A stretch of DNA of 44,838 nt from a virus. Shown here piece by piece: positions 1 through 44,838 of the stretch. Positions within the stretch are counted from its first letter, which is position 1. Each line of letters begins with the position of its first letter. The stretch is taken from positions 1 to 44,838 of IMG/VR virus record IMGVR_UViG_3300023087_000852, one strand, 5' to 3'. The notes beneath the pieces were generated by a model. The model saw nothing but the letters and a program-made list of their open reading frames with translations, was not told where the DNA came from and made no database searches. The position numbers and the translations under genes are program-made.

Positions 1-1
1 C

Positions 2-856
2 ACAGTGACCGGCACACCTAATATATCAAACACACTGGACAGCAAAACTGTTTGGACATTTACGTCAGGAGAAGATTTAACCACTGACGAGTTTGCACAG
101 GTAGATGCTGACGGCAATCACTGGGCTATTGGACTAATGCAATGGAGTCAGATCAACGACACACAGGACTCGTTCTGGAGCACAGAGAACAACACGGTAT
201 CAGCATCAAGCAAAAGAGACTACGCTGTGAGTTCCGGTAATGCCAGTGCATTTGATGGTGAGTTAGATCTAGACGGCTTGGTTAGCAACAGGATCTCATC
301 TACCATAGGAAACAAGCAGGACTTCGACTCAGGCATAGCACAGGACACTTGGGTCATAGTGTGTGCCATATTCAACAAAACAGGCAACCAGATTGCTGTT
401 AGAGTAAATGGTGATAATGCATTTACACCTGTAAATGACTATGATAACGCACTAAACACCAATATGGATTTGCGATTCTTCCGCAACAGAGCCAGCGAAC
501 GAATGCAAGGTCAAATGGCAGAGTTTTTGACGTTTGCTGGATTGCCAGGCACAGGTGGCACAGATGTCAGCCACGTAGAACGCATAGAAGGATACCTTGC
601 TCACAAGTGGGCTCAAACAGGCAGTCTACCTTCAGATCATCCTTACAAGAGTTCAGCACCAAAACAAAATGCTGTATTGGTGAATACCGACACCAAAGTC
701 AGTCTTGATGGTTCTGACATTGACAGGATTGTGCTGTGGAAAAATCACAGGCAAACATCAGGTAATATGGCGTTCAACACATACAACAAAGACGTAAACA
801 CTCGTCCTACAACAGGATTGATGTATCCTCGTGTAAGGACACGCAGACGCGGATAA
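2..856 (+). CDS. LamG/concanavalin-like virion protein, C-terminal part (5' end outside window)
   Basis: The reading frame is open from the first bases of the window, so only the C-terminal part of about 284 residues is seen; the GTG at 5 need not be the start. It looks like a beta-rich concanavalin A/LamG-type domain: the segment IEGYLAHKWAQTGSLPSDHP near residues 197-216 is the signature seen at the end of many LamG-like phage and bacterial surface proteins. Such domains bind glycans, so a tail-fibre or receptor-binding role is inferred. It ends in a basic tail (RVRTRRRG) and is followed within one base by a late-promoter-like octamer and two further virion genes. No enzyme motif is seen. 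Confidence 0.7.
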   Translation, partial: TVTGTPNISNTLDSKTVWTFTSGEDLTTDEFAQVDADGNHWAIGLMQWSQINDTQDSFWSTENNTVSASSKRDYAVSSGNASAFDGELDLDGLVSNRISSTIGNKQDFDSGIAQDTWVIVCAIFNKTGNQIAVRVNGDNAFTPVNDYDNALNTNMDLRFFRNRASERMQGQMAEFLTFAGLPGTGGTDVSHVERIEGYLAHKWAQTGSLPSDHPYKSSAPKQNAVLVNTDTKVSLDGSDIDRIVLWKNHRQTSGNMAFNTYNKDVNTRPTTGLMYPRVRTRRRG

Positions 857-864
857 GATAAATA
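857..864 (+). promoter_or_regulatory. T4-type late promoter octamer (GATAAATA)
   Basis: GATAAATA differs by one base from the T4 late promoter TATAAATA and lies 23 bases before the ATG of the next virion gene, with a purine-rich ribosome site between. The same octamer recurs at several gene junctions in the window. Confidence 0.6.
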
Positions 865-887
865 TTAAAAAGGACAGGATTTAGGAA

Positions 888-1604
888 ATGGCACTAGCAC
901 AAATTAACATTGGTAACGCAGCAAACGATGGACAGGGTGACGATCTACGTGAAGCATTTATCAAAGTAAATCAAAACTTCCAAACACTAGAAAGCATAGC
1001 AGAACAAAGTGGTGCTAACGTAGGTGCTGCCTCAGGCAGCGTATATAAAGAAACTGCTGATAATGTTTTATATTTTAGAACACTAGCAGGAGGCACAGGC
1101 ATTAGTTTAACAACTTTGGACAATACTGTTGTTATTACAAACACTGTTGCATCAGCTAACTTTACTATTACAACACCTCAAGGAACAGTTATTGGTGGTA
1201 CAGATATTAACCTCAACTTTTTTGACGGTCAAGGTGTGGAAATCACAGGTGATGAAAACACAAAAACAATTACATTTAATGCCGGGTTATCAAGAGATCC
1301 TACACCGGCATTAGAAGCAAGTTTAGATGCTCGTAGCAACGATATAACCGCGGTAAATAATTTTAGTGCTAATAGTATTTTAGGGAATCGTGTAACTACA
1401 ACTAATCTTGTACCAACAAACATCACAGGTGTTGATACTGTAGAATATTACGATGCACTAGGTAGATACATTGAGGGATTTGATATGGGCGGCATTCAGC
1501 AAGTCCTTACTAGCCAACTTGATTGGGTAATGTATAGTTCTCCAATTGATCTTGGAACTTTCTTAAATCCTTTAGATGCTACAATGGATCTTGGGAATAT
1601 ATAG
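888..1604 (+). CDS. virion structural protein, probable fibre/tail-associated
   Basis: This 238-residue protein opens with a conserved phage N-terminal segment, IGNAANDGQGDDLREAF followed by KVNQNF (residues 8-31), which I know from T4-like fibre and baseplate-associated proteins. The rest is rich in Thr, Asn and short beta strands with no enzyme signature. A related anchor (DNDSQGFRDNF) begins the protein at 4777, so the two may attach to the same virion part. It follows a late-promoter octamer and is 9 bases upstream of the large Ig-like protein, so late expression as a structural component is likely. Exact position in the particle is unknown. Confidence 0.65.
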   Translation: MALAQINIGNAANDGQGDDLREAFIKVNQNFQTLESIAEQSGANVGAASGSVYKETADNVLYFRTLAGGTGISLTTLDNTVVITNTVASANFTITTPQGTVIGGTDINLNFFDGQGVEITGDENTKTITFNAGLSRDPTPALEASLDARSNDITAVNNFSANSILGNRVTTTNLVPTNITGVDTVEYYDALGRYIEGFDMGGIQQVLTSQLDWVMYSSPIDLGTFLNPLDATMDLGNI

Positions 1605-1613
1605 GAAGAATGA

Positions 1614-4600
1614 ATGTCTTTACTGCCGGTATGGAATGTAGAAACAAATTATAACTTAGGTACAATAAATGAAAGAGAAACTGTTTTAATTTCTCTTCCG
1701 ATAACCACATCTACAGATTTGACAACAGAAGTTATTAGCGGAAGTCTTCCAGGTGGCTTGCGACTAGAAGGTAATAATATTGTTGGAACACCATTTGAAG
1801 TAGCAAGAGACACACAAAGTAGATTTGTTATTAGAGCAACAAACAGTTTTGGCAAAAGAGATAGAACATTTTCTTTAACAGTTATAGGACCTGATAATCC
1901 TAATTGGGTTACACCCGAAGGTAGACTAGGTGTAGGTCCAAACAATGTATTGTTTATACTAGATAGCAGCATTATTGATTATCAACTAGAAGCAACTGAT
2001 ACAGACTTACCAGCAGGTGAAATATTAGAATATTATATTGCTGACGGAGACGGAGAACTGCCTCCGGGGATTAAACTTACAACAGGTGGTAAATTGCAAG
2101 GAGTAGTTGATCCTTTACTAGCATTAGATGTCAACGTTGTAGATGACGGATATGACACTACAAACTTTTCTAAGTATCCATTTGATTTTAATGTAAGAGC
2201 AGACAACGGTTGGGATAGTTATTTTTACGATATCACAACATATGATTACAGTAGTCCTGTAAGAACTCCTAGAAAACTTAATCGTTATTACGAATTTTTT
2301 GTTACAGTAGCAGATAATGTTACTAGTGTAAGACGTAGATTTATAATTTATGTTGTAGGTGATGATTATGTTAGAGCAGACAACACACTAATGCAAGCAG
2401 CAGATGGTGTGTTTACCGCAGATGCAACATTTAGAAGAATTCCTGTTTGGTTAACACCAGCAGACTTAGGTAGACGTAGAGCACAAAACTATCAAACATT
2501 TTATCTAGAAATCCTAGAGCAAAATTTCGTAGAAGGTTTTGTAAGATATGCACTAGAAGGTGTAAACGACGACGGTAGTGATAGCGAGTTACCGCCAGGC
2601 ATGGCACTAGATGAAACTACAGGTGAAATTGCAGGTGTTGTACCATATCAACCTGCTGTTACAAAAGAATATAAATTTACTGTTAATGCTATACGTTTTA
2701 CCACAGACATTGATGTAGTTACAGTTTTTGCAACTGTTTCTCAAGATACATTAATTGGAGGTAGAACACTAAGAGTAGGTAAACTTCCGACAGGTACTGC
2801 TGATGGTATAGAAGACCTAAACAGTCTAGTAGGTCAAACTATACAACTTAATGGACGCTCATATAAAATAGAAAGTGTTGATGGAACAAATAAAGACTAT
2901 GACGAAATTACATTTGAAAGTGCATTATTATCATTAAGAACTGTTAATCCAATTGTGTTAAGAAGTACGTCAACAGGTGGAAAAAACTATCTATGGATTA
3001 ATCAACTTTCTTCAAATGATACAGCATTCTATAAAAACAAAACAATTAACTTTACAGATGCAAGTCATGTAATAAATGATGTTGTAGACTATATAGAATG
3101 GGATGTAGACACAAGCGATAGCACTTCTGCTATGCAATTAGTTACAGATGTTACAGGCACTATAGACGGAAGTAGTGATATTGAACAAGGACTAGAGGCA
3201 TATTTTAGTAGAACAAATGCACCTGCTACAATACAAACAGAAGTAAGTGGATACGGTATTACTAAAGTAAAGTTAATTATTCCTAGTACTGCTGAATCAA
3301 GAAACAAAAACTTTATAGAAAGTTTGTTTCATACCACAGATAGCGATACTGTTACTGCTACACAAATCGCACAATATCAAAGAGTACAACTAGACAGCAA
3401 TTTAAAAAATACACTATCAGAAGGTAGACACATAACATTTGCAGCCGTTGTCAAAGATAGTTTTAGTAAGACATTCAACAGTGCCGACAACGAAACATTA
3501 GAAAAGGCAAAAACTTTTACAGTTAGTATACTAGGAGATGTTGAAAGTACAATTACTTGGAAAACACCGGCAGACCTAGGTACACTAAAAGCAAATAGAA
3601 TTAGTACACTTAAAGTAGAAGCAGAAACATCCATTCCAGATGCACTGTTAAAATACAATCTAATCAGCGGATCATTACCTCCCGGACTAGCATTAAAGAA
3701 TGACGGTAATATAATTGGTGAAGTACCAATTTTTGGAACACCTGAGCGCAAGGGATTGACATTCTTTGACAGCGGAACAACAACTTTCGACGGTGGTACA
3801 ACTACAAACGATAGAAATTATACATTCGAAATACTAGCAAGAGATAGATTTGGCTTTAGTGCAACATCTAGAACATTTACACTTAGTATAGATGATGTAG
3901 ATCAATTATTCTACAGTAACTTATATTTCCAACCTTTCTTGAAATCTACACAAAGATCTATTTGGAATGAATTTATAGGTAATACAAAAGTATTTGAACC
4001 AACTAAACTTTACAGACAAAGTGATACAAACTTTGGTGTACCTCGCCAACTTAGATCTCTAGCATACGCAGGTATTCAAACTCAATCAATAGATGATTTT
4101 TATATTGCTGTTGCAAAAAATCATACTAGAAGAAAATATTACTTCGGAAATGTTAAAAATGCAGTAGCCAAAGTTCCAGGGACTAACGATATAGTATATG
4201 AAGTAGTATACGTAGAACTTGTTGATAAAGCATTACCTGCCGCAGGCAAAACAAGACAAGTGTTTAACACAATAAACAACGGCAGTAAAATTACTGTAGA
4301 CAGTATTAAATTAGAATCGGCACAGGATAGCACTGGAAGATTAGACGAACCATTTAGATTTAGGCCAAATGGACAAACTGTAACTGCTGATACAGACGCA
4401 ATACAAATCAGTCAAAGTGGGCACAGTAGATTTTATATTTCTAATATTGATAATATGAGAGATAAAATTTCTGAACTAGGTTCAACATCCCTAGACTTTT
4501 TACCGTTATGGATGCGTACAGCACAAGGAACAAGCCTAGCAGAACTAGGATATGTGCTTTGTGTGCCTTTGGCATATACACTTCCGGGTGAGTCTACTAG

Positions 4601-4754
4601 AATACTACAAAACGTAGAAAACCATATAAAGACAACAGAATTTGATTTTGATCAAATTGAATATGACATAGATAGATATATTGCCGATGCTGTAACAGGG
4701 TCAAGTCAAGAAACATTTATCTTATTCGGAGATTACAAACACAACATTGCATAA
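1614..4754 (+). CDS. large virion protein with Ig-like (He_PIG-type) repeats
   Basis: A 1046-residue protein with at least four copies of the putative-Ig signature LPPGLxLxxxGxIxGxxP, at about residues 45-60, 149-165, 327-345 and 687-705. Each is preceded by a strand-rich stretch; three copies carry an upstream W-x-TP element (near residues 98, 279 and 649), two of them reading TPADLG. These are cell-surface or adhesin-type beta sandwiches, here probably forming a fibre or tail appendage. The start is the ATG after TAGGAAGAATGA, nine bases after the upstream stop. No peptidase or glycosidase motif is visible. Its neighbours share fibre-type N-termini. Function as an adhesion component is inferred from the fold. 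Confidence 0.7.
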   Translation: MSLLPVWNVETNYNLGTINERETVLISLPITTSTDLTTEVISGSLPGGLRLEGNNIVGTPFEVARDTQSRFVIRATNSFGKRDRTFSLTVIGPDNPNWVTPEGRLGVGPNNVLFILDSSIIDYQLEATDTDLPAGEILEYYIADGDGELPPGIKLTTGGKLQGVVDPLLALDVNVVDDGYDTTNFSKYPFDFNVRADNGWDSYFYDITTYDYSSPVRTPRKLNRYYEFFVTVADNVTSVRRRFIIYVVGDDYVRADNTLMQAADGVFTADATFRRIPVWLTPADLGRRRAQNYQTFYLEILEQNFVEGFVRYALEGVNDDGSDSELPPGMALDETTGEIAGVVPYQPAVTKEYKFTVNAIRFTTDIDVVTVFATVSQDTLIGGRTLRVGKLPTGTADGIEDLNSLVGQTIQLNGRSYKIESVDGTNKDYDEITFESALLSLRTVNPIVLRSTSTGGKNYLWINQLSSNDTAFYKNKTINFTDASHVINDVVDYIEWDVDTSDSTSAMQLVTDVTGTIDGSSDIEQGLEAYFSRTNAPATIQTEVSGYGITKVKLIIPSTAESRNKNFIESLFHTTDSDTVTATQIAQYQRVQLDSNLKNTLSEGRHITFAAVVKDSFSKTFNSADNETLEKAKTFTVSILGDVESTITWKTPADLGTLKANRISTLKVEAETSIPDALLKYNLISGSLPPGLALKNDGNIIGEVPIFGTPERKGLTFFDSGTTTFDGGTTTNDRNYTFEILARDRFGFSATSRTFTLSIDDVDQLFYSNLYFQPFLKSTQRSIWNEFIGNTKVFEPTKLYRQSDTNFGVPRQLRSLAYAGIQTQSIDDFYIAVAKNHTRRKYYFGNVKNAVAKVPGTNDIVYEVVYVELVDKALPAAGKTRQVFNTINNGSKITVDSIKLESAQDSTGRLDEPFRFRPNGQTVTADTDAIQISQSGHSRFYISNIDNMRDKISELGSTSLDFLPLWMRTAQGTSLAELGYVLCVPLAYTLPGESTRILQNVENHIKTTEFDFDQIEYDIDRYIADAVTGSSQETFILFGDYKHNIA

Positions 4755-4757
4755 ATA
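4750..4757 (+). promoter_or_regulatory. T4-type late promoter octamer (CATAAATA)
   Basis: CATAAATA overlaps the stop codon of the Ig-like repeat gene and lies 19 bases before the ATG of the next virion gene, whose ribosome site is AAAGGAAA. Confidence 0.55.
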
Positions 4758-4776
4758 GTATGTAAAGGAAATAACA

Positions 4777-5358
4777 ATGGCAGATGAAGTAATAGTTTAT
4801 ACAACAATTGATGCAGACTTTCCAGTCGCAGGACAAGATAACGATAGCCAAGGCTTTCGTGATAACTTTAGTGTGGTTAAAACAGGATTATCAGTTGCTA
4901 ATACTGAATTAAATTCATTGAAAACTGGAACTGCAAAATTAAATGTAGATAATGACTTTGGTGAAAACAAAATTTCAAATGCAAATCTTGTAGCAAATAC
5001 ACTTGATAACAATAACACTAACGTAAATATGAACGGTGGTGAATCAGCAGCAGTTGACTGGAGTGACGGTGCAGTATATAATGTTTCAGGTAATGCAAGT
5101 GCAGGTGCGATTGGTATAACTTTAACAAATTTCCCTACTACAAACGCAGGCAGTGCAAGAGTAGTAATAAGTACAGCAAATACTTCTAACACAACATTTA
5201 CATTTAATGCAGGATTAGGTCAAACACTAAAGACAGACGGAAATGCTGCATGGACATCTACAGCACTAGAAGTTACTAATACACAAACAATGATTGTAGA
5301 TGTTTTTACAACAGATGGTGTTACATATTATCTAACACATGTAGGTACTTACAGTTGA
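4777..5358 (+). CDS. virion structural protein with SQGFRDNF N-terminal motif
   Basis: The 193-residue product begins with a motif common in marine T4-like structural proteins: GQDNDSQGFRDNFSVVKTGL at residues 18-37. Downstream it is low in charge and rich in Asn, Thr, Ala and Gly with alternating hydrophobic residues, as in beta-structured fibre or collar proteins. It resembles the N-terminus of the protein at 888. Late promoter and AAAGGAAA ribosome site precede it. I assign it to the virion on these grounds; which appendage it belongs to cannot be told. Confidence 0.6.
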   Translation: MADEVIVYTTIDADFPVAGQDNDSQGFRDNFSVVKTGLSVANTELNSLKTGTAKLNVDNDFGENKISNANLVANTLDNNNTNVNMNGGESAAVDWSDGAVYNVSGNASAGAIGITLTNFPTTNAGSARVVISTANTSNTTFTFNAGLGQTLKTDGNAAWTSTALEVTNTQTMIVDVFTTDGVTYYLTHVGTYS

Positions 5359-5585
5359 TACATCCTAATCTAGGCGATTTATCAGAATTTACAATGAATG
5401 AATTAGAACAAAAAGTTCTAAAACTTAATTCTATGTATTTCATGACGCAGGATGAAAATGTACGTCACCAAATGATTTTGCTTATTGATTCTTACAAAGT
5501 AGAAATAGAAGAAAGACGTAAGCAACAGAAAAAAGAACAAGAAGACACTAATTCAGATCTTGACAATCTTATCAATGTATCGTAA
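5355..5585 (+). CDS. small conserved helical protein
   Basis: A 76-residue product starting at a TTG that overlaps the stop of the preceding virion gene (translational coupling); an in-frame ATG at 5394 is the alternative. It is predicted to be helical, with a heptad-like middle (LEQKVLKLNSMYF) and a highly charged KKEQEDTNSD tail. Similar short proteins with L-x-DLSE/xELxxKVxxLN patterns occur beside structural genes in marine T4-like phages, but I know no function. It may be a minor structural or assembly protein. Confidence 0.5.
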   Translation: MIHPNLGDLSEFTMNELEQKVLKLNSMYFMTQDENVRHQMILLIDSYKVEIEERRKQQKKEQEDTNSDLDNLINVS

Positions 5586-5589
5586 AATA
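5582..5589 (+). promoter_or_regulatory. possible late promoter octamer (GTAAAATA)
   Basis: GTAAAATA overlaps the end of the upstream gene and sits 5 bases before the ATG at 5595. It is a weaker match than GATAAATA, but its spacing to the start codon is like that of the octamers at 28685, 31402 and 34453. Confidence 0.35.
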
Positions 5590-5594
5590 CATTT

Positions 5595-6125
5595 ATGCTT
5601 ATGAGAACAGACGACCTAGGTATACCTCGATTTACAAATCGCGATTTAATCGATATGATCTATTCAGGTCATGCGGATAAAGTGCATGTGGTATTATGTA
5701 CACCTACAGACGAAATAGACAAGTTTAATACTGCAATGGAAGAACAAGGTATGGATCCATTGCAAAAGTATATTCCATTAGATGTAGATCAAAAGACTTT
5801 TGACGGAGTATGTCAAAGCGAATGGTTTATGCCTGAAGAATATAAAGCGATTAGCGTATATGAATATGTTCTAGGTAAAGCAGAAACACCTTGCCCGCAA
5901 CACGTACAAGATCGTATTTGGGAAGAACTAGACGAATTTAAAAAACGTGGTATGCACGATCTACTACGCTATATGATTTATCTTGTAGACTTTATGCGTG
6001 AGAATGACATTGTATGGGGTGTAGGACGTGGATCAAGTGTAGCAAGTTATGTGCTGTATTTGATAGGTGTGCATCGTATAGATTCAATCCAGTATGGCCT
6101 GGATTGGAGAGAGTTCTTGAGATAA
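5595..6125 (+). CDS. truncated DNA polymerase III alpha-like protein
   Basis: This 176-residue protein ends in a segment (about residues 125-176) that matches the bacterial Pol III alpha subunit just before its active site: LLRYMIYLVDFMREND, then VGRGSSVASYVLYLIGV, then GLDWREFL, corresponding to PGRGSAAGSLVAYxLGI...LLFERFL in DnaE. In DnaE the catalytic aspartate segment (PDFDxD) follows immediately; here the gene stops instead, so it cannot be a polymerase. No PHP domain is present. Such fragments occur in other marine T4-like phages. A DNA- or nucleotide-binding role, or interference with host Pol III, is conjecture. There is no clear ribosome site. Confidence 0.65.
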   Translation: MLMRTDDLGIPRFTNRDLIDMIYSGHADKVHVVLCTPTDEIDKFNTAMEEQGMDPLQKYIPLDVDQKTFDGVCQSEWFMPEEYKAISVYEYVLGKAETPCPQHVQDRIWEELDEFKKRGMHDLLRYMIYLVDFMRENDIVWGVGRGSSVASYVLYLIGVHRIDSIQYGLDWREFLR

Positions 6126-6152
6126 GTAGTACATATTAAGGAGATCAATAAT

Positions 6153-6536
6153 ATGGCAAGACAACAATCAGGGCGTAAAATTTATAAAACAGCCCAAGGT
6201 AAAAATATCGATCTTGATCTTCTGATCAGTAGAAATGAATTAACTCCTGCTGTAGGCAATGCAAGAGTTAATGCACGAGGAGATGAACTAGGACCAGGTG
6301 GTAAAATTGTTCGCAAGCGTGAACAAGTTCTTAAAGAATATTATAACACAAAAGGTGTTGTAGAAGAAACCGTTGTTAGACCAAAACCTATCACTGAGTT
6401 AGAAGAAGAAATGTTTGATGAGTTTGATAATGAACCAGTGCCTGAAAAGCCTGTTGAAACAAAAAAATCAAAAACACAAACATTAGACGAATGGATTGAA
6501 GACGAAGACGGCAATTTTATTAGAAAAGGTGAATAA
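6153..6536 (+). CDS. conserved T4-like hypothetical protein
   Basis: A 127-residue charged protein with the conserved block RNELTPAVGNARVNARGDEL and GPGGKIVRKRE (residues about 29-59), followed by an acidic, probably disordered C-terminal half ending in EDEDGNFIRKGE. I recognise the block from marine T4-like phages but not its function; a head or assembly-related role is a guess from position. A strong AAGGAG ribosome site precedes the ATG, and its stop overlaps the next start (TAATG). Confidence 0.55.
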   Translation: MARQQSGRKIYKTAQGKNIDLDLLISRNELTPAVGNARVNARGDELGPGGKIVRKREQVLKEYYNTKGVVEETVVRPKPITELEEEMFDEFDNEPVPEKPVETKKSKTQTLDEWIEDEDGNFIRKGE

Positions 6537-6943
6537 TGGCTGTAAATTTTGGAAAAGTTTTTAAAGGAACTTTAACTCCTATTAAAGATAGAGTTCTTGT
6601 CACTGATATGTATTTTGGTGAACAAAAAACAAAAAGTGGATTAATTATTACTAATGATGATGGAAATACTAGAGGCATTTATCCTCGCTGGGGTAAAGTA
6701 CATGCAAAAGGTCCAGACAACAAAGATGATTACCAAGTAGGTGACTGGATTTTAATTGAACATGGTCGTTGGACAAGAGCATTTAATGTTGATGATGGCA
6801 ATGGCGCAATAGAACTAAGAATGATTGATCAAGAATGTATTATAGGGTATAGTAATGAAAAGCCAAATGATGTTTACATTGGTGACGAATATGCGAATGG
6901 CGAATCAACAACTATAGACCCATCAAATTTTGTGGGGGCATAA
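6536..6943 (+). CDS. GroES/gp31-like co-chaperonin
   Basis: The 135-residue product has the GroES barrel order: LTPIKDRVLVTDM (cf. IRPLHDRVxV) at residues 12-24, a mobile-loop position KTKSGLIITND (cf. ETKSAGGIVLT) near 31-41, then GKVHAKGP and YQVGDWILIEHG (cf. VKVGDxVxF) near 66-76. T4 gp31 is the analogous phage co-chaperonin that lets GroEL fold the major capsid protein gp23. The mobile loop GLIITND keeps the hydrophobic residues expected to bind GroEL. The C-terminal 30 residues are an extension. Identification is by motif order and length, so moderately sure. Confidence 0.65.
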   Translation: MAVNFGKVFKGTLTPIKDRVLVTDMYFGEQKTKSGLIITNDDGNTRGIYPRWGKVHAKGPDNKDDYQVGDWILIEHGRWTRAFNVDDGNGAIELRMIDQECIIGYSNEKPNDVYIGDEYANGESTTIDPSNFVGA

Positions 6944-7302
6944 TGACAAACCCATTCGCAGATATTGAACGCTTTGGCTCAGCGTGTGATCAAGAGCCTA
7001 ATGAAGCAAACTACAAAATGTATCTTGATCTAATTCGAGAAGAAACAGACGAACTGGAAGAAGCCATTATAGACAACGATAAGGTAGAACAACTTGACGC
7101 ACTAGTTGATATTCTAGTTGTTACTATGGGTGCTATCCGTGCCGCAGGTTGGGACGGAGAAGGTGCTTGGAAAGAAGTAATGGATACAAACTTTGCTAAG
7201 ATCGATCCAGACACTGGCAAAGTTCGTAAACGTGAAGATGGCAAGGTACTGAAGCCAGAAGGTTGGAAGGCTCCAGAACTTGCACAGTTTATAGGAGACT
7301 AA
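6943..7302 (+). CDS. MazG/HisE-type nucleotide pyrophosphohydrolase
   Basis: An all-alpha NTP pyrophosphatase of 119 residues. Metal-binding acidic motifs are visible: REETDELEEAI (residues 27-37) and EQLDALVDILVV (residues 44-55), matching the ExxE...ExxD pattern. Phage enzymes of this type hydrolyse NTPs or dNTPs to the monophosphate and PPi and adjust nucleotide pools or alarmones. The C-terminal part with DTNFAKID resembles that found after the core in phosphoribosyl-ATP pyrophosphohydrolase-like phage proteins. It overlaps the GroES-like gene by one base and is followed immediately by the Bax inhibitor gene. A second MazG-type protein is at 38238. Confidence 0.75.
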   Translation: MTNPFADIERFGSACDQEPNEANYKMYLDLIREETDELEEAIIDNDKVEQLDALVDILVVTMGAIRAAGWDGEGAWKEVMDTNFAKIDPDTGKVRKREDGKVLKPEGWKAPELAQFIGD

Positions 7303-7303
7303 T

Positions 7304-7987
7304 ATGGTAGCAAGAACTGCTAATGTTGCAAGTCGAGCTTATGATGAAGGCTTGCGTAAATTTATGATTAATATGTACAATCACACTGCTCTAGGATTAG
7401 CAGTAAGTGGATTTGTTGCATATCTATGTTACACAACAGGATTTATTCCAACTGGATTATTAGGTCTTGTGGTTATGTTTGCGCCGCTAGGTATGATTTT
7501 ATATTATAGTTTTGCAGGCGGCAATTGGACACTACAAGGCATCACAAGATTCTATTACGCATTTACAGCAGTAATGGGAATTAGTATGAGTACAATATTT
7601 GTTGTATATACAATGACAAGTATTGCACAGGTATTTTTTATTACAAGTGCAACATTTGCAGCAGCAAGTTTATATGGATATACAACTAAACGTGATCTAA
7701 CCGCAATGGGTAGTTTTCTTATTGTAGGATTAATTGGCATTATTATTGCTAGTATTGTAAACATCTTTCTAGCAAGTTCAGCATTTGCATTTGCAATTAG
7801 TATTATCGGTGTACTAATTTTTGTCGGTATGACAGCATGGGATACGCAAACAGCAAAAAATTTATTTCTTTCTGCTCCTAATATGGAAGTTGCAGACAAA
7901 TATGGTGTCCAAATGGCATTGAGTTTATATCTTGACTTTGTGAACTTGTTCCAATTCTTATTAGCACTATTAGGTAATAGAGAATAA
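7304..7987 (+). CDS. Bax inhibitor-1 (YccA/YbhL) family membrane protein
   Basis: A 227-residue integral membrane protein with about seven hydrophobic helices. Family hallmarks are YGYTTKRDLTAMGSFLIVGL in the middle, GMTAWDTQTAK at about residues 180-190, and SLYLDFVNLFQFLLALLGNR at the C-terminus. Bacterial members are inner-membrane proteins linked to calcium or proton leak and to regulation of the FtsH protease (YccA). The sequence is full length with the conserved aspartates, so it may be functional and was probably captured from a bacterial host. It ends the transcription unit; a sigma70-like promoter follows. Confidence 0.9.
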   Translation: MVARTANVASRAYDEGLRKFMINMYNHTALGLAVSGFVAYLCYTTGFIPTGLLGLVVMFAPLGMILYYSFAGGNWTLQGITRFYYAFTAVMGISMSTIFVVYTMTSIAQVFFITSATFAAASLYGYTTKRDLTAMGSFLIVGLIGIIIASIVNIFLASSAFAFAISIIGVLIFVGMTAWDTQTAKNLFLSAPNMEVADKYGVQMALSLYLDFVNLFQFLLALLGNRE

Positions 7988-7992
7988 TTTAC

Positions 7993-8021
7993 TTGACATC
8001 GTGTACGTTTTGTGTTATGTT
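7993..8021 (+). promoter_or_regulatory. sigma70-like promoter
   Basis: TTGACA at 7993-7998 and TATGTT at 8016-8021 are separated by 17 bases. It lies in the 62-base gap before the nucleotidase gene, whose ribosome site is GAGG. It would drive the nucleotide metabolism and replication operon early, with host RNA polymerase. Confidence 0.65.
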
Positions 8022-8049
8022 TAAGCATAATTAACAACGAGGTTCAACT

Positions 8050-8640
8050 ATGAATTATAACAAGGATCGCAAGATCCTAGCAGATGTTGATGGTGTTTTT
8101 CTTAATTGGGAAGAAGCATTTGAACGTTGGATGTCTGCACGAGGATATGAAATTGCAGCACCAGCCCAATATAAAATGTCAATCAAATATGGTATTGAAC
8201 AACACACTGCTGATCATCTAGTAGGAATTTTTAATAACAGTGCATGGATTGGATATTTAAATCCTTTGCGTGATGCTGTAGATTGGGTACATAAACTAGT
8301 ATCAGAAGGTTGGCATTTTGAATGTATCACTAGTTTGTCAGATGATCCTTATGCTGCACGATTACGAGAAATGAACTTAGAACATTGGTTTGGCAGAGGC
8401 GCAATGCGTAGAGTGCAATGTATAGCAACTGGTGCAGACAAAGATGAGTATTTAAAAGCCTATGAACATAGTCATTGGTGGATTGAAGATAAGCCTGAAA
8501 ATGCAATGGCAGGACTTTATGCAGGCCACAAGCCTATTTTGATACAACACGACTATAATCTAGACTTTGTCGAAGCAGATGTGACTGTGGTTGAAAACTG
8601 GCAGCAAATTTATAATCTTATTACTAACAGCGAGGAATAA
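8050..8640 (+). CDS. HAD-type 5'(3')-deoxyribonucleotidase-like phosphatase
   Basis: A 196-residue HAD-superfamily hydrolase. The nucleophile motif is ILADVDGV (Asp12, Asp14), the middle has TSLSDD at the motif II position (about residues 94-99), and WWIEDKPENA near residue 142 supplies the metal-binding acidic motif. The layout matches the NT5C/nucleotidase group, which dephosphorylates nucleoside monophosphates; substrate is not readable. It is the first gene behind the sigma70-like promoter at 7993 and sits with exonuclease, clamp-loader and ThyX genes, which fits a role in recycling nucleotides from degraded host DNA. Confidence 0.65.
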   Translation: MNYNKDRKILADVDGVFLNWEEAFERWMSARGYEIAAPAQYKMSIKYGIEQHTADHLVGIFNNSAWIGYLNPLRDAVDWVHKLVSEGWHFECITSLSDDPYAARLREMNLEHWFGRGAMRRVQCIATGADKDEYLKAYEHSHWWIEDKPENAMAGLYAGHKPILIQHDYNLDFVEADVTVVENWQQIYNLITNSEE

Positions 8641-8641
8641 A

Positions 8642-9163
8642 ATGATCCATGCAATGATCGACTTAGAAACACTGCACACTACACCTCAAGCAGCAGTCCT
8701 TACAGTCGGGGGTGTAAAGTTCGATCCAAAAAGCAATAGCGAACCTTATGGAGAGTTTTACTATAAACTAGATTTAGATACGCAAGATCGTGCAGTAAGC
8801 GATGATACAATCGCATGGTGGGGACAACAAGATCCTAAAGTACAAGAAGAAGCGTTCGGTGCAGAAGGGCGTGAACATGTTGACGTATTCTTAGACAGTT
8901 TGCCCAAATGGATGGTAGGTGTTGATGTGCTTTGGGGTCATGGTTATGGCTTTGACATTACTATTATTGAAGATATGTTACGACAGCGTGGCAAGCCTAT
9001 TCCATGGCAATTTTGGCAAGTGCGTGACAGCAGAACATTGTTTGCTTGTTGTAAAGTAGATCCACGCAAAGCAATGCAAAGTGATTTACACAATGCACTT
9101 GCAGATGCATATTTTCAAGCAAAAGGTGTGCAAATGGCATACAAGGAACTTGGACTATGTTAA
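8642..9163 (+). CDS. DEDDh 3'-5' exonuclease (DexA/Rv2179c-like)
   Basis: A 173-residue exonuclease of the DnaQ fold. The first motif is MIDLETL near the N-terminus (Asp and Glu), the second is in GHGYGFDITII (about residues 100-110), and the third is HNALADA near residue 150, the classic HxAxxD of DEDDh enzymes. The block IAWWGQQDPKVQEEAF is typical of the Rv2179c/DexA-like group. T4 DexA is a related 3'-5' exonuclease of single-stranded DNA. I chose the ATG directly after the upstream stop over an in-frame upstream TTG/ATG extension that would overlap that gene. The next gene overlaps it by 7 bases. Confidence 0.75.
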   Translation: MIHAMIDLETLHTTPQAAVLTVGGVKFDPKSNSEPYGEFYYKLDLDTQDRAVSDDTIAWWGQQDPKVQEEAFGAEGREHVDVFLDSLPKWMVGVDVLWGHGYGFDITIIEDMLRQRGKPIPWQFWQVRDSRTLFACCKVDPRKAMQSDLHNALADAYFQAKGVQMAYKELGLC

Positions 9164-9951
9164 GATTAGGAATCATTGGTAGCAGTTATAGTAGCGGAAG
9201 TCATAAAATTACAAATCCGTTACTAGACAATGTTGGAGAGCATTGTCAGCCTATCGATAAATGGTTTGAAAAACATGCAGATGTAGAAGTGCATAACTTT
9301 GCTATACCAGGAAGAGGCAGCGAAGAATATCACAAATCGATTATACGAGCAGCCAAACTTGGTATTGATACAGTTGTGCTTGAAATGTGTAGTGACCGTA
9401 GTCAAATTATATCAAGAATGCCAGATAATGAAGACGTTTATGATGACTTGTTGAAATATGATTGTTTAGATACAGAAGATCTATACAAGATTGCAACCGA
9501 TCCTCATGAACTAAGGAAAATTACAAAAAGCATTGCATGTTATAGAGATCCATCAGAAACAGATCCTGTTTGGGATATAACTATACCTGGTATTAAAAAA
9601 GATTGGCTAATGCCTTATGTTAAATTCAAAGTTATGGAAGACATGCATAGTTGGAACTTTTGGACACTAGAAAAAATATATTGGACATTAGAACTAGCAG
9701 AGCAGTTAGATATTAATGTTTTGCTTTGGGAGTACAGAAGGCTGAAAGATACATCTCTTAAAGAAAGTTTAGGAGGAATGGAATCTGCACATTATTTAGA
9801 TATTCCACAAGGAGCACAAGAATATTACATAAGAGAATATGGTAATAAAGCTTTAAGTGATGGCGACCATTTGTCTGATGAATGTTACGAACATCTTGTA
9901 AAAGAATGGTTGATACCTGGATTGGAAGACGCAGGATGGTTAACAAAATGA
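9157..9951 (+). CDS. SGNH-hydrolase-like protein
   Basis: A 264-residue protein with GDSL/SGNH-type blocks: block I GIIGSSYSSGS (Ser near residue 9-10), block II GRGSEEY (residues 52-58) and block V DGDHLSDE with the catalytic-type Asp-x-His near residue 235-242. SGNH enzymes are esterases or acyl hydrolases. Two further proteins of the same kind occur in this window (12218, 18767) and all are small cytoplasmic-looking proteins without signal peptides. Their substrate in phage is unknown; removing acyl groups from glycans or acting as a modified ligase/transferase are possibilities. Confidence 0.55.
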   Translation: MLRLGIIGSSYSSGSHKITNPLLDNVGEHCQPIDKWFEKHADVEVHNFAIPGRGSEEYHKSIIRAAKLGIDTVVLEMCSDRSQIISRMPDNEDVYDDLLKYDCLDTEDLYKIATDPHELRKITKSIACYRDPSETDPVWDITIPGIKKDWLMPYVKFKVMEDMHSWNFWTLEKIYWTLELAEQLDINVLLWEYRRLKDTSLKESLGGMESAHYLDIPQGAQEYYIREYGNKALSDGDHLSDECYEHLVKEWLIPGLEDAGWLTK

Positions 9952-10130
9952 AAGTTATAATGTTTGATCCACCTAGCGGTTGGCGCTACGGCTTTCCTAA
10001 ACCTATTCCGAAAAAGTGTATAGGCAATGATATGGAATTTAGAAAATACTTGACAGAAAATGGATATCCAGATAGTATGTTAGATGTAGCAAGTAAGTAT
10101 AGTCGCTATTGGGAACAGGAAGAAGAATGA
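9948..10130 (+). CDS. small conserved T4-like protein
   Basis: A 60-residue product starting at the ATG of ATGA that overlaps the upstream stop, and ending in an ATGA overlap with gp44. It begins MKVIMFDPPSGWRYGFPKPI, a pattern I recall from small proteins near the replication genes of marine T4-like phages, and ends in an acidic EQEEE tail. No function is known to me. Tight coupling to gp44 suggests co-expression with the clamp loader. Confidence 0.55.
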   Translation: MKVIMFDPPSGWRYGFPKPIPKKCIGNDMEFRKYLTENGYPDSMLDVASKYSRYWEQEEE

Positions 10131-11041
10131 AAGAACTATGGGTAGAGAAGTATCGTCCAAACACAGTGGACGGTTATGTATTTAGAGATGACGCACAAAG
10201 AAACCAAGTTAAAACATGGATCAAAGATAAAACTATTCCGCATTTGCTTTTTAGTGGCAATGCTGGCATTGGTAAAACTACTCTTGCTAAATTACTTTTT
10301 AATGAACTTGATGTAAATCCATTAGACATATTAGAAATCAACGCAAGTCGCACAAACTCAGTAGATGATGTGCGAGACAAGATTGTTGCGTTTGTGCAAA
10401 TGATTCCATTTGGTGACTTCAAGGTTGTGTTACTAGATGAGGCTGATTACTTGTCGCCAAACGCACAAGCAGCATTACGTGGCGTTATGGAAGAATATCA
10501 TACAACTGCACGTTTTATTCTTACTTGTAATTATCCAAATAGGATCATTCCAGCAATACATAGTAGATGTCAAGGTTTTCATATTGCAAAAATTGATCAA
10601 ACTGAGTTTACAGCAAGAGTTGCCCAAATTCTAATTACTGAAGGCGTAACTCCAGACTTGGATACACTTGATACATATGTAAAAGCAACATATCCAGACT
10701 TGCGCAAATGTATCAACATGGTGCAAATGAATAGTGTAGACGGTAAACTTGTTTCACCAACAGAAGGTGACTCAGGTGAAGCAGACTGGAAACTGGATAT
10801 GGTAGAACTGTTCAAAGCAGGTAAGATTCAAGATGCACGTAAATTATTATGTGGTACTGTGCGAGCAGAAGAAATGGAAGAAATCTATCGTTGGCTTTAT
10901 GACAATATAGAATTGTTCGGAGATGAGGAACAACAAGACAAAGCAGTGCTAATTATTAAGCAAGGTTTAGTAGATCATACGCTAGTTGTTGATCCAGAAA
11001 TTAACCTTGCAGCAACATTAATCAGATTAGGATCATTATGA
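10127..11041 (+). CDS. 44: sliding clamp loader ATPase gp44
   Basis: A 304-residue AAA+ clamp-loader large subunit (T4 gp44 is 319). Walker A is GNAGIGKT at residues 44-51, Walker B VVLLDEAD at 100-107, and the clamp-loader SRC arginine-finger motif is at 146-148 in IHSRCQG. The N-terminus [12 protein letters not shown] is diagnostic of RFC-type loaders. It uses ATP to open the sliding clamp and load it at primer-template junctions for gp43. I chose the ATG in the ATGA overlap, since an upstream TTG extension would run deep into the previous gene. gp62 is not seen in this window. Confidence 0.92.
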
Positions 11042-11379
11042 CTTATATTGTAAATGACGCCTGTATTAGGTGTAAACACATGGATTGTGTAGAAGTGTGT
11101 CCTGTGGATTGTTTTTATGAAGGTGAGAACATGTTGGTTATTCACCCTGATGAATGCATTGACTGTGGTGTATGCGAACCAGAGTGTCCTGCTGATGCAA
11201 TTTTACCAGACACAGTAGAGGGCACAGAACAGTGGGTAGACTTCAATAGAAAATGGAGTGAAGTGTGGCCAAATATTACAGAAATGCGTCCAGAAGATGT
11301 TCCATCAGATGCAAAGGAATGGGAAGGCGTAGAAAATAAAATGCAATATTTTTCAGAGGAGCCCGGCCGTGGTGACTAA
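11038..11379 (+). CDS. fdxA: FdxA-type 7Fe ferredoxin
   Basis: A full-length 113-residue ferredoxin of the [3Fe-4S][4Fe-4S] class. Cysteines are at 9, 12, 17, 21, 25 and 40, 43, 46, 50, in the spacing of bacterial Fdx[21 protein letters not shown] and [14 protein letters not shown] are nearly canonical. The C-terminal extension ([16 protein letters not shown]) is the one seen in alphaproteobacterial FdxA. It is a soluble one-electron carrier. The gene sits between gp44 and thyX with a 4-base overlap, so it is expressed with replication and thymidylate genes. An electron-donor role for a phage reductase, radical SAM enzyme or host pathway is inferred. Confidence 0.9.
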
Positions 11380-11554
11380 AAATAAAAAACTGATAAATGA
11401 TATTGTACGTATAAACGTACTAGAAGAAGAAATAGAATATTACAAAACATTACTACAACCCCATGACACAGGACACATTAACACAACAATAAGTTTCTTG
11501 AGTCAAAGACTTTCTAATTTAAAAGGAGAAATAACGGGATGGCCGTTCGCTTAG
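11369..11554 (+). CDS. small conserved coiled-coil protein
   Basis: A 61-residue product beginning at GTG (11369, or the next codon GTG at 11372) with a GAGGAG ribosome site inside the end of fdxA. It contains a helical segment ([18 protein letters not shown]) and the block [15 protein letters not shown] followed by QRL, which I recall from short proteins upstream of thyX in marine T4-like phages. Function unknown. It overlaps thyX by 16 bases. Confidence 0.5.
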
Positions 11555-12234
11555 TAAGTTACACTAAACCAACAGAAGAATTTGTAAACGAAGGCATTGC
11601 TGACAATGATTTATTAGATCTTGTAGCATTTTGTGCAAGGGTTTCAAATCCTGCTAATCAAATGAATTCAGAAACAAGTGAAAAACTTGTAAAATATCTT
11701 ATTAAACATGCACACTGGAGCCCGCTCGAAATGGTAAACGTGTGTATGGAGATTGATACTACACGTGATATTGCACATCAAATTGTGCGTCATCGTAGTT
11801 TTGCATTCCAAGAGTTCTCACAACGTTATGCCGAGCCGGGTGAAATGGGCGAGATTTTTATTACAAGTGAAGCCCGTTTACAGGATCATAAAAATAGGCA
11901 AAACTCTATTGAAATCGATCTAGGGCAAGAAGGTGCTGCTGAACTTGTTACAAAATGGGAAGAACTACAGCAAGATGTTTGTTTTACAGCAGGTAAAGCA
12001 TATGACTGGGCAATTAAACAAGGTATTGCTAAAGAAGTTGCTCGCAAAGTGTTGCCAGAAGGACTTACCAAAACACGTTTATATATGAACGGTACTTTAC
12101 GTAGTTGGGTACACTACATTGAATTACGTGGTGCAAATGGTACACAAAAAGAACACATGGATATTGCACATGAATGTGCAAAAGTTATAGCAGAAATTTT
12201 TCCACTAGCAGTAACATATGGCGAAGAGAATTAA
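11539..12234 (+). CDS. thyX: flavin-dependent thymidylate synthase ThyX
   Basis: A 231-residue ThyX. The signature motif RHRSFAFQEFSQRY is at residues 84-97, matching RHRxxSxxxxSxRY, and the C-terminal LPEGLTKTRLYMNG / LRSWVHYIELR block carries the dUMP-binding residues. It converts dUMP to dTMP using methylenetetrahydrofolate, FAD and NADPH. It provides thymidylate for replication of AT-rich phage DNA and stands in the same operon as gp44 and an exonuclease. Its end overlaps the next gene by 17 bases. Confidence 0.95.
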   Translation: MAVRLVSYTKPTEEFVNEGIADNDLLDLVAFCARVSNPANQMNSETSEKLVKYLIKHAHWSPLEMVNVCMEIDTTRDIAHQIVRHRSFAFQEFSQRYAEPGEMGEIFITSEARLQDHKNRQNSIEIDLGQEGAAELVTKWEELQQDVCFTAGKAYDWAIKQGIAKEVARKVLPEGLTKTRLYMNGTLRSWVHYIELRGANGTQKEHMDIAHECAKVIAEIFPLAVTYGEEN

Positions 12235-13081
12235 GTTATACAAAAATAAACCAGAAAGACTTTTTGTATTTGGTTGTAGTTTCACAGAATACTGCTGGAT
12301 GACTTGGGCAAATATTCTTGCCCTAGACCTACAAGTTCCTTTTTATAATTATGCTGCATCCGGAGCTGGCAATAGATTTATTGCCACTAGAGTTGGTATG
12401 GCCGATGTAAAACATAAATTTACAAAAAATGATTTAGTAATAGTGTGTTGGACTAATGTTGCAAGAATAGATAGATATGATTCAACAGAAGATAGGTGGC
12501 ATTTAAATGGTAATATTTTTAACAACGAAAATTACAGTCGCAAATATTTGAAGAAAATTGATCAAACAGATTTATTACTACGTGACATGGCATATATTCA
12601 ACCTGTTCATGAAATGTTAAAGTTAAAAACAAATGTACATTTTTTGCAAATGTTAGATTTGTCTAGATGGTTTGATCAACAGCATGAAACAGCACATCTT
12701 GGAATGGACCAAAGACTTAAAGTCGATAATAAATTTCTTAGATTTTATAAACCAGCATTACAAGAGATGAGAAAAAGTTTTTACGATACATTGTGGAGAG
12801 ATAATCTTACTTGGAAAGTGAATTGGAATAAAAAACATATTCATGATTTATTTTGGGATACTCACCCTTTGCCTGGTGAGCATTATAAATTTTTAACAGA
12901 AACTTTTGACTACCAAATGAAAGAAACCACAAAAGAATATGTAAAAGGCGTGCATGATAAAACCATAGGACTGGTAAAAAAGTATATGGATATAGATCCA
13001 GGAAAAATAAATCAAAATTTACATTGGCATCAAAATGAAATAATTGGGCCGAAAGGACAAAGGGCGGGTGAAATAATATAA
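12218..13081 (+). CDS. SGNH-hydrolase-like protein (GCSFT type)
   Basis: A 287-residue protein with block I FVFGCSFTEYCW (Ser near residue 21), block II NYAASGAGNRF (residues about 43-53) and a late WDTHPLPGEHYKF segment with the Asp-x-His of block V near residue 213. This is the GCSFT-type SGNH family common in marine phages and in polysaccharide loci. It is probably cytoplasmic, as no signal peptide is seen. Compared with the paralogue at 18767 it shares the block order but little else. Substrate unknown; an acyl-ester or glycan target is inferred. Confidence 0.55.
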   Translation: MAKRIKLYKNKPERLFVFGCSFTEYCWMTWANILALDLQVPFYNYAASGAGNRFIATRVGMADVKHKFTKNDLVIVCWTNVARIDRYDSTEDRWHLNGNIFNNENYSRKYLKKIDQTDLLLRDMAYIQPVHEMLKLKTNVHFLQMLDLSRWFDQQHETAHLGMDQRLKVDNKFLRFYKPALQEMRKSFYDTLWRDNLTWKVNWNKKHIHDLFWDTHPLPGEHYKFLTETFDYQMKETTKEYVKGVHDKTIGLVKKYMDIDPGKINQNLHWHQNEIIGPKGQRAGEII

Positions 13082-13353
13082 TGCCAGCAACAATTGAAGT
13101 AGACATAGAGTGGAATGAATACTACGCATGGTGGCCTGTACGCAGTAGTTGGAGTAAAAAACGTATATGGTTTAAAAAGTATCACGTTGGTGAAATTTAT
13201 TATGACGCAATGGGTCGACCGCCAATCAAAGAGAAAAGTTGGAAACTCATTTATACTGAAAATGAGTATCTAATGTACTTGTTAAAACAAGACGAAAATA
13301 AGTACCAGCACCCCTTAGGAGCACCTGTATTTAAAAGTGTAAGGGCTCAATAG
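13081..13353 (+). CDS. small hypothetical protein, Trp/Tyr-rich
   Basis: A 90-residue protein rich in Trp, Tyr and Lys with the block EYYAWWPVRSSW then KKRIWFKKYHVGEIYY in its first half. I recognise similar short proteins in T4-like phages without a function. It starts one base before the end of the SGNH gene (TAATG) and its TAG stop lies in the loop of the terminator hairpin at 13339-13360, so it is the last gene of this operon. Confidence 0.5.
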   Translation: MPATIEVDIEWNEYYAWWPVRSSWSKKRIWFKKYHVGEIYYDAMGRPPIKEKSWKLIYTENEYLMYLLKQDENKYQHPLGAPVFKSVRAQ

Positions 13354-13360
13354 CCCTTAC
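13339..13360. terminator. bidirectional hairpin terminator
   Basis: GTAAGGGCT (13339-13347) pairs perfectly with AGCCCTTAC (13352-13360) around a CAAT loop. The stop codon of the plus-strand gene lies in the loop, and phoH ends 8 bases beyond on the other strand. The minus-strand copy is followed by ACACTTTT, so it fits a terminator for phoH as well as for the convergent operon. Confidence 0.7.
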
Positions 13361-13367
13361 TGAATGT

Positions 13368-14090
13368 TTAGACTTCGCCGTATACTTGTAAAACTTCTTT
13401 TACCGCTTGATGCCGTTCGATGTCCTTGCTGACAAAATTTACAATGTCTATCCTATGACTGTTATGCTTGGATAGTAATTTAGTAAATTCAATTAATCCA
13501 TTTTCTTTTAACCTATCTGCTTGATTAAGATCTCCAGTTACCACCATTTTGCTACCAGTACCAATTCTTGTTAGTAGCATTTTCATCTGGTTTGGGGTTG
13601 CGTTTTGCATTTCATCAGCAATGATGAAACTGTCCTTGAAAGTTCTACCACGCATATATGCTAATGGAGAAATTTCAATCACACCTTCTGCAATCATGCC
13701 TTCGATCTCGTTAGCATAAAAATAGTCTCTAAATACATCAAAAATAGGTCTTGTCCAAGGTGCCATTTTTTGTTCTAGTGTACCTGGTAAGAATCCAATA
13801 TCTTCATCTGCACTTACTGCTGGACGAGTAACAATAATTTTTTCTACTTCTCCTTCAAGAAATTTCTTAACTGCTACTTGACAAGCAAGTAGAGTTTTAC
13901 CTGTACCTGCAGGTCCAATACCAAATACAATACTCTTATCAGAGTCAAGTAGTTTGATAACGTAATTTTCTTGATTGTAATTTCTAGGTAGAATATTTAC
14001 TGTTTTTTGTTTTTTTGGAAGGAATGAATTAAGTTTTACAATATTATTGCCGTTTGAAATGTTGTGCCGTTTGGCCCTTTTAGCACCCAT
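13368..14090 (-). CDS. phoH: PhoH-like ATPase
   Basis: A 240-residue P-loop ATPase of the PhoH family, the only minus-strand gene here. Walker A is GPAGTGKT at residues 59-66; Walker B is IIADEMQN at 156-163, followed by QMKMLLTRIG and TGDLNQ, the family's conserved C-terminal blocks. Bacterial PhoH proteins are RNA-associated ATPases; the role in phages is unsettled. I chose the ATG at 14090, preceded by a perfect AAGGAGG ribosome site; a longer frame from TTG at 14147 lacks one. A hairpin (GCAGG/CCTGC at 14128-14145) lies in its leader, and a late-type octamer is 60 bases upstream. Confidence 0.92.
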   Translation of the reverse strand: MGAKRAKRHNISNGNNIVKLNSFLPKKQKTVNILPRNYNQENYVIKLLDSDKSIVFGIGPAGTGKTLLACQVAVKKFLEGEVEKIIVTRPAVSADEDIGFLPGTLEQKMAPWTRPIFDVFRDYFYANEIEGMIAEGVIEISPLAYMRGRTFKDSFIIADEMQNATPNQMKMLLTRIGTGSKMVVTGDLNQADRLKENGLIEFTKLLSKHNSHRIDIVNFVSKDIERHQAVKEVLQVYGEV

Positions 14091-14150
14091 GTAGTCCTCC
14101 TTGTATGGATAATGGGAATGTTCCAACGCAGGAAGCATTCCCTGCAACAG

Positions 14151-14158
14151 TATTTAAC
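14151..14158 (-). promoter_or_regulatory. possible late promoter for phoH (GTTAAATA)
   Basis: Read on the minus strand the octamer is GTTAAATA, 60 bases upstream of the phoH ATG. It stands back to back with the plus-strand octamer at 14178, giving a divergent promoter region of about 120 bases. Confidence 0.45.
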
Positions 14159-14177
14159 CTTTTGACAATCGAAATCG

Positions 14178-14185
14178 ACTAAATA
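14178..14185 (+). promoter_or_regulatory. late promoter octamer (ACTAAATA), possible sigma70 overlap
   Basis: ACTAAATA lies 25 bases before the ATG at 14211, which has an AAAAAAGGA ribosome site. A TTGACA at 14162-14167 and a TACTAT at 14184-14189, 16 bases apart, overlap it and could also act as a sigma70-type promoter. Confidence 0.5.
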
Positions 14186-14210
14186 CTATTAACAAAAAAG
14201 GATTTTTTTA

Positions 14211-14744
14211 ATGGCCAATATCCTAGATGAAATTGATGTAATTAAGAACATTGAAAACATGTACGAAAGTAACACAGCATTCAATGTGCTAAAAGACTTT
14301 GAGCGTATTATAGACGAACTAGATCTATATGTTTACAAAAATTGGAGCGACGGTGAACTTGCTGAAGGACCTAATATTGACAGGCATTGGGTGACTGCAA
14401 AGTTTATGTGGCCAAGAGAAACAATGCCAGATCCAATGGGTGCAAAGAGACTTCTTGATTATGATTGCAAAGTTAACTATCAAAAAATGTCTTTGCTAAA
14501 ACCACGCAAAGTTACAAAGAAAGAAGATTTACGTCCTGGCACAAAATTTGGTAAATTAGATAGAAACCCTATTTGGGTTGTAGAGATTGCAGTACCTAAA
14601 AAAATGTTAATGGATTTTTATGCTGCAAGTGCTGAAAATTTAGAACCAGAAGCACAACCAGATGAACAATTACAGCAACAACAAGCACAAGTACAACAAG
14701 CCGCAGCACCTGCGCCAGATGAGACATTGGATACAGAAGTATGA
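14211..14744 (+). CDS. conserved T4-like protein, possible virion or assembly protein
   Basis: A 177-residue protein with conserved blocks I recall from marine T4-like phages: FNVLKDFERIIDELDLYVYK (about residues 23-42), NWSDGELAEGPNIDRHWV, KFMWPRETMPDPMGAKRLLD and GKLDRNPIWVVEI. The C-terminal 30 residues are a Gln/Ala/Pro-rich low-complexity tail. No catalytic motif is visible. It is read from a late-type promoter and overlaps the next gene by 4 bases, so the two may act together. The function is not known to me. Confidence 0.6.
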   Translation: MANILDEIDVIKNIENMYESNTAFNVLKDFERIIDELDLYVYKNWSDGELAEGPNIDRHWVTAKFMWPRETMPDPMGAKRLLDYDCKVNYQKMSLLKPRKVTKKEDLRPGTKFGKLDRNPIWVVEIAVPKKMLMDFYAASAENLEPEAQPDEQLQQQQAQVQQAAAPAPDETLDTEV

Positions 14745-15457
14745 CATTAGAAGCAAATGATTTAAAAGATATGATTTATCCAGTATTTGAAGTAGATGCT
14801 TACAAAAGTAAAATGGGCAGTGATTCGGAGATCGTTGTAGTAAGTTTTTCAGTAAATGAAAAAGCAATCGGTGAAGACTTAGTTAATTTTATTGAAAAAG
14901 GTTACGGCTTTGTATTAGATGCAGATGTTACAGCAGGCGAGCAAAGCGACGGAATGTACAGAGTATATGTAGAGATGGAAAGAAACTCAGATGTACCTGA
15001 ACAGATTGTTGAGATGCTAGATGGTGTAGGCAAACTTACAGGAACAAATTTTAGATATAGATACTACAAAGGATTTCAAAGCGAGCCTGCAACACTAGAA
15101 AGTTTGGCAGCAACTATTCCAGCAGATAATGAAGCATACGAAGCAACTGTTAATGAAGCAAATATGAATAATTTTAAAAACTTTTTTAACAAAAGTTATT
15201 TAGAAGAATGTGACTTAGATGAATACGAAGATCTAATTCTCAAAAAAGCATATGCAGATCCAATAGGTTTTGCTATCAAAGACTTTGGTCCAAGTCAGCA
15301 AATACAAGAAAGTATTAACGAAAAAGTAAATATGAATGATTATGCAGAAATTTTGTTTTTAACAAAATATATCGGTGATTATAATATTATGAAATATGGA
15401 TCTAAAACTTTAACTTTTGAAAACGAGGGACATACACTAGTAGTAGAAAGATTATAA
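14741..15457 (+). CDS. conserved T4-like hypothetical protein
   Basis: A 238-residue acidic protein. The first 90 residues look like an alpha/beta domain (SEIVVVSFSVNEKAIGEDLV, GYGFVLDADVTAG, YRVYVEMERN), the remainder is helical and acidic with FFNKSYLEECDLDEYED near residues 145-165. It begins in the ATGA overlap with the gene at 14211 and is probably expressed late. It is familiar from marine T4-like genomes by overall pattern only; no function can be read. Confidence 0.55.
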   Translation: MTLEANDLKDMIYPVFEVDAYKSKMGSDSEIVVVSFSVNEKAIGEDLVNFIEKGYGFVLDADVTAGEQSDGMYRVYVEMERNSDVPEQIVEMLDGVGKLTGTNFRYRYYKGFQSEPATLESLAATIPADNEAYEATVNEANMNNFKNFFNKSYLEECDLDEYEDLILKKAYADPIGFAIKDFGPSQQIQESINEKVNMNDYAEILFLTKYIGDYNIMKYGSKTLTFENEGHTLVVERL

Positions 15458-15603
15458 TGACCTATTGTCAAAATTGTGGACATACTGCACATTGTAACAC
15501 TCCCCTCTATCGTGATGAAAAAGATTACGATAATAGAATTTACGCTATAAAAGTCTGTGATTGTTGTCGCTGCAATGATTGCCAGCCAAATAAGGAAAAG
15601 TAA
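15457..15603 (+). CDS. small zinc-finger-like Cys-rich protein
   Basis: A 48-residue frame between two overlaps (TAATG at each end): starts MTYCQNCGHTAHCNTPLYRD and ends with VCDCCRCNDCQPNKEK. It has ten-odd Cys/His ligands: a CxxCGHxxHC knuckle at residues 4-13 and a CDCCRCNDC cluster at 37-45. The exact fit between neighbours and the zinc-knuckle pattern argue it is coding. It resembles the 36-residue protein at 27749, which shares a CxxCGHxxHC motif. Nucleic-acid or protein binding is inferred. Confidence 0.6.
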   Translation: MTYCQNCGHTAHCNTPLYRDEKDYDNRIYAIKVCDCCRCNDCQPNKEK

Positions 15604-16460
15604 TGGGCGCTGAAAATTTTAAATTTGATTTTGAACCGTGGATGGCAGAAGAACTGATCCACCGAGATGACTGGGAAGAATGGTACGAAGCAATGTGTGA
15701 AATTCTTCCTTTATGGGAAGTAGACACTATTGAACGTGTAGCAATGTTTGTTGCTCAATGTGGACACGAAAGTGGCGGCTTTAGAGTGTTAAGCGAAAAC
15801 TTAAATTATAGTGCAAAAGCATTAAACACAATTTTCCCAAAGTATTTTAAAAGAGCAGGAAGAGATGCAAATGATTATCATAGACAGCCTGAAAAGATTG
15901 CTAACGTCATTTATGCAAATCGTATGGATAACGGAAGTCCAGAAAGCGGTGATGGCTGGCGTTTTCGCGGAGGCGGCATACTTCAGCTTACTGGACGTTA
16001 CAACTACACAAAATTTGGTAAAGAAGTAGACATGTCACCAGAAGAAGCAGTCGACTATGTACGCACTAAAAAAGGTGCATTAGATAGTGCTTGCTGGTTT
16101 TGGGATACAAACAACATTAACAAATATTGTGACGATATGGATGTAGTAGGCGCTACAAAACGTATCAACGGTGGTACAATTGGTTTAGACGATCGTAAAA
16201 AACATTATCTACATGCAATGGATGTGTTAGGTGGTGATTTTGAAGAGCCTGAAGAAAAAGAATTAAATCTAAATCAAACTATACGTAAAGGCAGCAGAGG
16301 ACCACTAGTTGCAGAAGTACAAGAAAAACTTGATATTTCTCCAGCAGACGGTATTTTTGGTCCTGGTACAGAGCGCATTATAAAAAAATGGCAAAGTGCA
16401 AATGGACTTGTTGCTGATGGCATAGTAGGACCCAAAACATTGGGAAAATTACTAGGGTAG
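15603..16460 (+). CDS. endolysin: GH19 chitinase-type muramidase with peptidoglycan-binding domain
   Basis: A 285-residue endolysin. The GH19/lysozyme-like catalytic domain spans about residues 30-215: CGHESGGF with the likely catalytic Glu56, FRGGGILQLTGRYNY at 121-135, and a following CWFWD helix. Residues about 222-285 form a PG_binding_1 domain (IRKGSRGPLVAEVQ, DGIFGPGTERII, DGIVGPKTLGKLL). No signal peptide is seen, so it should reach the wall through a holin. It heads the lysis module: spanin-like genes, a lipoprotein peptidase and a lipase follow on the same strand. Confidence 0.9.
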   Translation: MGAENFKFDFEPWMAEELIHRDDWEEWYEAMCEILPLWEVDTIERVAMFVAQCGHESGGFRVLSENLNYSAKALNTIFPKYFKRAGRDANDYHRQPEKIANVIYANRMDNGSPESGDGWRFRGGGILQLTGRYNYTKFGKEVDMSPEEAVDYVRTKKGALDSACWFWDTNNINKYCDDMDVVGATKRINGGTIGLDDRKKHYLHAMDVLGGDFEEPEEKELNLNQTIRKGSRGPLVAEVQEKLDISPADGIFGPGTERIIKKWQSANGLVADGIVGPKTLGKLLG

Positions 16461-16465
16461 GTGGT

Positions 16466-16954
16466 ATGGGTGCTAAATTAGCTATTGTTATGTTCATGTT
16501 GCTCTTAGGAGCAGGCGGTATAGGTTATTGGTATTATAACGATACACAAGAACGTATGGCTATCCTACAAGAAAACAATGCTAAACTTAACACCGCAGTT
16601 GAATTAAATGAACAAACTATAAGTTCACTAGAACAAGACTATGAAAAAGCATCTAGTGAACTTGCTAGTTTAAACGAAGCATACACTGCTATACGTAGAC
16701 AAAACCAAAGACTAGCAGACAAATTACAGGAAATTGATTTAACAGCAGCAGCAATAGCAAATGCTGAAAGTATTGAACGTGCTGTAAATAGAGGAACTGT
16801 AAATGCTGGCAGATGTTTTGAATTGCTTTCGGGGGCAGAATTGAATGACAAAGAAAGGAACGCTGAAAATGGCATCGCTTTTAACAAAGAGTGTCCTTGG
16901 CTTTACGATACTTATAAGTCTCGCGGCCTGCTCAACGAAACCACAGCAGATTGA
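16466..16954 (+). CDS. i-spanin (Rz)-like membrane coiled-coil protein
   Basis: A 162-residue protein with an N-terminal membrane helix (residues 4-24, LAIVMFMLLLGAGGIGYWYY) and a long coiled coil (about 28-95). Its C-terminal part has two Cys (about 117 and 143). This layout, directly after the endolysin and with a lipoprotein gene starting inside it in another frame, fits an i-spanin/Rz. Spanins join inner and outer membranes at the last step of lysis. Family assignment is by architecture only. Confidence 0.65.
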   Translation: MGAKLAIVMFMLLLGAGGIGYWYYNDTQERMAILQENNAKLNTAVELNEQTISSLEQDYEKASSELASLNEAYTAIRRQNQRLADKLQEIDLTAAAIANAESIERAVNRGTVNAGRCFELLSGAELNDKERNAENGIAFNKECPWLYDTYKSRGLLNETTAD

Positions 16955-17261
16955 AATAACCACATCACCAGTTGAAAAACCAACACTGGAACTTCCTCCT
17001 GTTGACGAACTCAATATGCGGAATGTTGAATGGATTGTCCTCAATGAAAATAATGTAGACGCAGTAATTGCCAAACTAAACAGCGAAGGCAAAGCATTTG
17101 CTCTGTATGCACTTACGGGCGAAGGCTACGGTAACCTAGGATTGAACTTCTCAGATATACGGGCGTTGGTTCAACAACAACAAGCAATTATAGCAGCCTA
17201 TGAAGGTTATTATAAAGAGGCAGAACAGGCACTTGATAAAGCAGTTATTGTGGACGATTAG
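16869..17261 (+). CDS. outer-membrane lipoprotein, o-spanin (Rz1)-like
   Basis: A 130-residue lipoprotein: MASLLTKSVLGFTILISLAACS gives a signal peptide with lipobox LAAC and cleavage before Cys21. I prefer the ATG at 16869 (AAGGAACG ribosome site); an in-frame ATG at 16845 adds eight residues including two Lys. It starts within the i-spanin-like gene in another frame, the arrangement of Rz/Rz1. A Pro-rich piece (PVEKPTLELPPVDEL) follows the lipid site, as in Rz1. The C-terminal half (VEWIVLNENNVDAVIAKLN, YALTGEGYGNLGLN) is an unusually long extension for an o-spanin. Confidence 0.6.
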   Translation: MASLLTKSVLGFTILISLAACSTKPQQIEITTSPVEKPTLELPPVDELNMRNVEWIVLNENNVDAVIAKLNSEGKAFALYALTGEGYGNLGLNFSDIRALVQQQQAIIAAYEGYYKEAEQALDKAVIVDD

Positions 17262-17775
17262 TTTTACGAGCGTCTTAGCAGGATGTAATGCATCTCAACC
17301 GGATCCAGTAGTATCAGCACAGCCTTTCATAGGTTTAGAAGAACGTCAAGATAGGAAACAAATCAAAGAATTTGTAGGTGTTGATCCTGTTCGTACAGAA
17401 TGGTGTGCGGCATTTGTAAATGCTGTACTTGAACTAGACGGTATACCTGGCAGCGAAAGCGTAAGTGATGTTCCTCTAATGGCACGAAGTTTTTTAACTT
17501 GGGGCGATCCAGTAGAACCTGAAAATATTCAACGTGGTGACGTTGTAATATTTCCTAGAGGCGATAGAGGTTGGCAAGGACATGTAGGTTTTTACACTGA
17601 AACACAGACAGTAAACGGACAAACGTATTGGGTAATACTAGGCGGAAATCAAAAAAACGAAGTTAGATATGATTTATACAATCCTAAACATGCTTTAGGT
17701 ATACGTAGGTATAAATACACACAGTTAATAGAGGGTGTTAACGATGTGGGAAATGATAGAAAGGATGGCCAGTGA
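17200..17775 (+). CDS. lipoprotein with TIGR02594/CHAP-like cysteine peptidase domain
   Basis: A 191-residue protein with N-terminal signal and lipobox (SVLAGC, Cys29), then a cysteine peptidase/amidase domain: EWCAAFVNAVLEL near residues 67-79 carries the nucleophile Cys, RGDVVIFPRG and WQGHVGFYTE near 112-132 carry the His, and LGGNQKNEV plus GIRRYKY complete the TIGR02594 pattern. Such domains cut cell-wall peptides. The start lies 62 bases inside the preceding lipoprotein gene, and the overlap codes for the basic n-region of the signal. As a lipoprotein it would act from the outer membrane during lysis or exclusion. Confidence 0.75.
   Translation: MKVIIKRQNRHLIKQLLWTISFTSVLAGCNASQPDPVVSAQPFIGLEERQDRKQIKEFVGVDPVRTEWCAAFVNAVLELDGIPGSESVSDVPLMARSFLTWGDPVEPENIQRGDVVIFPRGDRGWQGHVGFYTETQTVNGQTYWVILGGNQKNEVRYDLYNPKHALGIRRYKYTQLIEGVNDVGNDRKDGQ
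17710..17717 (+). promoter_or_regulatory. perfect T4 late promoter octamer TATAAATA
   Basis: TATAAATA is the exact T4 consensus, lying near the 3' end of the peptidase gene and 26 bases before the ATG at 17744. It would express the membrane protein and lipase late. Confidence 0.5.
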
Positions 17776-18031
17776 TAGGCTGTGGATATACACAGCACTA
17801 GCAGGGTCAGTTTTTGGTGCAATTTTTGTTGCATACATAAGCACAACTCGTATAGGGTTATGGGGATATGCTCAAGTAGATAGAGCAATAGATTATCTGG
17901 TAGAACGGTGGGGCCTTACTTGGTTAGAACAACCGGAAGATGCTTGGCGTAAAAAATATCCAAAAATAACTGCAAAAATTGATAGCATTGAAAAACGTTT
18001 AGCAGATTTGGAGGGCAAAAATGATAAGTGA
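17744..18031 (+). CDS. small membrane protein, lysis-associated (holin candidate)
   Basis: A 95-residue protein with one membrane helix (about residues 11-32, LWIYTALAGSVFGAIFVAYI) and an amphipathic, charged C-terminus with a coiled-coil end (IDSIEKRLADLEGK). The ATG at 17744 has a GAGGG ribosome site; a GTG at 17735 would add three residues. Its place between a wall peptidase and a lipase and its size suggest a lysis role such as holin or antiholin, but one membrane helix alone does not prove it. Similar sequences occur in marine T4-like phages. Confidence 0.5.
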   Translation: MWEMIERMASDRLWIYTALAGSVFGAIFVAYISTTRIGLWGYAQVDRAIDYLVERWGLTWLEQPEDAWRKKYPKITAKIDSIEKRLADLEGKNDK

Positions 18032-18770
18032 AATGAATTTTAAGGAGCGCAGTCTCCTTTTTGCACGTTTAGCAAGTATAGCATATTTAGATGATGCAAC
18101 GAAAGAAGCCAAAAAACTAGGCTTTACAACAACAGAGTTTTATAATAAAGATGGCGCACAAGCTTGGCGCTTCATGAATAAAGAAGATTTAGTTATTGCT
18201 TGCCGGGGAACACAGCCGAGCGAATTTAATGATATTAAGGCAGATTTAAAAGCAATGCCTGTAATGGCAGAAACAGTATCAAGAGTACACAGAGGCTTTA
18301 AAGCAGAAGTTGACGAACTTTGGCCAATGGTACTAGAAGATATTGATCGCAAAGCAAATGAAAAGAAAAAATTATGGTTCTGTGGACATAGTTTAGGTGC
18401 AGCAATGGCAACTATTATGGCAAGCAGATGCCATTTGTACGAAGGCATTAATCCAGTAGAAGAACTTTACACATTCGGTTCTCCACGTGTGGGTTGGAAA
18501 GGTTATTGTAAAAGTTTATGTGTAGAGCATCATAGATTTGTTAATAATAACGATATTGTAACAAGAGTTCCATTAGCAGTTATGGCTTACAAACATCACG
18601 GTACAGAACATTACATAAACGCATATGGCAAGTTTCGTCCATTAACACCTTGGCAACGTACTAAAGATCGTTGGCGCGGTATGTGGATGGGACTCAAACA
18701 GGGCAAAATTGACAACTTTGGCGATCATTCAATGACTGAATATATTAAACACATAGGAAACATGGATTGA
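18021..18770 (+). CDS. class 3 lipase-like hydrolase
   Basis: A 249-residue alpha/beta hydrolase of the lipase class 3 family. The nucleophile elbow is CGHSLGAA at residues 121-128 (Ser124); the oxyanion region is IACRGTQ (59-65); ELYTFGSPRVG (148-158) is the typical post-nucleophile block, Asp178 in NNNDIVTRVP and His236 in GDHSM complete a likely triad. It should hydrolyse acylglycerols or phospholipids. It is intact and lies in the lysis module behind a late octamer, so attack on membrane lipids during lysis is inferred; no secretion signal is seen. The start has a GGAG ribosome site. Confidence 0.8.
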   Translation: MISEMNFKERSLLFARLASIAYLDDATKEAKKLGFTTTEFYNKDGAQAWRFMNKEDLVIACRGTQPSEFNDIKADLKAMPVMAETVSRVHRGFKAEVDELWPMVLEDIDRKANEKKKLWFCGHSLGAAMATIMASRCHLYEGINPVEELYTFGSPRVGWKGYCKSLCVEHHRFVNNNDIVTRVPLAVMAYKHHGTEHYINAYGKFRPLTPWQRTKDRWRGMWMGLKQGKIDNFGDHSMTEYIKHIGNMD

Positions 18771-19510
18771 AATATCTTTACACTAACGGATGTAGTTTTA
18801 CATGGGGAGGCGGTATTAACGAAGACCACGGATACAAAGAAGCCGATAGAGAAAAACTAGTTTGGCCTTACTATCTAGCACAATTGTTAGACAGAACTCC
18901 GATTCAACATGCTAAAGGTTGTGGTAGTAATCAAAGGATGGTAAGGACAAGTATAGACTGGTTAGTCAATACACCTCAAGTAATCTTAGATAATACAATT
19001 GCAGTTTTACAGACTACAGAAGCATTCAGGATGGAATATTACACAGGCAAGGATGAATATGTAGAAACTAAAGTACCGTTTGAAGATGGACGTTTTTGGA
19101 AAAGAAAAGATTATACTTATACACACGATGATAAAAAATGGGTTAGGGTAAACGTATGGGGTAACGATTTTCATAAGTCGTTACCTCCATCAAATAAAAC
19201 AATACACGAAGCCAGAACAAGATCATTTACCGAAGTGCAAGGAATGTACGAAAGTATCAGCCATGTTTTATCATTAGATAGGATATTTAAAAGTTTTAAT
19301 GTTAAAACTTATTGGTGGATGCAGTTCGGATCTGTACCAAAACAATATCCACCAGAATACCGAGAATTATATAAAGACATAGACATCATGCCAACGATGA
19401 GTTATGATATAATAGGAAAACAAGATCCGCACCCTAGTCCTCAAGGACATAAACGTATAGCGGAACAAATGTTTGATTACTTAAAAGGAGGGCTTAAGAA
19501 TGCCGCGTAA
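18767..19510 (+). CDS. SGNH-hydrolase-like protein (third copy)
   Basis: A 247-residue protein starting at TTG (overlapping the lipase stop as TTGA). Block I is YTNGCSFTWGGG (Ser near residue 10), block II is in KGCGSNQRMV (residues about 45-54), and block V is DPHPSPQGHKRIA near residue 221-233. Both HP-x-P-x-GH and GCSFT match the marine phage SGNH group. It is cytoplasmic by appearance. Standing beside a lipase it could act on acyl esters, but no substrate can be inferred. Confidence 0.55.
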   Translation: MKYLYTNGCSFTWGGGINEDHGYKEADREKLVWPYYLAQLLDRTPIQHAKGCGSNQRMVRTSIDWLVNTPQVILDNTIAVLQTTEAFRMEYYTGKDEYVETKVPFEDGRFWKRKDYTYTHDDKKWVRVNVWGNDFHKSLPPSNKTIHEARTRSFTEVQGMYESISHVLSLDRIFKSFNVKTYWWMQFGSVPKQYPPEYRELYKDIDIMPTMSYDIIGKQDPHPSPQGHKRIAEQMFDYLKGGLKNAA

Positions 19511-19895
19511 AAAACCAGAAGATTTAAAACCAGCAGCACCTAAAGCAAAAGCAGAACAAATGACTGAAATGCCTACATATGATTCTACAGTAGCAGTTCC
19601 AGCAAGTTCTGAAGGAGCAACAAAGAAAGTAAAACTTGATTTGGAAGTTGATACAACTGTAAAAGATCTAGGACCAAATCCTTATGCTAAACTTATACAT
19701 TTAGCAAAAGCAGTAGATGCATGGAGGATTTTTCCAAGAGCATTCCTAACAGTTTATATCTTTTTGCTTTACAAAACAGTTTTATGGTATATGGAACTAC
19801 CTGATCCTAGCATGAATCAGTCTGCACTAATTTCCGTAATTGTAGGTGCTGGCGCAGCATGGTTTGGACTATACACCGGAACTAGCAAAAAATAA
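19500..19895 (+). CDS. two-helix membrane protein (holin candidate)
   Basis: A 131-residue protein with a charged, Ala/Lys/Pro-rich soluble N-terminal half and two membrane helices near residues 77-96 (PRAFLTVYIFLLYKTVLWYM) and 105-127 (SALISVIVGAGAAWFGLYTG), then a short basic tail TSKK. The short-loop, two-helix, basic-tail pattern fits class II holins, although the long soluble N-terminus is unusual. It has the strongest ribosome site near here (AGGAGGG). It is the other holin candidate besides 17744. Confidence 0.5.
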   Translation: MPRKKPEDLKPAAPKAKAEQMTEMPTYDSTVAVPASSEGATKKVKLDLEVDTTVKDLGPNPYAKLIHLAKAVDAWRIFPRAFLTVYIFLLYKTVLWYMELPDPSMNQSALISVIVGAGAAWFGLYTGTSKK

Positions 19896-19901
19896 CAAAG
19901 T

Positions 19902-19909
19902 AGTAAATA
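19902..19909 (+). promoter_or_regulatory. late promoter octamer (AGTAAATA)
   Basis: AGTAAATA lies 9 bases before the ATG of the DnaJ-like gene and no ribosome binding site is present between, so a very short 5' leader is implied if it is used. Confidence 0.45.
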
Positions 19910-19918
19910 AGTAATAGT

Positions 19919-20749
19919 ATGGACTATTACAGCGTACTGGGTGTAAACAAAGACGCCACGTCAGACGAATTAAAGAAAGCATATAGAAAACTTGCAATGC
20001 AACACCATCCTGACAAGGGTGGTGATGGCAAAAAGTTCGCTCAAATTAACGAAGCATATGATACGTTAAAAGATCCTGAAAAAAGATCGTTGTATGACAA
20101 TCCTGCAACTAATAATAATTTTCAAGGTAATGCGTTTACTGATAACTTCGGTAATTTTAATGATATTTTTGGCAGTATGTTTGGACAAGGTTTTGCACAA
20201 CAACATCGTGCAGTCAGAAACAAAGATATTAGGTTGCGGGTAAGTCTCACACTAGAAGATGTTTTACGAGGTAAAGATTTTCTTGCAACTTATAATATGT
20301 TGAATGGTGTAGAAACAAGTGCAAGTATTAGAATTGCTCCTGGTGTAATGGATGGTCAATTAATGAGATACAGAGGATTAGGAGATCACTCTGCACATAG
20401 TTTACCTAGAGGTGACTTGATTATGCAAATAGCCATTGTTAAACATCCTAGGTTTAGAAGGGATAATGCACACTTACATATTGAAGAAAAGGTCAATTTA
20501 TTGGAATTTATAGCAGGTACAACTAAAAACATTCCAACTCTAGAAGGAGGCATGGTTAGATTGAATATCCCTGCAGGAACAAACCCAGGTACTATATTAA
20601 GTATATCTGGAAAAGGTTTGCCAGAACTTAATACAGGACGTACAGGAAATTTATATGTAAAGTTGAAAGGTATTACACCAAAAATAAAAGATCCTAATAT
20701 GCTAGAAAAGGTAAAATTAATAAATGATGCAATTAATCGTAGCGCCTGA
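19919..20749 (+). CDS. DnaJ-like co-chaperone (CbpA type, no zinc domain)
   Basis: A 276-residue J protein. The J domain spans residues 1-62 with the HPD motif in MQHHPDKGG (HPD near residue 30-32), needed to stimulate the DnaK ATPase. A Gly/Phe-rich linker (about 63-98) follows, then the DnaJ C-terminal substrate-binding domains (about 102-265) without the Cys-rich zinc domain, as in CbpA. It would recruit host DnaK. The downstream neighbours are peptide deformylase and a ClpA-like unfoldase, overlapping by 26 and 14 bases, which makes a protein-quality unit. Confidence 0.9.
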
Positions 20750-21248
20750 TACAAGACTAGAAAATCCTGTTCCAAAGTTTGATTTGGCTACAGACAATCC
20801 AAGACCTCTTGCATTTGAAATGATTGAATTAATGCAAAAGGAAGGAGGGTTAGGATTATCAGCAAATCAAGTGGGAATAAATGGGCAGATATTTGTTATG
20901 AAATGTTTGTTAAATAAAAAATACGGCGATACAATCGTTGTAATAAATCCGCACATTAAAGGTATTAGTAAAGAATTAGAAGAAGGAATTGAAGGGTGTT
21001 TAAGCCATCCGGGGTTGACACTTAAAGTAAGACGTCCAATTAGTTGTGTTGTTGAATTTGATACGTTGACAAATGACTATAAAGATGTTATACATGTAGA
21101 GACAAAATTTAATGATATTGACAGTAGAATATTTTTACACGAATATGATCACTTACAAGGAATACAATTCATTAATAGAGTTAGCAGACTAAAACTTAAC
21201 ATGGGTTTAAAAAAGCAAGCAAAAAGGAACAAAAATGGTAGAACCTAG
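20724..21248 (+). CDS. def: peptide deformylase
   Basis: A 174-residue peptide deformylase with all three metal-site motifs: GLSANQVG (residues 44-51, variant of GLAAxQ), EGCLS (90-94, Cys ligand) and HEYDHLQG (139-146, both His ligands and the catalytic Glu). It removes the formyl group from nascent proteins. The C-terminal end [12 protein letters not shown] is short and basic. Two ATG codons stand at 20724 and 20727. It begins within dnaJ and ends within the clpA-like gene. Phage deformylases are known in marine phages, where fast turnover of new proteins has been proposed. Confidence 0.93.
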
Positions 21249-23484
21249 CCAAGCATTACAAGTAGTATTTGATAAGGCAGTTAAAGACGCAAAGAAATTA
21301 CAGCATGAATATGTTACTCTTGAACATCTTCTGTTTGCAATGCTGTGTGAAGAACAATTTTCTACAGCATTAAAAGGGTTTGATACAGATGTAGACCTAT
21401 TGAAAAAGAATGTAGAAAATTATCTCAAAACAAAATTAAACGAAATTAAAACAGAAGCAAAAAAATATAAACCTGTTAAGACAGGCACTGTTGAGCGGGT
21501 TTTAAATCGAGCTTTTGCACAAGTATTATTTCAAGGACGCAATCAAATCGAAATTACTGATGTTTTTATTAGTACATTAAGCGAAAAAAGAAGTTATGCG
21601 TTCTTTGCATGTCAACAAGCAGGCATTCAGAAAGATAAGTTTATCCAATATATGAGTGCAGAACTTGAATTAGATATAGTAGCAGACGAAGACATGGAAA
21701 ATGCTGGTATTGCTAACAAAGCATTAAAAGCATTTACTGACGATCTCAATGCCGATGTTAAAAAAGGTCGTATAGATCCTGTTATCGGACGGGAAGACGA
21801 AATAGAATCACTAGCACTTGCACTAGGACGCCGCACAAAATCAAATGTGCTTATGGTCGGCGATCCAGGTGTGGGTAAAACTGCTATTGCTGAAGGTTTA
21901 GCATGGAAAATTGTAAACAACGATGTTCCAGAGTTTTTAAAAGAATACAATGTTTATGCACTTGATATCGGCAGTATGCTTGCAGGTTCAAAATACCGCG
22001 GCGACTTTGAAGAACGCTTTAAACTTGTGTTATCTGCACTACAGAAAAAAGGCAAAACTATTATGTTTATTGACGAAGCACACATGATTAGTGGCGCTGG
22101 CGCAGGTGGAAGTAATAGTGCAAATGATTTAGCAAATATGTTAAAACCTGCATTGTCTAAAGGTAATATCAAAGTTGTTGCTTCAACTACTTGGGAAGAG
22201 TACCGCAAGTACTTCGAATCAGATCGTGCGCTTATGAGAAGATTCCAGCGTGTAACTGTTGACGAGCCGAGTGCAGAAATTACAAAAGATATTTTACATG
22301 GTATTAAGAAATATTATGAAGAATTTCATACTGTAGAAATTACAGATGAAGCAATTGAAGCAGCAGTAAAACTTACAATCAAATATCAAGCAGATAAAAA
22401 ACTACCTGACAAAGCAATTGATGTTATTGATGTTGCATGTAGTAGGTTCAAGGTCAATAATCAGACAGAAAATAAAATTGTCACAGAAGAAAGTATTCAA
22501 TTTGAACTTGCAAAAATGGTTAAAATACCAAAAGAGCAAGTTGCAGAACGTGAGACAGAAAATCTTGCTAATTTAGAAACTAATATGAAAGGTAGTGTTT
22601 ACGGTCAAGACGAAGCAATCGAAGGTATTGTTGATAAAATACTTGTTTCGCAAGCAGGACTTAAACCAGAAGATAAACCGATTGGATCATTTGTGTTTAT
22701 GGGTCCGACAGGTACAGGTAAAACAGAAACAGCAAAACAACTTGCACATCATTTAGGTGTACAACTTGTACGATTTGATATGAGTGAATATCAAGAGAAG
22801 CATAGTGTTGCAAAGTTTATCGGTGCACCTCCAGGTTATGTAGGATTTGAAGACGATGCAGGACAGTTGATTATCAAACTGCAAGAAAATCCCAACTGTG
22901 TGTTGTTGCTAGATGAAATTGAAAAAGCACACCCAGATGTAAGTAATGTTTTATTGCAACTTATGGACAACGGTATGATCACTGGCAGCAACGGTAAGGA
23001 AGCAGATGCACGTAACAGTATCCTAATCCTAACAACAAATCTTGGTGCAAGAGAAGCAGAGAAAAATGCTATCGGATTTGGTGAAGAATCAGACGGTTCT
23101 GACTACGAAGATGGCGAATTGAAAAAATTCTTTGCACCAGAGTTTAGAAATAGGCTAGATGGCGTTATTACGTTTGCTAAACTTGGTAAGCCTGTGATGT
23201 TAAAAATTGTTGGCAAGTTCTTAAAAGAACTTAAAGATCAAGTTGCGGATAAAAACGTAGAAGTTTCTGTTACAGACGAAGCATTAGATTTGTTAGTAGA
23301 CAAAGGCTTTGATCGTAAAATGGGTGCAAGACCATTACAGCGTGTTATTGACAAAGATATTAAACGTCCTTTGTCAAGAATGCTATTGTTTGGTGATTTG
23401 AAAGACGGTGGTAAACTATCAATCAACGCAAAAGGCAAAGACATCGTCTTAAATGTTGAGAGTACTGTAATTGCAACAAGCTGA
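21235..23484 (+). CDS. ClpA-type AAA+ unfoldase
   Basis: A 749-residue Clp ATPase close to ClpA in length (758) and without the ClpB middle domain. An N domain (about 1-145) is followed by AAA-1 with Walker A GDPGVGKT (209-216) and Walker B MFIDEAH, and AAA-2 with GPTGTGKT (490-497), LLLDEIEKAH and IGAPPGYVG. The loop tripeptide IGF (613-615) matches the ClpP-binding motif of ClpA/ClpX, so it could feed a host ClpP. Together with deformylase and the J protein it may remodel or degrade host proteins. Confidence 0.9.
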   Translation: MVEPSQALQVVFDKAVKDAKKLQHEYVTLEHLLFAMLCEEQFSTALKGFDTDVDLLKKNVENYLKTKLNEIKTEAKKYKPVKTGTVERVLNRAFAQVLFQGRNQIEITDVFISTLSEKRSYAFFACQQAGIQKDKFIQYMSAELELDIVADEDMENAGIANKALKAFTDDLNADVKKGRIDPVIGREDEIESLALALGRRTKSNVLMVGDPGVGKTAIAEGLAWKIVNNDVPEFLKEYNVYALDIGSMLAGSKYRGDFEERFKLVLSALQKKGKTIMFIDEAHMISGAGAGGSNSANDLANMLKPALSKGNIKVVASTTWEEYRKYFESDRALMRRFQRVTVDEPSAEITKDILHGIKKYYEEFHTVEITDEAIEAAVKLTIKYQADKKLPDKAIDVIDVACSRFKVNNQTENKIVTEESIQFELAKMVKIPKEQVAERETENLANLETNMKGSVYGQDEAIEGIVDKILVSQAGLKPEDKPIGSFVFMGPTGTGKTETAKQLAHHLGVQLVRFDMSEYQEKHSVAKFIGAPPGYVGFEDDAGQLIIKLQENPNCVLLLDEIEKAHPDVSNVLLQLMDNGMITGSNGKEADARNSILILTTNLGAREAEKNAIGFGEESDGSDYEDGELKKFFAPEFRNRLDGVITFAKLGKPVMLKIVGKFLKELKDQVADKNVEVSVTDEALDLLVDKGFDRKMGARPLQRVIDKDIKRPLSRMLLFGDLKDGGKLSINAKGKDIVLNVESTVIATS

Positions 23485-24169
23485 GACTACAAAACTACAT
23501 TATAACAAATATCTATATAAATTAGAAACAAGACTTTATATAGCACATATATTGCGTACTGAAATACAGCACGGGAAAAACTTTCAGTACGCAAGACGAG
23601 AACTTAATTCATTTAAAGCAAGAATTTTTCCTGGAAGTAAAACATTTCAAGTAAACGCAAGATTTGGTCACTCACATATTTCTATTGATACTAATGAGAT
23701 ATTAGATGTCGAAAGAATCATTACCAATCTAATGCATGAAACAGACTATACTGTTAGAATAGAGCAAAGTTTCTTAAACATTTATTCAAACAACGAGAGT
23801 TTGATAGACAAATTAGCCAATACTTTATCAGCAGACTACATTAAAGTTTGGAAGCCGAGTCCTGATATGATAGAATATTTGCAAAATAATAAAAATGTAA
23901 TTATTGTTAACAAAGAAACAGAGTTTGATTATAAAGTTACATTTGGTGGCAAGAATGTTAATCCTGAAATGGCTAATTGGATTGTAAAAAATCCTAATTT
24001 ATGCAAATGCGGCACTAAACTGTTACAAAAAATAAAAAACAAAAACTGGATAAAAGGGCAATACGTTTATATTAAGAACGACAAAGCACTTACATTGTTT
24101 GAACTACTTGCAGGTGGTAATATTTCAAGGATCGATAAACTAATTTACAAACACGATCTAGATAAATAG
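23471..24169 (+). CDS. hypothetical protein
   Basis: A 232-residue protein starting at TTG, overlapping the ClpA-like gene by 14 bases; no better ATG is in frame before residue 89. The sequence is alpha/beta, Lys-, Asn- and Ile-rich, with two Cys (CKCGTKLL near 177-184), a basic patch (LLQKIKNKNWIKGQ) and a C-terminal LLAGGNISRIDKLIYKHDLDK. I recall related proteins in marine T4-like phages but not a function. It is the last gene before the late octamer at 24161. Confidence 0.5.
   Translation: MQQAETTKLHYNKYLYKLETRLYIAHILRTEIQHGKNFQYARRELNSFKARIFPGSKTFQVNARFGHSHISIDTNEILDVERIITNLMHETDYTVRIEQSFLNIYSNNESLIDKLANTLSADYIKVWKPSPDMIEYLQNNKNVIIVNKETEFDYKVTFGGKNVNPEMANWIVKNPNLCKCGTKLLQKIKNKNWIKGQYVYIKNDKALTLFELLAGGNISRIDKLIYKHDLDK
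24161..24168 (+). promoter_or_regulatory. T4-type late promoter octamer (GATAAATA)
   Basis: GATAAATA overlaps the stop of the upstream gene and lies 28 bases before the ATG at 24197, with AAAGGA as the ribosome site. It begins the internal-protein-like island. Confidence 0.6.
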
Positions 24170-24196
24170 TATTAGTAAATTTACAAAGGATCGATC

Positions 24197-24955
24197 ATGG
24201 AACATTTTATCCGAGTAGTCATGGAAAAAACTGATATTGCTGAAAAGTTAGATGAGTCAATTTTTCCAGGCAACGACATTTTTGAATCAGAACAGGGTGC
24301 AACAGTTTTTGAAATTCCTCTATCTAGGGAATTATCAGAAGAAGAAGCAGATGGATATGCAGAGCACCTAGCAAATTATATGTTTGAACAAGGTTATGAC
24401 GACTTTGATATTGAAATATCTGCTAACGAAGAAATTTCAGATATTGAAGAAACATATGACGGCGACGAGTTTTTTGAAAACTACGGTGTCATGTGGTTCA
24501 ACGAAGATGAAGATGAAGGTTTAGAAGAAAGATCAGAGTTTGAAAAATATAGAAATATGTATATTGTCTATGATCCAGGAACACTAGAAGTTAAAAAAAG
24601 CTATCCAATAACAAATAAAATGCAAGCACAAAACGATGCAAAAGCAATGGGTATGGTAGCAACTAGTGGAACAAAATATTTAGAATTAAGACGTGATAGA
24701 AAATCAATGGACGAAGCTGAATATCAAGGACGCAAAGTTAAACTTGGCAAACCTATGCGCGGCGATGTTAAAAAGTTCAAAGTATATGTAAGAGATCCAA
24801 AGACTAAAAATATTAAGAAAGTTAACTTTGGTGATCCAAACATGAAGATCAAAAAGTCTAACCCAGCACGTAGACGTTCATTCCGTGCTAGACATAACTG
24901 TGATAATCCAGGACCAAGAACAAAAGCACGTTACTGGAGTTGCCGCAAATGGTAA
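24197..24955 (+). CDS. acidic/basic two-part head-type protein with Cys C-terminal domain
   Basis: A 252-residue protein with a strongly acidic first half (about residues 40-115) and a basic second half. The C-terminus from about 176 (EYQGRKVKLGKPMRGDVKKF) to the end (KKVNFGDPNMKIKK, then RARHNCDNPGPRTKARYWSC) is a domain I recall at the end of several marine T4-like phage proteins, with two Cys. The N-terminus MEHFIRVVME is a weak match to the leaders seen in the following genes. A packaged-protein or head role is inferred from context and charge; the function is unknown. Confidence 0.5.
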   Translation: MEHFIRVVMEKTDIAEKLDESIFPGNDIFESEQGATVFEIPLSRELSEEEADGYAEHLANYMFEQGYDDFDIEISANEEISDIEETYDGDEFFENYGVMWFNEDEDEGLEERSEFEKYRNMYIVYDPGTLEVKKSYPITNKMQAQNDAKAMGMVATSGTKYLELRRDRKSMDEAEYQGRKVKLGKPMRGDVKKFKVYVRDPKTKNIKKVNFGDPNMKIKKSNPARRRSFRARHNCDNPGPRTKARYWSCRKW

Positions 24956-25302
24956 AAATCAACGAGTTTCACGATCTTAGCCAAGACATGGATACAAAAA
25001 CGGGAGATAAACTTCCGTTTAACGTTGTTGACGATTTAGTGGTGTATATGAAGAATGATCCTGAATTTTATAGACGCCAGTTATATCCAAAAATGTGTGA
25101 TGTACAAGAAGTTGTAAAAAAAGGCAAAAGATACGATAAAAAGTCTTTACTTCCTACTGTCGAATGTGCTATAAAAGAATATGTTAATAAATTTAAAATC
25201 AAAAAAATGCCCGAAGAGATGTGTACAAGAGAAGAAAAGATGATGGTAATCGATCAAATACTAAGAGGCGAAATAGAAAACTTCCGCAACGGAGAGTACT
25301 AA
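24949..25302 (+). CDS. conserved T4-like hypothetical protein
   Basis: A 117-residue helical protein with the conserved pattern DDLVVYMKNDPEFYRRQLYP, MCDVQEVVKKG and ECAIKEYVNKF, ending EIENFRNGEY. I recall this family from marine T4-like phages without a function. The start MVKINEFHDLSQD faintly resembles the leader of the neighbours but has no clear x-Glu cut site. It overlaps the previous stop by 7 bases and its last base is the first of the next ATG. Confidence 0.5.
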   Translation: MVKINEFHDLSQDMDTKTGDKLPFNVVDDLVVYMKNDPEFYRRQLYPKMCDVQEVVKKGKRYDKKSLLPTVECAIKEYVNKFKIKKMPEEMCTREEKMMVIDQILRGEIENFRNGEY

Positions 25303-27386
25303 TGTTCGTCCGTGACCTATTTGAAGCACAGGCAAGACGAATTGTTGCAATTATGCCTGGAGGATTTCATCCTTTTCATCCTGGTCACAAAAGTTTATAT
25401 GATTGGGCAACAAAAACATTTGGCAGTGAAAATGTATATGTTGCTGCAACAGCAGACACTAAAACTAGACCATTTCCTTTCGATGTAAAAAAGAAACTTG
25501 CTAGTATGGCAGGAGTTCCTGCAGAGCGTTTTATACAAGTCAAGTCACCTTTTAACTTAAACAGTTATAAAGACATGTTAGGAGACGATGCAGCAATAGT
25601 ATTTGTACGAAGTCTAAAAGACAAAGGCGAACAACCGTTGCCAGATCAAACAAAGAAGAATGGTGAGCCTGGTTATTTAAGGTCATACAAAGGAAAAAAT
25701 CTTAGAACTAGTGATGAAATGGGCTATATGGCCTATGGTCCTACTATAGATTTTGGTTTTTCAGGTATACAAATTAAGAGTGCTAGTGAACTTAGAGCAA
25801 CATGGCCTGAAATGTCAGACGAAGATAAATTAAAAGCCGCAAAACTTATGTACGGTAATGGTGCTCCTGTTGCTGTAAAACTACTTAATCAAGCATTAGG
25901 AGATACTGAAGCACCAGCAGAAGAAAGTGTTAAAGAATTATTTGGTTTAGGTAACGATAATACAAGTATAAAAAGCCAAGATCCTAATAAAATTAAAGTA
26001 CTAAGTTGGATTGCAGATCGCGCAGACGGTAAAGAACATTTTTTAAGTTTTTATAGGAAAGGTGCTGCATGGAGTGGCAAACTTATATATGTTAAACCTG
26101 ATGAAGCAAAGAAATTTATTTCAAAGTTTGATAACAATCCTAAATATCAAGATAGAATGAAAAGAGCACTAACAAGTGTGCAAAATGCAAGTAAACTTTT
26201 TAACAATATTGGCATAAAACACAGTATCAGAATGGCAGATAATGTCAATGAACAACAAGTTAATGAAATTGCACCAGCAGTATTATGGGCAGGTGCAAAA
26301 GCAGCAGGTTGGGTTTTAGGATGGGCTGCAAGGAGAGGCGCAGTTCCTGTAGTCAAATGGGCAATTAGACGGCATGGCGGCAAAATAGCAATAGGCGGCA
26401 CAGCGGCATATTATGCTAAAAAAGGATGGGACTGGGTTGAAAGTATACTTGGTGCTGAAATGGTTAAATTCCTTGTTGCAAACAAGTTTAGTATTATGAT
26501 GGCAGTAATATTGATCTTAGGAGGTGTTGCCCTACAAAAATTCTTTACGAAAAAAGGTGACGAACTTGTTAAAAAGATGGCCGACGAATCAATTGACATA
26601 TCTGAAGATGCTTCTCCGGATGAAGAAGATGAATTCCATAGAAAACTAGACAAATTAGTTCACAAGTATTTTGGTCATAGTTCAGACGAAAAGCCAAAAA
26701 AGACAAAACCCAAAAAAAAAATTACTGAAGGTTACAAACTAACATTAGAACGTGACGGCGATCTAATGATACTACACATTGTAGATACTGCTACAGGTAA
26801 ACGTACCGAAGTGCGTGGTAAAAGTGGTTATGAAAGCGGTAATTACGATCCCACTGACAAATTACATCAACTGCTAGATAGACTAGGCAAGAGTGTAGAT
26901 ATTTCACAACTTATAAATGGCGAACCTGTGGGTATAAATCCTAAACATCCACACGGTGCAAAAGCAAAAGCAGCAACAAATATAGCATATAATGAAAGTA
27001 CAGACTTAGATAGTCTTAGAAAATTTGTTAGGTCTCAACGAGAAGCACCTGATCAAGTTCTTTATCAAATGATGATGGCGCCAGATACTTATGGACACGC
27101 AGCATCAAACTTTGTAAGAAGTTGGTATGAGAAAACAAAAGAAGAAAATGGTTTAAATGATGTAGATTCAGCGTTAGAAATAATGGTTGATCAACTTGGA
27201 ATGAATGAAAACTTTGCTGATGGTAAAGTAAAAGGCAAAAGCAGACCAGGGCGTGTAAAGCGTTCAGGTGCTAGTTGTAATGGTAGTGTTACAGCACTAC
27301 GCAAGAGGGCTAAAAATAGTAGTGGTGAAAAAGCGAGGATGTATCATTGGTGCGCAAACATGAAGTCGGGCAAAAAGAAAAAATAG
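25302..27386 (+). CDS. multidomain protein: leader, nucleotidyltransferase domain, membrane-active segment, Cys domain (candidate packaged polyprotein)
   Basis: A 694-residue protein in several parts. Residues 1-8 (MFVRDLFE, then Ala) match a T4-type capsid-targeting leader. Residues about 12-200 are a cytidylyltransferase/NMNAT-type domain: GGFHPFHPGH with HxGH at 26-29 and KSASELR (159-165), the ISSTxxR-like motif. Residues about 323-415 are hydrophobic with basic breaks (WAGAKAAGWVLGWAARRG, FSIMMAVILILGGVAL), suggesting membrane insertion. After an acidic then KKTKPKKK linker come a small domain from 477 and a C-terminal Cys domain (SGASCNGSVTALRKRAK, MYHWCANMKSG). VNE, ITE and MNE triplets at 315, 320, 474 and 634 could be further prohead-protease sites; that is inference. 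Confidence 0.6.
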   Translation: MFVRDLFEAQARRIVAIMPGGFHPFHPGHKSLYDWATKTFGSENVYVAATADTKTRPFPFDVKKKLASMAGVPAERFIQVKSPFNLNSYKDMLGDDAAIVFVRSLKDKGEQPLPDQTKKNGEPGYLRSYKGKNLRTSDEMGYMAYGPTIDFGFSGIQIKSASELRATWPEMSDEDKLKAAKLMYGNGAPVAVKLLNQALGDTEAPAEESVKELFGLGNDNTSIKSQDPNKIKVLSWIADRADGKEHFLSFYRKGAAWSGKLIYVKPDEAKKFISKFDNNPKYQDRMKRALTSVQNASKLFNNIGIKHSIRMADNVNEQQVNEIAPAVLWAGAKAAGWVLGWAARRGAVPVVKWAIRRHGGKIAIGGTAAYYAKKGWDWVESILGAEMVKFLVANKFSIMMAVILILGGVALQKFFTKKGDELVKKMADESIDISEDASPDEEDEFHRKLDKLVHKYFGHSSDEKPKKTKPKKKITEGYKLTLERDGDLMILHIVDTATGKRTEVRGKSGYESGNYDPTDKLHQLLDRLGKSVDISQLINGEPVGINPKHPHGAKAKAATNIAYNESTDLDSLRKFVRSQREAPDQVLYQMMMAPDTYGHAASNFVRSWYEKTKEENGLNDVDSALEIMVDQLGMNENFADGKVKGKSRPGRVKRSGASCNGSVTALRKRAKNSSGEKARMYHWCANMKSGKKKK

Positions 27387-27577
27387 ACTGGGCAGAAGAA
27401 TACCCAGATGGGTATAGCAAAACGTGGAGAGAACACGAAGATATGAGTATCGATGACATAGAATGGGCACACTATATAGCCAAATATAAACAACACGAAG
27501 AAAACAGAACAAGCACAAACGAAAGAAACAAATACTGGGATGAACATAGAAGATCTAAAGAAGCTGGCAGGAATTAA
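27347..27577 (+). CDS. small charged hypothetical protein
   Basis: A 76-residue frame from TTG (GTG next) with a GAGG ribosome site 8 bases upstream, overlapping the large gene by 40 bases and the next gene by 38. It is hydrophilic, rich in Glu, Lys, Asn and Arg, with IDWAEEYPDGYSKTWREHED and IEWAHYIAKYKQHEE helices. The gap it fills would otherwise be non-coding, unusual for this window, so I think it is real, but a start at the ATG 27443 (44 residues) is possible. Function unknown. Confidence 0.45.
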   Translation: MVRKHEVGQKEKIDWAEEYPDGYSKTWREHEDMSIDDIEWAHYIAKYKQHEENRTSTNERNKYWDEHRRSKEAGRN

Positions 27578-27752
27578 TGAATTCCAAGGCTATACAGAAT
27601 ATAAAATAGAAAGTCCAGATAAAACTGCGGCTGCTCTAAAAAAGAAAGAACGCGAAATGGGTCTTAAGCCAGGAGACGAAGATTGGTTTAAACTATGGTT
27701 TTCAAAACCTTATATGACAGGTCCCGTGCAATTTAGAGGGAGAAAGAAATGA
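27540..27752 (+). CDS. small protein with capsid-targeting-like leader
   Basis: A 70-residue protein. Residues 1-14, MNIEDLKKLAGINE, end in I-N-E before Phe, fitting the (I/L)-x-Glu rule for T4 prohead-protease cleavage. The remainder has the block REMGLKPGDEDWFKLWFSKPYM, which I recall in short marine T4-like phage proteins. It ends in RGRKK and overlaps the next tiny gene by 4 bases. A packaged internal-protein role is inferred from the leader and neighbours. Confidence 0.55.
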   Translation: MNIEDLKKLAGINEFQGYTEYKIESPDKTAAALKKKEREMGLKPGDEDWFKLWFSKPYMTGPVQFRGRKK

Positions 27753-27859
27753 AGGGCGAAAGAAGAACTTGCAAAAGTTGTGGGCATAAATGCCATTGCT
27801 ATCAACCCGATTGTAAAGACTGTGTAAACGATGTATGTACGAAGTGTAATTGTGAATGA
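27749..27859 (+). CDS. 36-residue Cys-rich zinc-knuckle peptide
   Basis: A 36-residue frame in an ATGA chain between the genes at 27540 and 27856. It has ten Cys: TCKSCGHKCHCYQPDCKDC and VCTKCNCE, including CxxCGHxxHC-like spacing as in the 48-residue protein at 15457. AGAAAG precedes the ATG. Perfect coupling on both sides makes it likely coding. It may bind zinc or an iron-sulfur cluster; alternatively it could be a precursor peptide for the radical SAM proteins at 31-33 kb, which is only a conjecture. Confidence 0.6.
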   Translation: MKGERRTCKSCGHKCHCYQPDCKDCVNDVCTKCNCE

Positions 27860-28689
27860 AACTATTTGAATTTTTAAAAGAAGATGGACGTATTGTAAAA
27901 GGAGTTAACACTACTCCTGATGTAGACGTAGACGAAATACCAAAGCAAGCAGCAAAATTTGGTAATACTGTAGATAAAAACGGACGTCCACCTACACTAT
28001 CAACTAAAGTAAAAGGTAAATCTACTAACGTACTTTTTAATTTAGGACTAGCAGAAAAAACCTATAGTGCATATGAACTTGCACTGATGGAGGGCGGGCA
28101 TAGCCTACCGGAAGAACATTCATGGCCAAAAGGACACGGAAGTGAAATCGCATGGCTTGCATATAACAATGAACTAGTAGAAGAACTAGAAAATATAGGT
28201 CCTAATACTGAAATTTACGTAGACATGGACGGTGTACTTGCTGACTTTTTTGGCGATTGGGCTAAATTAATGAACAAAAAACACTGGACTGATATCGAAG
28301 ATCCTGCTAATGCAATTAATAAAATTAAAACAGTAGATGATTTTTGGTTAAATTTACCTCTTACAAAAAATGCAAAGCCTTTGTTAATGTTAATCAAGCG
28401 TGTCAAAGGCAGTTATAATATATTAAGCAGTCCGCTTGCTGATGATCCTAAAAGTATTCCACATAAAAAGGAATGGATCAAGAAAAATTTGTCATTTTTT
28501 CCACCTAGAAGAATATTTTTAACACACGACAAAGCACAGTATGCTACGAACTCAGACGGTTCTGCAAATATTCTAATCGACGATTATGGTGTTAACATTA
28601 ACAAATGGTCTGAAGCAGGCGGCATCGGCTTTAAACACAAAGATCACAAGTTTGAAAGAACTGTGAAGAACTTAAAAGGTTTAAGATAA
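27856..28689 (+). CDS. HAD nucleotidase domain with capsid-targeting-like leader
   Basis: A 277-residue protein. Residues 1-9 (MKLFEFLKE, then Asp) match the leader pattern with L-K-E. A conserved N-terminal region (GRIVKGVNTTPDVDVDEI, VKGKSTNVLFNLGL) follows, then from about residue 118 a HAD phosphatase of the 5'(3')-deoxyribonucleotidase type: YVDMDGVLADF (two Asp near 123 and 125), NILSSPLADD near 193 and ILIDDYGVNINKW near 238. It would dephosphorylate nucleoside monophosphates. Fusion of a nucleotidase to a packaging leader suggests delivery with DNA, an inference. The protein at 8050 is a second, leaderless nucleotidase. Confidence 0.65.
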   Translation: MKLFEFLKEDGRIVKGVNTTPDVDVDEIPKQAAKFGNTVDKNGRPPTLSTKVKGKSTNVLFNLGLAEKTYSAYELALMEGGHSLPEEHSWPKGHGSEIAWLAYNNELVEELENIGPNTEIYVDMDGVLADFFGDWAKLMNKKHWTDIEDPANAINKIKTVDDFWLNLPLTKNAKPLLMLIKRVKGSYNILSSPLADDPKSIPHKKEWIKKNLSFFPPRRIFLTHDKAQYATNSDGSANILIDDYGVNINKWSEAGGIGFKHKDHKFERTVKNLKGLR

Positions 28690-28692
28690 ATA
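28685..28692 (+). promoter_or_regulatory. late promoter octamer (GATAAATA) abutting a start codon
   Basis: GATAAATA overlaps the stop of the nucleotidase gene and ends 4 bases before the ATG at 28697, with no ribosome binding site between. In T4 the late start is about 6 bases after the octamer, which would be at or next to the AUG. Confidence 0.55.
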
Positions 28693-28696
28693 CATT

Positions 28697-28885
28697 ATGC
28701 TAATAAGAGAAGTCAAAAAGAGTCAATTTTCTGTTTGGATAGCAAATGTCCGAGTGCGCCAGCGTACATACACACAATGGATACCTGTCCAAGTTAGCGC
28801 AAGAAATAACAGAGAAGCACGTAACATCATTTATGCTCAATACGGTAAAAACGCAGGCATTACAGACCTCAGGAGAGCCAAATGA
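28697..28885 (+). CDS. small basic conserved protein
   Basis: A 62-residue basic protein, MLIREVKKSQ, then VWIANVRVRQRTYTQWIPVQ and ARNNREARNIIYAQYG. The second part looks like a small alpha/beta domain with a helix (NNREARNIIYAQYG) that I recall from T4-like phage proteins attached to other domains. It has no Shine-Dalgarno site and begins 4 bases after a late octamer. The leader resemblance is weak (no Glu). Function unknown. Confidence 0.55.
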   Translation: MLIREVKKSQFSVWIANVRVRQRTYTQWIPVQVSARNNREARNIIYAQYGKNAGITDLRRAK

Positions 28886-29151
28886 AGATGCAAGATATTT
28901 TAGAAGCAGTGAAACAGAGAGATCCTAGCAGTAAAACTATGCAGGATATTCGCAAAAGTGGTGCAGCAGGTGCTCACAAAGATAAAAAGAAAGTACTACC
29001 TCGGAAAGAAAAGCATAAAGGCAAGGCATATGAAGAATATAAACATGCTGATCATGCTAAAGGCAAAGATCCAATGCCTAAGAAATCAAAGCCGGGTAAA
29101 GGTCCTACAACAAAACATCCTTTAAGAGGAAAGTTAGTAGGAGGGACTTGA
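28882..29151 (+). CDS. very basic internal-protein-like product with leader
   Basis: An 89-residue, strongly basic, low-complexity protein. Residues 1-8, MKMQDILE, then Ala, fit the T4 capsid-targeting leader with I-L-E. The rest is mostly Lys, Gly, His and Pro (AGAHKDKKKVLPRKEKHKGK, KKSKPGKGPTTKH), like DNA-bound internal proteins. No fold can be assigned. It overlaps the preceding gene by 4 bases and has a GGAG ribosome site (CAGGAGAGCCAAATG). Confidence 0.6.
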   Translation: MKMQDILEAVKQRDPSSKTMQDIRKSGAAGAHKDKKKVLPRKEKHKGKAYEEYKHADHAKGKDPMPKKSKPGKGPTTKHPLRGKLVGGT

Positions 29152-29153
29152 CA

Positions 29154-29336
29154 ATGAAGATAAAAGATGTTATAGTAAATGAAGTTGCAACAGGAATGGG
29201 AACATCAAGTGTATCAACAGTGGTAAATCCAACTGTTGCAAAATCTAAAAGAAAACCTAAAAAACAAAAGCCAACTGATAATGCATTGGATATGAAAGGT
29301 GTATCATTATTTGGCGGATCACTGCTGAAACGATAA
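29154..29336 (+). CDS. short basic internal-protein-like product with leader
   Basis: A 60-residue protein from the ATG at 29154 behind a strong AGGAGGG site; an upstream TTG is less likely. Residues 1-10 (MKIKDVIVNE, then Val) follow the leader pattern, ending V-N-E. The remainder is small, Ser/Thr-rich, with the basic run KSKRKPKKQKP. It has the size, charge and leader of T4 internal proteins. Homology to any of them cannot be shown from sequence alone. Confidence 0.55.
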   Translation: MKIKDVIVNEVATGMGTSSVSTVVNPTVAKSKRKPKKQKPTDNALDMKGVSLFGGSLLKR

Positions 29337-29339
29337 ATA
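29332..29339 (+). promoter_or_regulatory. T4-type late promoter octamer (GATAAATA)
   Basis: GATAAATA overlaps the stop of the previous gene and lies 27 bases before the ATG at 29367. Confidence 0.6.
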
Positions 29340-29366
29340 CTACAACAAGAGAAAACGGAGCCACCG

Positions 29367-30263
29367 ATGCCTACAATGAATAAAGCAGCAAAAAACAAAG
29401 CACAGATGCAGTTCGCTCAAATGACAAAGACACTGCTTCCAATGATTCGCAGACGTATTCAAAACGTCAAGAACGCACCTATGAATGATGTTGATTTTAA
29501 TCAATTAGATCATATGGGATCACTAATTGCTAATCAGCAAGTATCAACCGCAAGAGAGTTGCTAGATGCGATGAGTGAATATACAACAATGCGTGATCAA
29601 GGTGAGTTTACTGTAGATCGTTTTAAAGAATTAGTTGCTCTTGCTAAAGGTGGTACTAGCGAAGGCATGATTGAAGCAAAAGATACACATTGTTCAGATA
29701 AATGCTGCGGTTCAGACGTAAAAGCAGAAGACTGCACATGTCCTCCAACATGCAAACACTGTAATTGCAATGCAGTTACAGAAGGTTTGGCTGATATGGC
29801 AGGTGTTGCAGAACGTGATCACGAAGTACAAATGGCTCGTGCAGAACTTTATAAAATTGCAAAGTATGCAATTAAACTACACGAAATGCTAAAAGGTGTT
29901 TCAGAGGCAGAGGGCATCGAAGGTTGGATGCAAAGCAAAATCACAAAAGCAGCAGACTATATGGGCTCAGTATATCATACACTAGATTATGATATGATGG
30001 GAGAGTCAAAGAAAACATTCAAAGGCAATATGGACGAAGCAGCAAAAGCTGATTATAAAACAACGCTTGCTGAAAAAATGAAAGAACAAACTTGTAACGA
30101 ATGTGGCAAGACAATGCTTACTGCTCAAGAGAAAAAAGAACTAGCAAATCTGCCAGAAGGTAAGCGTCACGGCAACAGTAAAATTTATGATAAATGCTGG
30201 AAAGGTTGTCGTAAAGTAGCAGGCGTACCACGCGGTGAACCAGGCTCATGTAAATGTGATTAA
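29367..30263 (+). CDS. multidomain conserved head/packaged-type protein with two Cys clusters
   Basis: A 298-residue protein of mixed domains. Residues 1-98 are helical and basic (MIRRRIQNVKNAPM, ELLDAMSEYTTMRDQGEF). Residues 108-135 are Cys-rich (HCSDKCCGSD, CTCPPTCKHCNCN). Residues about 140-212 hold a helical domain that I recall across marine T4-like phages (ERDHEVQMARAELYKIAKYA, EGWMQSKITKAADYMGSVYH). The C-terminus (CNECGKTMLTAQEK, HGNSKIYDKCWKGCRKV) is a further Cys domain. Possible protease sites MIE, VTE and LAE (101-103, 137-139, 234-236) fall between the parts. A polyprotein is possible; the function is unknown. Confidence 0.55.
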   Translation: MPTMNKAAKNKAQMQFAQMTKTLLPMIRRRIQNVKNAPMNDVDFNQLDHMGSLIANQQVSTARELLDAMSEYTTMRDQGEFTVDRFKELVALAKGGTSEGMIEAKDTHCSDKCCGSDVKAEDCTCPPTCKHCNCNAVTEGLADMAGVAERDHEVQMARAELYKIAKYAIKLHEMLKGVSEAEGIEGWMQSKITKAADYMGSVYHTLDYDMMGESKKTFKGNMDEAAKADYKTTLAEKMKEQTCNECGKTMLTAQEKKELANLPEGKRHGNSKIYDKCWKGCRKVAGVPRGEPGSCKCD

Positions 30264-30265
30264 TA

Positions 30266-30451
30266 ATGCGTATTCACGAATTCACTGAACGTAAAATGAC
30301 CGGGGCTGAAAAGTCTAAGGAAACAAAACTTAAGAAAAAGTATGACGACGGTGATATGAAAAAGAATATGAAAAAACAGTATGGTAAAGATTGGGAAAAT
30401 GTTTACTATGCCACTATCCGCAAAAAGTCAATGACTAAAGGTGCAAAGTAA
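30266..30451 (+). CDS. small basic protein with leader
   Basis: A 61-residue basic protein. Residues 1-8, MRIHEFTE, then Arg, fit the leader pattern (F-T-E). The body is ETKLKKKYDDGDMKKNMKKQ then YGKDWENVYYATIRKKSM, a domain familiar from T4-like phages as the tail of larger proteins. It begins two bases after the upstream TAA. It is the last member of the leader-bearing series. Confidence 0.55.
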   Translation: MRIHEFTERKMTGAEKSKETKLKKKYDDGDMKKNMKKQYGKDWENVYYATIRKKSMTKGAK

Positions 30452-30455
30452 TGTT

Positions 30456-30956
30456 ATGTTTGAACAACATATACAAAACTGGATAGAAACTTTTCTCAGC
30501 ATACCTTCTAAAACATTTAATAACCTTCCTCCTTGTCCGTTTGCTAAACAAGCAATGCTAGAAGACAAGATTAAGTGTGTAGAATTAAAAGATATTTATA
30601 ATATAAGTATGAGTTCTTATTTTATAGCAGAACTTGAAAATTTTTCTTATCATTGGCCTAAAAATACAGAAGTTGTTATATTAGGTTGTGACCCTACTTT
30701 AATTTCATCAGAAGAACTATCACGTGCAGTTGGTCATGCAAACGACCAATTCCTACACAATAGAGGATTTATTGCTTTAGAAGATCATCCAAATGAAAAA
30801 GAACAGGTACAAAATACAGTTCTTAATAACGGTAAATACGCTGTAAGTTTCTTGCAGCAAAAAGATAAACTTGAACTTGCACGAAAGTCTTTACGTAAAC
30901 AAAACTATTACGTGAATTGGGACCAAGGTTATTATAACGAAGTTGTGGGTGAATGA
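30456..30956 (+). CDS. hypothetical protein preceding radical SAM genes
   Basis: A 166-residue protein from ATG 30456 (a GTG at 30441 would add five residues). Notable features are WIETFLSIPSKTFNNLPPCP followed by FAKQAM near residues 8-33 and EVVILGCDP in the centre; the two Cys are not in a recognised cluster. It is coupled by 4 bases to the GNAT-like gene and precedes the radical SAM pair, so it may belong with them. The base composition here is more AT-rich by eye than in the replication genes. Function not recognised. Confidence 0.45.
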   Translation: MFEQHIQNWIETFLSIPSKTFNNLPPCPFAKQAMLEDKIKCVELKDIYNISMSSYFIAELENFSYHWPKNTEVVILGCDPTLISSEELSRAVGHANDQFLHNRGFIALEDHPNEKEQVQNTVLNNGKYAVSFLQQKDKLELARKSLRKQNYYVNWDQGYYNEVVGE

Positions 30957-31387
30957 CAAGTAGAATAGATTTACAAAATACAAAATACAAAACAATTGAT
31001 TTTAAACTACTAGACAGTTCACACTTTGCAGAATGTGAACAAATTTACAAACAATATATAATATATAAAAAATTTGATACAATTTATCCTATATTCAAAG
31101 AAGACTGGGATAGGAGTACAGTTTTTGGTTATTACGATAATGATGAACTAGCAGCATGGAGTTGCTATATGGTTTATCCTAGTAAGAGCACAGCACATGC
31201 CGATCAATTTGCATGGAATTATAAAACACCAAAATTAAAATTAGGATACAGATCCTTGCGTAGCGAATGTGCTTATTTTCGAGATCAAGGATTAAATTAT
31301 TTGATACTGGGAGATTTGTATTCCTATAAACAAGAACTACAAGGCTTTGAACACATTACTTTAGATAGTCATTTAGCGTTTTCATAA
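30953..31387 (+). CDS. GNAT-like acyltransferase (possible aminoacyl-transferase type)
   Basis: A 144-residue alpha/beta protein. The run FGYYDNDELAAWSCYMVYP, then QFAWNYKTPKLKLGYRSLRS, then ECAYFRDQGLNYLILGD resembles the C-terminal GNAT-fold half of Leu/Arg-tRNA-protein transferases, where a strand pair, D(P)xL..GxxS and a helix come in this order. The classic acetyl-CoA loop is not clear, so the assignment is weak. It is a single-domain protein. Its place beside radical SAM and glycosyltransferase-like genes suggests a modification role. Confidence 0.35.
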   Translation: MTSRIDLQNTKYKTIDFKLLDSSHFAECEQIYKQYIIYKKFDTIYPIFKEDWDRSTVFGYYDNDELAAWSCYMVYPSKSTAHADQFAWNYKTPKLKLGYRSLRSECAYFRDQGLNYLILGDLYSYKQELQGFEHITLDSHLAFS

Positions 31388-31401
31388 TATACGCACTTTA
31401 T

Positions 31402-31409
31402 GATAAATA
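31402..31409 (+). promoter_or_regulatory. late promoter octamer (GATAAATA) abutting a start codon
   Basis: GATAAATA ends 4 bases before the ATG of the radical SAM gene at 31414. There is no ribosome binding site between, as at 28685 and 34453. Confidence 0.55.
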
Positions 31410-31413
31410 CTAT

Positions 31414-32535
31414 ATGAAGTATAATGCATGGAATTATAACGATTTAAATGCTTTCCACGTAGAATTAAGTACACGTTGTAACGCAGCGTGTCCAGGCTGT
31501 CCAAGATTCTTACGTAATAGCACTAATGTCGATCCGGAAGTTGTGCAGACTGATATTACAATTGATTTGTTTAAAAGATGGTTTCCACTAGATCTTGTAC
31601 AAAAATCTAAAAGTTGGATATTTTGCGGAACACATGGAGATCCATTGGCCTGTAATGACATATATGATATATTAGATTATATATGCTCTAACAGTATAGC
31701 AACTATACAAATTAACACAAATGGTGGTTTGCGTACTCCGGATCATTTCCGTGCAATAGGAGAACTGTTTATAGAAACAACAAATGGTTTAGATCCAAAA
31801 CCAATGCGTAAAATTACATTTAGTATAGACGGCTTAGAAGATACTAACCATATATACAGAAGAAATGTTATTTGGGATAAAGCATGGAATAACATGATTG
31901 CCTATGCATATACAGGTGCGCATACTGATTGGGACTTTTTACAATTTAAACACAACAAACATCAAGTTGAACTCAGTAGAAAAATTGCAGAAGAAAATGG
32001 TATCAATTTTGTGTTAAAAAATCCATTTGGTGTAGATGGAACAGGTATGCCTGCATACGACAAAGACTATAACTTAGAATATGTGTTAGAACATGCTACT
32101 GATTACGGACATGACCATTATACACCTGCTCCATTAGGTTGGGAAGCAGATTTGCCAGAACCTGTTAAAGAAGAAGGCGTTATTGCCTGTAATAGTTTTA
32201 GAACTTTGCCATATCCATACCATGAAGAACCAATGGTTGAACTATATATAGATGCATTGGGAAGAGTTCATCCTTGTTGCTTTATAGGAAATAAAATGCA
32301 AGGTCCTAGATATGTTCCTGAAGCAAGAGAAATGCAAACACTACAAAAAGCACTAGGTGATGCTAACAATTTACATCATCATAGACTTGATCAAATTATA
32401 GACGGAGGCGTACTTGCAGTTTATTCAGACAGTTGGCAATCAAAATCAATCAGTCAATGCTGGGTCCAGTGCGGAAAATCCTGTGGAAAAGTCAGAGAAA
32501 TTGACAAACTCTTCGAACTCTCCGAAGAAGTGTAA
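31414..32535 (+). CDS. radical SAM protein with C-terminal SPASM-like Cys cluster
   Basis: A 373-residue radical SAM enzyme. The SAM [4Fe-4S] cysteines are C22-x3-C26-x2-C29 in RCNAACPGCPRF. FCGTHGDPL near residues 70-78 is the glycine-rich GGEP-like motif, and TFSIDGLEDTNHIYRR (near 134-149) is typical of the MoaA/PqqE/SPASM group. Late cysteines (CCF near 289, and CWVQCGKSC near 348-356) can bind an auxiliary cluster. SPASM enzymes modify peptides or proteins. It starts 4 bases after a late octamer. The next gene, another radical SAM, overlaps it. Confidence 0.8.
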   Translation: MKYNAWNYNDLNAFHVELSTRCNAACPGCPRFLRNSTNVDPEVVQTDITIDLFKRWFPLDLVQKSKSWIFCGTHGDPLACNDIYDILDYICSNSIATIQINTNGGLRTPDHFRAIGELFIETTNGLDPKPMRKITFSIDGLEDTNHIYRRNVIWDKAWNNMIAYAYTGAHTDWDFLQFKHNKHQVELSRKIAEENGINFVLKNPFGVDGTGMPAYDKDYNLEYVLEHATDYGHDHYTPAPLGWEADLPEPVKEEGVIACNSFRTLPYPYHEEPMVELYIDALGRVHPCCFIGNKMQGPRYVPEAREMQTLQKALGDANNLHHHRLDQIIDGGVLAVYSDSWQSKSISQCWVQCGKSCGKVREIDKLFELSEEV

Positions 32536-33583
32536 ATGGCTAGATAATCACATCAGCATGGATACTTTGGGTAATTTACGCCCTTGCTGTAATTGGGACG
32601 ACCGCGACAGAAAAGATCTTGTAAAAGTTTCAGATATTGAAAAATACAAAGACAGTGACTTTTTAGCAAGTGTTAAGAAAGATCTTGATAATGGAATATT
32701 TCCCGAAGGATGTAGAGATTGTAAAGAAGAAGAATCTTACGGCTTTGAAAGTTTACGATTGCAAAGCGAAAGAAAGTATAGAAACAATCGTAAAGACGCT
32801 GAAATAAAATTTGGAAACAAATGTAATCTTTCGTGTTCAATGTGCGGTCCTGTGAACAGCAGTCTTATAGATGCAGAACTTACAAAACTAGATAGCCAAG
32901 GTATACAACATAAACTAATACAAAGACACAAGTATTCGTTTGATGTATGGTATGAAGACGAAAACAATTTACAAAAACTTGCTGAATTTTTACACGATAG
33001 AGATGAAATACGTTTCACAGGTGGAGAACCAACTGTAAACAATTACCTTCAAAAGTTTTGCGAATATCTTTTAGTATATGATAGCAAACCTAGTTTACGT
33101 ATAACTACAAACGGAAACAATTTACCCACTAAACTACTTTCAATTTTAGAAAAATTTGATGTGGAGTGGCATTTTAGCATTGACGGTTATAAAGAAATAA
33201 ATGAATATATTAGGTATCCTAGCAATTGGGATAAAATTATAAAAAACATTGCAAAAGCACAACAAATTGGTACAAGTGATGTCTGTACAACTGTAAGTTG
33301 GATTAACGTAAAACATATGGAATCACTAGGTGAATGGATTATGTCAAATAATTTTGAAAGATGGGAAGTTTATCCTGTGAACAGTCCTAAAGAATTTGCA
33401 CCGTGTCATGCACCTGATGATCATAAACAAATTTATATAGACTTATGCGATGTGTATAAAGATCTTAAAAGAAGCTTACCGGCAGTTACTCGAGAACGTA
33501 ATATAAAACACTTTGAACAAGGCATGAGTTACCAAAAACATTTAGATAAATTCAGAGGTACTTGTATTGACATGGTTTTTTGA
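32414..33583 (+). CDS. radical SAM protein with N-terminal auxiliary Cys domain (twitch/SPASM-like)
   Basis: A 389-residue frame from TTG 32414 (GGAGG 5 bases before), which overlaps the first radical SAM gene by 122 bases. Later in-frame options are GTG 32483, TTG 32501 and ATG 32558, so the start is uncertain. A Cys-rich N-terminal part (CKW near 40, PCCNWDD near 58-64, GCRDCKEEE near 98) precedes the SAM site CNLSCSMC (near 137-144, CX3CX2C), and FTGGEPTVN follows. The order is reversed relative to the first protein. Peptide or protein modification is likely; the substrate is unknown. Confidence 0.7.
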   Translation: MQFIQTVGNQNQSVNAGSSAENPVEKSEKLTNSSNSPKKCKWLDNHISMDTLGNLRPCCNWDDRDRKDLVKVSDIEKYKDSDFLASVKKDLDNGIFPEGCRDCKEEESYGFESLRLQSERKYRNNRKDAEIKFGNKCNLSCSMCGPVNSSLIDAELTKLDSQGIQHKLIQRHKYSFDVWYEDENNLQKLAEFLHDRDEIRFTGGEPTVNNYLQKFCEYLLVYDSKPSLRITTNGNNLPTKLLSILEKFDVEWHFSIDGYKEINEYIRYPSNWDKIIKNIAKAQQIGTSDVCTTVSWINVKHMESLGEWIMSNNFERWEVYPVNSPKEFAPCHAPDDHKQIYIDLCDVYKDLKRSLPAVTRERNIKHFEQGMSYQKHLDKFRGTCIDMVF

Positions 33584-34433
33584 TGTTTGGCACGACTTTG
33601 ATATTGATAGGATTGTATACCTACTTAACAATAAAAAGTTGCCAAAGCATATTGTAATATTTGCCCAACATGAGGATCAATGTTGGTTAGAATATAAAAA
33701 CTGTTGCCAAATAATTAATGATAATAACATAGAAGTATATATTGTATTAGGATCTGCACCTGGGTACGATTATACAAAATTATATCCTATAAAAAATATG
33801 AATATATACTATTGGCCAACATATTGGTTTAATTACACAGCCTATCGATTGGTAGATAGAATTTCTAAACAACCAATAAAATATAATTTTGCTTGCATGA
33901 ATAATATAGCAAGGCCACATAGAATCGAAATTATAGACAAAATAAAAAGTAAAAATTTGCATAATAATGCATTTCTAACTTTTCATAAAGGATGGACAGA
34001 TATCGATAAGCAATATAGTTTACCTATGCAATATTTAAGATCAAGATTTGATGTTGTATTAGAAACATCTGTAGAGAGAATTTTTATTACAGAAAAGACC
34101 GTTAGACCTTTACTTTGTAGCAAACCTTTCATTACATTTGCTGCACCAGGATTCAATAAATTTTTACAATCTCTAGGATTCAAACCATACACTGGAGTAG
34201 ATTATAGATATGACGAAGATGTTGACAACAGGGTTGATCTTTTTATAGAAAGTATTGAAAATTTTCCTAAAGAAATTGATCAAAAAGAGATTGACTACAA
34301 TAAAAATTTAGTATATAACATTATTAAAAATAAATCACTTGTTCCGCAATTTTATTTGGATGTCATTGCTAGAATGCCGGAAAATGAAATTAAACATATA
34401 CAACAAAACAGATTGAATAAAATACTATGTTAG
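33567..34433 (+). CDS. glycosyltransferase-like protein
   Basis: A 288-residue protein from TTG 33567 overlapping the previous stop. The C-terminal region RIFITEKTVRPLLCSKPFIT, then FAAPGFNKFLQSLGFKPYTG (about residues 172-211) is the nucleotide-sugar-binding block of GT-B-type transferases found in exostosin/fucosyltransferase-like phage and LPS genes (TEKTxxPLLxxKPFI). The N-terminal half lacks a clear motif. The Lys/Asn/Ile-rich composition is more extreme than its neighbours. It could add sugar to phage proteins or to DNA; which one cannot be told. Confidence 0.55.
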   Translation: MTWFFDVWHDFDIDRIVYLLNNKKLPKHIVIFAQHEDQCWLEYKNCCQIINDNNIEVYIVLGSAPGYDYTKLYPIKNMNIYYWPTYWFNYTAYRLVDRISKQPIKYNFACMNNIARPHRIEIIDKIKSKNLHNNAFLTFHKGWTDIDKQYSLPMQYLRSRFDVVLETSVERIFITEKTVRPLLCSKPFITFAAPGFNKFLQSLGFKPYTGVDYRYDEDVDNRVDLFIESIENFPKEIDQKEIDYNKNLVYNIIKNKSLVPQFYLDVIARMPENEIKHIQQNRLNKILC

Positions 34434-34452
34434 CGCTCTATTGTAACAAATA

Positions 34453-34460
34453 TGTAAATA
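34453..34460 (+). promoter_or_regulatory. late promoter octamer (TGTAAATA) abutting a start codon
   Basis: TGTAAATA ends 4 bases before the ATG at 34465, without a ribosome binding site. It begins a small unit of two short genes. Confidence 0.45.
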
Positions 34461-34464
34461 CAGT

Positions 34465-34683
34465 ATGTTAAGAAATGATCTCAAAGAAGAATACAGATTA
34501 TTTTACATGGTCAAGGGTCATCTTGACGCATCCCCTGAAACAGTTGTACAAAGTGCTGAAGGTTATTTCAAACGCCTTTGGTATGATGGTGCCGATGGCG
34601 CTCCTTTGTATGACTACAGTGAACAGTTTGAACAAGCATGGAAAGACAGACAAAATGGTTTCAAAGAAGATACAAGAACTTAG
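34465..34683 (+). CDS. small hypothetical protein
   Basis: A 72-residue hydrophilic protein (LKEEYRLFYMVKGHLDASPE, QSAEGYFKRLWYDGADGAPL) beginning 4 bases after a late octamer and without a ribosome site. It overlaps the next gene by 29 bases in another frame. Similar proteins occur in T4-like phages by pattern. Function not recognised. Confidence 0.5.
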   Translation: MLRNDLKEEYRLFYMVKGHLDASPETVVQSAEGYFKRLWYDGADGAPLYDYSEQFEQAWKDRQNGFKEDTRT

Positions 34684-34873
34684 TAACGACGACTTGACGT
34701 ATTTAGAAAAACTATTAGGCGAGCAATTTGCCAAAGAACTCGAAAGAGACAAAACTTGGGAACAAAAAAATAACTATCATCGTCCTGGTGAAAAGAAAAA
34801 TAGAATCCTTCGATGTATAAATGCCATCCGTGCTCAACAAGATTACAAAAAAAGAACATCATTAAAGTGGTAA
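34655..34873 (+). CDS. small hypothetical helical protein
   Basis: A 72-residue protein from ATG 34655: MVSKKIQELSNDDLTYLEKL, then a helix with ELERDKTWEQKNNYH and a basic end. A long in-frame extension upstream is open but mostly overlaps the previous gene with an unlikely composition, so I use the internal ATG (GGAAAG nearby). The LSxDDLxYLExLL block is familiar from short T4-like phage proteins. A sigma70-like promoter follows. Function unknown. Confidence 0.5.
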   Translation: MVSKKIQELSNDDLTYLEKLLGEQFAKELERDKTWEQKNNYHRPGEKKNRILRCINAIRAQQDYKKRTSLKW

Positions 34874-34880
34874 TTACCTC

Positions 34881-34908
34881 TTGACTTTTTCCTTATAAAC
34901 TGTATAAT
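34881..34908 (+). promoter_or_regulatory. sigma70-like promoter
   Basis: TTGACT at 34881-34886 and TATAAT at 34903-34908 are 16 bases apart. An AAAGGAGA ribosome site and the dsbA-like ATG follow within 21 bases. It would drive the DNA-binding protein and DNA polymerase early or in the middle phase. Confidence 0.7.
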
Positions 34909-34928
34909 ACAAATAAAGGAGAAGTCTT

Positions 34929-35189
34929 ATGAGTGATCGAGTATATGGTTCTGAAGAAAAGCAAAAACTAGAACGCCTAGTTAATGAAGGTGTGACTGTG
35001 CTTCAAGAAATTGAAGACTTACAAGCAGGTTTAAAAGACACAGTAAAAGCAGTAGCAGAAGAACTTAACATTAAGCCAAGTTTAATCAACAAGGCAATTA
35101 AAGTTGCACAAAAAGGAGATTGGGATAAACACCAAGACGAGTTTGAAGATCTCGAAACACTTGTTGTTACTGTTGGTAAAGATAAATGA
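34929..35189 (+). CDS. dsbA: DsbA-like double-stranded DNA-binding protein
   Basis: An 86-residue helical protein matching the T4 DsbA group in length (89) and in pattern: EKQKLERLVNEGVTVLQEIE, then AVAEELNIKPSLINKAIKVA (residues about 39-58) and a last acidic helix. T4 DsbA binds double-stranded DNA and helps late transcription. The start follows AAAGGAG and the sigma70-like promoter. It precedes a membrane protein by a 4-base overlap and the DNA polymerase further on. Confidence 0.7.
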   Translation: MSDRVYGSEEKQKLERLVNEGVTVLQEIEDLQAGLKDTVKAVAEELNIKPSLINKAIKVAQKGDWDKHQDEFEDLETLVVTVGKDK

Positions 35190-35467
35190 TTAAATCTATA
35201 ATTGATTTCTGTAAAGAAAGTTATAGACTTTCTCCACTAGCATTTTATTGCGAAATGGCAGAAACATTAATTTTAATTTCTGCAAGTGCTGTACTTACAT
35301 TTACAGTGTTAGATCCAGCAACAGAGATTTTTATTCCGATGTATTTAATCGGAAGTATACTTGGAGTTATTAGCACTGTAATTCGTAAAGCAGCATTTGC
35401 AATAGTATTATGTGCATGGTTCGTTGTAATGAACTCAATAGCAATGGTGCAATTATTCTTGCTGTAA
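35186..35467 (+). CDS. small integral membrane protein
   Basis: A 93-residue protein with three hydrophobic stretches (about residues 23-40, 49-64 and 68-92: ETLILISASAVLTFTV, IPMYLIGSILGVISTVI, AAFAIVLCAWFVVMNSIAMV) and a basic N-terminus. It starts in the ATGA overlap with dsbA. The sequence resembles short membrane proteins near the polymerase genes of marine T4-like phages. A transport or holin-like function cannot be decided. Confidence 0.5.
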   Translation: MIKSIIDFCKESYRLSPLAFYCEMAETLILISASAVLTFTVLDPATEIFIPMYLIGSILGVISTVIRKAAFAIVLCAWFVVMNSIAMVQLFLL

Positions 35468-35476
35468 TATATAATA

Positions 35477-35539
35477 ATGAGTCGCTCACATTACGAGCAT
35501 GTAGAAGGTCCGTTGGCCAGAAACAACGAAGGAGAATAA
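35477..35539 (+). CDS. 20-residue ORF directly before the polymerase gene
   Basis: ATG at 35477 to TAA at 35539, abutting the polymerase ATG at 35540. The peptide is MSRSHYEHVEGPLARNNEGE. Its end carries the polymerase ribosome site (AAGGAGAA), so its translation could affect start of gene 43. A leader peptide is a possibility, but such short frames arise by chance. Confidence 0.3.
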   Translation: MSRSHYEHVEGPLARNNEGE

Positions 35540-38236
35540 ATGAGTTATGTAGATGCATTCTTTGACCGTGATCAAGATATCATTCGTGTTGTAGAACGCA
35601 AAGATGGAAAGCGACATTTCCACGAATATCAAGCAAAATATACATTTTATTATGAAGATCAAAGAGGCAAATACAAAAGTGTTTATGGAGATCCTCTTAC
35701 ACGTATTGTGTGTAAAAACACAAAAGACTTTCGAAAAGAAGTTGCTATTAACAAAGGCAAGAACTTGTTTGAAAGCGACATTAATCCAATCTTCCAATGT
35801 CTCAGTGAAAACTATCTTAACCAAGACGCACCTAAACTAAACATTGCATTTTGGGATATTGAGACTGACTTTGATCCAGAGCGAGGCTTTGCTCCGGTAG
35901 AAGATCCGTTTATGCCGATCACTGCTATCACTGTATGTTTACAGTGGCTAGACAGTGCGCTAATTACACTTGCTGTTCCGCCTAAAGGTATGAAGCATGA
36001 AGATGCTGTTGCTATGTGTAAAGAACGTTGGGGAGACGAAGTAATACTTTTCACTAACGACAAAGACGGTGACGGCGAACGTCAGATGTTGCTAACTTTT
36101 TTGGATTTACTTGAAGATGCAGATGTACAAAGTGGTTGGAACTCAGAAGGCTATGATGTTCCTTATACTGTAAATAGAATCAAACGTGTATTAAGTAATG
36201 ACGATTGCAGACGCTTTTGTCTTTGGGGGCAAATGCCCAAGAAGCGTGAATATGAAAAATTTGGTAAAACGTCAGAAACATATGACTTTGTAGGTCGTGT
36301 GCATTTAGACAGTCTTGAACTGTATCGCAAGTACACATATGAAGAAAGACACACTTATCGACTAGATGCAATTGGTGAAATTGAAGTAGGCGAAAACAAA
36401 ACTGTTTATGAAGGTACACTTGATCAATTGTATAATCAAGACTTTGAAACATTTATCGAATATAATAGACAAGACGTTGCACTACTTGACAAACTAGATA
36501 AGAAATTACGTTTTATCGATCTAAGCAACACAGTTGCACACGAAAACACTGTGCTACTGCAAACAACTATGGGTGCGGTTGCTGTTACAGAACAAGGCAT
36601 TATTAACGAAGCACACAACAGAGATCTACGTGTTCCTAATCGTCCAAAACGTGATGACGAAAACACACAGGCAGCAGGTGCGTATGTTGCGTTTCCTAAA
36701 AAAGGTGTACACAAATGGATTGGCTCAATGGACTTAAACAGTCTGTATCCAAGTGTGATTCGTGCATTGAACATGGCTCCAGAAACTATCATAGGGCAAA
36801 TACGTCCAGAAATAAGTGAAGCTCGTGTTACTGAAGATATGGGGCTAAAGAAAAAGTCATTTGCAGGTAGTTGGGAAGGTCGCTTTAGTACAGAAGAATA
36901 TGAAGCAGTCATGGATCAACGTAAAGATGTTGCACTAACAGTTGATTGGGAAGATGGTCGTTCAGATGTATTAAGTGCTGCTGAAATACATAAACTTGTT
37001 TTTGATTCAAACATGCCTTGGATGCTAAGTTCAAACGGTACTATTTTTACTACAGAGTTTGAAGGCGTTATTCCTGGTATCCTAAAGCGTTGGTATGCAG
37101 AACGCAAAGATATGCAAAAGATGCTTAAGAAAGCAAAAGAAGCAGAAAACGAAGCAGAAATTGAATACTGGGATAAACGACAACTTGTTAAAAAAATTAA
37201 CTTGAATAGTTTGTACGGTGCTATTTTGAATCCAGGTTGTAGATTCTTTGATAAACGTATTGGCCAATCAACTACCCTTACTGGTCGTACTATTGTTAAG
37301 CACATGAGTGCAGAAGTAAACAAAGTAATTACAGGTGAATATGATCATGTCGGCGAAGCAATGATATATGGTGATACTGACTCTTGTTACTTTAGTGCAT
37401 ATCCAACACTACGTAAAGAAATTGATGCGGGTAATATTCCTTGGAGCAAAGACAATGTAATTACACTGTATGATCAAGTGTGCGAAGCAGCAAATGCAAC
37501 GTTTCCAGATTTTATGATGCAAGCATTCCATTGCCCTAAGAGCCGCTCAGACGTTATTGCAGCAGGTAGAGAAATTGTTGCAGAGTCTGGCTTATATATT
37601 ACTAAGAAGCGTTACGCAGCACTTGTGTATGACGTAGAAGGCTTTAGAAGCGACACAGATGGCAAGCCGGGCAAAGTAAAAGCAATGGGCTTAGATTTGC
37701 GTAGATCAGATACTCCGGTATACATGCAAGATTTTTTGAAAGAAATTCTTATGATGGTACTTCAAGAAAAAACTCAAAAAGAAATTCTTGATCGTATTAC
37801 TGAATTTAGAAAAGAATTTTCAGAACGTCCAGGATGGGAAAAGGGTGCTCCTAAACGTGCAAACAAGATCGGACACTATCAGCGTCTTGAAGAAAAGCAA
37901 GGCAAAGCAAACATGCCCGGACATGTGAGAGCAAGTATTAATTGGAATACACTTAAACGTATGAATGGCGACAAGTATTCGCAGGAAATTGTAGATGGTA
38001 TGAAGGTTATCGTATGCAAATTAAAACAGAATCCGCTAGGTTATACAAGTGTTGCGTATCCAACAGACGAATTGCGTATCCCAGAATGGTTTAAAGACTT
38101 GCCATTTGATGATGCAGCAATGGCAGAAACTATTATTGACAACAAACTAGACAATTTAATCGGTGTGCTAAACTATCCACTAGAAGATACAAAACAGCAC
38201 ACTACATTTAACAGTCTATTTGAATTTGGAGTATAA
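35540..38236 (+). CDS. 43: family B DNA polymerase gp43
   Basis: An 898-residue replicative polymerase like T4 gp43 (898). The exonuclease domain has FWDIETDF (Asp106, Glu108), WNSEGYDVPY and FIEYNRQDVALL. The polymerase domain has SMDLNSLYPS (motif A, about 396-405), KINLNSLYGA (motif B, near 553-562) and YGDTDSCY (motif C, about 610-617). The C-terminal end IEGVLNYP-like part (LIGVLNYPLED, TFNSLFEFGV) is the clamp-binding tail position. It starts behind AAGGAGAATAA. RegA and gp62 are not seen here. Confidence 0.97.
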   Translation: MSYVDAFFDRDQDIIRVVERKDGKRHFHEYQAKYTFYYEDQRGKYKSVYGDPLTRIVCKNTKDFRKEVAINKGKNLFESDINPIFQCLSENYLNQDAPKLNIAFWDIETDFDPERGFAPVEDPFMPITAITVCLQWLDSALITLAVPPKGMKHEDAVAMCKERWGDEVILFTNDKDGDGERQMLLTFLDLLEDADVQSGWNSEGYDVPYTVNRIKRVLSNDDCRRFCLWGQMPKKREYEKFGKTSETYDFVGRVHLDSLELYRKYTYEERHTYRLDAIGEIEVGENKTVYEGTLDQLYNQDFETFIEYNRQDVALLDKLDKKLRFIDLSNTVAHENTVLLQTTMGAVAVTEQGIINEAHNRDLRVPNRPKRDDENTQAAGAYVAFPKKGVHKWIGSMDLNSLYPSVIRALNMAPETIIGQIRPEISEARVTEDMGLKKKSFAGSWEGRFSTEEYEAVMDQRKDVALTVDWEDGRSDVLSAAEIHKLVFDSNMPWMLSSNGTIFTTEFEGVIPGILKRWYAERKDMQKMLKKAKEAENEAEIEYWDKRQLVKKINLNSLYGAILNPGCRFFDKRIGQSTTLTGRTIVKHMSAEVNKVITGEYDHVGEAMIYGDTDSCYFSAYPTLRKEIDAGNIPWSKDNVITLYDQVCEAANATFPDFMMQAFHCPKSRSDVIAAGREIVAESGLYITKKRYAALVYDVEGFRSDTDGKPGKVKAMGLDLRRSDTPVYMQDFLKEILMMVLQEKTQKEILDRITEFRKEFSERPGWEKGAPKRANKIGHYQRLEEKQGKANMPGHVRASINWNTLKRMNGDKYSQEIVDGMKVIVCKLKQNPLGYTSVAYPTDELRIPEWFKDLPFDDAAMAETIIDNKLDNLIGVLNYPLEDTKQHTTFNSLFEFGV

Positions 38237-38237
38237 T

Positions 38238-38516
38238 ATGGAAAGTCCTATTAACAAATTACAACAACTAATGACAATTACTATGGAAGAATGTGGAGAA
38301 CTTACACAACGTTGTAGTAAGATTATGCGGAAATACGCTACAACTAAATTAATTGAAGAAGATCAGCGTGTTAAATTGATGGAAGAAATTGGCGATGTGC
38401 AGTGTATGATCGAACTTATGATTGATCATGGAATTGTTACTCATGTTGAAGTTGCTGAACGTTCCAACAAAAAACGTGAAAAATTAAAAAAATGGAGTAC
38501 TTTATTAAATGAGTGA
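38238..38516 (+). CDS. MazG-like nucleotide pyrophosphohydrolase
   Basis: A 92-residue all-alpha NTP pyrophosphatase. The acidic motifs are MEECGELTQRCSKI (EExxE, residues 16-29) and LMEEIGDVQCMIELM (ExxD, residues 47-61). The usual Lys-rich end (KKREKLKKW) follows. It should hydrolyse nucleotide triphosphates or ppGpp-like molecules. It lies 2 bases after gene 43 with GGAG as ribosome site, and so is expressed with the polymerase. Confidence 0.75.
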   Translation: MESPINKLQQLMTITMEECGELTQRCSKIMRKYATTKLIEEDQRVKLMEEIGDVQCMIELMIDHGIVTHVEVAERSNKKREKLKKWSTLLNE

Positions 38517-38760
38517 AGAACAAAAACTTATTCTTATCACAGACTTTATAGAACAAAAGTTACGCAAAGAAAAAGAATTAGAGTATTATTTGGAAGAACT
38601 ACAAAAATTACAAACTAAGATTGGATACTTGCGTAGAGAAGTCGACCTAACTAATACTATAATAACTATGATTAAACATGAACAGATTTATGATATTAAA
38701 GATAACATGTTAGCAAATAATGACGATAAACTTTTAGGGAGCAATGAAGAAGTATCTTAA
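38509..38760 (+). CDS. small coiled-coil protein
   Basis: An 83-residue helical protein: ITDFIEQKLRKEKELEYYLE, then ELQKLQTKIGYLRREVDLTN and a hydrophobic IITMIKHEQ. The coiled-coil heptads are clear. This family (DFIxxxLRKEKELxYY, KIGYLRREVDLTN) recurs in marine T4-like genomes. It overlaps both neighbours by 8 and 17 bases. Function unknown. Confidence 0.55.
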   Translation: MSEEQKLILITDFIEQKLRKEKELEYYLEELQKLQTKIGYLRREVDLTNTIITMIKHEQIYDIKDNMLANNDDKLLGSNEEVS

Positions 38761-39013
38761 AAGACTTTCTATAGCATTTAGTATTTTTATAAATGTTATA
38801 CTTGGAGGCAGAATTAACCAAACATTTAGTGCAAGGAACTGGCAAAGAAAACGTGACAATAAAATAAATCTAGTGTATATTATTAATATAATATTTAGAA
38901 ATAATGATCACTGTTGGGAAAGTTGGGTAAAATGGACAATAATAAATCATGCAATAAAAAAGTATGATGAAGAAATGGGTTTTAATAGAAAAAGGAGGCA
39001 TTGGTACGAATGA
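38744..39013 (+). CDS. small hypothetical protein, hydrophobic N-terminus
   Basis: An 89-residue basic protein with a hydrophobic N-terminal helix (LSIAFSIFINVILGG) and the block INQTFSARNWQRKRDNK, then HCWESWVKW. The pattern is familiar from T4-like phage small proteins (LGGRxxQTFSARxxQRKR). The final bases overlap the next ATG (ATGA). Possibly membrane-bound; function not known. Confidence 0.5.
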   Translation: MKKYLKRLSIAFSIFINVILGGRINQTFSARNWQRKRDNKINLVYIINIIFRNNDHCWESWVKWTIINHAIKKYDEEMGFNRKRRHWYE

Positions 39014-39429
39014 AAGTAGGATTTACTTGTTCAACATTTGATTTGTTACATGCAGGACATGTACAAATGCTACGTGAAGCAAAAGAACAATGTGACTATC
39101 TTATATGCGGATTGCAAATGGATCCCAGTGTAGATAGGCCAGAGAAGAATCCACCTGTACAAACTATAGTGGAACGTTATACACAACTCAAAGGAGTGAG
39201 TTATGTAGATGAAATAATTCCTTATGCAACTGAACAGGACCTAGAAGATATCTTGACAATGTATCATATTGATGTTAGAATACTAGGTGAAGAGTATCGT
39301 GAAAAGGATTTTACTGGCAAGGATATTTGCAAGAAGCGGGGTATCCAGCTACATTTCAACAAAAGAGATCACCGCTTCTCAAGCAGCGATTTAAGAAAAC
39401 GAGTATGCGAAAGGGAATCAAATGCATAA
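39010..39429 (+). CDS. glycerol-3-phosphate cytidylyltransferase-like nucleotidyltransferase
   Basis: A 139-residue cytidylyltransferase. The HxGH motif is in CSTFDLLHAGHVQML (HAGH at 14-17), and FSSSDLRKRV near residue 121-130 corresponds to the ISTTxxR-type motif. IVERYTQLKGVSYVDEIIPY and DVRILGEEYREKDFTG are also typical of TagD/HldE-C-type enzymes. It activates a polyol or sugar phosphate with CTP. It stands with phosphomannomutase and epimerase genes, forming a sugar-nucleotide set. The ATG is preferred over TTG 39001. Confidence 0.85.
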   Translation: MKVGFTCSTFDLLHAGHVQMLREAKEQCDYLICGLQMDPSVDRPEKNPPVQTIVERYTQLKGVSYVDEIIPYATEQDLEDILTMYHIDVRILGEEYREKDFTGKDICKKRGIQLHFNKRDHRFSSSDLRKRVCERESNA

Positions 39430-39441
39430 GGCGCAACAAGG

Positions 39442-39597
39442 ATGATACGAGATACCGATCCAACACTTAATGAACTTAGAAAAATTTTTATAGAGAATGG
39501 GTTAGAATTTTATATCAAAAAAGAAAAGAAAGGTATTGTAAAAGTACACTTTATAATAAGAGAGGAAAAAGATGATGTGGACACTATTGATAATTAG
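39442..39597 (+). CDS. 51-residue hypothetical protein
   Basis: A 51-residue frame with AAGGATG ribosome site: MIRDTDPTLNELRKIFIENG, then FYIKKEKKGIVKVHFIIR and an acidic end. Alternating hydrophobic residues suggest a small alpha/beta fold. It overlaps the next small gene by 26 bases in another frame. Function not recognised. Confidence 0.5.
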   Translation: MIRDTDPTLNELRKIFIENGLEFYIKKEKKGIVKVHFIIREEKDDVDTIDN

Positions 39598-39733
39598 TTC
39601 ACTTGTAGATATTGATGAATATAAAGTTACAAAATTTAACGAGTATAATACACAGCAGCAATGCAGTATAAATGCAGCAGTTCTTGAAGCATTGTTTACA
39701 GAAGGAGAAAAGGCGGTATGCATAAATGAATAA
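39572..39733 (+). CDS. 53-residue secreted or membrane-anchored small protein
   Basis: A 53-residue frame with a GAGAGGAAAA ribosome site. It has a hydrophobic N-terminus (MMWTLLIISSLV) and two Cys (C31, C50) in QCSINAAVLEALFTEGEKAV. Short proteins with the same layout (hydrophobic start, Cys pair near the end) are common in marine T4-like phages. Export and a disulfide bond are inferred. It overlaps the next ATG by 8 bases. Confidence 0.5.
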   Translation: MMWTLLIISSLVDIDEYKVTKFNEYNTQQQCSINAAVLEALFTEGEKAVCINE

Positions 39734-40442
39734 GTTTATTTTTGATGTCGACGGAACACTAACTCCTAGTAGACAAACTATTGATCCTGAGTTTAACAAA
39801 TTCTTTTTTGATTTTGTAACAACTAACGATGTTTATCTGATTACCGGTAGTGACAAAGATAAAACAGTTGAACAAATTGGAAATGTTTTGTTTAACACAG
39901 CAAAAGTTGTTTATAATTGTTCTGGTAATGATGTTTGGAGTCACGGTGTAAATGTAAAAACTAACGACTGGACGGCACCAAAAGAACTTATGGATTTAAT
40001 GAATGGATGGCTACAAGCAAGTAATTTTCCTTTACGCACAGGAAACCATATCGAAGTACGTCCAGGTTGTGTAAACTTTTCAATTGTAGGGCGTAATTGC
40101 ACACTAGGCGAACGTAAATTATATATTAAACACGATCTCGAAAGTAGAGAACGTGAAAGTATTGCTTATCAAATTAACACAGAATTTGAAAACATTACAG
40201 CAAAAGTAGGAGGAGAAACAGGTATTGATATCTATCCTACAGGTTGTGACAAATCACAAATTATTAATGATTTTAACGACCATGACAAACTAATCTTTTT
40301 TGGCGATAAACAAGAACCTGGTGGTAATGACGAACCATTATCAACTGCAATTGCCAAAAGAGGCAATGGTAAATCCTATCATGTCAAAGACTGGAAGGAT
40401 ACAATGGAGATCTTAAATGAAAGTTATGTTAACAGGCCATAG
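39726..40442 (+). CDS. eukaryotic-type phosphomannomutase (HAD IIB)
   Basis: A 238-residue HAD phosphomutase of the PMM1/2-Sec53 family, which in cells is mainly eukaryotic. Key blocks: FDVDGTLTPSRQ (Asp7, Asp9), YLITGSDKDKT, RPGCVNFSIVGRNC (cf. RxGMxNVSPIGRN), GIDIYPTGCDKSQI and FFGDKQEPGGNDEPL. It interconverts mannose-6-phosphate and mannose-1-phosphate for GDP-mannose. The full length suggests it is active. It is followed by an NDP-sugar epimerase (26-base overlap) and preceded by a cytidylyltransferase. Confidence 0.88.
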   Translation: MNKFIFDVDGTLTPSRQTIDPEFNKFFFDFVTTNDVYLITGSDKDKTVEQIGNVLFNTAKVVYNCSGNDVWSHGVNVKTNDWTAPKELMDLMNGWLQASNFPLRTGNHIEVRPGCVNFSIVGRNCTLGERKLYIKHDLESRERESIAYQINTEFENITAKVGGETGIDIYPTGCDKSQIINDFNDHDKLIFFGDKQEPGGNDEPLSTAIAKRGNGKSYHVKDWKDTMEILNESYVNRP

Positions 40443-41193
40443 AGGCTTTATTGGAAGTCATTTACTAAAAAGACTTACAAAAAAACATAGTGTTGTAGGG
40501 TTTGATCTTAAGGACGGTTGGGATAGAGACAAACTTAACAACAGTCAAGATCTGACAACTTGTGAATTGAAAGAAGAATTTGATTTAATTATACACCTAG
40601 CAGGAAAAAGTGGTGTTCGTGAATCAATGAATGATCCTGCAGGCTATTGGCAAAATAATGTAGAAGTTACCAAAAGACTTTTAGAACGCTATCCAGATAC
40701 ACGTATGTTGATTGCAAGTTCTAGTTCAGCATATGAACCACATCTAAATCCATATGCAGCCAGCAAATATATTGTAGAAGAAGCAGCATCATGTTATTCA
40801 AATACACTATGCATGAGATTTCATACAGTGTATTCAGATATTCCACGCAAAGGAATGTTTATGCAAAAGTATCTAGACGGAGAACTTGAATATGTTACAA
40901 ATCATTATAGAGATTTTATACATATTGAAGATGTATGTGATGCAATAGAATTGTGCATGAATAGCAAGTATAAAGGAGAAATTGATATAGGTACAGGACA
41001 TCCTTTTCGTGTCCGTGACTTTGCAGAAGATTTGCCCATCCGTCTAAATACCCCAAATGAAAGACAATGGACTTGTGCAAATATGGAAAAAATTAAAACA
41101 TTAGGCTTTAAACCTAAATACTCGATAGAAAAACTATTGACAAACAACACACTAGGCAATATAATAGAACTTAACAATGGAGAAACAGTATGA
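40417..41193 (+). CDS. NAD-dependent sugar-nucleotide epimerase/dehydratase
   Basis: A 258-residue extended SDR enzyme. The NAD-binding motif is TGHRGFIGSH (Gly7, 10, 13); SSSSAYEPHLNPYAASK (about 101-117) carries the catalytic Ser and YxxxK (Tyr113, Lys117); RFHTVYSDIPRKGMF and DFIHIEDVCDAIELCM follow in order. Such enzymes convert NDP-hexoses. At 258 residues it is shorter than typical (300-350). With the phosphomannomutase it could make a GDP-sugar; the product cannot be read. Confidence 0.85.
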   Translation: MKVMLTGHRGFIGSHLLKRLTKKHSVVGFDLKDGWDRDKLNNSQDLTTCELKEEFDLIIHLAGKSGVRESMNDPAGYWQNNVEVTKRLLERYPDTRMLIASSSSAYEPHLNPYAASKYIVEEAASCYSNTLCMRFHTVYSDIPRKGMFMQKYLDGELEYVTNHYRDFIHIEDVCDAIELCMNSKYKGEIDIGTGHPFRVRDFAEDLPIRLNTPNERQWTCANMEKIKTLGFKPKYSIEKLLTNNTLGNIIELNNGETV

Positions 41194-41918
41194 AAGATAT
41201 CTTACAAGATGTTGTGTCGCACACACATAGTCTCGGCTTTATTACAACATTAAAAGTTGTAGCAGAACAAGAGACAAGTATTGAAAGTATGGCGGAAGAT
41301 AGAAGTGTTGTACTTAGTGCTACAACACATTCGCCAGTGTCAGAATTTGTAGGTACATTTGGTATGCCAGATCTTAACAAACTTGCATATCATTTGAAGA
41401 ACCCAGAATATCAAGATAAAGCAAAAATTGACGTAGTGCAAGAAGATCGGAATGGTGAAACTATTCCAACACACATTCATTTTGAAAATGAAGGTGGAGA
41501 CTTCCAAAATGATTATCGCTTTATGAACAAAGCGATTATTGAAGAAAAACTAAAAAGTGTAAAATTTAAAGGTAGCACATGGGATGTAGAATTTCAACCA
41601 AGTGTTGCAGCAATTGCACGTATGAAACTAATGGCCGGTGCTCATTCAGAAGAACCTGTATTCCAAGTTAAGACAGAAGATGGAAATCTTAATTTTTACT
41701 TTGGTGACTTGAATACACATGCGGGTAAGTTTACATTCCAACATGATGTTGGCGGAAACTTACAACATACTTGGGCATGGCCAGTTGCGCAAACTATTTC
41801 TATTTTAGGGCTAGATGGCGATAAGAAAATTAGCATCACAGATCAAGGTGCTATGATGATTACAGTAGACAGTGGTATGGCCAAGTATGACTATATCCTG
41901 CCAGCACAAAGTAAATAA
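41190..41918 (+). CDS. sliding-clamp-like (gp45-type) protein
   Basis: A 242-residue beta-rich protein. It lacks enzyme motifs, and its pattern can be laid over T4 gp45 (228): an N-terminal domain with SEFVGTFGMPDLNKLAYHLK near residues 50-69, where gp45 has FDVAIYDLNGFLGILSL, and a second domain beginning WDVEFQPSVAAIARMKLM and ending YDYILPAQ. The fit is by secondary-structure rhythm, not identity, so this is moderate. Start is in an ATGA overlap with the epimerase gene. If correct, it would be the DNA polymerase processivity factor, loaded by gp44. Confidence 0.5.
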   Translation: MKDILQDVVSHTHSLGFITTLKVVAEQETSIESMAEDRSVVLSATTHSPVSEFVGTFGMPDLNKLAYHLKNPEYQDKAKIDVVQEDRNGETIPTHIHFENEGGDFQNDYRFMNKAIIEEKLKSVKFKGSTWDVEFQPSVAAIARMKLMAGAHSEEPVFQVKTEDGNLNFYFGDLNTHAGKFTFQHDVGGNLQHTWAWPVAQTISILGLDGDKKISITDQGAMMITVDSGMAKYDYILPAQSK

Positions 41919-43375
41919 TGAATACAAATTTAACTGCAACACAAAATGACTATGCTGTTTTTCTGCCCGCGTTGAGTGGCTTTTATGCTACTTACGTAGG
42001 CAAACAGCGTTTTGAAAACTATGTCGACCCTGCTAGAATACCTAGTAATTTAAATAATGGTGTTGAAAGTCTTAACTATCTAAATAAAGATCAAGGACAG
42101 TTTCAATATAAGTGGACATTATACTCAGCAGGACATGCTGACTTAGATACTACAAAACATGCACCTAAGGAAGATATGGTGCGTAACAGAGACAGAGCAA
42201 ACACTTGGCTACTTGGCGACTCAGGTGGCTTCCAGATTGGTAAGGGTGTTTGGGAAGGTGACTGGAAAGATCCAAACTGTCCAAAGGCACAAAAGAAACG
42301 TGATGGCGTACTGCGTTGGATGGATGCTTATATGGACTACGGTATGATCCTTGATATTCCGGCATGGGTTGCACGTTCGCCTGCAGGTGCAAAAGCAACT
42401 GGCATTTCAACTTACCAAGAAGCAGTTAAAGCAACACGTATTAATAATGACTACTGGATGAAGCATCGTACAGGTGCTTGTAAGTTTTTGAACGTACTAC
42501 AAGGCGAGAATCATGCAGACGCAGATGACTGGTACGATCAAATGAAAGACTACTGTGATCCTAAAAAATATGAAGATCATTTCAACGGATGGTCAATGGG
42601 TGGACAAAATATGTGCGATGTACACCTAGCACTTAAACGTGTTGTTGCGTTACGTTTTGACGGATTGCTTGAAAAAGGCAAACATGATTTCATGCACTTC
42701 TTAGGAACTTCAAAACTAGAGTGGGCTACACTGCTCACTGACATTCAAAGAGCAGTGCGCAAATATCATAACGAAAACTTTACTATTACATTTGATTGTG
42801 CTTCGCCTTTCCTTGCAACTGCTAATGGACAGATTTACTGTGAACTAGAAACAGAAGATAGAAGCAAGTGGGTATATAGAATGGTACCTAGTATCGACGA
42901 CAAAGCACTTGCAAATGATACAACTGCTTTTGGACAAGCTTTTGTTAGAGAAGGAAAACATCCTAGTTTCTTAGATTCGCCTATAACAACAGGACTACAA
43001 GCAAAAGAAATTTGTATATACGGTCCGGGCGATCTAAATAAGATCGGTAAAGAAGGAAAAACTTCATGGGATAGTTTCTCGTATGCAATTATGATGGGTC
43101 ACAATGTATGGATGCACATTAATGCTGTACAAGAAGCAAACCGTCAATATGACGCAGGTATTATTCCTAATATGTTGATACAAGAAAAATTTGATAGAAT
43201 TGCGTTTAGAGATGTTGTTGATGCAATTTTTGAAACTGATGACAGACAAAAAGCCGAGGCTGTCATTTTAGAATTTTCTAGATACTGGGATAGTATTATA
43301 GGTACTAGAGGCAATACAGGCAAGCGTATTGTAAATGCTCAAACGCAATTTAACAATCTATTCGAGGAATTGTAA
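41918..43375 (+). CDS. TGT/DpdA-like 7-deazaguanine transglycosylase
   Basis: A 485-residue TIM-barrel transglycosylase related to tRNA-guanine transglycosylase. LLGDSGGFQIGKG carries the general-base Asp101 (TGT: DSGGFQ), GWSMGGQ at 224-230 replaces GGLAVGE, FLGTSK at 261-266 replaces GVGxP, and TFDCASPF carries the nucleophile Asp293 (TGT: FDCV). HNVWMHINAVQEANRQ resembles the C-terminal TGT helix. The CxCxxC zinc site of TGT is missing, as in phage DpdA, which inserts deazaguanine into DNA. Precursor genes (folE, queC, queD, queE) are not in the window. Confidence 0.8.
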   Translation: MNTNLTATQNDYAVFLPALSGFYATYVGKQRFENYVDPARIPSNLNNGVESLNYLNKDQGQFQYKWTLYSAGHADLDTTKHAPKEDMVRNRDRANTWLLGDSGGFQIGKGVWEGDWKDPNCPKAQKKRDGVLRWMDAYMDYGMILDIPAWVARSPAGAKATGISTYQEAVKATRINNDYWMKHRTGACKFLNVLQGENHADADDWYDQMKDYCDPKKYEDHFNGWSMGGQNMCDVHLALKRVVALRFDGLLEKGKHDFMHFLGTSKLEWATLLTDIQRAVRKYHNENFTITFDCASPFLATANGQIYCELETEDRSKWVYRMVPSIDDKALANDTTAFGQAFVREGKHPSFLDSPITTGLQAKEICIYGPGDLNKIGKEGKTSWDSFSYAIMMGHNVWMHINAVQEANRQYDAGIIPNMLIQEKFDRIAFRDVVDAIFETDDRQKAEAVILEFSRYWDSIIGTRGNTGKRIVNAQTQFNNLFEEL

Positions 43376-43563
43376 TGATGGGACATGAAGAACATTTAGT
43401 CGAACTGAAAAGAAAGCACAGAAAACTAGATGAAGAAATTATTGAACTTGAAAAATCATACATTGTAGATGACGCAATTAGGAAATTAAAAACAAAAAAA
43501 CTTTGGTATAAAGACGAAATACACAGACTGGAGAATATCATTGCGCTCGGAAAAAGAACTTAG
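43375..43563 (+). CDS. DUF465 (YdcH-like) small coiled-coil protein
   Basis: A 62-residue protein matching the DUF465 pattern: LVELKRKHRKLDEEIIELEK, then LKTKKLWYKDEIHRLEN. It is a helical hairpin found in many bacteria with unknown function. Two ATG codons stand at 43375 and 43378; the first overlaps the upstream TAA. It may have been taken from a host gene. The next small gene starts 23 bases before its end. Confidence 0.65.
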   Translation: MMGHEEHLVELKRKHRKLDEEIIELEKSYIVDDAIRKLKTKKLWYKDEIHRLENIIALGKRT

Positions 43564-43717
43564 ATTAGAAGCATTAGAAATGGCTTTAGAAGAAATTGAA
43601 AAAATCATTGACAGTATGCATAAAAACAATTATACTAATGAACAAATAAATGAGTACAATAAAAAACGTTGGGACATTTGGAACGAGATGTATAAGGTTA
43701 AAAATGGCAAAAGTTGA
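43541..43717 (+). CDS. 58-residue coiled-coil hypothetical protein
   Basis: A 58-residue frame from TTG 43541 with a GGAG site 7 bases upstream; ATG 43580 would shorten it by 13. The sequence is helical and charged (KELRLEALEMALEEIEKIID, NEQINEYNKKRWDIWNEM). It fills the gap between DUF465 and DUF2693-like genes with overlaps on both sides. Similar short frames are common in these phages. Function unknown. Confidence 0.5.
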   Translation: MRSEKELRLEALEMALEEIEKIIDSMHKNNYTNEQINEYNKKRWDIWNEMYKVKNGKS

Positions 43718-44018
43718 AGAAACAGTAGCAGCCCTAAAGGGTATTCCTACAAAAGATGAATTAGTTGCGCTATTAGAAAAAGAAGTAGTTGAAGTAACTT
43801 TTAACAAATTAGACGGCACTGAAAGAGTGATGCCTTGTACTCTTATGCCGTCTTTCTTTCCAGACCCAAAGAAAGATACAACACAAAAACATGAAAAAAA
43901 TGTTGTTGTATGGGCTATTGAATCAAACGGTTTTAGAAGTTTTAGATATGATCGTGTTAAAAAAGTAGAAGTTCTTCAATATGGTAACGGCGGCAACGAA
44001 TGGGAGGCTCAATATTAA
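43704..44018 (+). CDS. SH3-barrel DUF2693-type phage protein
   Basis: A 104-residue protein from ATG 43704 (AAGG site). VVEVTFNKLDGTERVMPCTL (residues about 29-48) and VVVWAIESNGFRSFRYDRV (about 70-88) match the DUF2693/SH3-barrel family of T4-like phages, in which a KxDGTxRxMxCTL strand pair is followed by W-x-SFRYD. The N-terminal helix (VAALKGIPTKDELVALLEKE) is also typical. It may bind nucleic acid or protein; the function is not established. Confidence 0.65.
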   Translation: MAKVEETVAALKGIPTKDELVALLEKEVVEVTFNKLDGTERVMPCTLMPSFFPDPKKDTTQKHEKNVVVWAIESNGFRSFRYDRVKKVEVLQYGNGGNEWEAQY

Positions 44019-44572
44019 TGAATAGAGATTATGCTACAGGTTCAGCAGATGATGCTGTTTACTTCATTGGTAACGAAGTAGAACGTACACCTGCATTTGG
44101 TTTAAAAACTTTGTTTATTACAGGCAAACAGCCTTTAGAAGAAATCAAGGGCATTGCTAATTTGAATAAAATTAAGCATTTGTTTTTTGGTGCTAATCAT
44201 AGTTTTAATCCTGATACAGATGAAGACTGGGAATGGTGGGAATCAATGATCAAGGATTGTCTAAATGAAGACTATTATTGCAGTTTAGATATTCCTATTG
44301 CACTTGCAGAAGCATTTCTAGAAAGTGGTTTAACAGAATACGAAAATTTTATTCCGCAACTAAGAGTTCCTATTCCATATATCAAACTATGGAATTATAA
44401 CACTATGTTGAAAATTGATGATAAAGATTTTAAGGCAACTAATCCAGGTGTTTGGTGTCATAGTTTACACGACTTAATGGATAGGAAAAAATTTACTGAC
44501 TGGTCTAATTATGGATCTGATGAAATTATCGAGTTGACAAGTATTGAAAATGGTACTATAGTAAATGAGTAG
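44018..44572 (+). CDS. conserved T4-like hypothetical protein
   Basis: A 184-residue protein with blocks I recall from marine T4-like phages: DDAVYFIGNEVERTPAFGLK (residues 12-31), HLFFGANHSFNPDTDEDWEW, FIPQLRVPIPYIKLWNYNT and NPGVWCHSLHDLMDRKKFTD. No catalytic motif is obvious; the order suggests alpha/beta fold. It starts at the ATG after GGGAGGCTC, overlapping the previous stop by one base. Confidence 0.55.
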   Translation: MNRDYATGSADDAVYFIGNEVERTPAFGLKTLFITGKQPLEEIKGIANLNKIKHLFFGANHSFNPDTDEDWEWWESMIKDCLNEDYYCSLDIPIALAEAFLESGLTEYENFIPQLRVPIPYIKLWNYNTMLKIDDKDFKATNPGVWCHSLHDLMDRKKFTDWSNYGSDEIIELTSIENGTIVNE

Positions 44573-44838
44573 AGACAAAGAACCTAAGCGTTATTATGAT
44601 TGGATGCTTTGGAAAATGCGACAGGAAGATAAAAAATTGAGTATTTCACACAGATTAGAAAATGCAAAACGTAGTATTTGGGTAACATTCCGTAAAGAAG
44701 GTATCCATCTTTATCCTGCGGCAAAAGACGATCCAGCACTAGCAACAGGTGGCTGGGATGACGTAAGTTTTTTAGGTGTGGCTCATAGACACATCTTTCA
44801 TTTTAAGGTACAAATTCAAGTTACACATAATGATCGTG
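44565..44838 (+). CDS. conserved T4-like protein (3' end outside window)
   Basis: The frame starts at ATG 44565, overlaps the previous stop by 8 bases, and is open to the window end (91 codons). KRYYDWMLWKMRQEDKKLSI, then RLENAKRSIWVTFRKEGIHL, then YPAAKDDPALATGGWDDVSF and AHRHIFHFKVQIQVTHNDR form a pattern I recall from many T4-like phages, function unknown. It is incomplete. Confidence 0.6.
   Translation, partial: MSRDKEPKRYYDWMLWKMRQEDKKLSISHRLENAKRSIWVTFRKEGIHLYPAAKDDPALATGGWDDVSFLGVAHRHIFHFKVQIQVTHNDR

Follow-up and report, generated by a model that had tools for sequence, protein, structure and literature searches.

The DNA analysed here is the 44,838-nucleotide virus record IMGVR_UViG_3300023087_000852 of IMG/VR, taken over its full length and referred to below as the window. 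It encodes a membrane protein of the Bax inhibitor-1 (BI-1, TMBIM) family, whose gene lies among the following features.

5595-6125, plus strand: stand-alone DNA polymerase III alpha-like piece (Pfam; phrog_11127 in PHROGs), start of the conserved neighbourhood
6153-6536, plus strand: conserved phage protein of phrog_14844 with no assigned role (PHROGs)
6536-6943, plus strand: GroES/gp31-like co-chaperonin, head morphogenesis (Pfam, PHROGs)
6943-7302, plus strand: MazG-type pyrophosphohydrolase directly upstream of BI-1 (PRA-PH above the cut-off, MazG just below it)
7293-7297, plus strand: AGGAG, probable ribosome-binding site within the end of the MazG gene (read from the sequence)
7304-7987, plus strand: seven-helix membrane protein of the BI-1 family (PF01027), 227 aa (ORF, Pfam, predicted structure)
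7841-7843, plus strand: codon of D180, equivalent to YetJ D171 (alignment)
7934-7936, plus strand: codon of D211, equivalent to YetJ D195 and US21 D201 (alignment)
8050-8640, plus strand: 5'-nucleotidase-like protein (phrog_420; PF06941 just below the cut-off)
8591-9163 (searched from 8624), plus strand: Rv2179c-like exonuclease (Pfam, PHROGs)
10109-11041, plus strand: T4 gp44-like clamp loader, anchor gene of the presence/absence survey (PHROGs)

The BI-1 reading frame is complete, running from the ATG at 7304 to the stop at 7987 (227 aa), and a single base separates its start from the MazG stop codon at 7300-7302. On the 3' side a gap of 62 bases follows. With 18 promoter-like matches against 17.2 expected, the region after BI-1 shows no excess over chance. 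The sequence-only reading had placed the gene at the end of a unit of assembly genes, which is borne out in part: a GroES/gp31-like gene lies upstream and BI-1 is the last gene before the gap, but MazG belongs to nucleotide metabolism and the next genes upstream encode an uncharacterised phage protein and the DNA polymerase III alpha piece.

The window belongs to a T4-related phage, as its PHROGs matches show (T4-like DNA polymerase, gp44, GroES/gp31-like protein, ThyX, PhoH, endolysin, and virion proteins). Homologues of the window genes with 95-100% identity are found on the contigs L001-L003, which are 135-257 kb long, and a comparison of clamp loaders places Pseudomonas jumbo phages of the PA5oct group (54%) nearest among annotated phages. 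Gp23-type (T4-like) capsid genes occur in 9 of the 17 records searched, most of which may be fragments. They were found in three of the ten records of the phage BI-1 clade defined below (clade A), including the 257-kb contig of L003, in all five records of a second viral set, and in one of two records without BI-1 (end fragment). PADLOC gave no match to defence or counter-defence systems for the five proteins submitted.

Some further genes of the window were noted. The 176-aa DNA polymerase III alpha piece at 5595-6125 (PF07733) coexists with a T4-like DNA polymerase in the same phage and has 110 homologous ORFs in 160 viral loci, repeat contigs counted. A ferredoxin with Fer4 and DUF3470 domains (11038-11379) sits between the clamp loader and ThyX, with 93 homologous ORFs in 160 viral loci. 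At 31414-33583 there are two adjacent radical-SAM-like ORFs whose product is unassigned.

The window protein matches the Pfam profile PF01027 (Bax1-I) over its entire length (1-207 of 207) with 174.6 bits (cut-off 34.1; E 3e-51), and its only PDB sequence matches at E<1e-6 are chains of Bacillus YetJ. An AlphaFold2 model was built from a 42-row alignment (mean pLDDT 83, pTM 0.79) and shows seven long helices and one of four residues. Among 995 chains compared, the best solved-structure match of the model is YetJ (Z 16.7, 183 residues aligned, rmsd 4.3 A, 26% identity); the YetJ chains score between Z 16.7 and 12.6 and the next-best match has Z 7.2. The protein is thus predicted to have the seven-helix, YetJ-like fold expected of BI-1/TMBIM proteins. 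The full-length Pfam match and the predicted fold confirm the earlier claim of a complete, seven-helix BI-1 (TMBIM) family protein. The ORF is also a real phage gene, as the relatives described below show. No PHROG family matched it, even at E 0.01.

The description as YccA-like, in contrast, had to be replaced by YbhL-like. Of the three E. coli paralogues compared, YbhL is the closest (37% identity over 227 columns), whereas the FtsH modulator YccA shares 26% identity, and the NCBIfam YccA equivalog model NF007765 gives 41.7 bits, far below its cut-off of 353. YccA belongs to the same Pfam family and is of similar length, but it has Glu and Ser at the positions of D180 and D211. YbhL keeps both aspartates; it is, however, a cellular gene product that differs at most residues and has Gln where the window protein has Pro (P61 column).

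Relatives were collected from IMG/VR. The scan with the window protein yielded 104, of which 80 were kept, and scans with two divergent members yielded 64 and 63 loci, many of them on the same contigs. For clade A a threshold of 300 bits was set against a profile built from 28 of its own members, leaving out L304, L334, and L336 (short or low-scoring) as well as the second viral set (L051-L080). The clade comprises 157 loci if repeat contigs are included; these collapse to 67 distinct proteins, on which all clade A counts rest. Most clade A BI-1 genes are situated among phage replication and nucleotide genes. In passing, a reverse transcriptase (phrog_1423; L045:7057-9060) was seen about 6 kb downstream of a clade A BI-1 gene on a 22.7-kb viral contig. 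NrdB is represented in L032, upstream of BI-1, by one ORF of 138 aa and another of 235 aa, against a single 373-aa ORF in the similar locus L031; this may be a split gene or a sequencing error.

A phylogeny had been suggested as a check by the sequence-only reading, and it sets the phage proteins apart from the sampled bacterial ones. The 45 phage rows of a 146-row tree group in one clade (100/99, the bootstrap not being fully settled) with no bacterial row inside, and a tree with 67 phage and 26 bacterial rows recovers the same single clade with an SH-aLRT of 99. The bacterial rows are the best 80 of at least 575 relatives in one scan (74 different sequences in the tree); by their record titles they are alphaproteobacterial, with 45-54% identity. 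The second viral set (44-50% identity) is found in several cases near nrdA, nrdB, or thyX, and 22 of its 25 rows fall into a separate clade. Within clade A the median dN/dS is 0.157 and the maximum 0.34 (254 of 2211 pairs with dS of 0.1-1.5; higher dS values are partly saturated). The phage BI-1 clade is under purifying selection, and its own clade, the phage neighbours in many contigs, and this selection together identify BI-1 as a genuine phage gene.

How regularly the gene occurs at its site was surveyed with the gp44 clamp loader as anchor. Both the polymerase III piece and gp44 are present in 66 of the 80 loci, which were not collapsed by similarity. BI-1 is at the site in 15 of these comparable loci and absent in 51, copies elsewhere in the genome being possible. 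On a gp44 tree of 90 rows the presence of BI-1 changes 18 times, and at least four gains or losses are forced by well-supported branches. BI-1 is therefore an optional phage gene that comes and goes. The objection raised earlier, a scattered and decaying distribution in relatives, applies in its first half; decay is contradicted by a dN/dS of 0.16 and by the absence of interior stops from all 15 matches. By a simple hydropathy count no common membrane protein replaces BI-1 in the loci without it; two of these, L118 and L124, have a four-segment protein at the BI-1 site.

When annotated phage records were searched by tblastn, the window protein gave five weak matches (27-43% identity), namely three unannotated human faecal scaffolds and two Enterococcus phage records, and a query from the second viral set gave ten records. 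All of these are candidates that may include bacterial contamination; the one inspected carries no annotation. Among cultured jumbo phages, two have a gene matching Bax1-I, and the tblastn search at E 1e-5 with the window protein recovered neither gene. Gene 332 of Salicola phage SCTP-2 (MF360958.1, 294582-295253), annotated as hypothetical, scores 98.7 bits, above the Pfam cut-off, whereas EST35_0265 of PA5oct stays below it (21.4 bits, E 2.4e-4; cut-off 34.1). Among the five cultured jumbo phages searched, Atu_ph07, XacN1, and 121Q gave no Bax1-I match. BI-1 family genes are also present in other viruses, as GAAP in orthopoxviruses, in the US12-US21 family of cytomegaloviruses, and in giant viruses. 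At a probability of at least 0.95, BFVD lists proteins of giant viruses and of herpesviruses of the cytomegalovirus type, besides a few entries without a name; for the giant-virus and cytomegalovirus proteins the predicted fold is similar, at 11-24% identity. US21 and GAAP are held to derive from host TMBIM4 (excerpts of PMC10470750).

We then considered the residues on which the pH-sensitive Ca2+ leak of Bacillus subtilis YetJ depends. The earlier statement on the conserved Asp close to the C-terminus was correct: D211 is present, and so is D180, so that the window protein shares both dyad aspartates with YetJ. The D180 column is Asp in all 67 phage and all 80 bacterial proteins. At the D211 column 56 of the 67 phage proteins have Asn, 10 have Asp (the window protein included), and one has a gap; the bacterial proteins have Asp in 73 and Asn in 7 cases. 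Only 10 of 67 phage relatives thus keep both pore aspartates, and a single change within the phage clade accounts for the Asp at 211 in this window subclade of 10. At the end of helix 2 (window positions 70-76), the place of YetJ Arg-60, a basic residue occurs in 78 of the 80 bacterial proteins and in 29 of the 67 from phages, the alignment being approximate there; a first count over positions 50-72 had given 64 of 80 and 6 of 67. The window protein has none at 70-76, nor have 38 of the 67 phage relatives overall, and in the alignment as read by eye the latch Arg-60 of YetJ falls on Gly-73. The full triad of both aspartates and the basic residue is present in 71 of 80 bacterial proteins but in 2 of 67 phage proteins. 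The 25 proteins of the second viral set divide at the second Asp column into 14 with Asn and 11 with Asp; of the 10 checked for a basic residue at 70-76, 4 have one. A loss of key residues, the other objection raised beforehand, is accordingly seen in the relatives but at neither Asp of the window protein.

Two mutants of animal-virus homologues bear on these counts. In cytomegalovirus (HCMV) US21 the change D201N, equivalent to D211N, abolishes Ca2+ conduction, whereas a change of the first Asp does not (excerpts of PMC10470750); most phage relatives naturally carry this very change. In camelpox GAAP the equivalent D219N raised the single-channel conductance and removed the anti-apoptotic effect (excerpts of PMC4416878), and Asn is therefore no proof of lost conduction. 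Given the rarity of the triad in the phage proteins and the US21 result, a pH-gated leak is probably not the common function of the clade. The alignments suggest that the shared, selected function probably does not need the pH latch.

The phage protein could nevertheless be an ion channel or exchanger, a cation/H+ leak of the kind of YetJ, viral GAAP, and US21 that would limit hyperpolarisation or set Ca2+ or pH. The predicted YetJ-like fold, the two aspartates kept in the window subclade, and the channel function described for the animal-virus homologues (excerpts of PMC4416878 and PMC10470750) are in line with this, and the GAAP mutant indicates that the Asn-bearing proteins need not be inactive. 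Against it stand the prevalence of Asn at the second Asp and the missing basic residue in the phage relatives, the Ca2+ defect of US21 D201N, and the strength of the selection despite relaxed latch residues. We regard the channel as unlikely, though a serious competitor. The earlier suggestion that the protein tunes an ion leak is thereby weakened for the clade, in which most members are without the second Asp and over half without the basic residue, and stays open for the window protein.

The explanation we favour, tentatively and with rather less than even confidence, is that phage BI-1 binds the host FtsH complex as a decoy or competitive inhibitor. An ancestor of these large T4-related phages would have captured a YbhL-type inner-membrane BI-1 (TMBIM) gene, which would then have been kept as an optional gene amid replication and nucleotide genes. 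The protein would insert into the host inner membrane and bind the FtsH protease complex there, as YccA does with FtsH in E. coli and human TMBIM5 with the FtsH relative AFG3L2. Restraining FtsH would protect SecY, the envelope, and phage membrane proteins in the infected cell, to the presumed benefit of the phage.

Inhibition of FtsH-type proteases is reported for both models, YccA with FtsH and TMBIM5 with AFG3L2 (excerpts of PMC9379554), and the FtsH role of the family is also covered in PMC7876416 (excerpts). Besides ion leak it is the best-documented action of the family in bacteria and mitochondria. We count in favour of an FtsH role that YccA, a known FtsH modulator, itself has Glu and Ser in place of the dyad. 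Two points argue against it: the window protein is nearer to YbhL, for which no FtsH role was seen, than to YccA, and it keeps both aspartates, which leaves a channel role open for this protein. A search of 17 related virus records, none of them known to be complete, gave no FtsH (M41) and no Band_7/SPFH/HflKC-type match, so any partner would be the host's.

A hint comes from PA5oct, the only one of the five cultured jumbo phages searched in which FtsH was found. Its EST35_0265 gene, annotated as 'FtsH-interacting integral membrane protein', is followed after 40 bases by an FtsH gene whose product has M41 and AAA domains. The EST35_0265 protein was found, with at least 98.6% identity, in 11 records (two being the same phage), the neighbours being known from PA5oct itself. 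A profile comparison of EST35_0265 with the BI-1 alignment gave nothing, nor did a profile search, and no relatives were found with it in IMG/VR. Its sub-threshold Bax1-I score makes it a possible BI-1 relative in one lineage. The FtsH of the PA5oct phage group is reported in the MIJ3 paper, where it is suggested to maintain host viability; in the available excerpts of that paper the terms YccA and Bax do not occur. SCTP-2, which has a BI-1 gene, has no FtsH that we could find, and an FtsH-anchored search returned two other viral FtsH fragments, neither with a BI-1 match. Of the roles proposed by the sequence-only reading, blocking proteolysis remains the best option, with this single-lineage hint in addition; the binding to FtsH we infer.

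A bolder version would have the BI-1 lineage remodelled from a pH-gated leak into a dedicated FtsH inhibitor or adaptor, BI-1 and an FtsH-type protease forming one control module common to bacteria, mitochondria, and phages that is host-targeted in the window relatives and self-encoded in PA5oct. This we consider rather improbable.

The N-terminal tails offered a separate candidate. The YccA11 variant lacks 8 residues and binds but escapes degradation (excerpts of PMC7876416), and phage tails are shorter than alphaproteobacterial ones (median 25 against 35 residues with bounded start choice, 26 against 35 in a first count). To the same column, however, the tail of both E. coli YccA and YbhL measures 27 residues. 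The phage tails are close to those of degradable wild-type YccA, and an escape of the YccA11 type was rejected.

An alternative to FtsH binding is that BI-1 is a general envelope-stress or host-survival gene that, like its Brucella homologue, keeps the membrane and the division machinery in working order with no specific tie to FtsH. Deletion of BrBI, an alphaproteobacterial BI-1 of Brucella, impairs membrane homeostasis and viability (excerpts of PMC7876416), and a patchy, optional distribution would suit such a gene. This explanation names no molecular target, however, and the raised HflK and HflC protein in the Brucella study points back to FtsH (excerpts of PMC7876416). We judge it unlikely, somewhat more so than the channel.

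The arrangement of the genes suggested a joint module of BI-1 and the upstream MazG enzyme. MazG is directly upstream in 47 of the 67 distinct loci (taking the BI-1 start codon closest to the end of MazG), and another 13 have it within 1.5 kb. Two unrelated MazG types with a median identity of 20% share the site, with at least eight switches on the BI-1 tree as drawn, and eight loci in which no GroES lies in the 2.5 kb upstream, some being closely related, keep the pair intact. This pairing looked strong until loci without BI-1 were used as a control: 44 of these 51 have MazG at the site, so the adjacency is mostly a property of the site. Moreover, no MazG was seen in 7 of the 67 loci, and the number of MazG switches is unsure given the many weak branches of the BI-1 tree. 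A functional pair is therefore very unlikely. The substrates preferred by cyanophage MazG are dGTP and dCTP, and it has no activity on (p)ppGpp (abstract of PMC6850273), so a stringent-response story is not backed either. The interchange of MazG types, exemplified by window 6943-7302 and L031:7570-7974, is an observation in its own right.

That BI-1 is a host passenger gene or an assembly contamination with no role in infection would agree with the patchy distribution but is scarcely credible in view of the single phage clade with no sampled bacterial row inside, the purifying selection, and the recurring position among phage genes.

Returning to the favoured role at FtsH, we propose that the BI-1 of these large T4-related phages, which are known from environmental sequence, probably steadies the membrane of the infected cell, perhaps by holding back FtsH, and that phages may control proteolysis in the membrane while they infect. 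The BI-1 family is ancient, widespread, and tied to cell survival; whether it first served as an ion leak or to control proteases is disputed. A phage clade that is under selection while most of its members have lost the pH latch amounts to a natural separation-of-function experiment. Tailed phages also join the poxviruses, cytomegaloviruses, and giant viruses as viruses with BI-1 genes. No paper on a phage BI-1 was among the matches listed for the openly licensed PMC literature (phage BI-1, YccA, PA5oct, SCTP-2); the family is known, whereas its setting appears to be undescribed, and the phage proteins carry a clade-specific change at functional residues. As a minor observation, the window also encodes a 749-aa AAA+ protein at 21235-23484 (phrog_4871, 'ATP-dependent protease'), which may be another connection between this phage and proteolysis.
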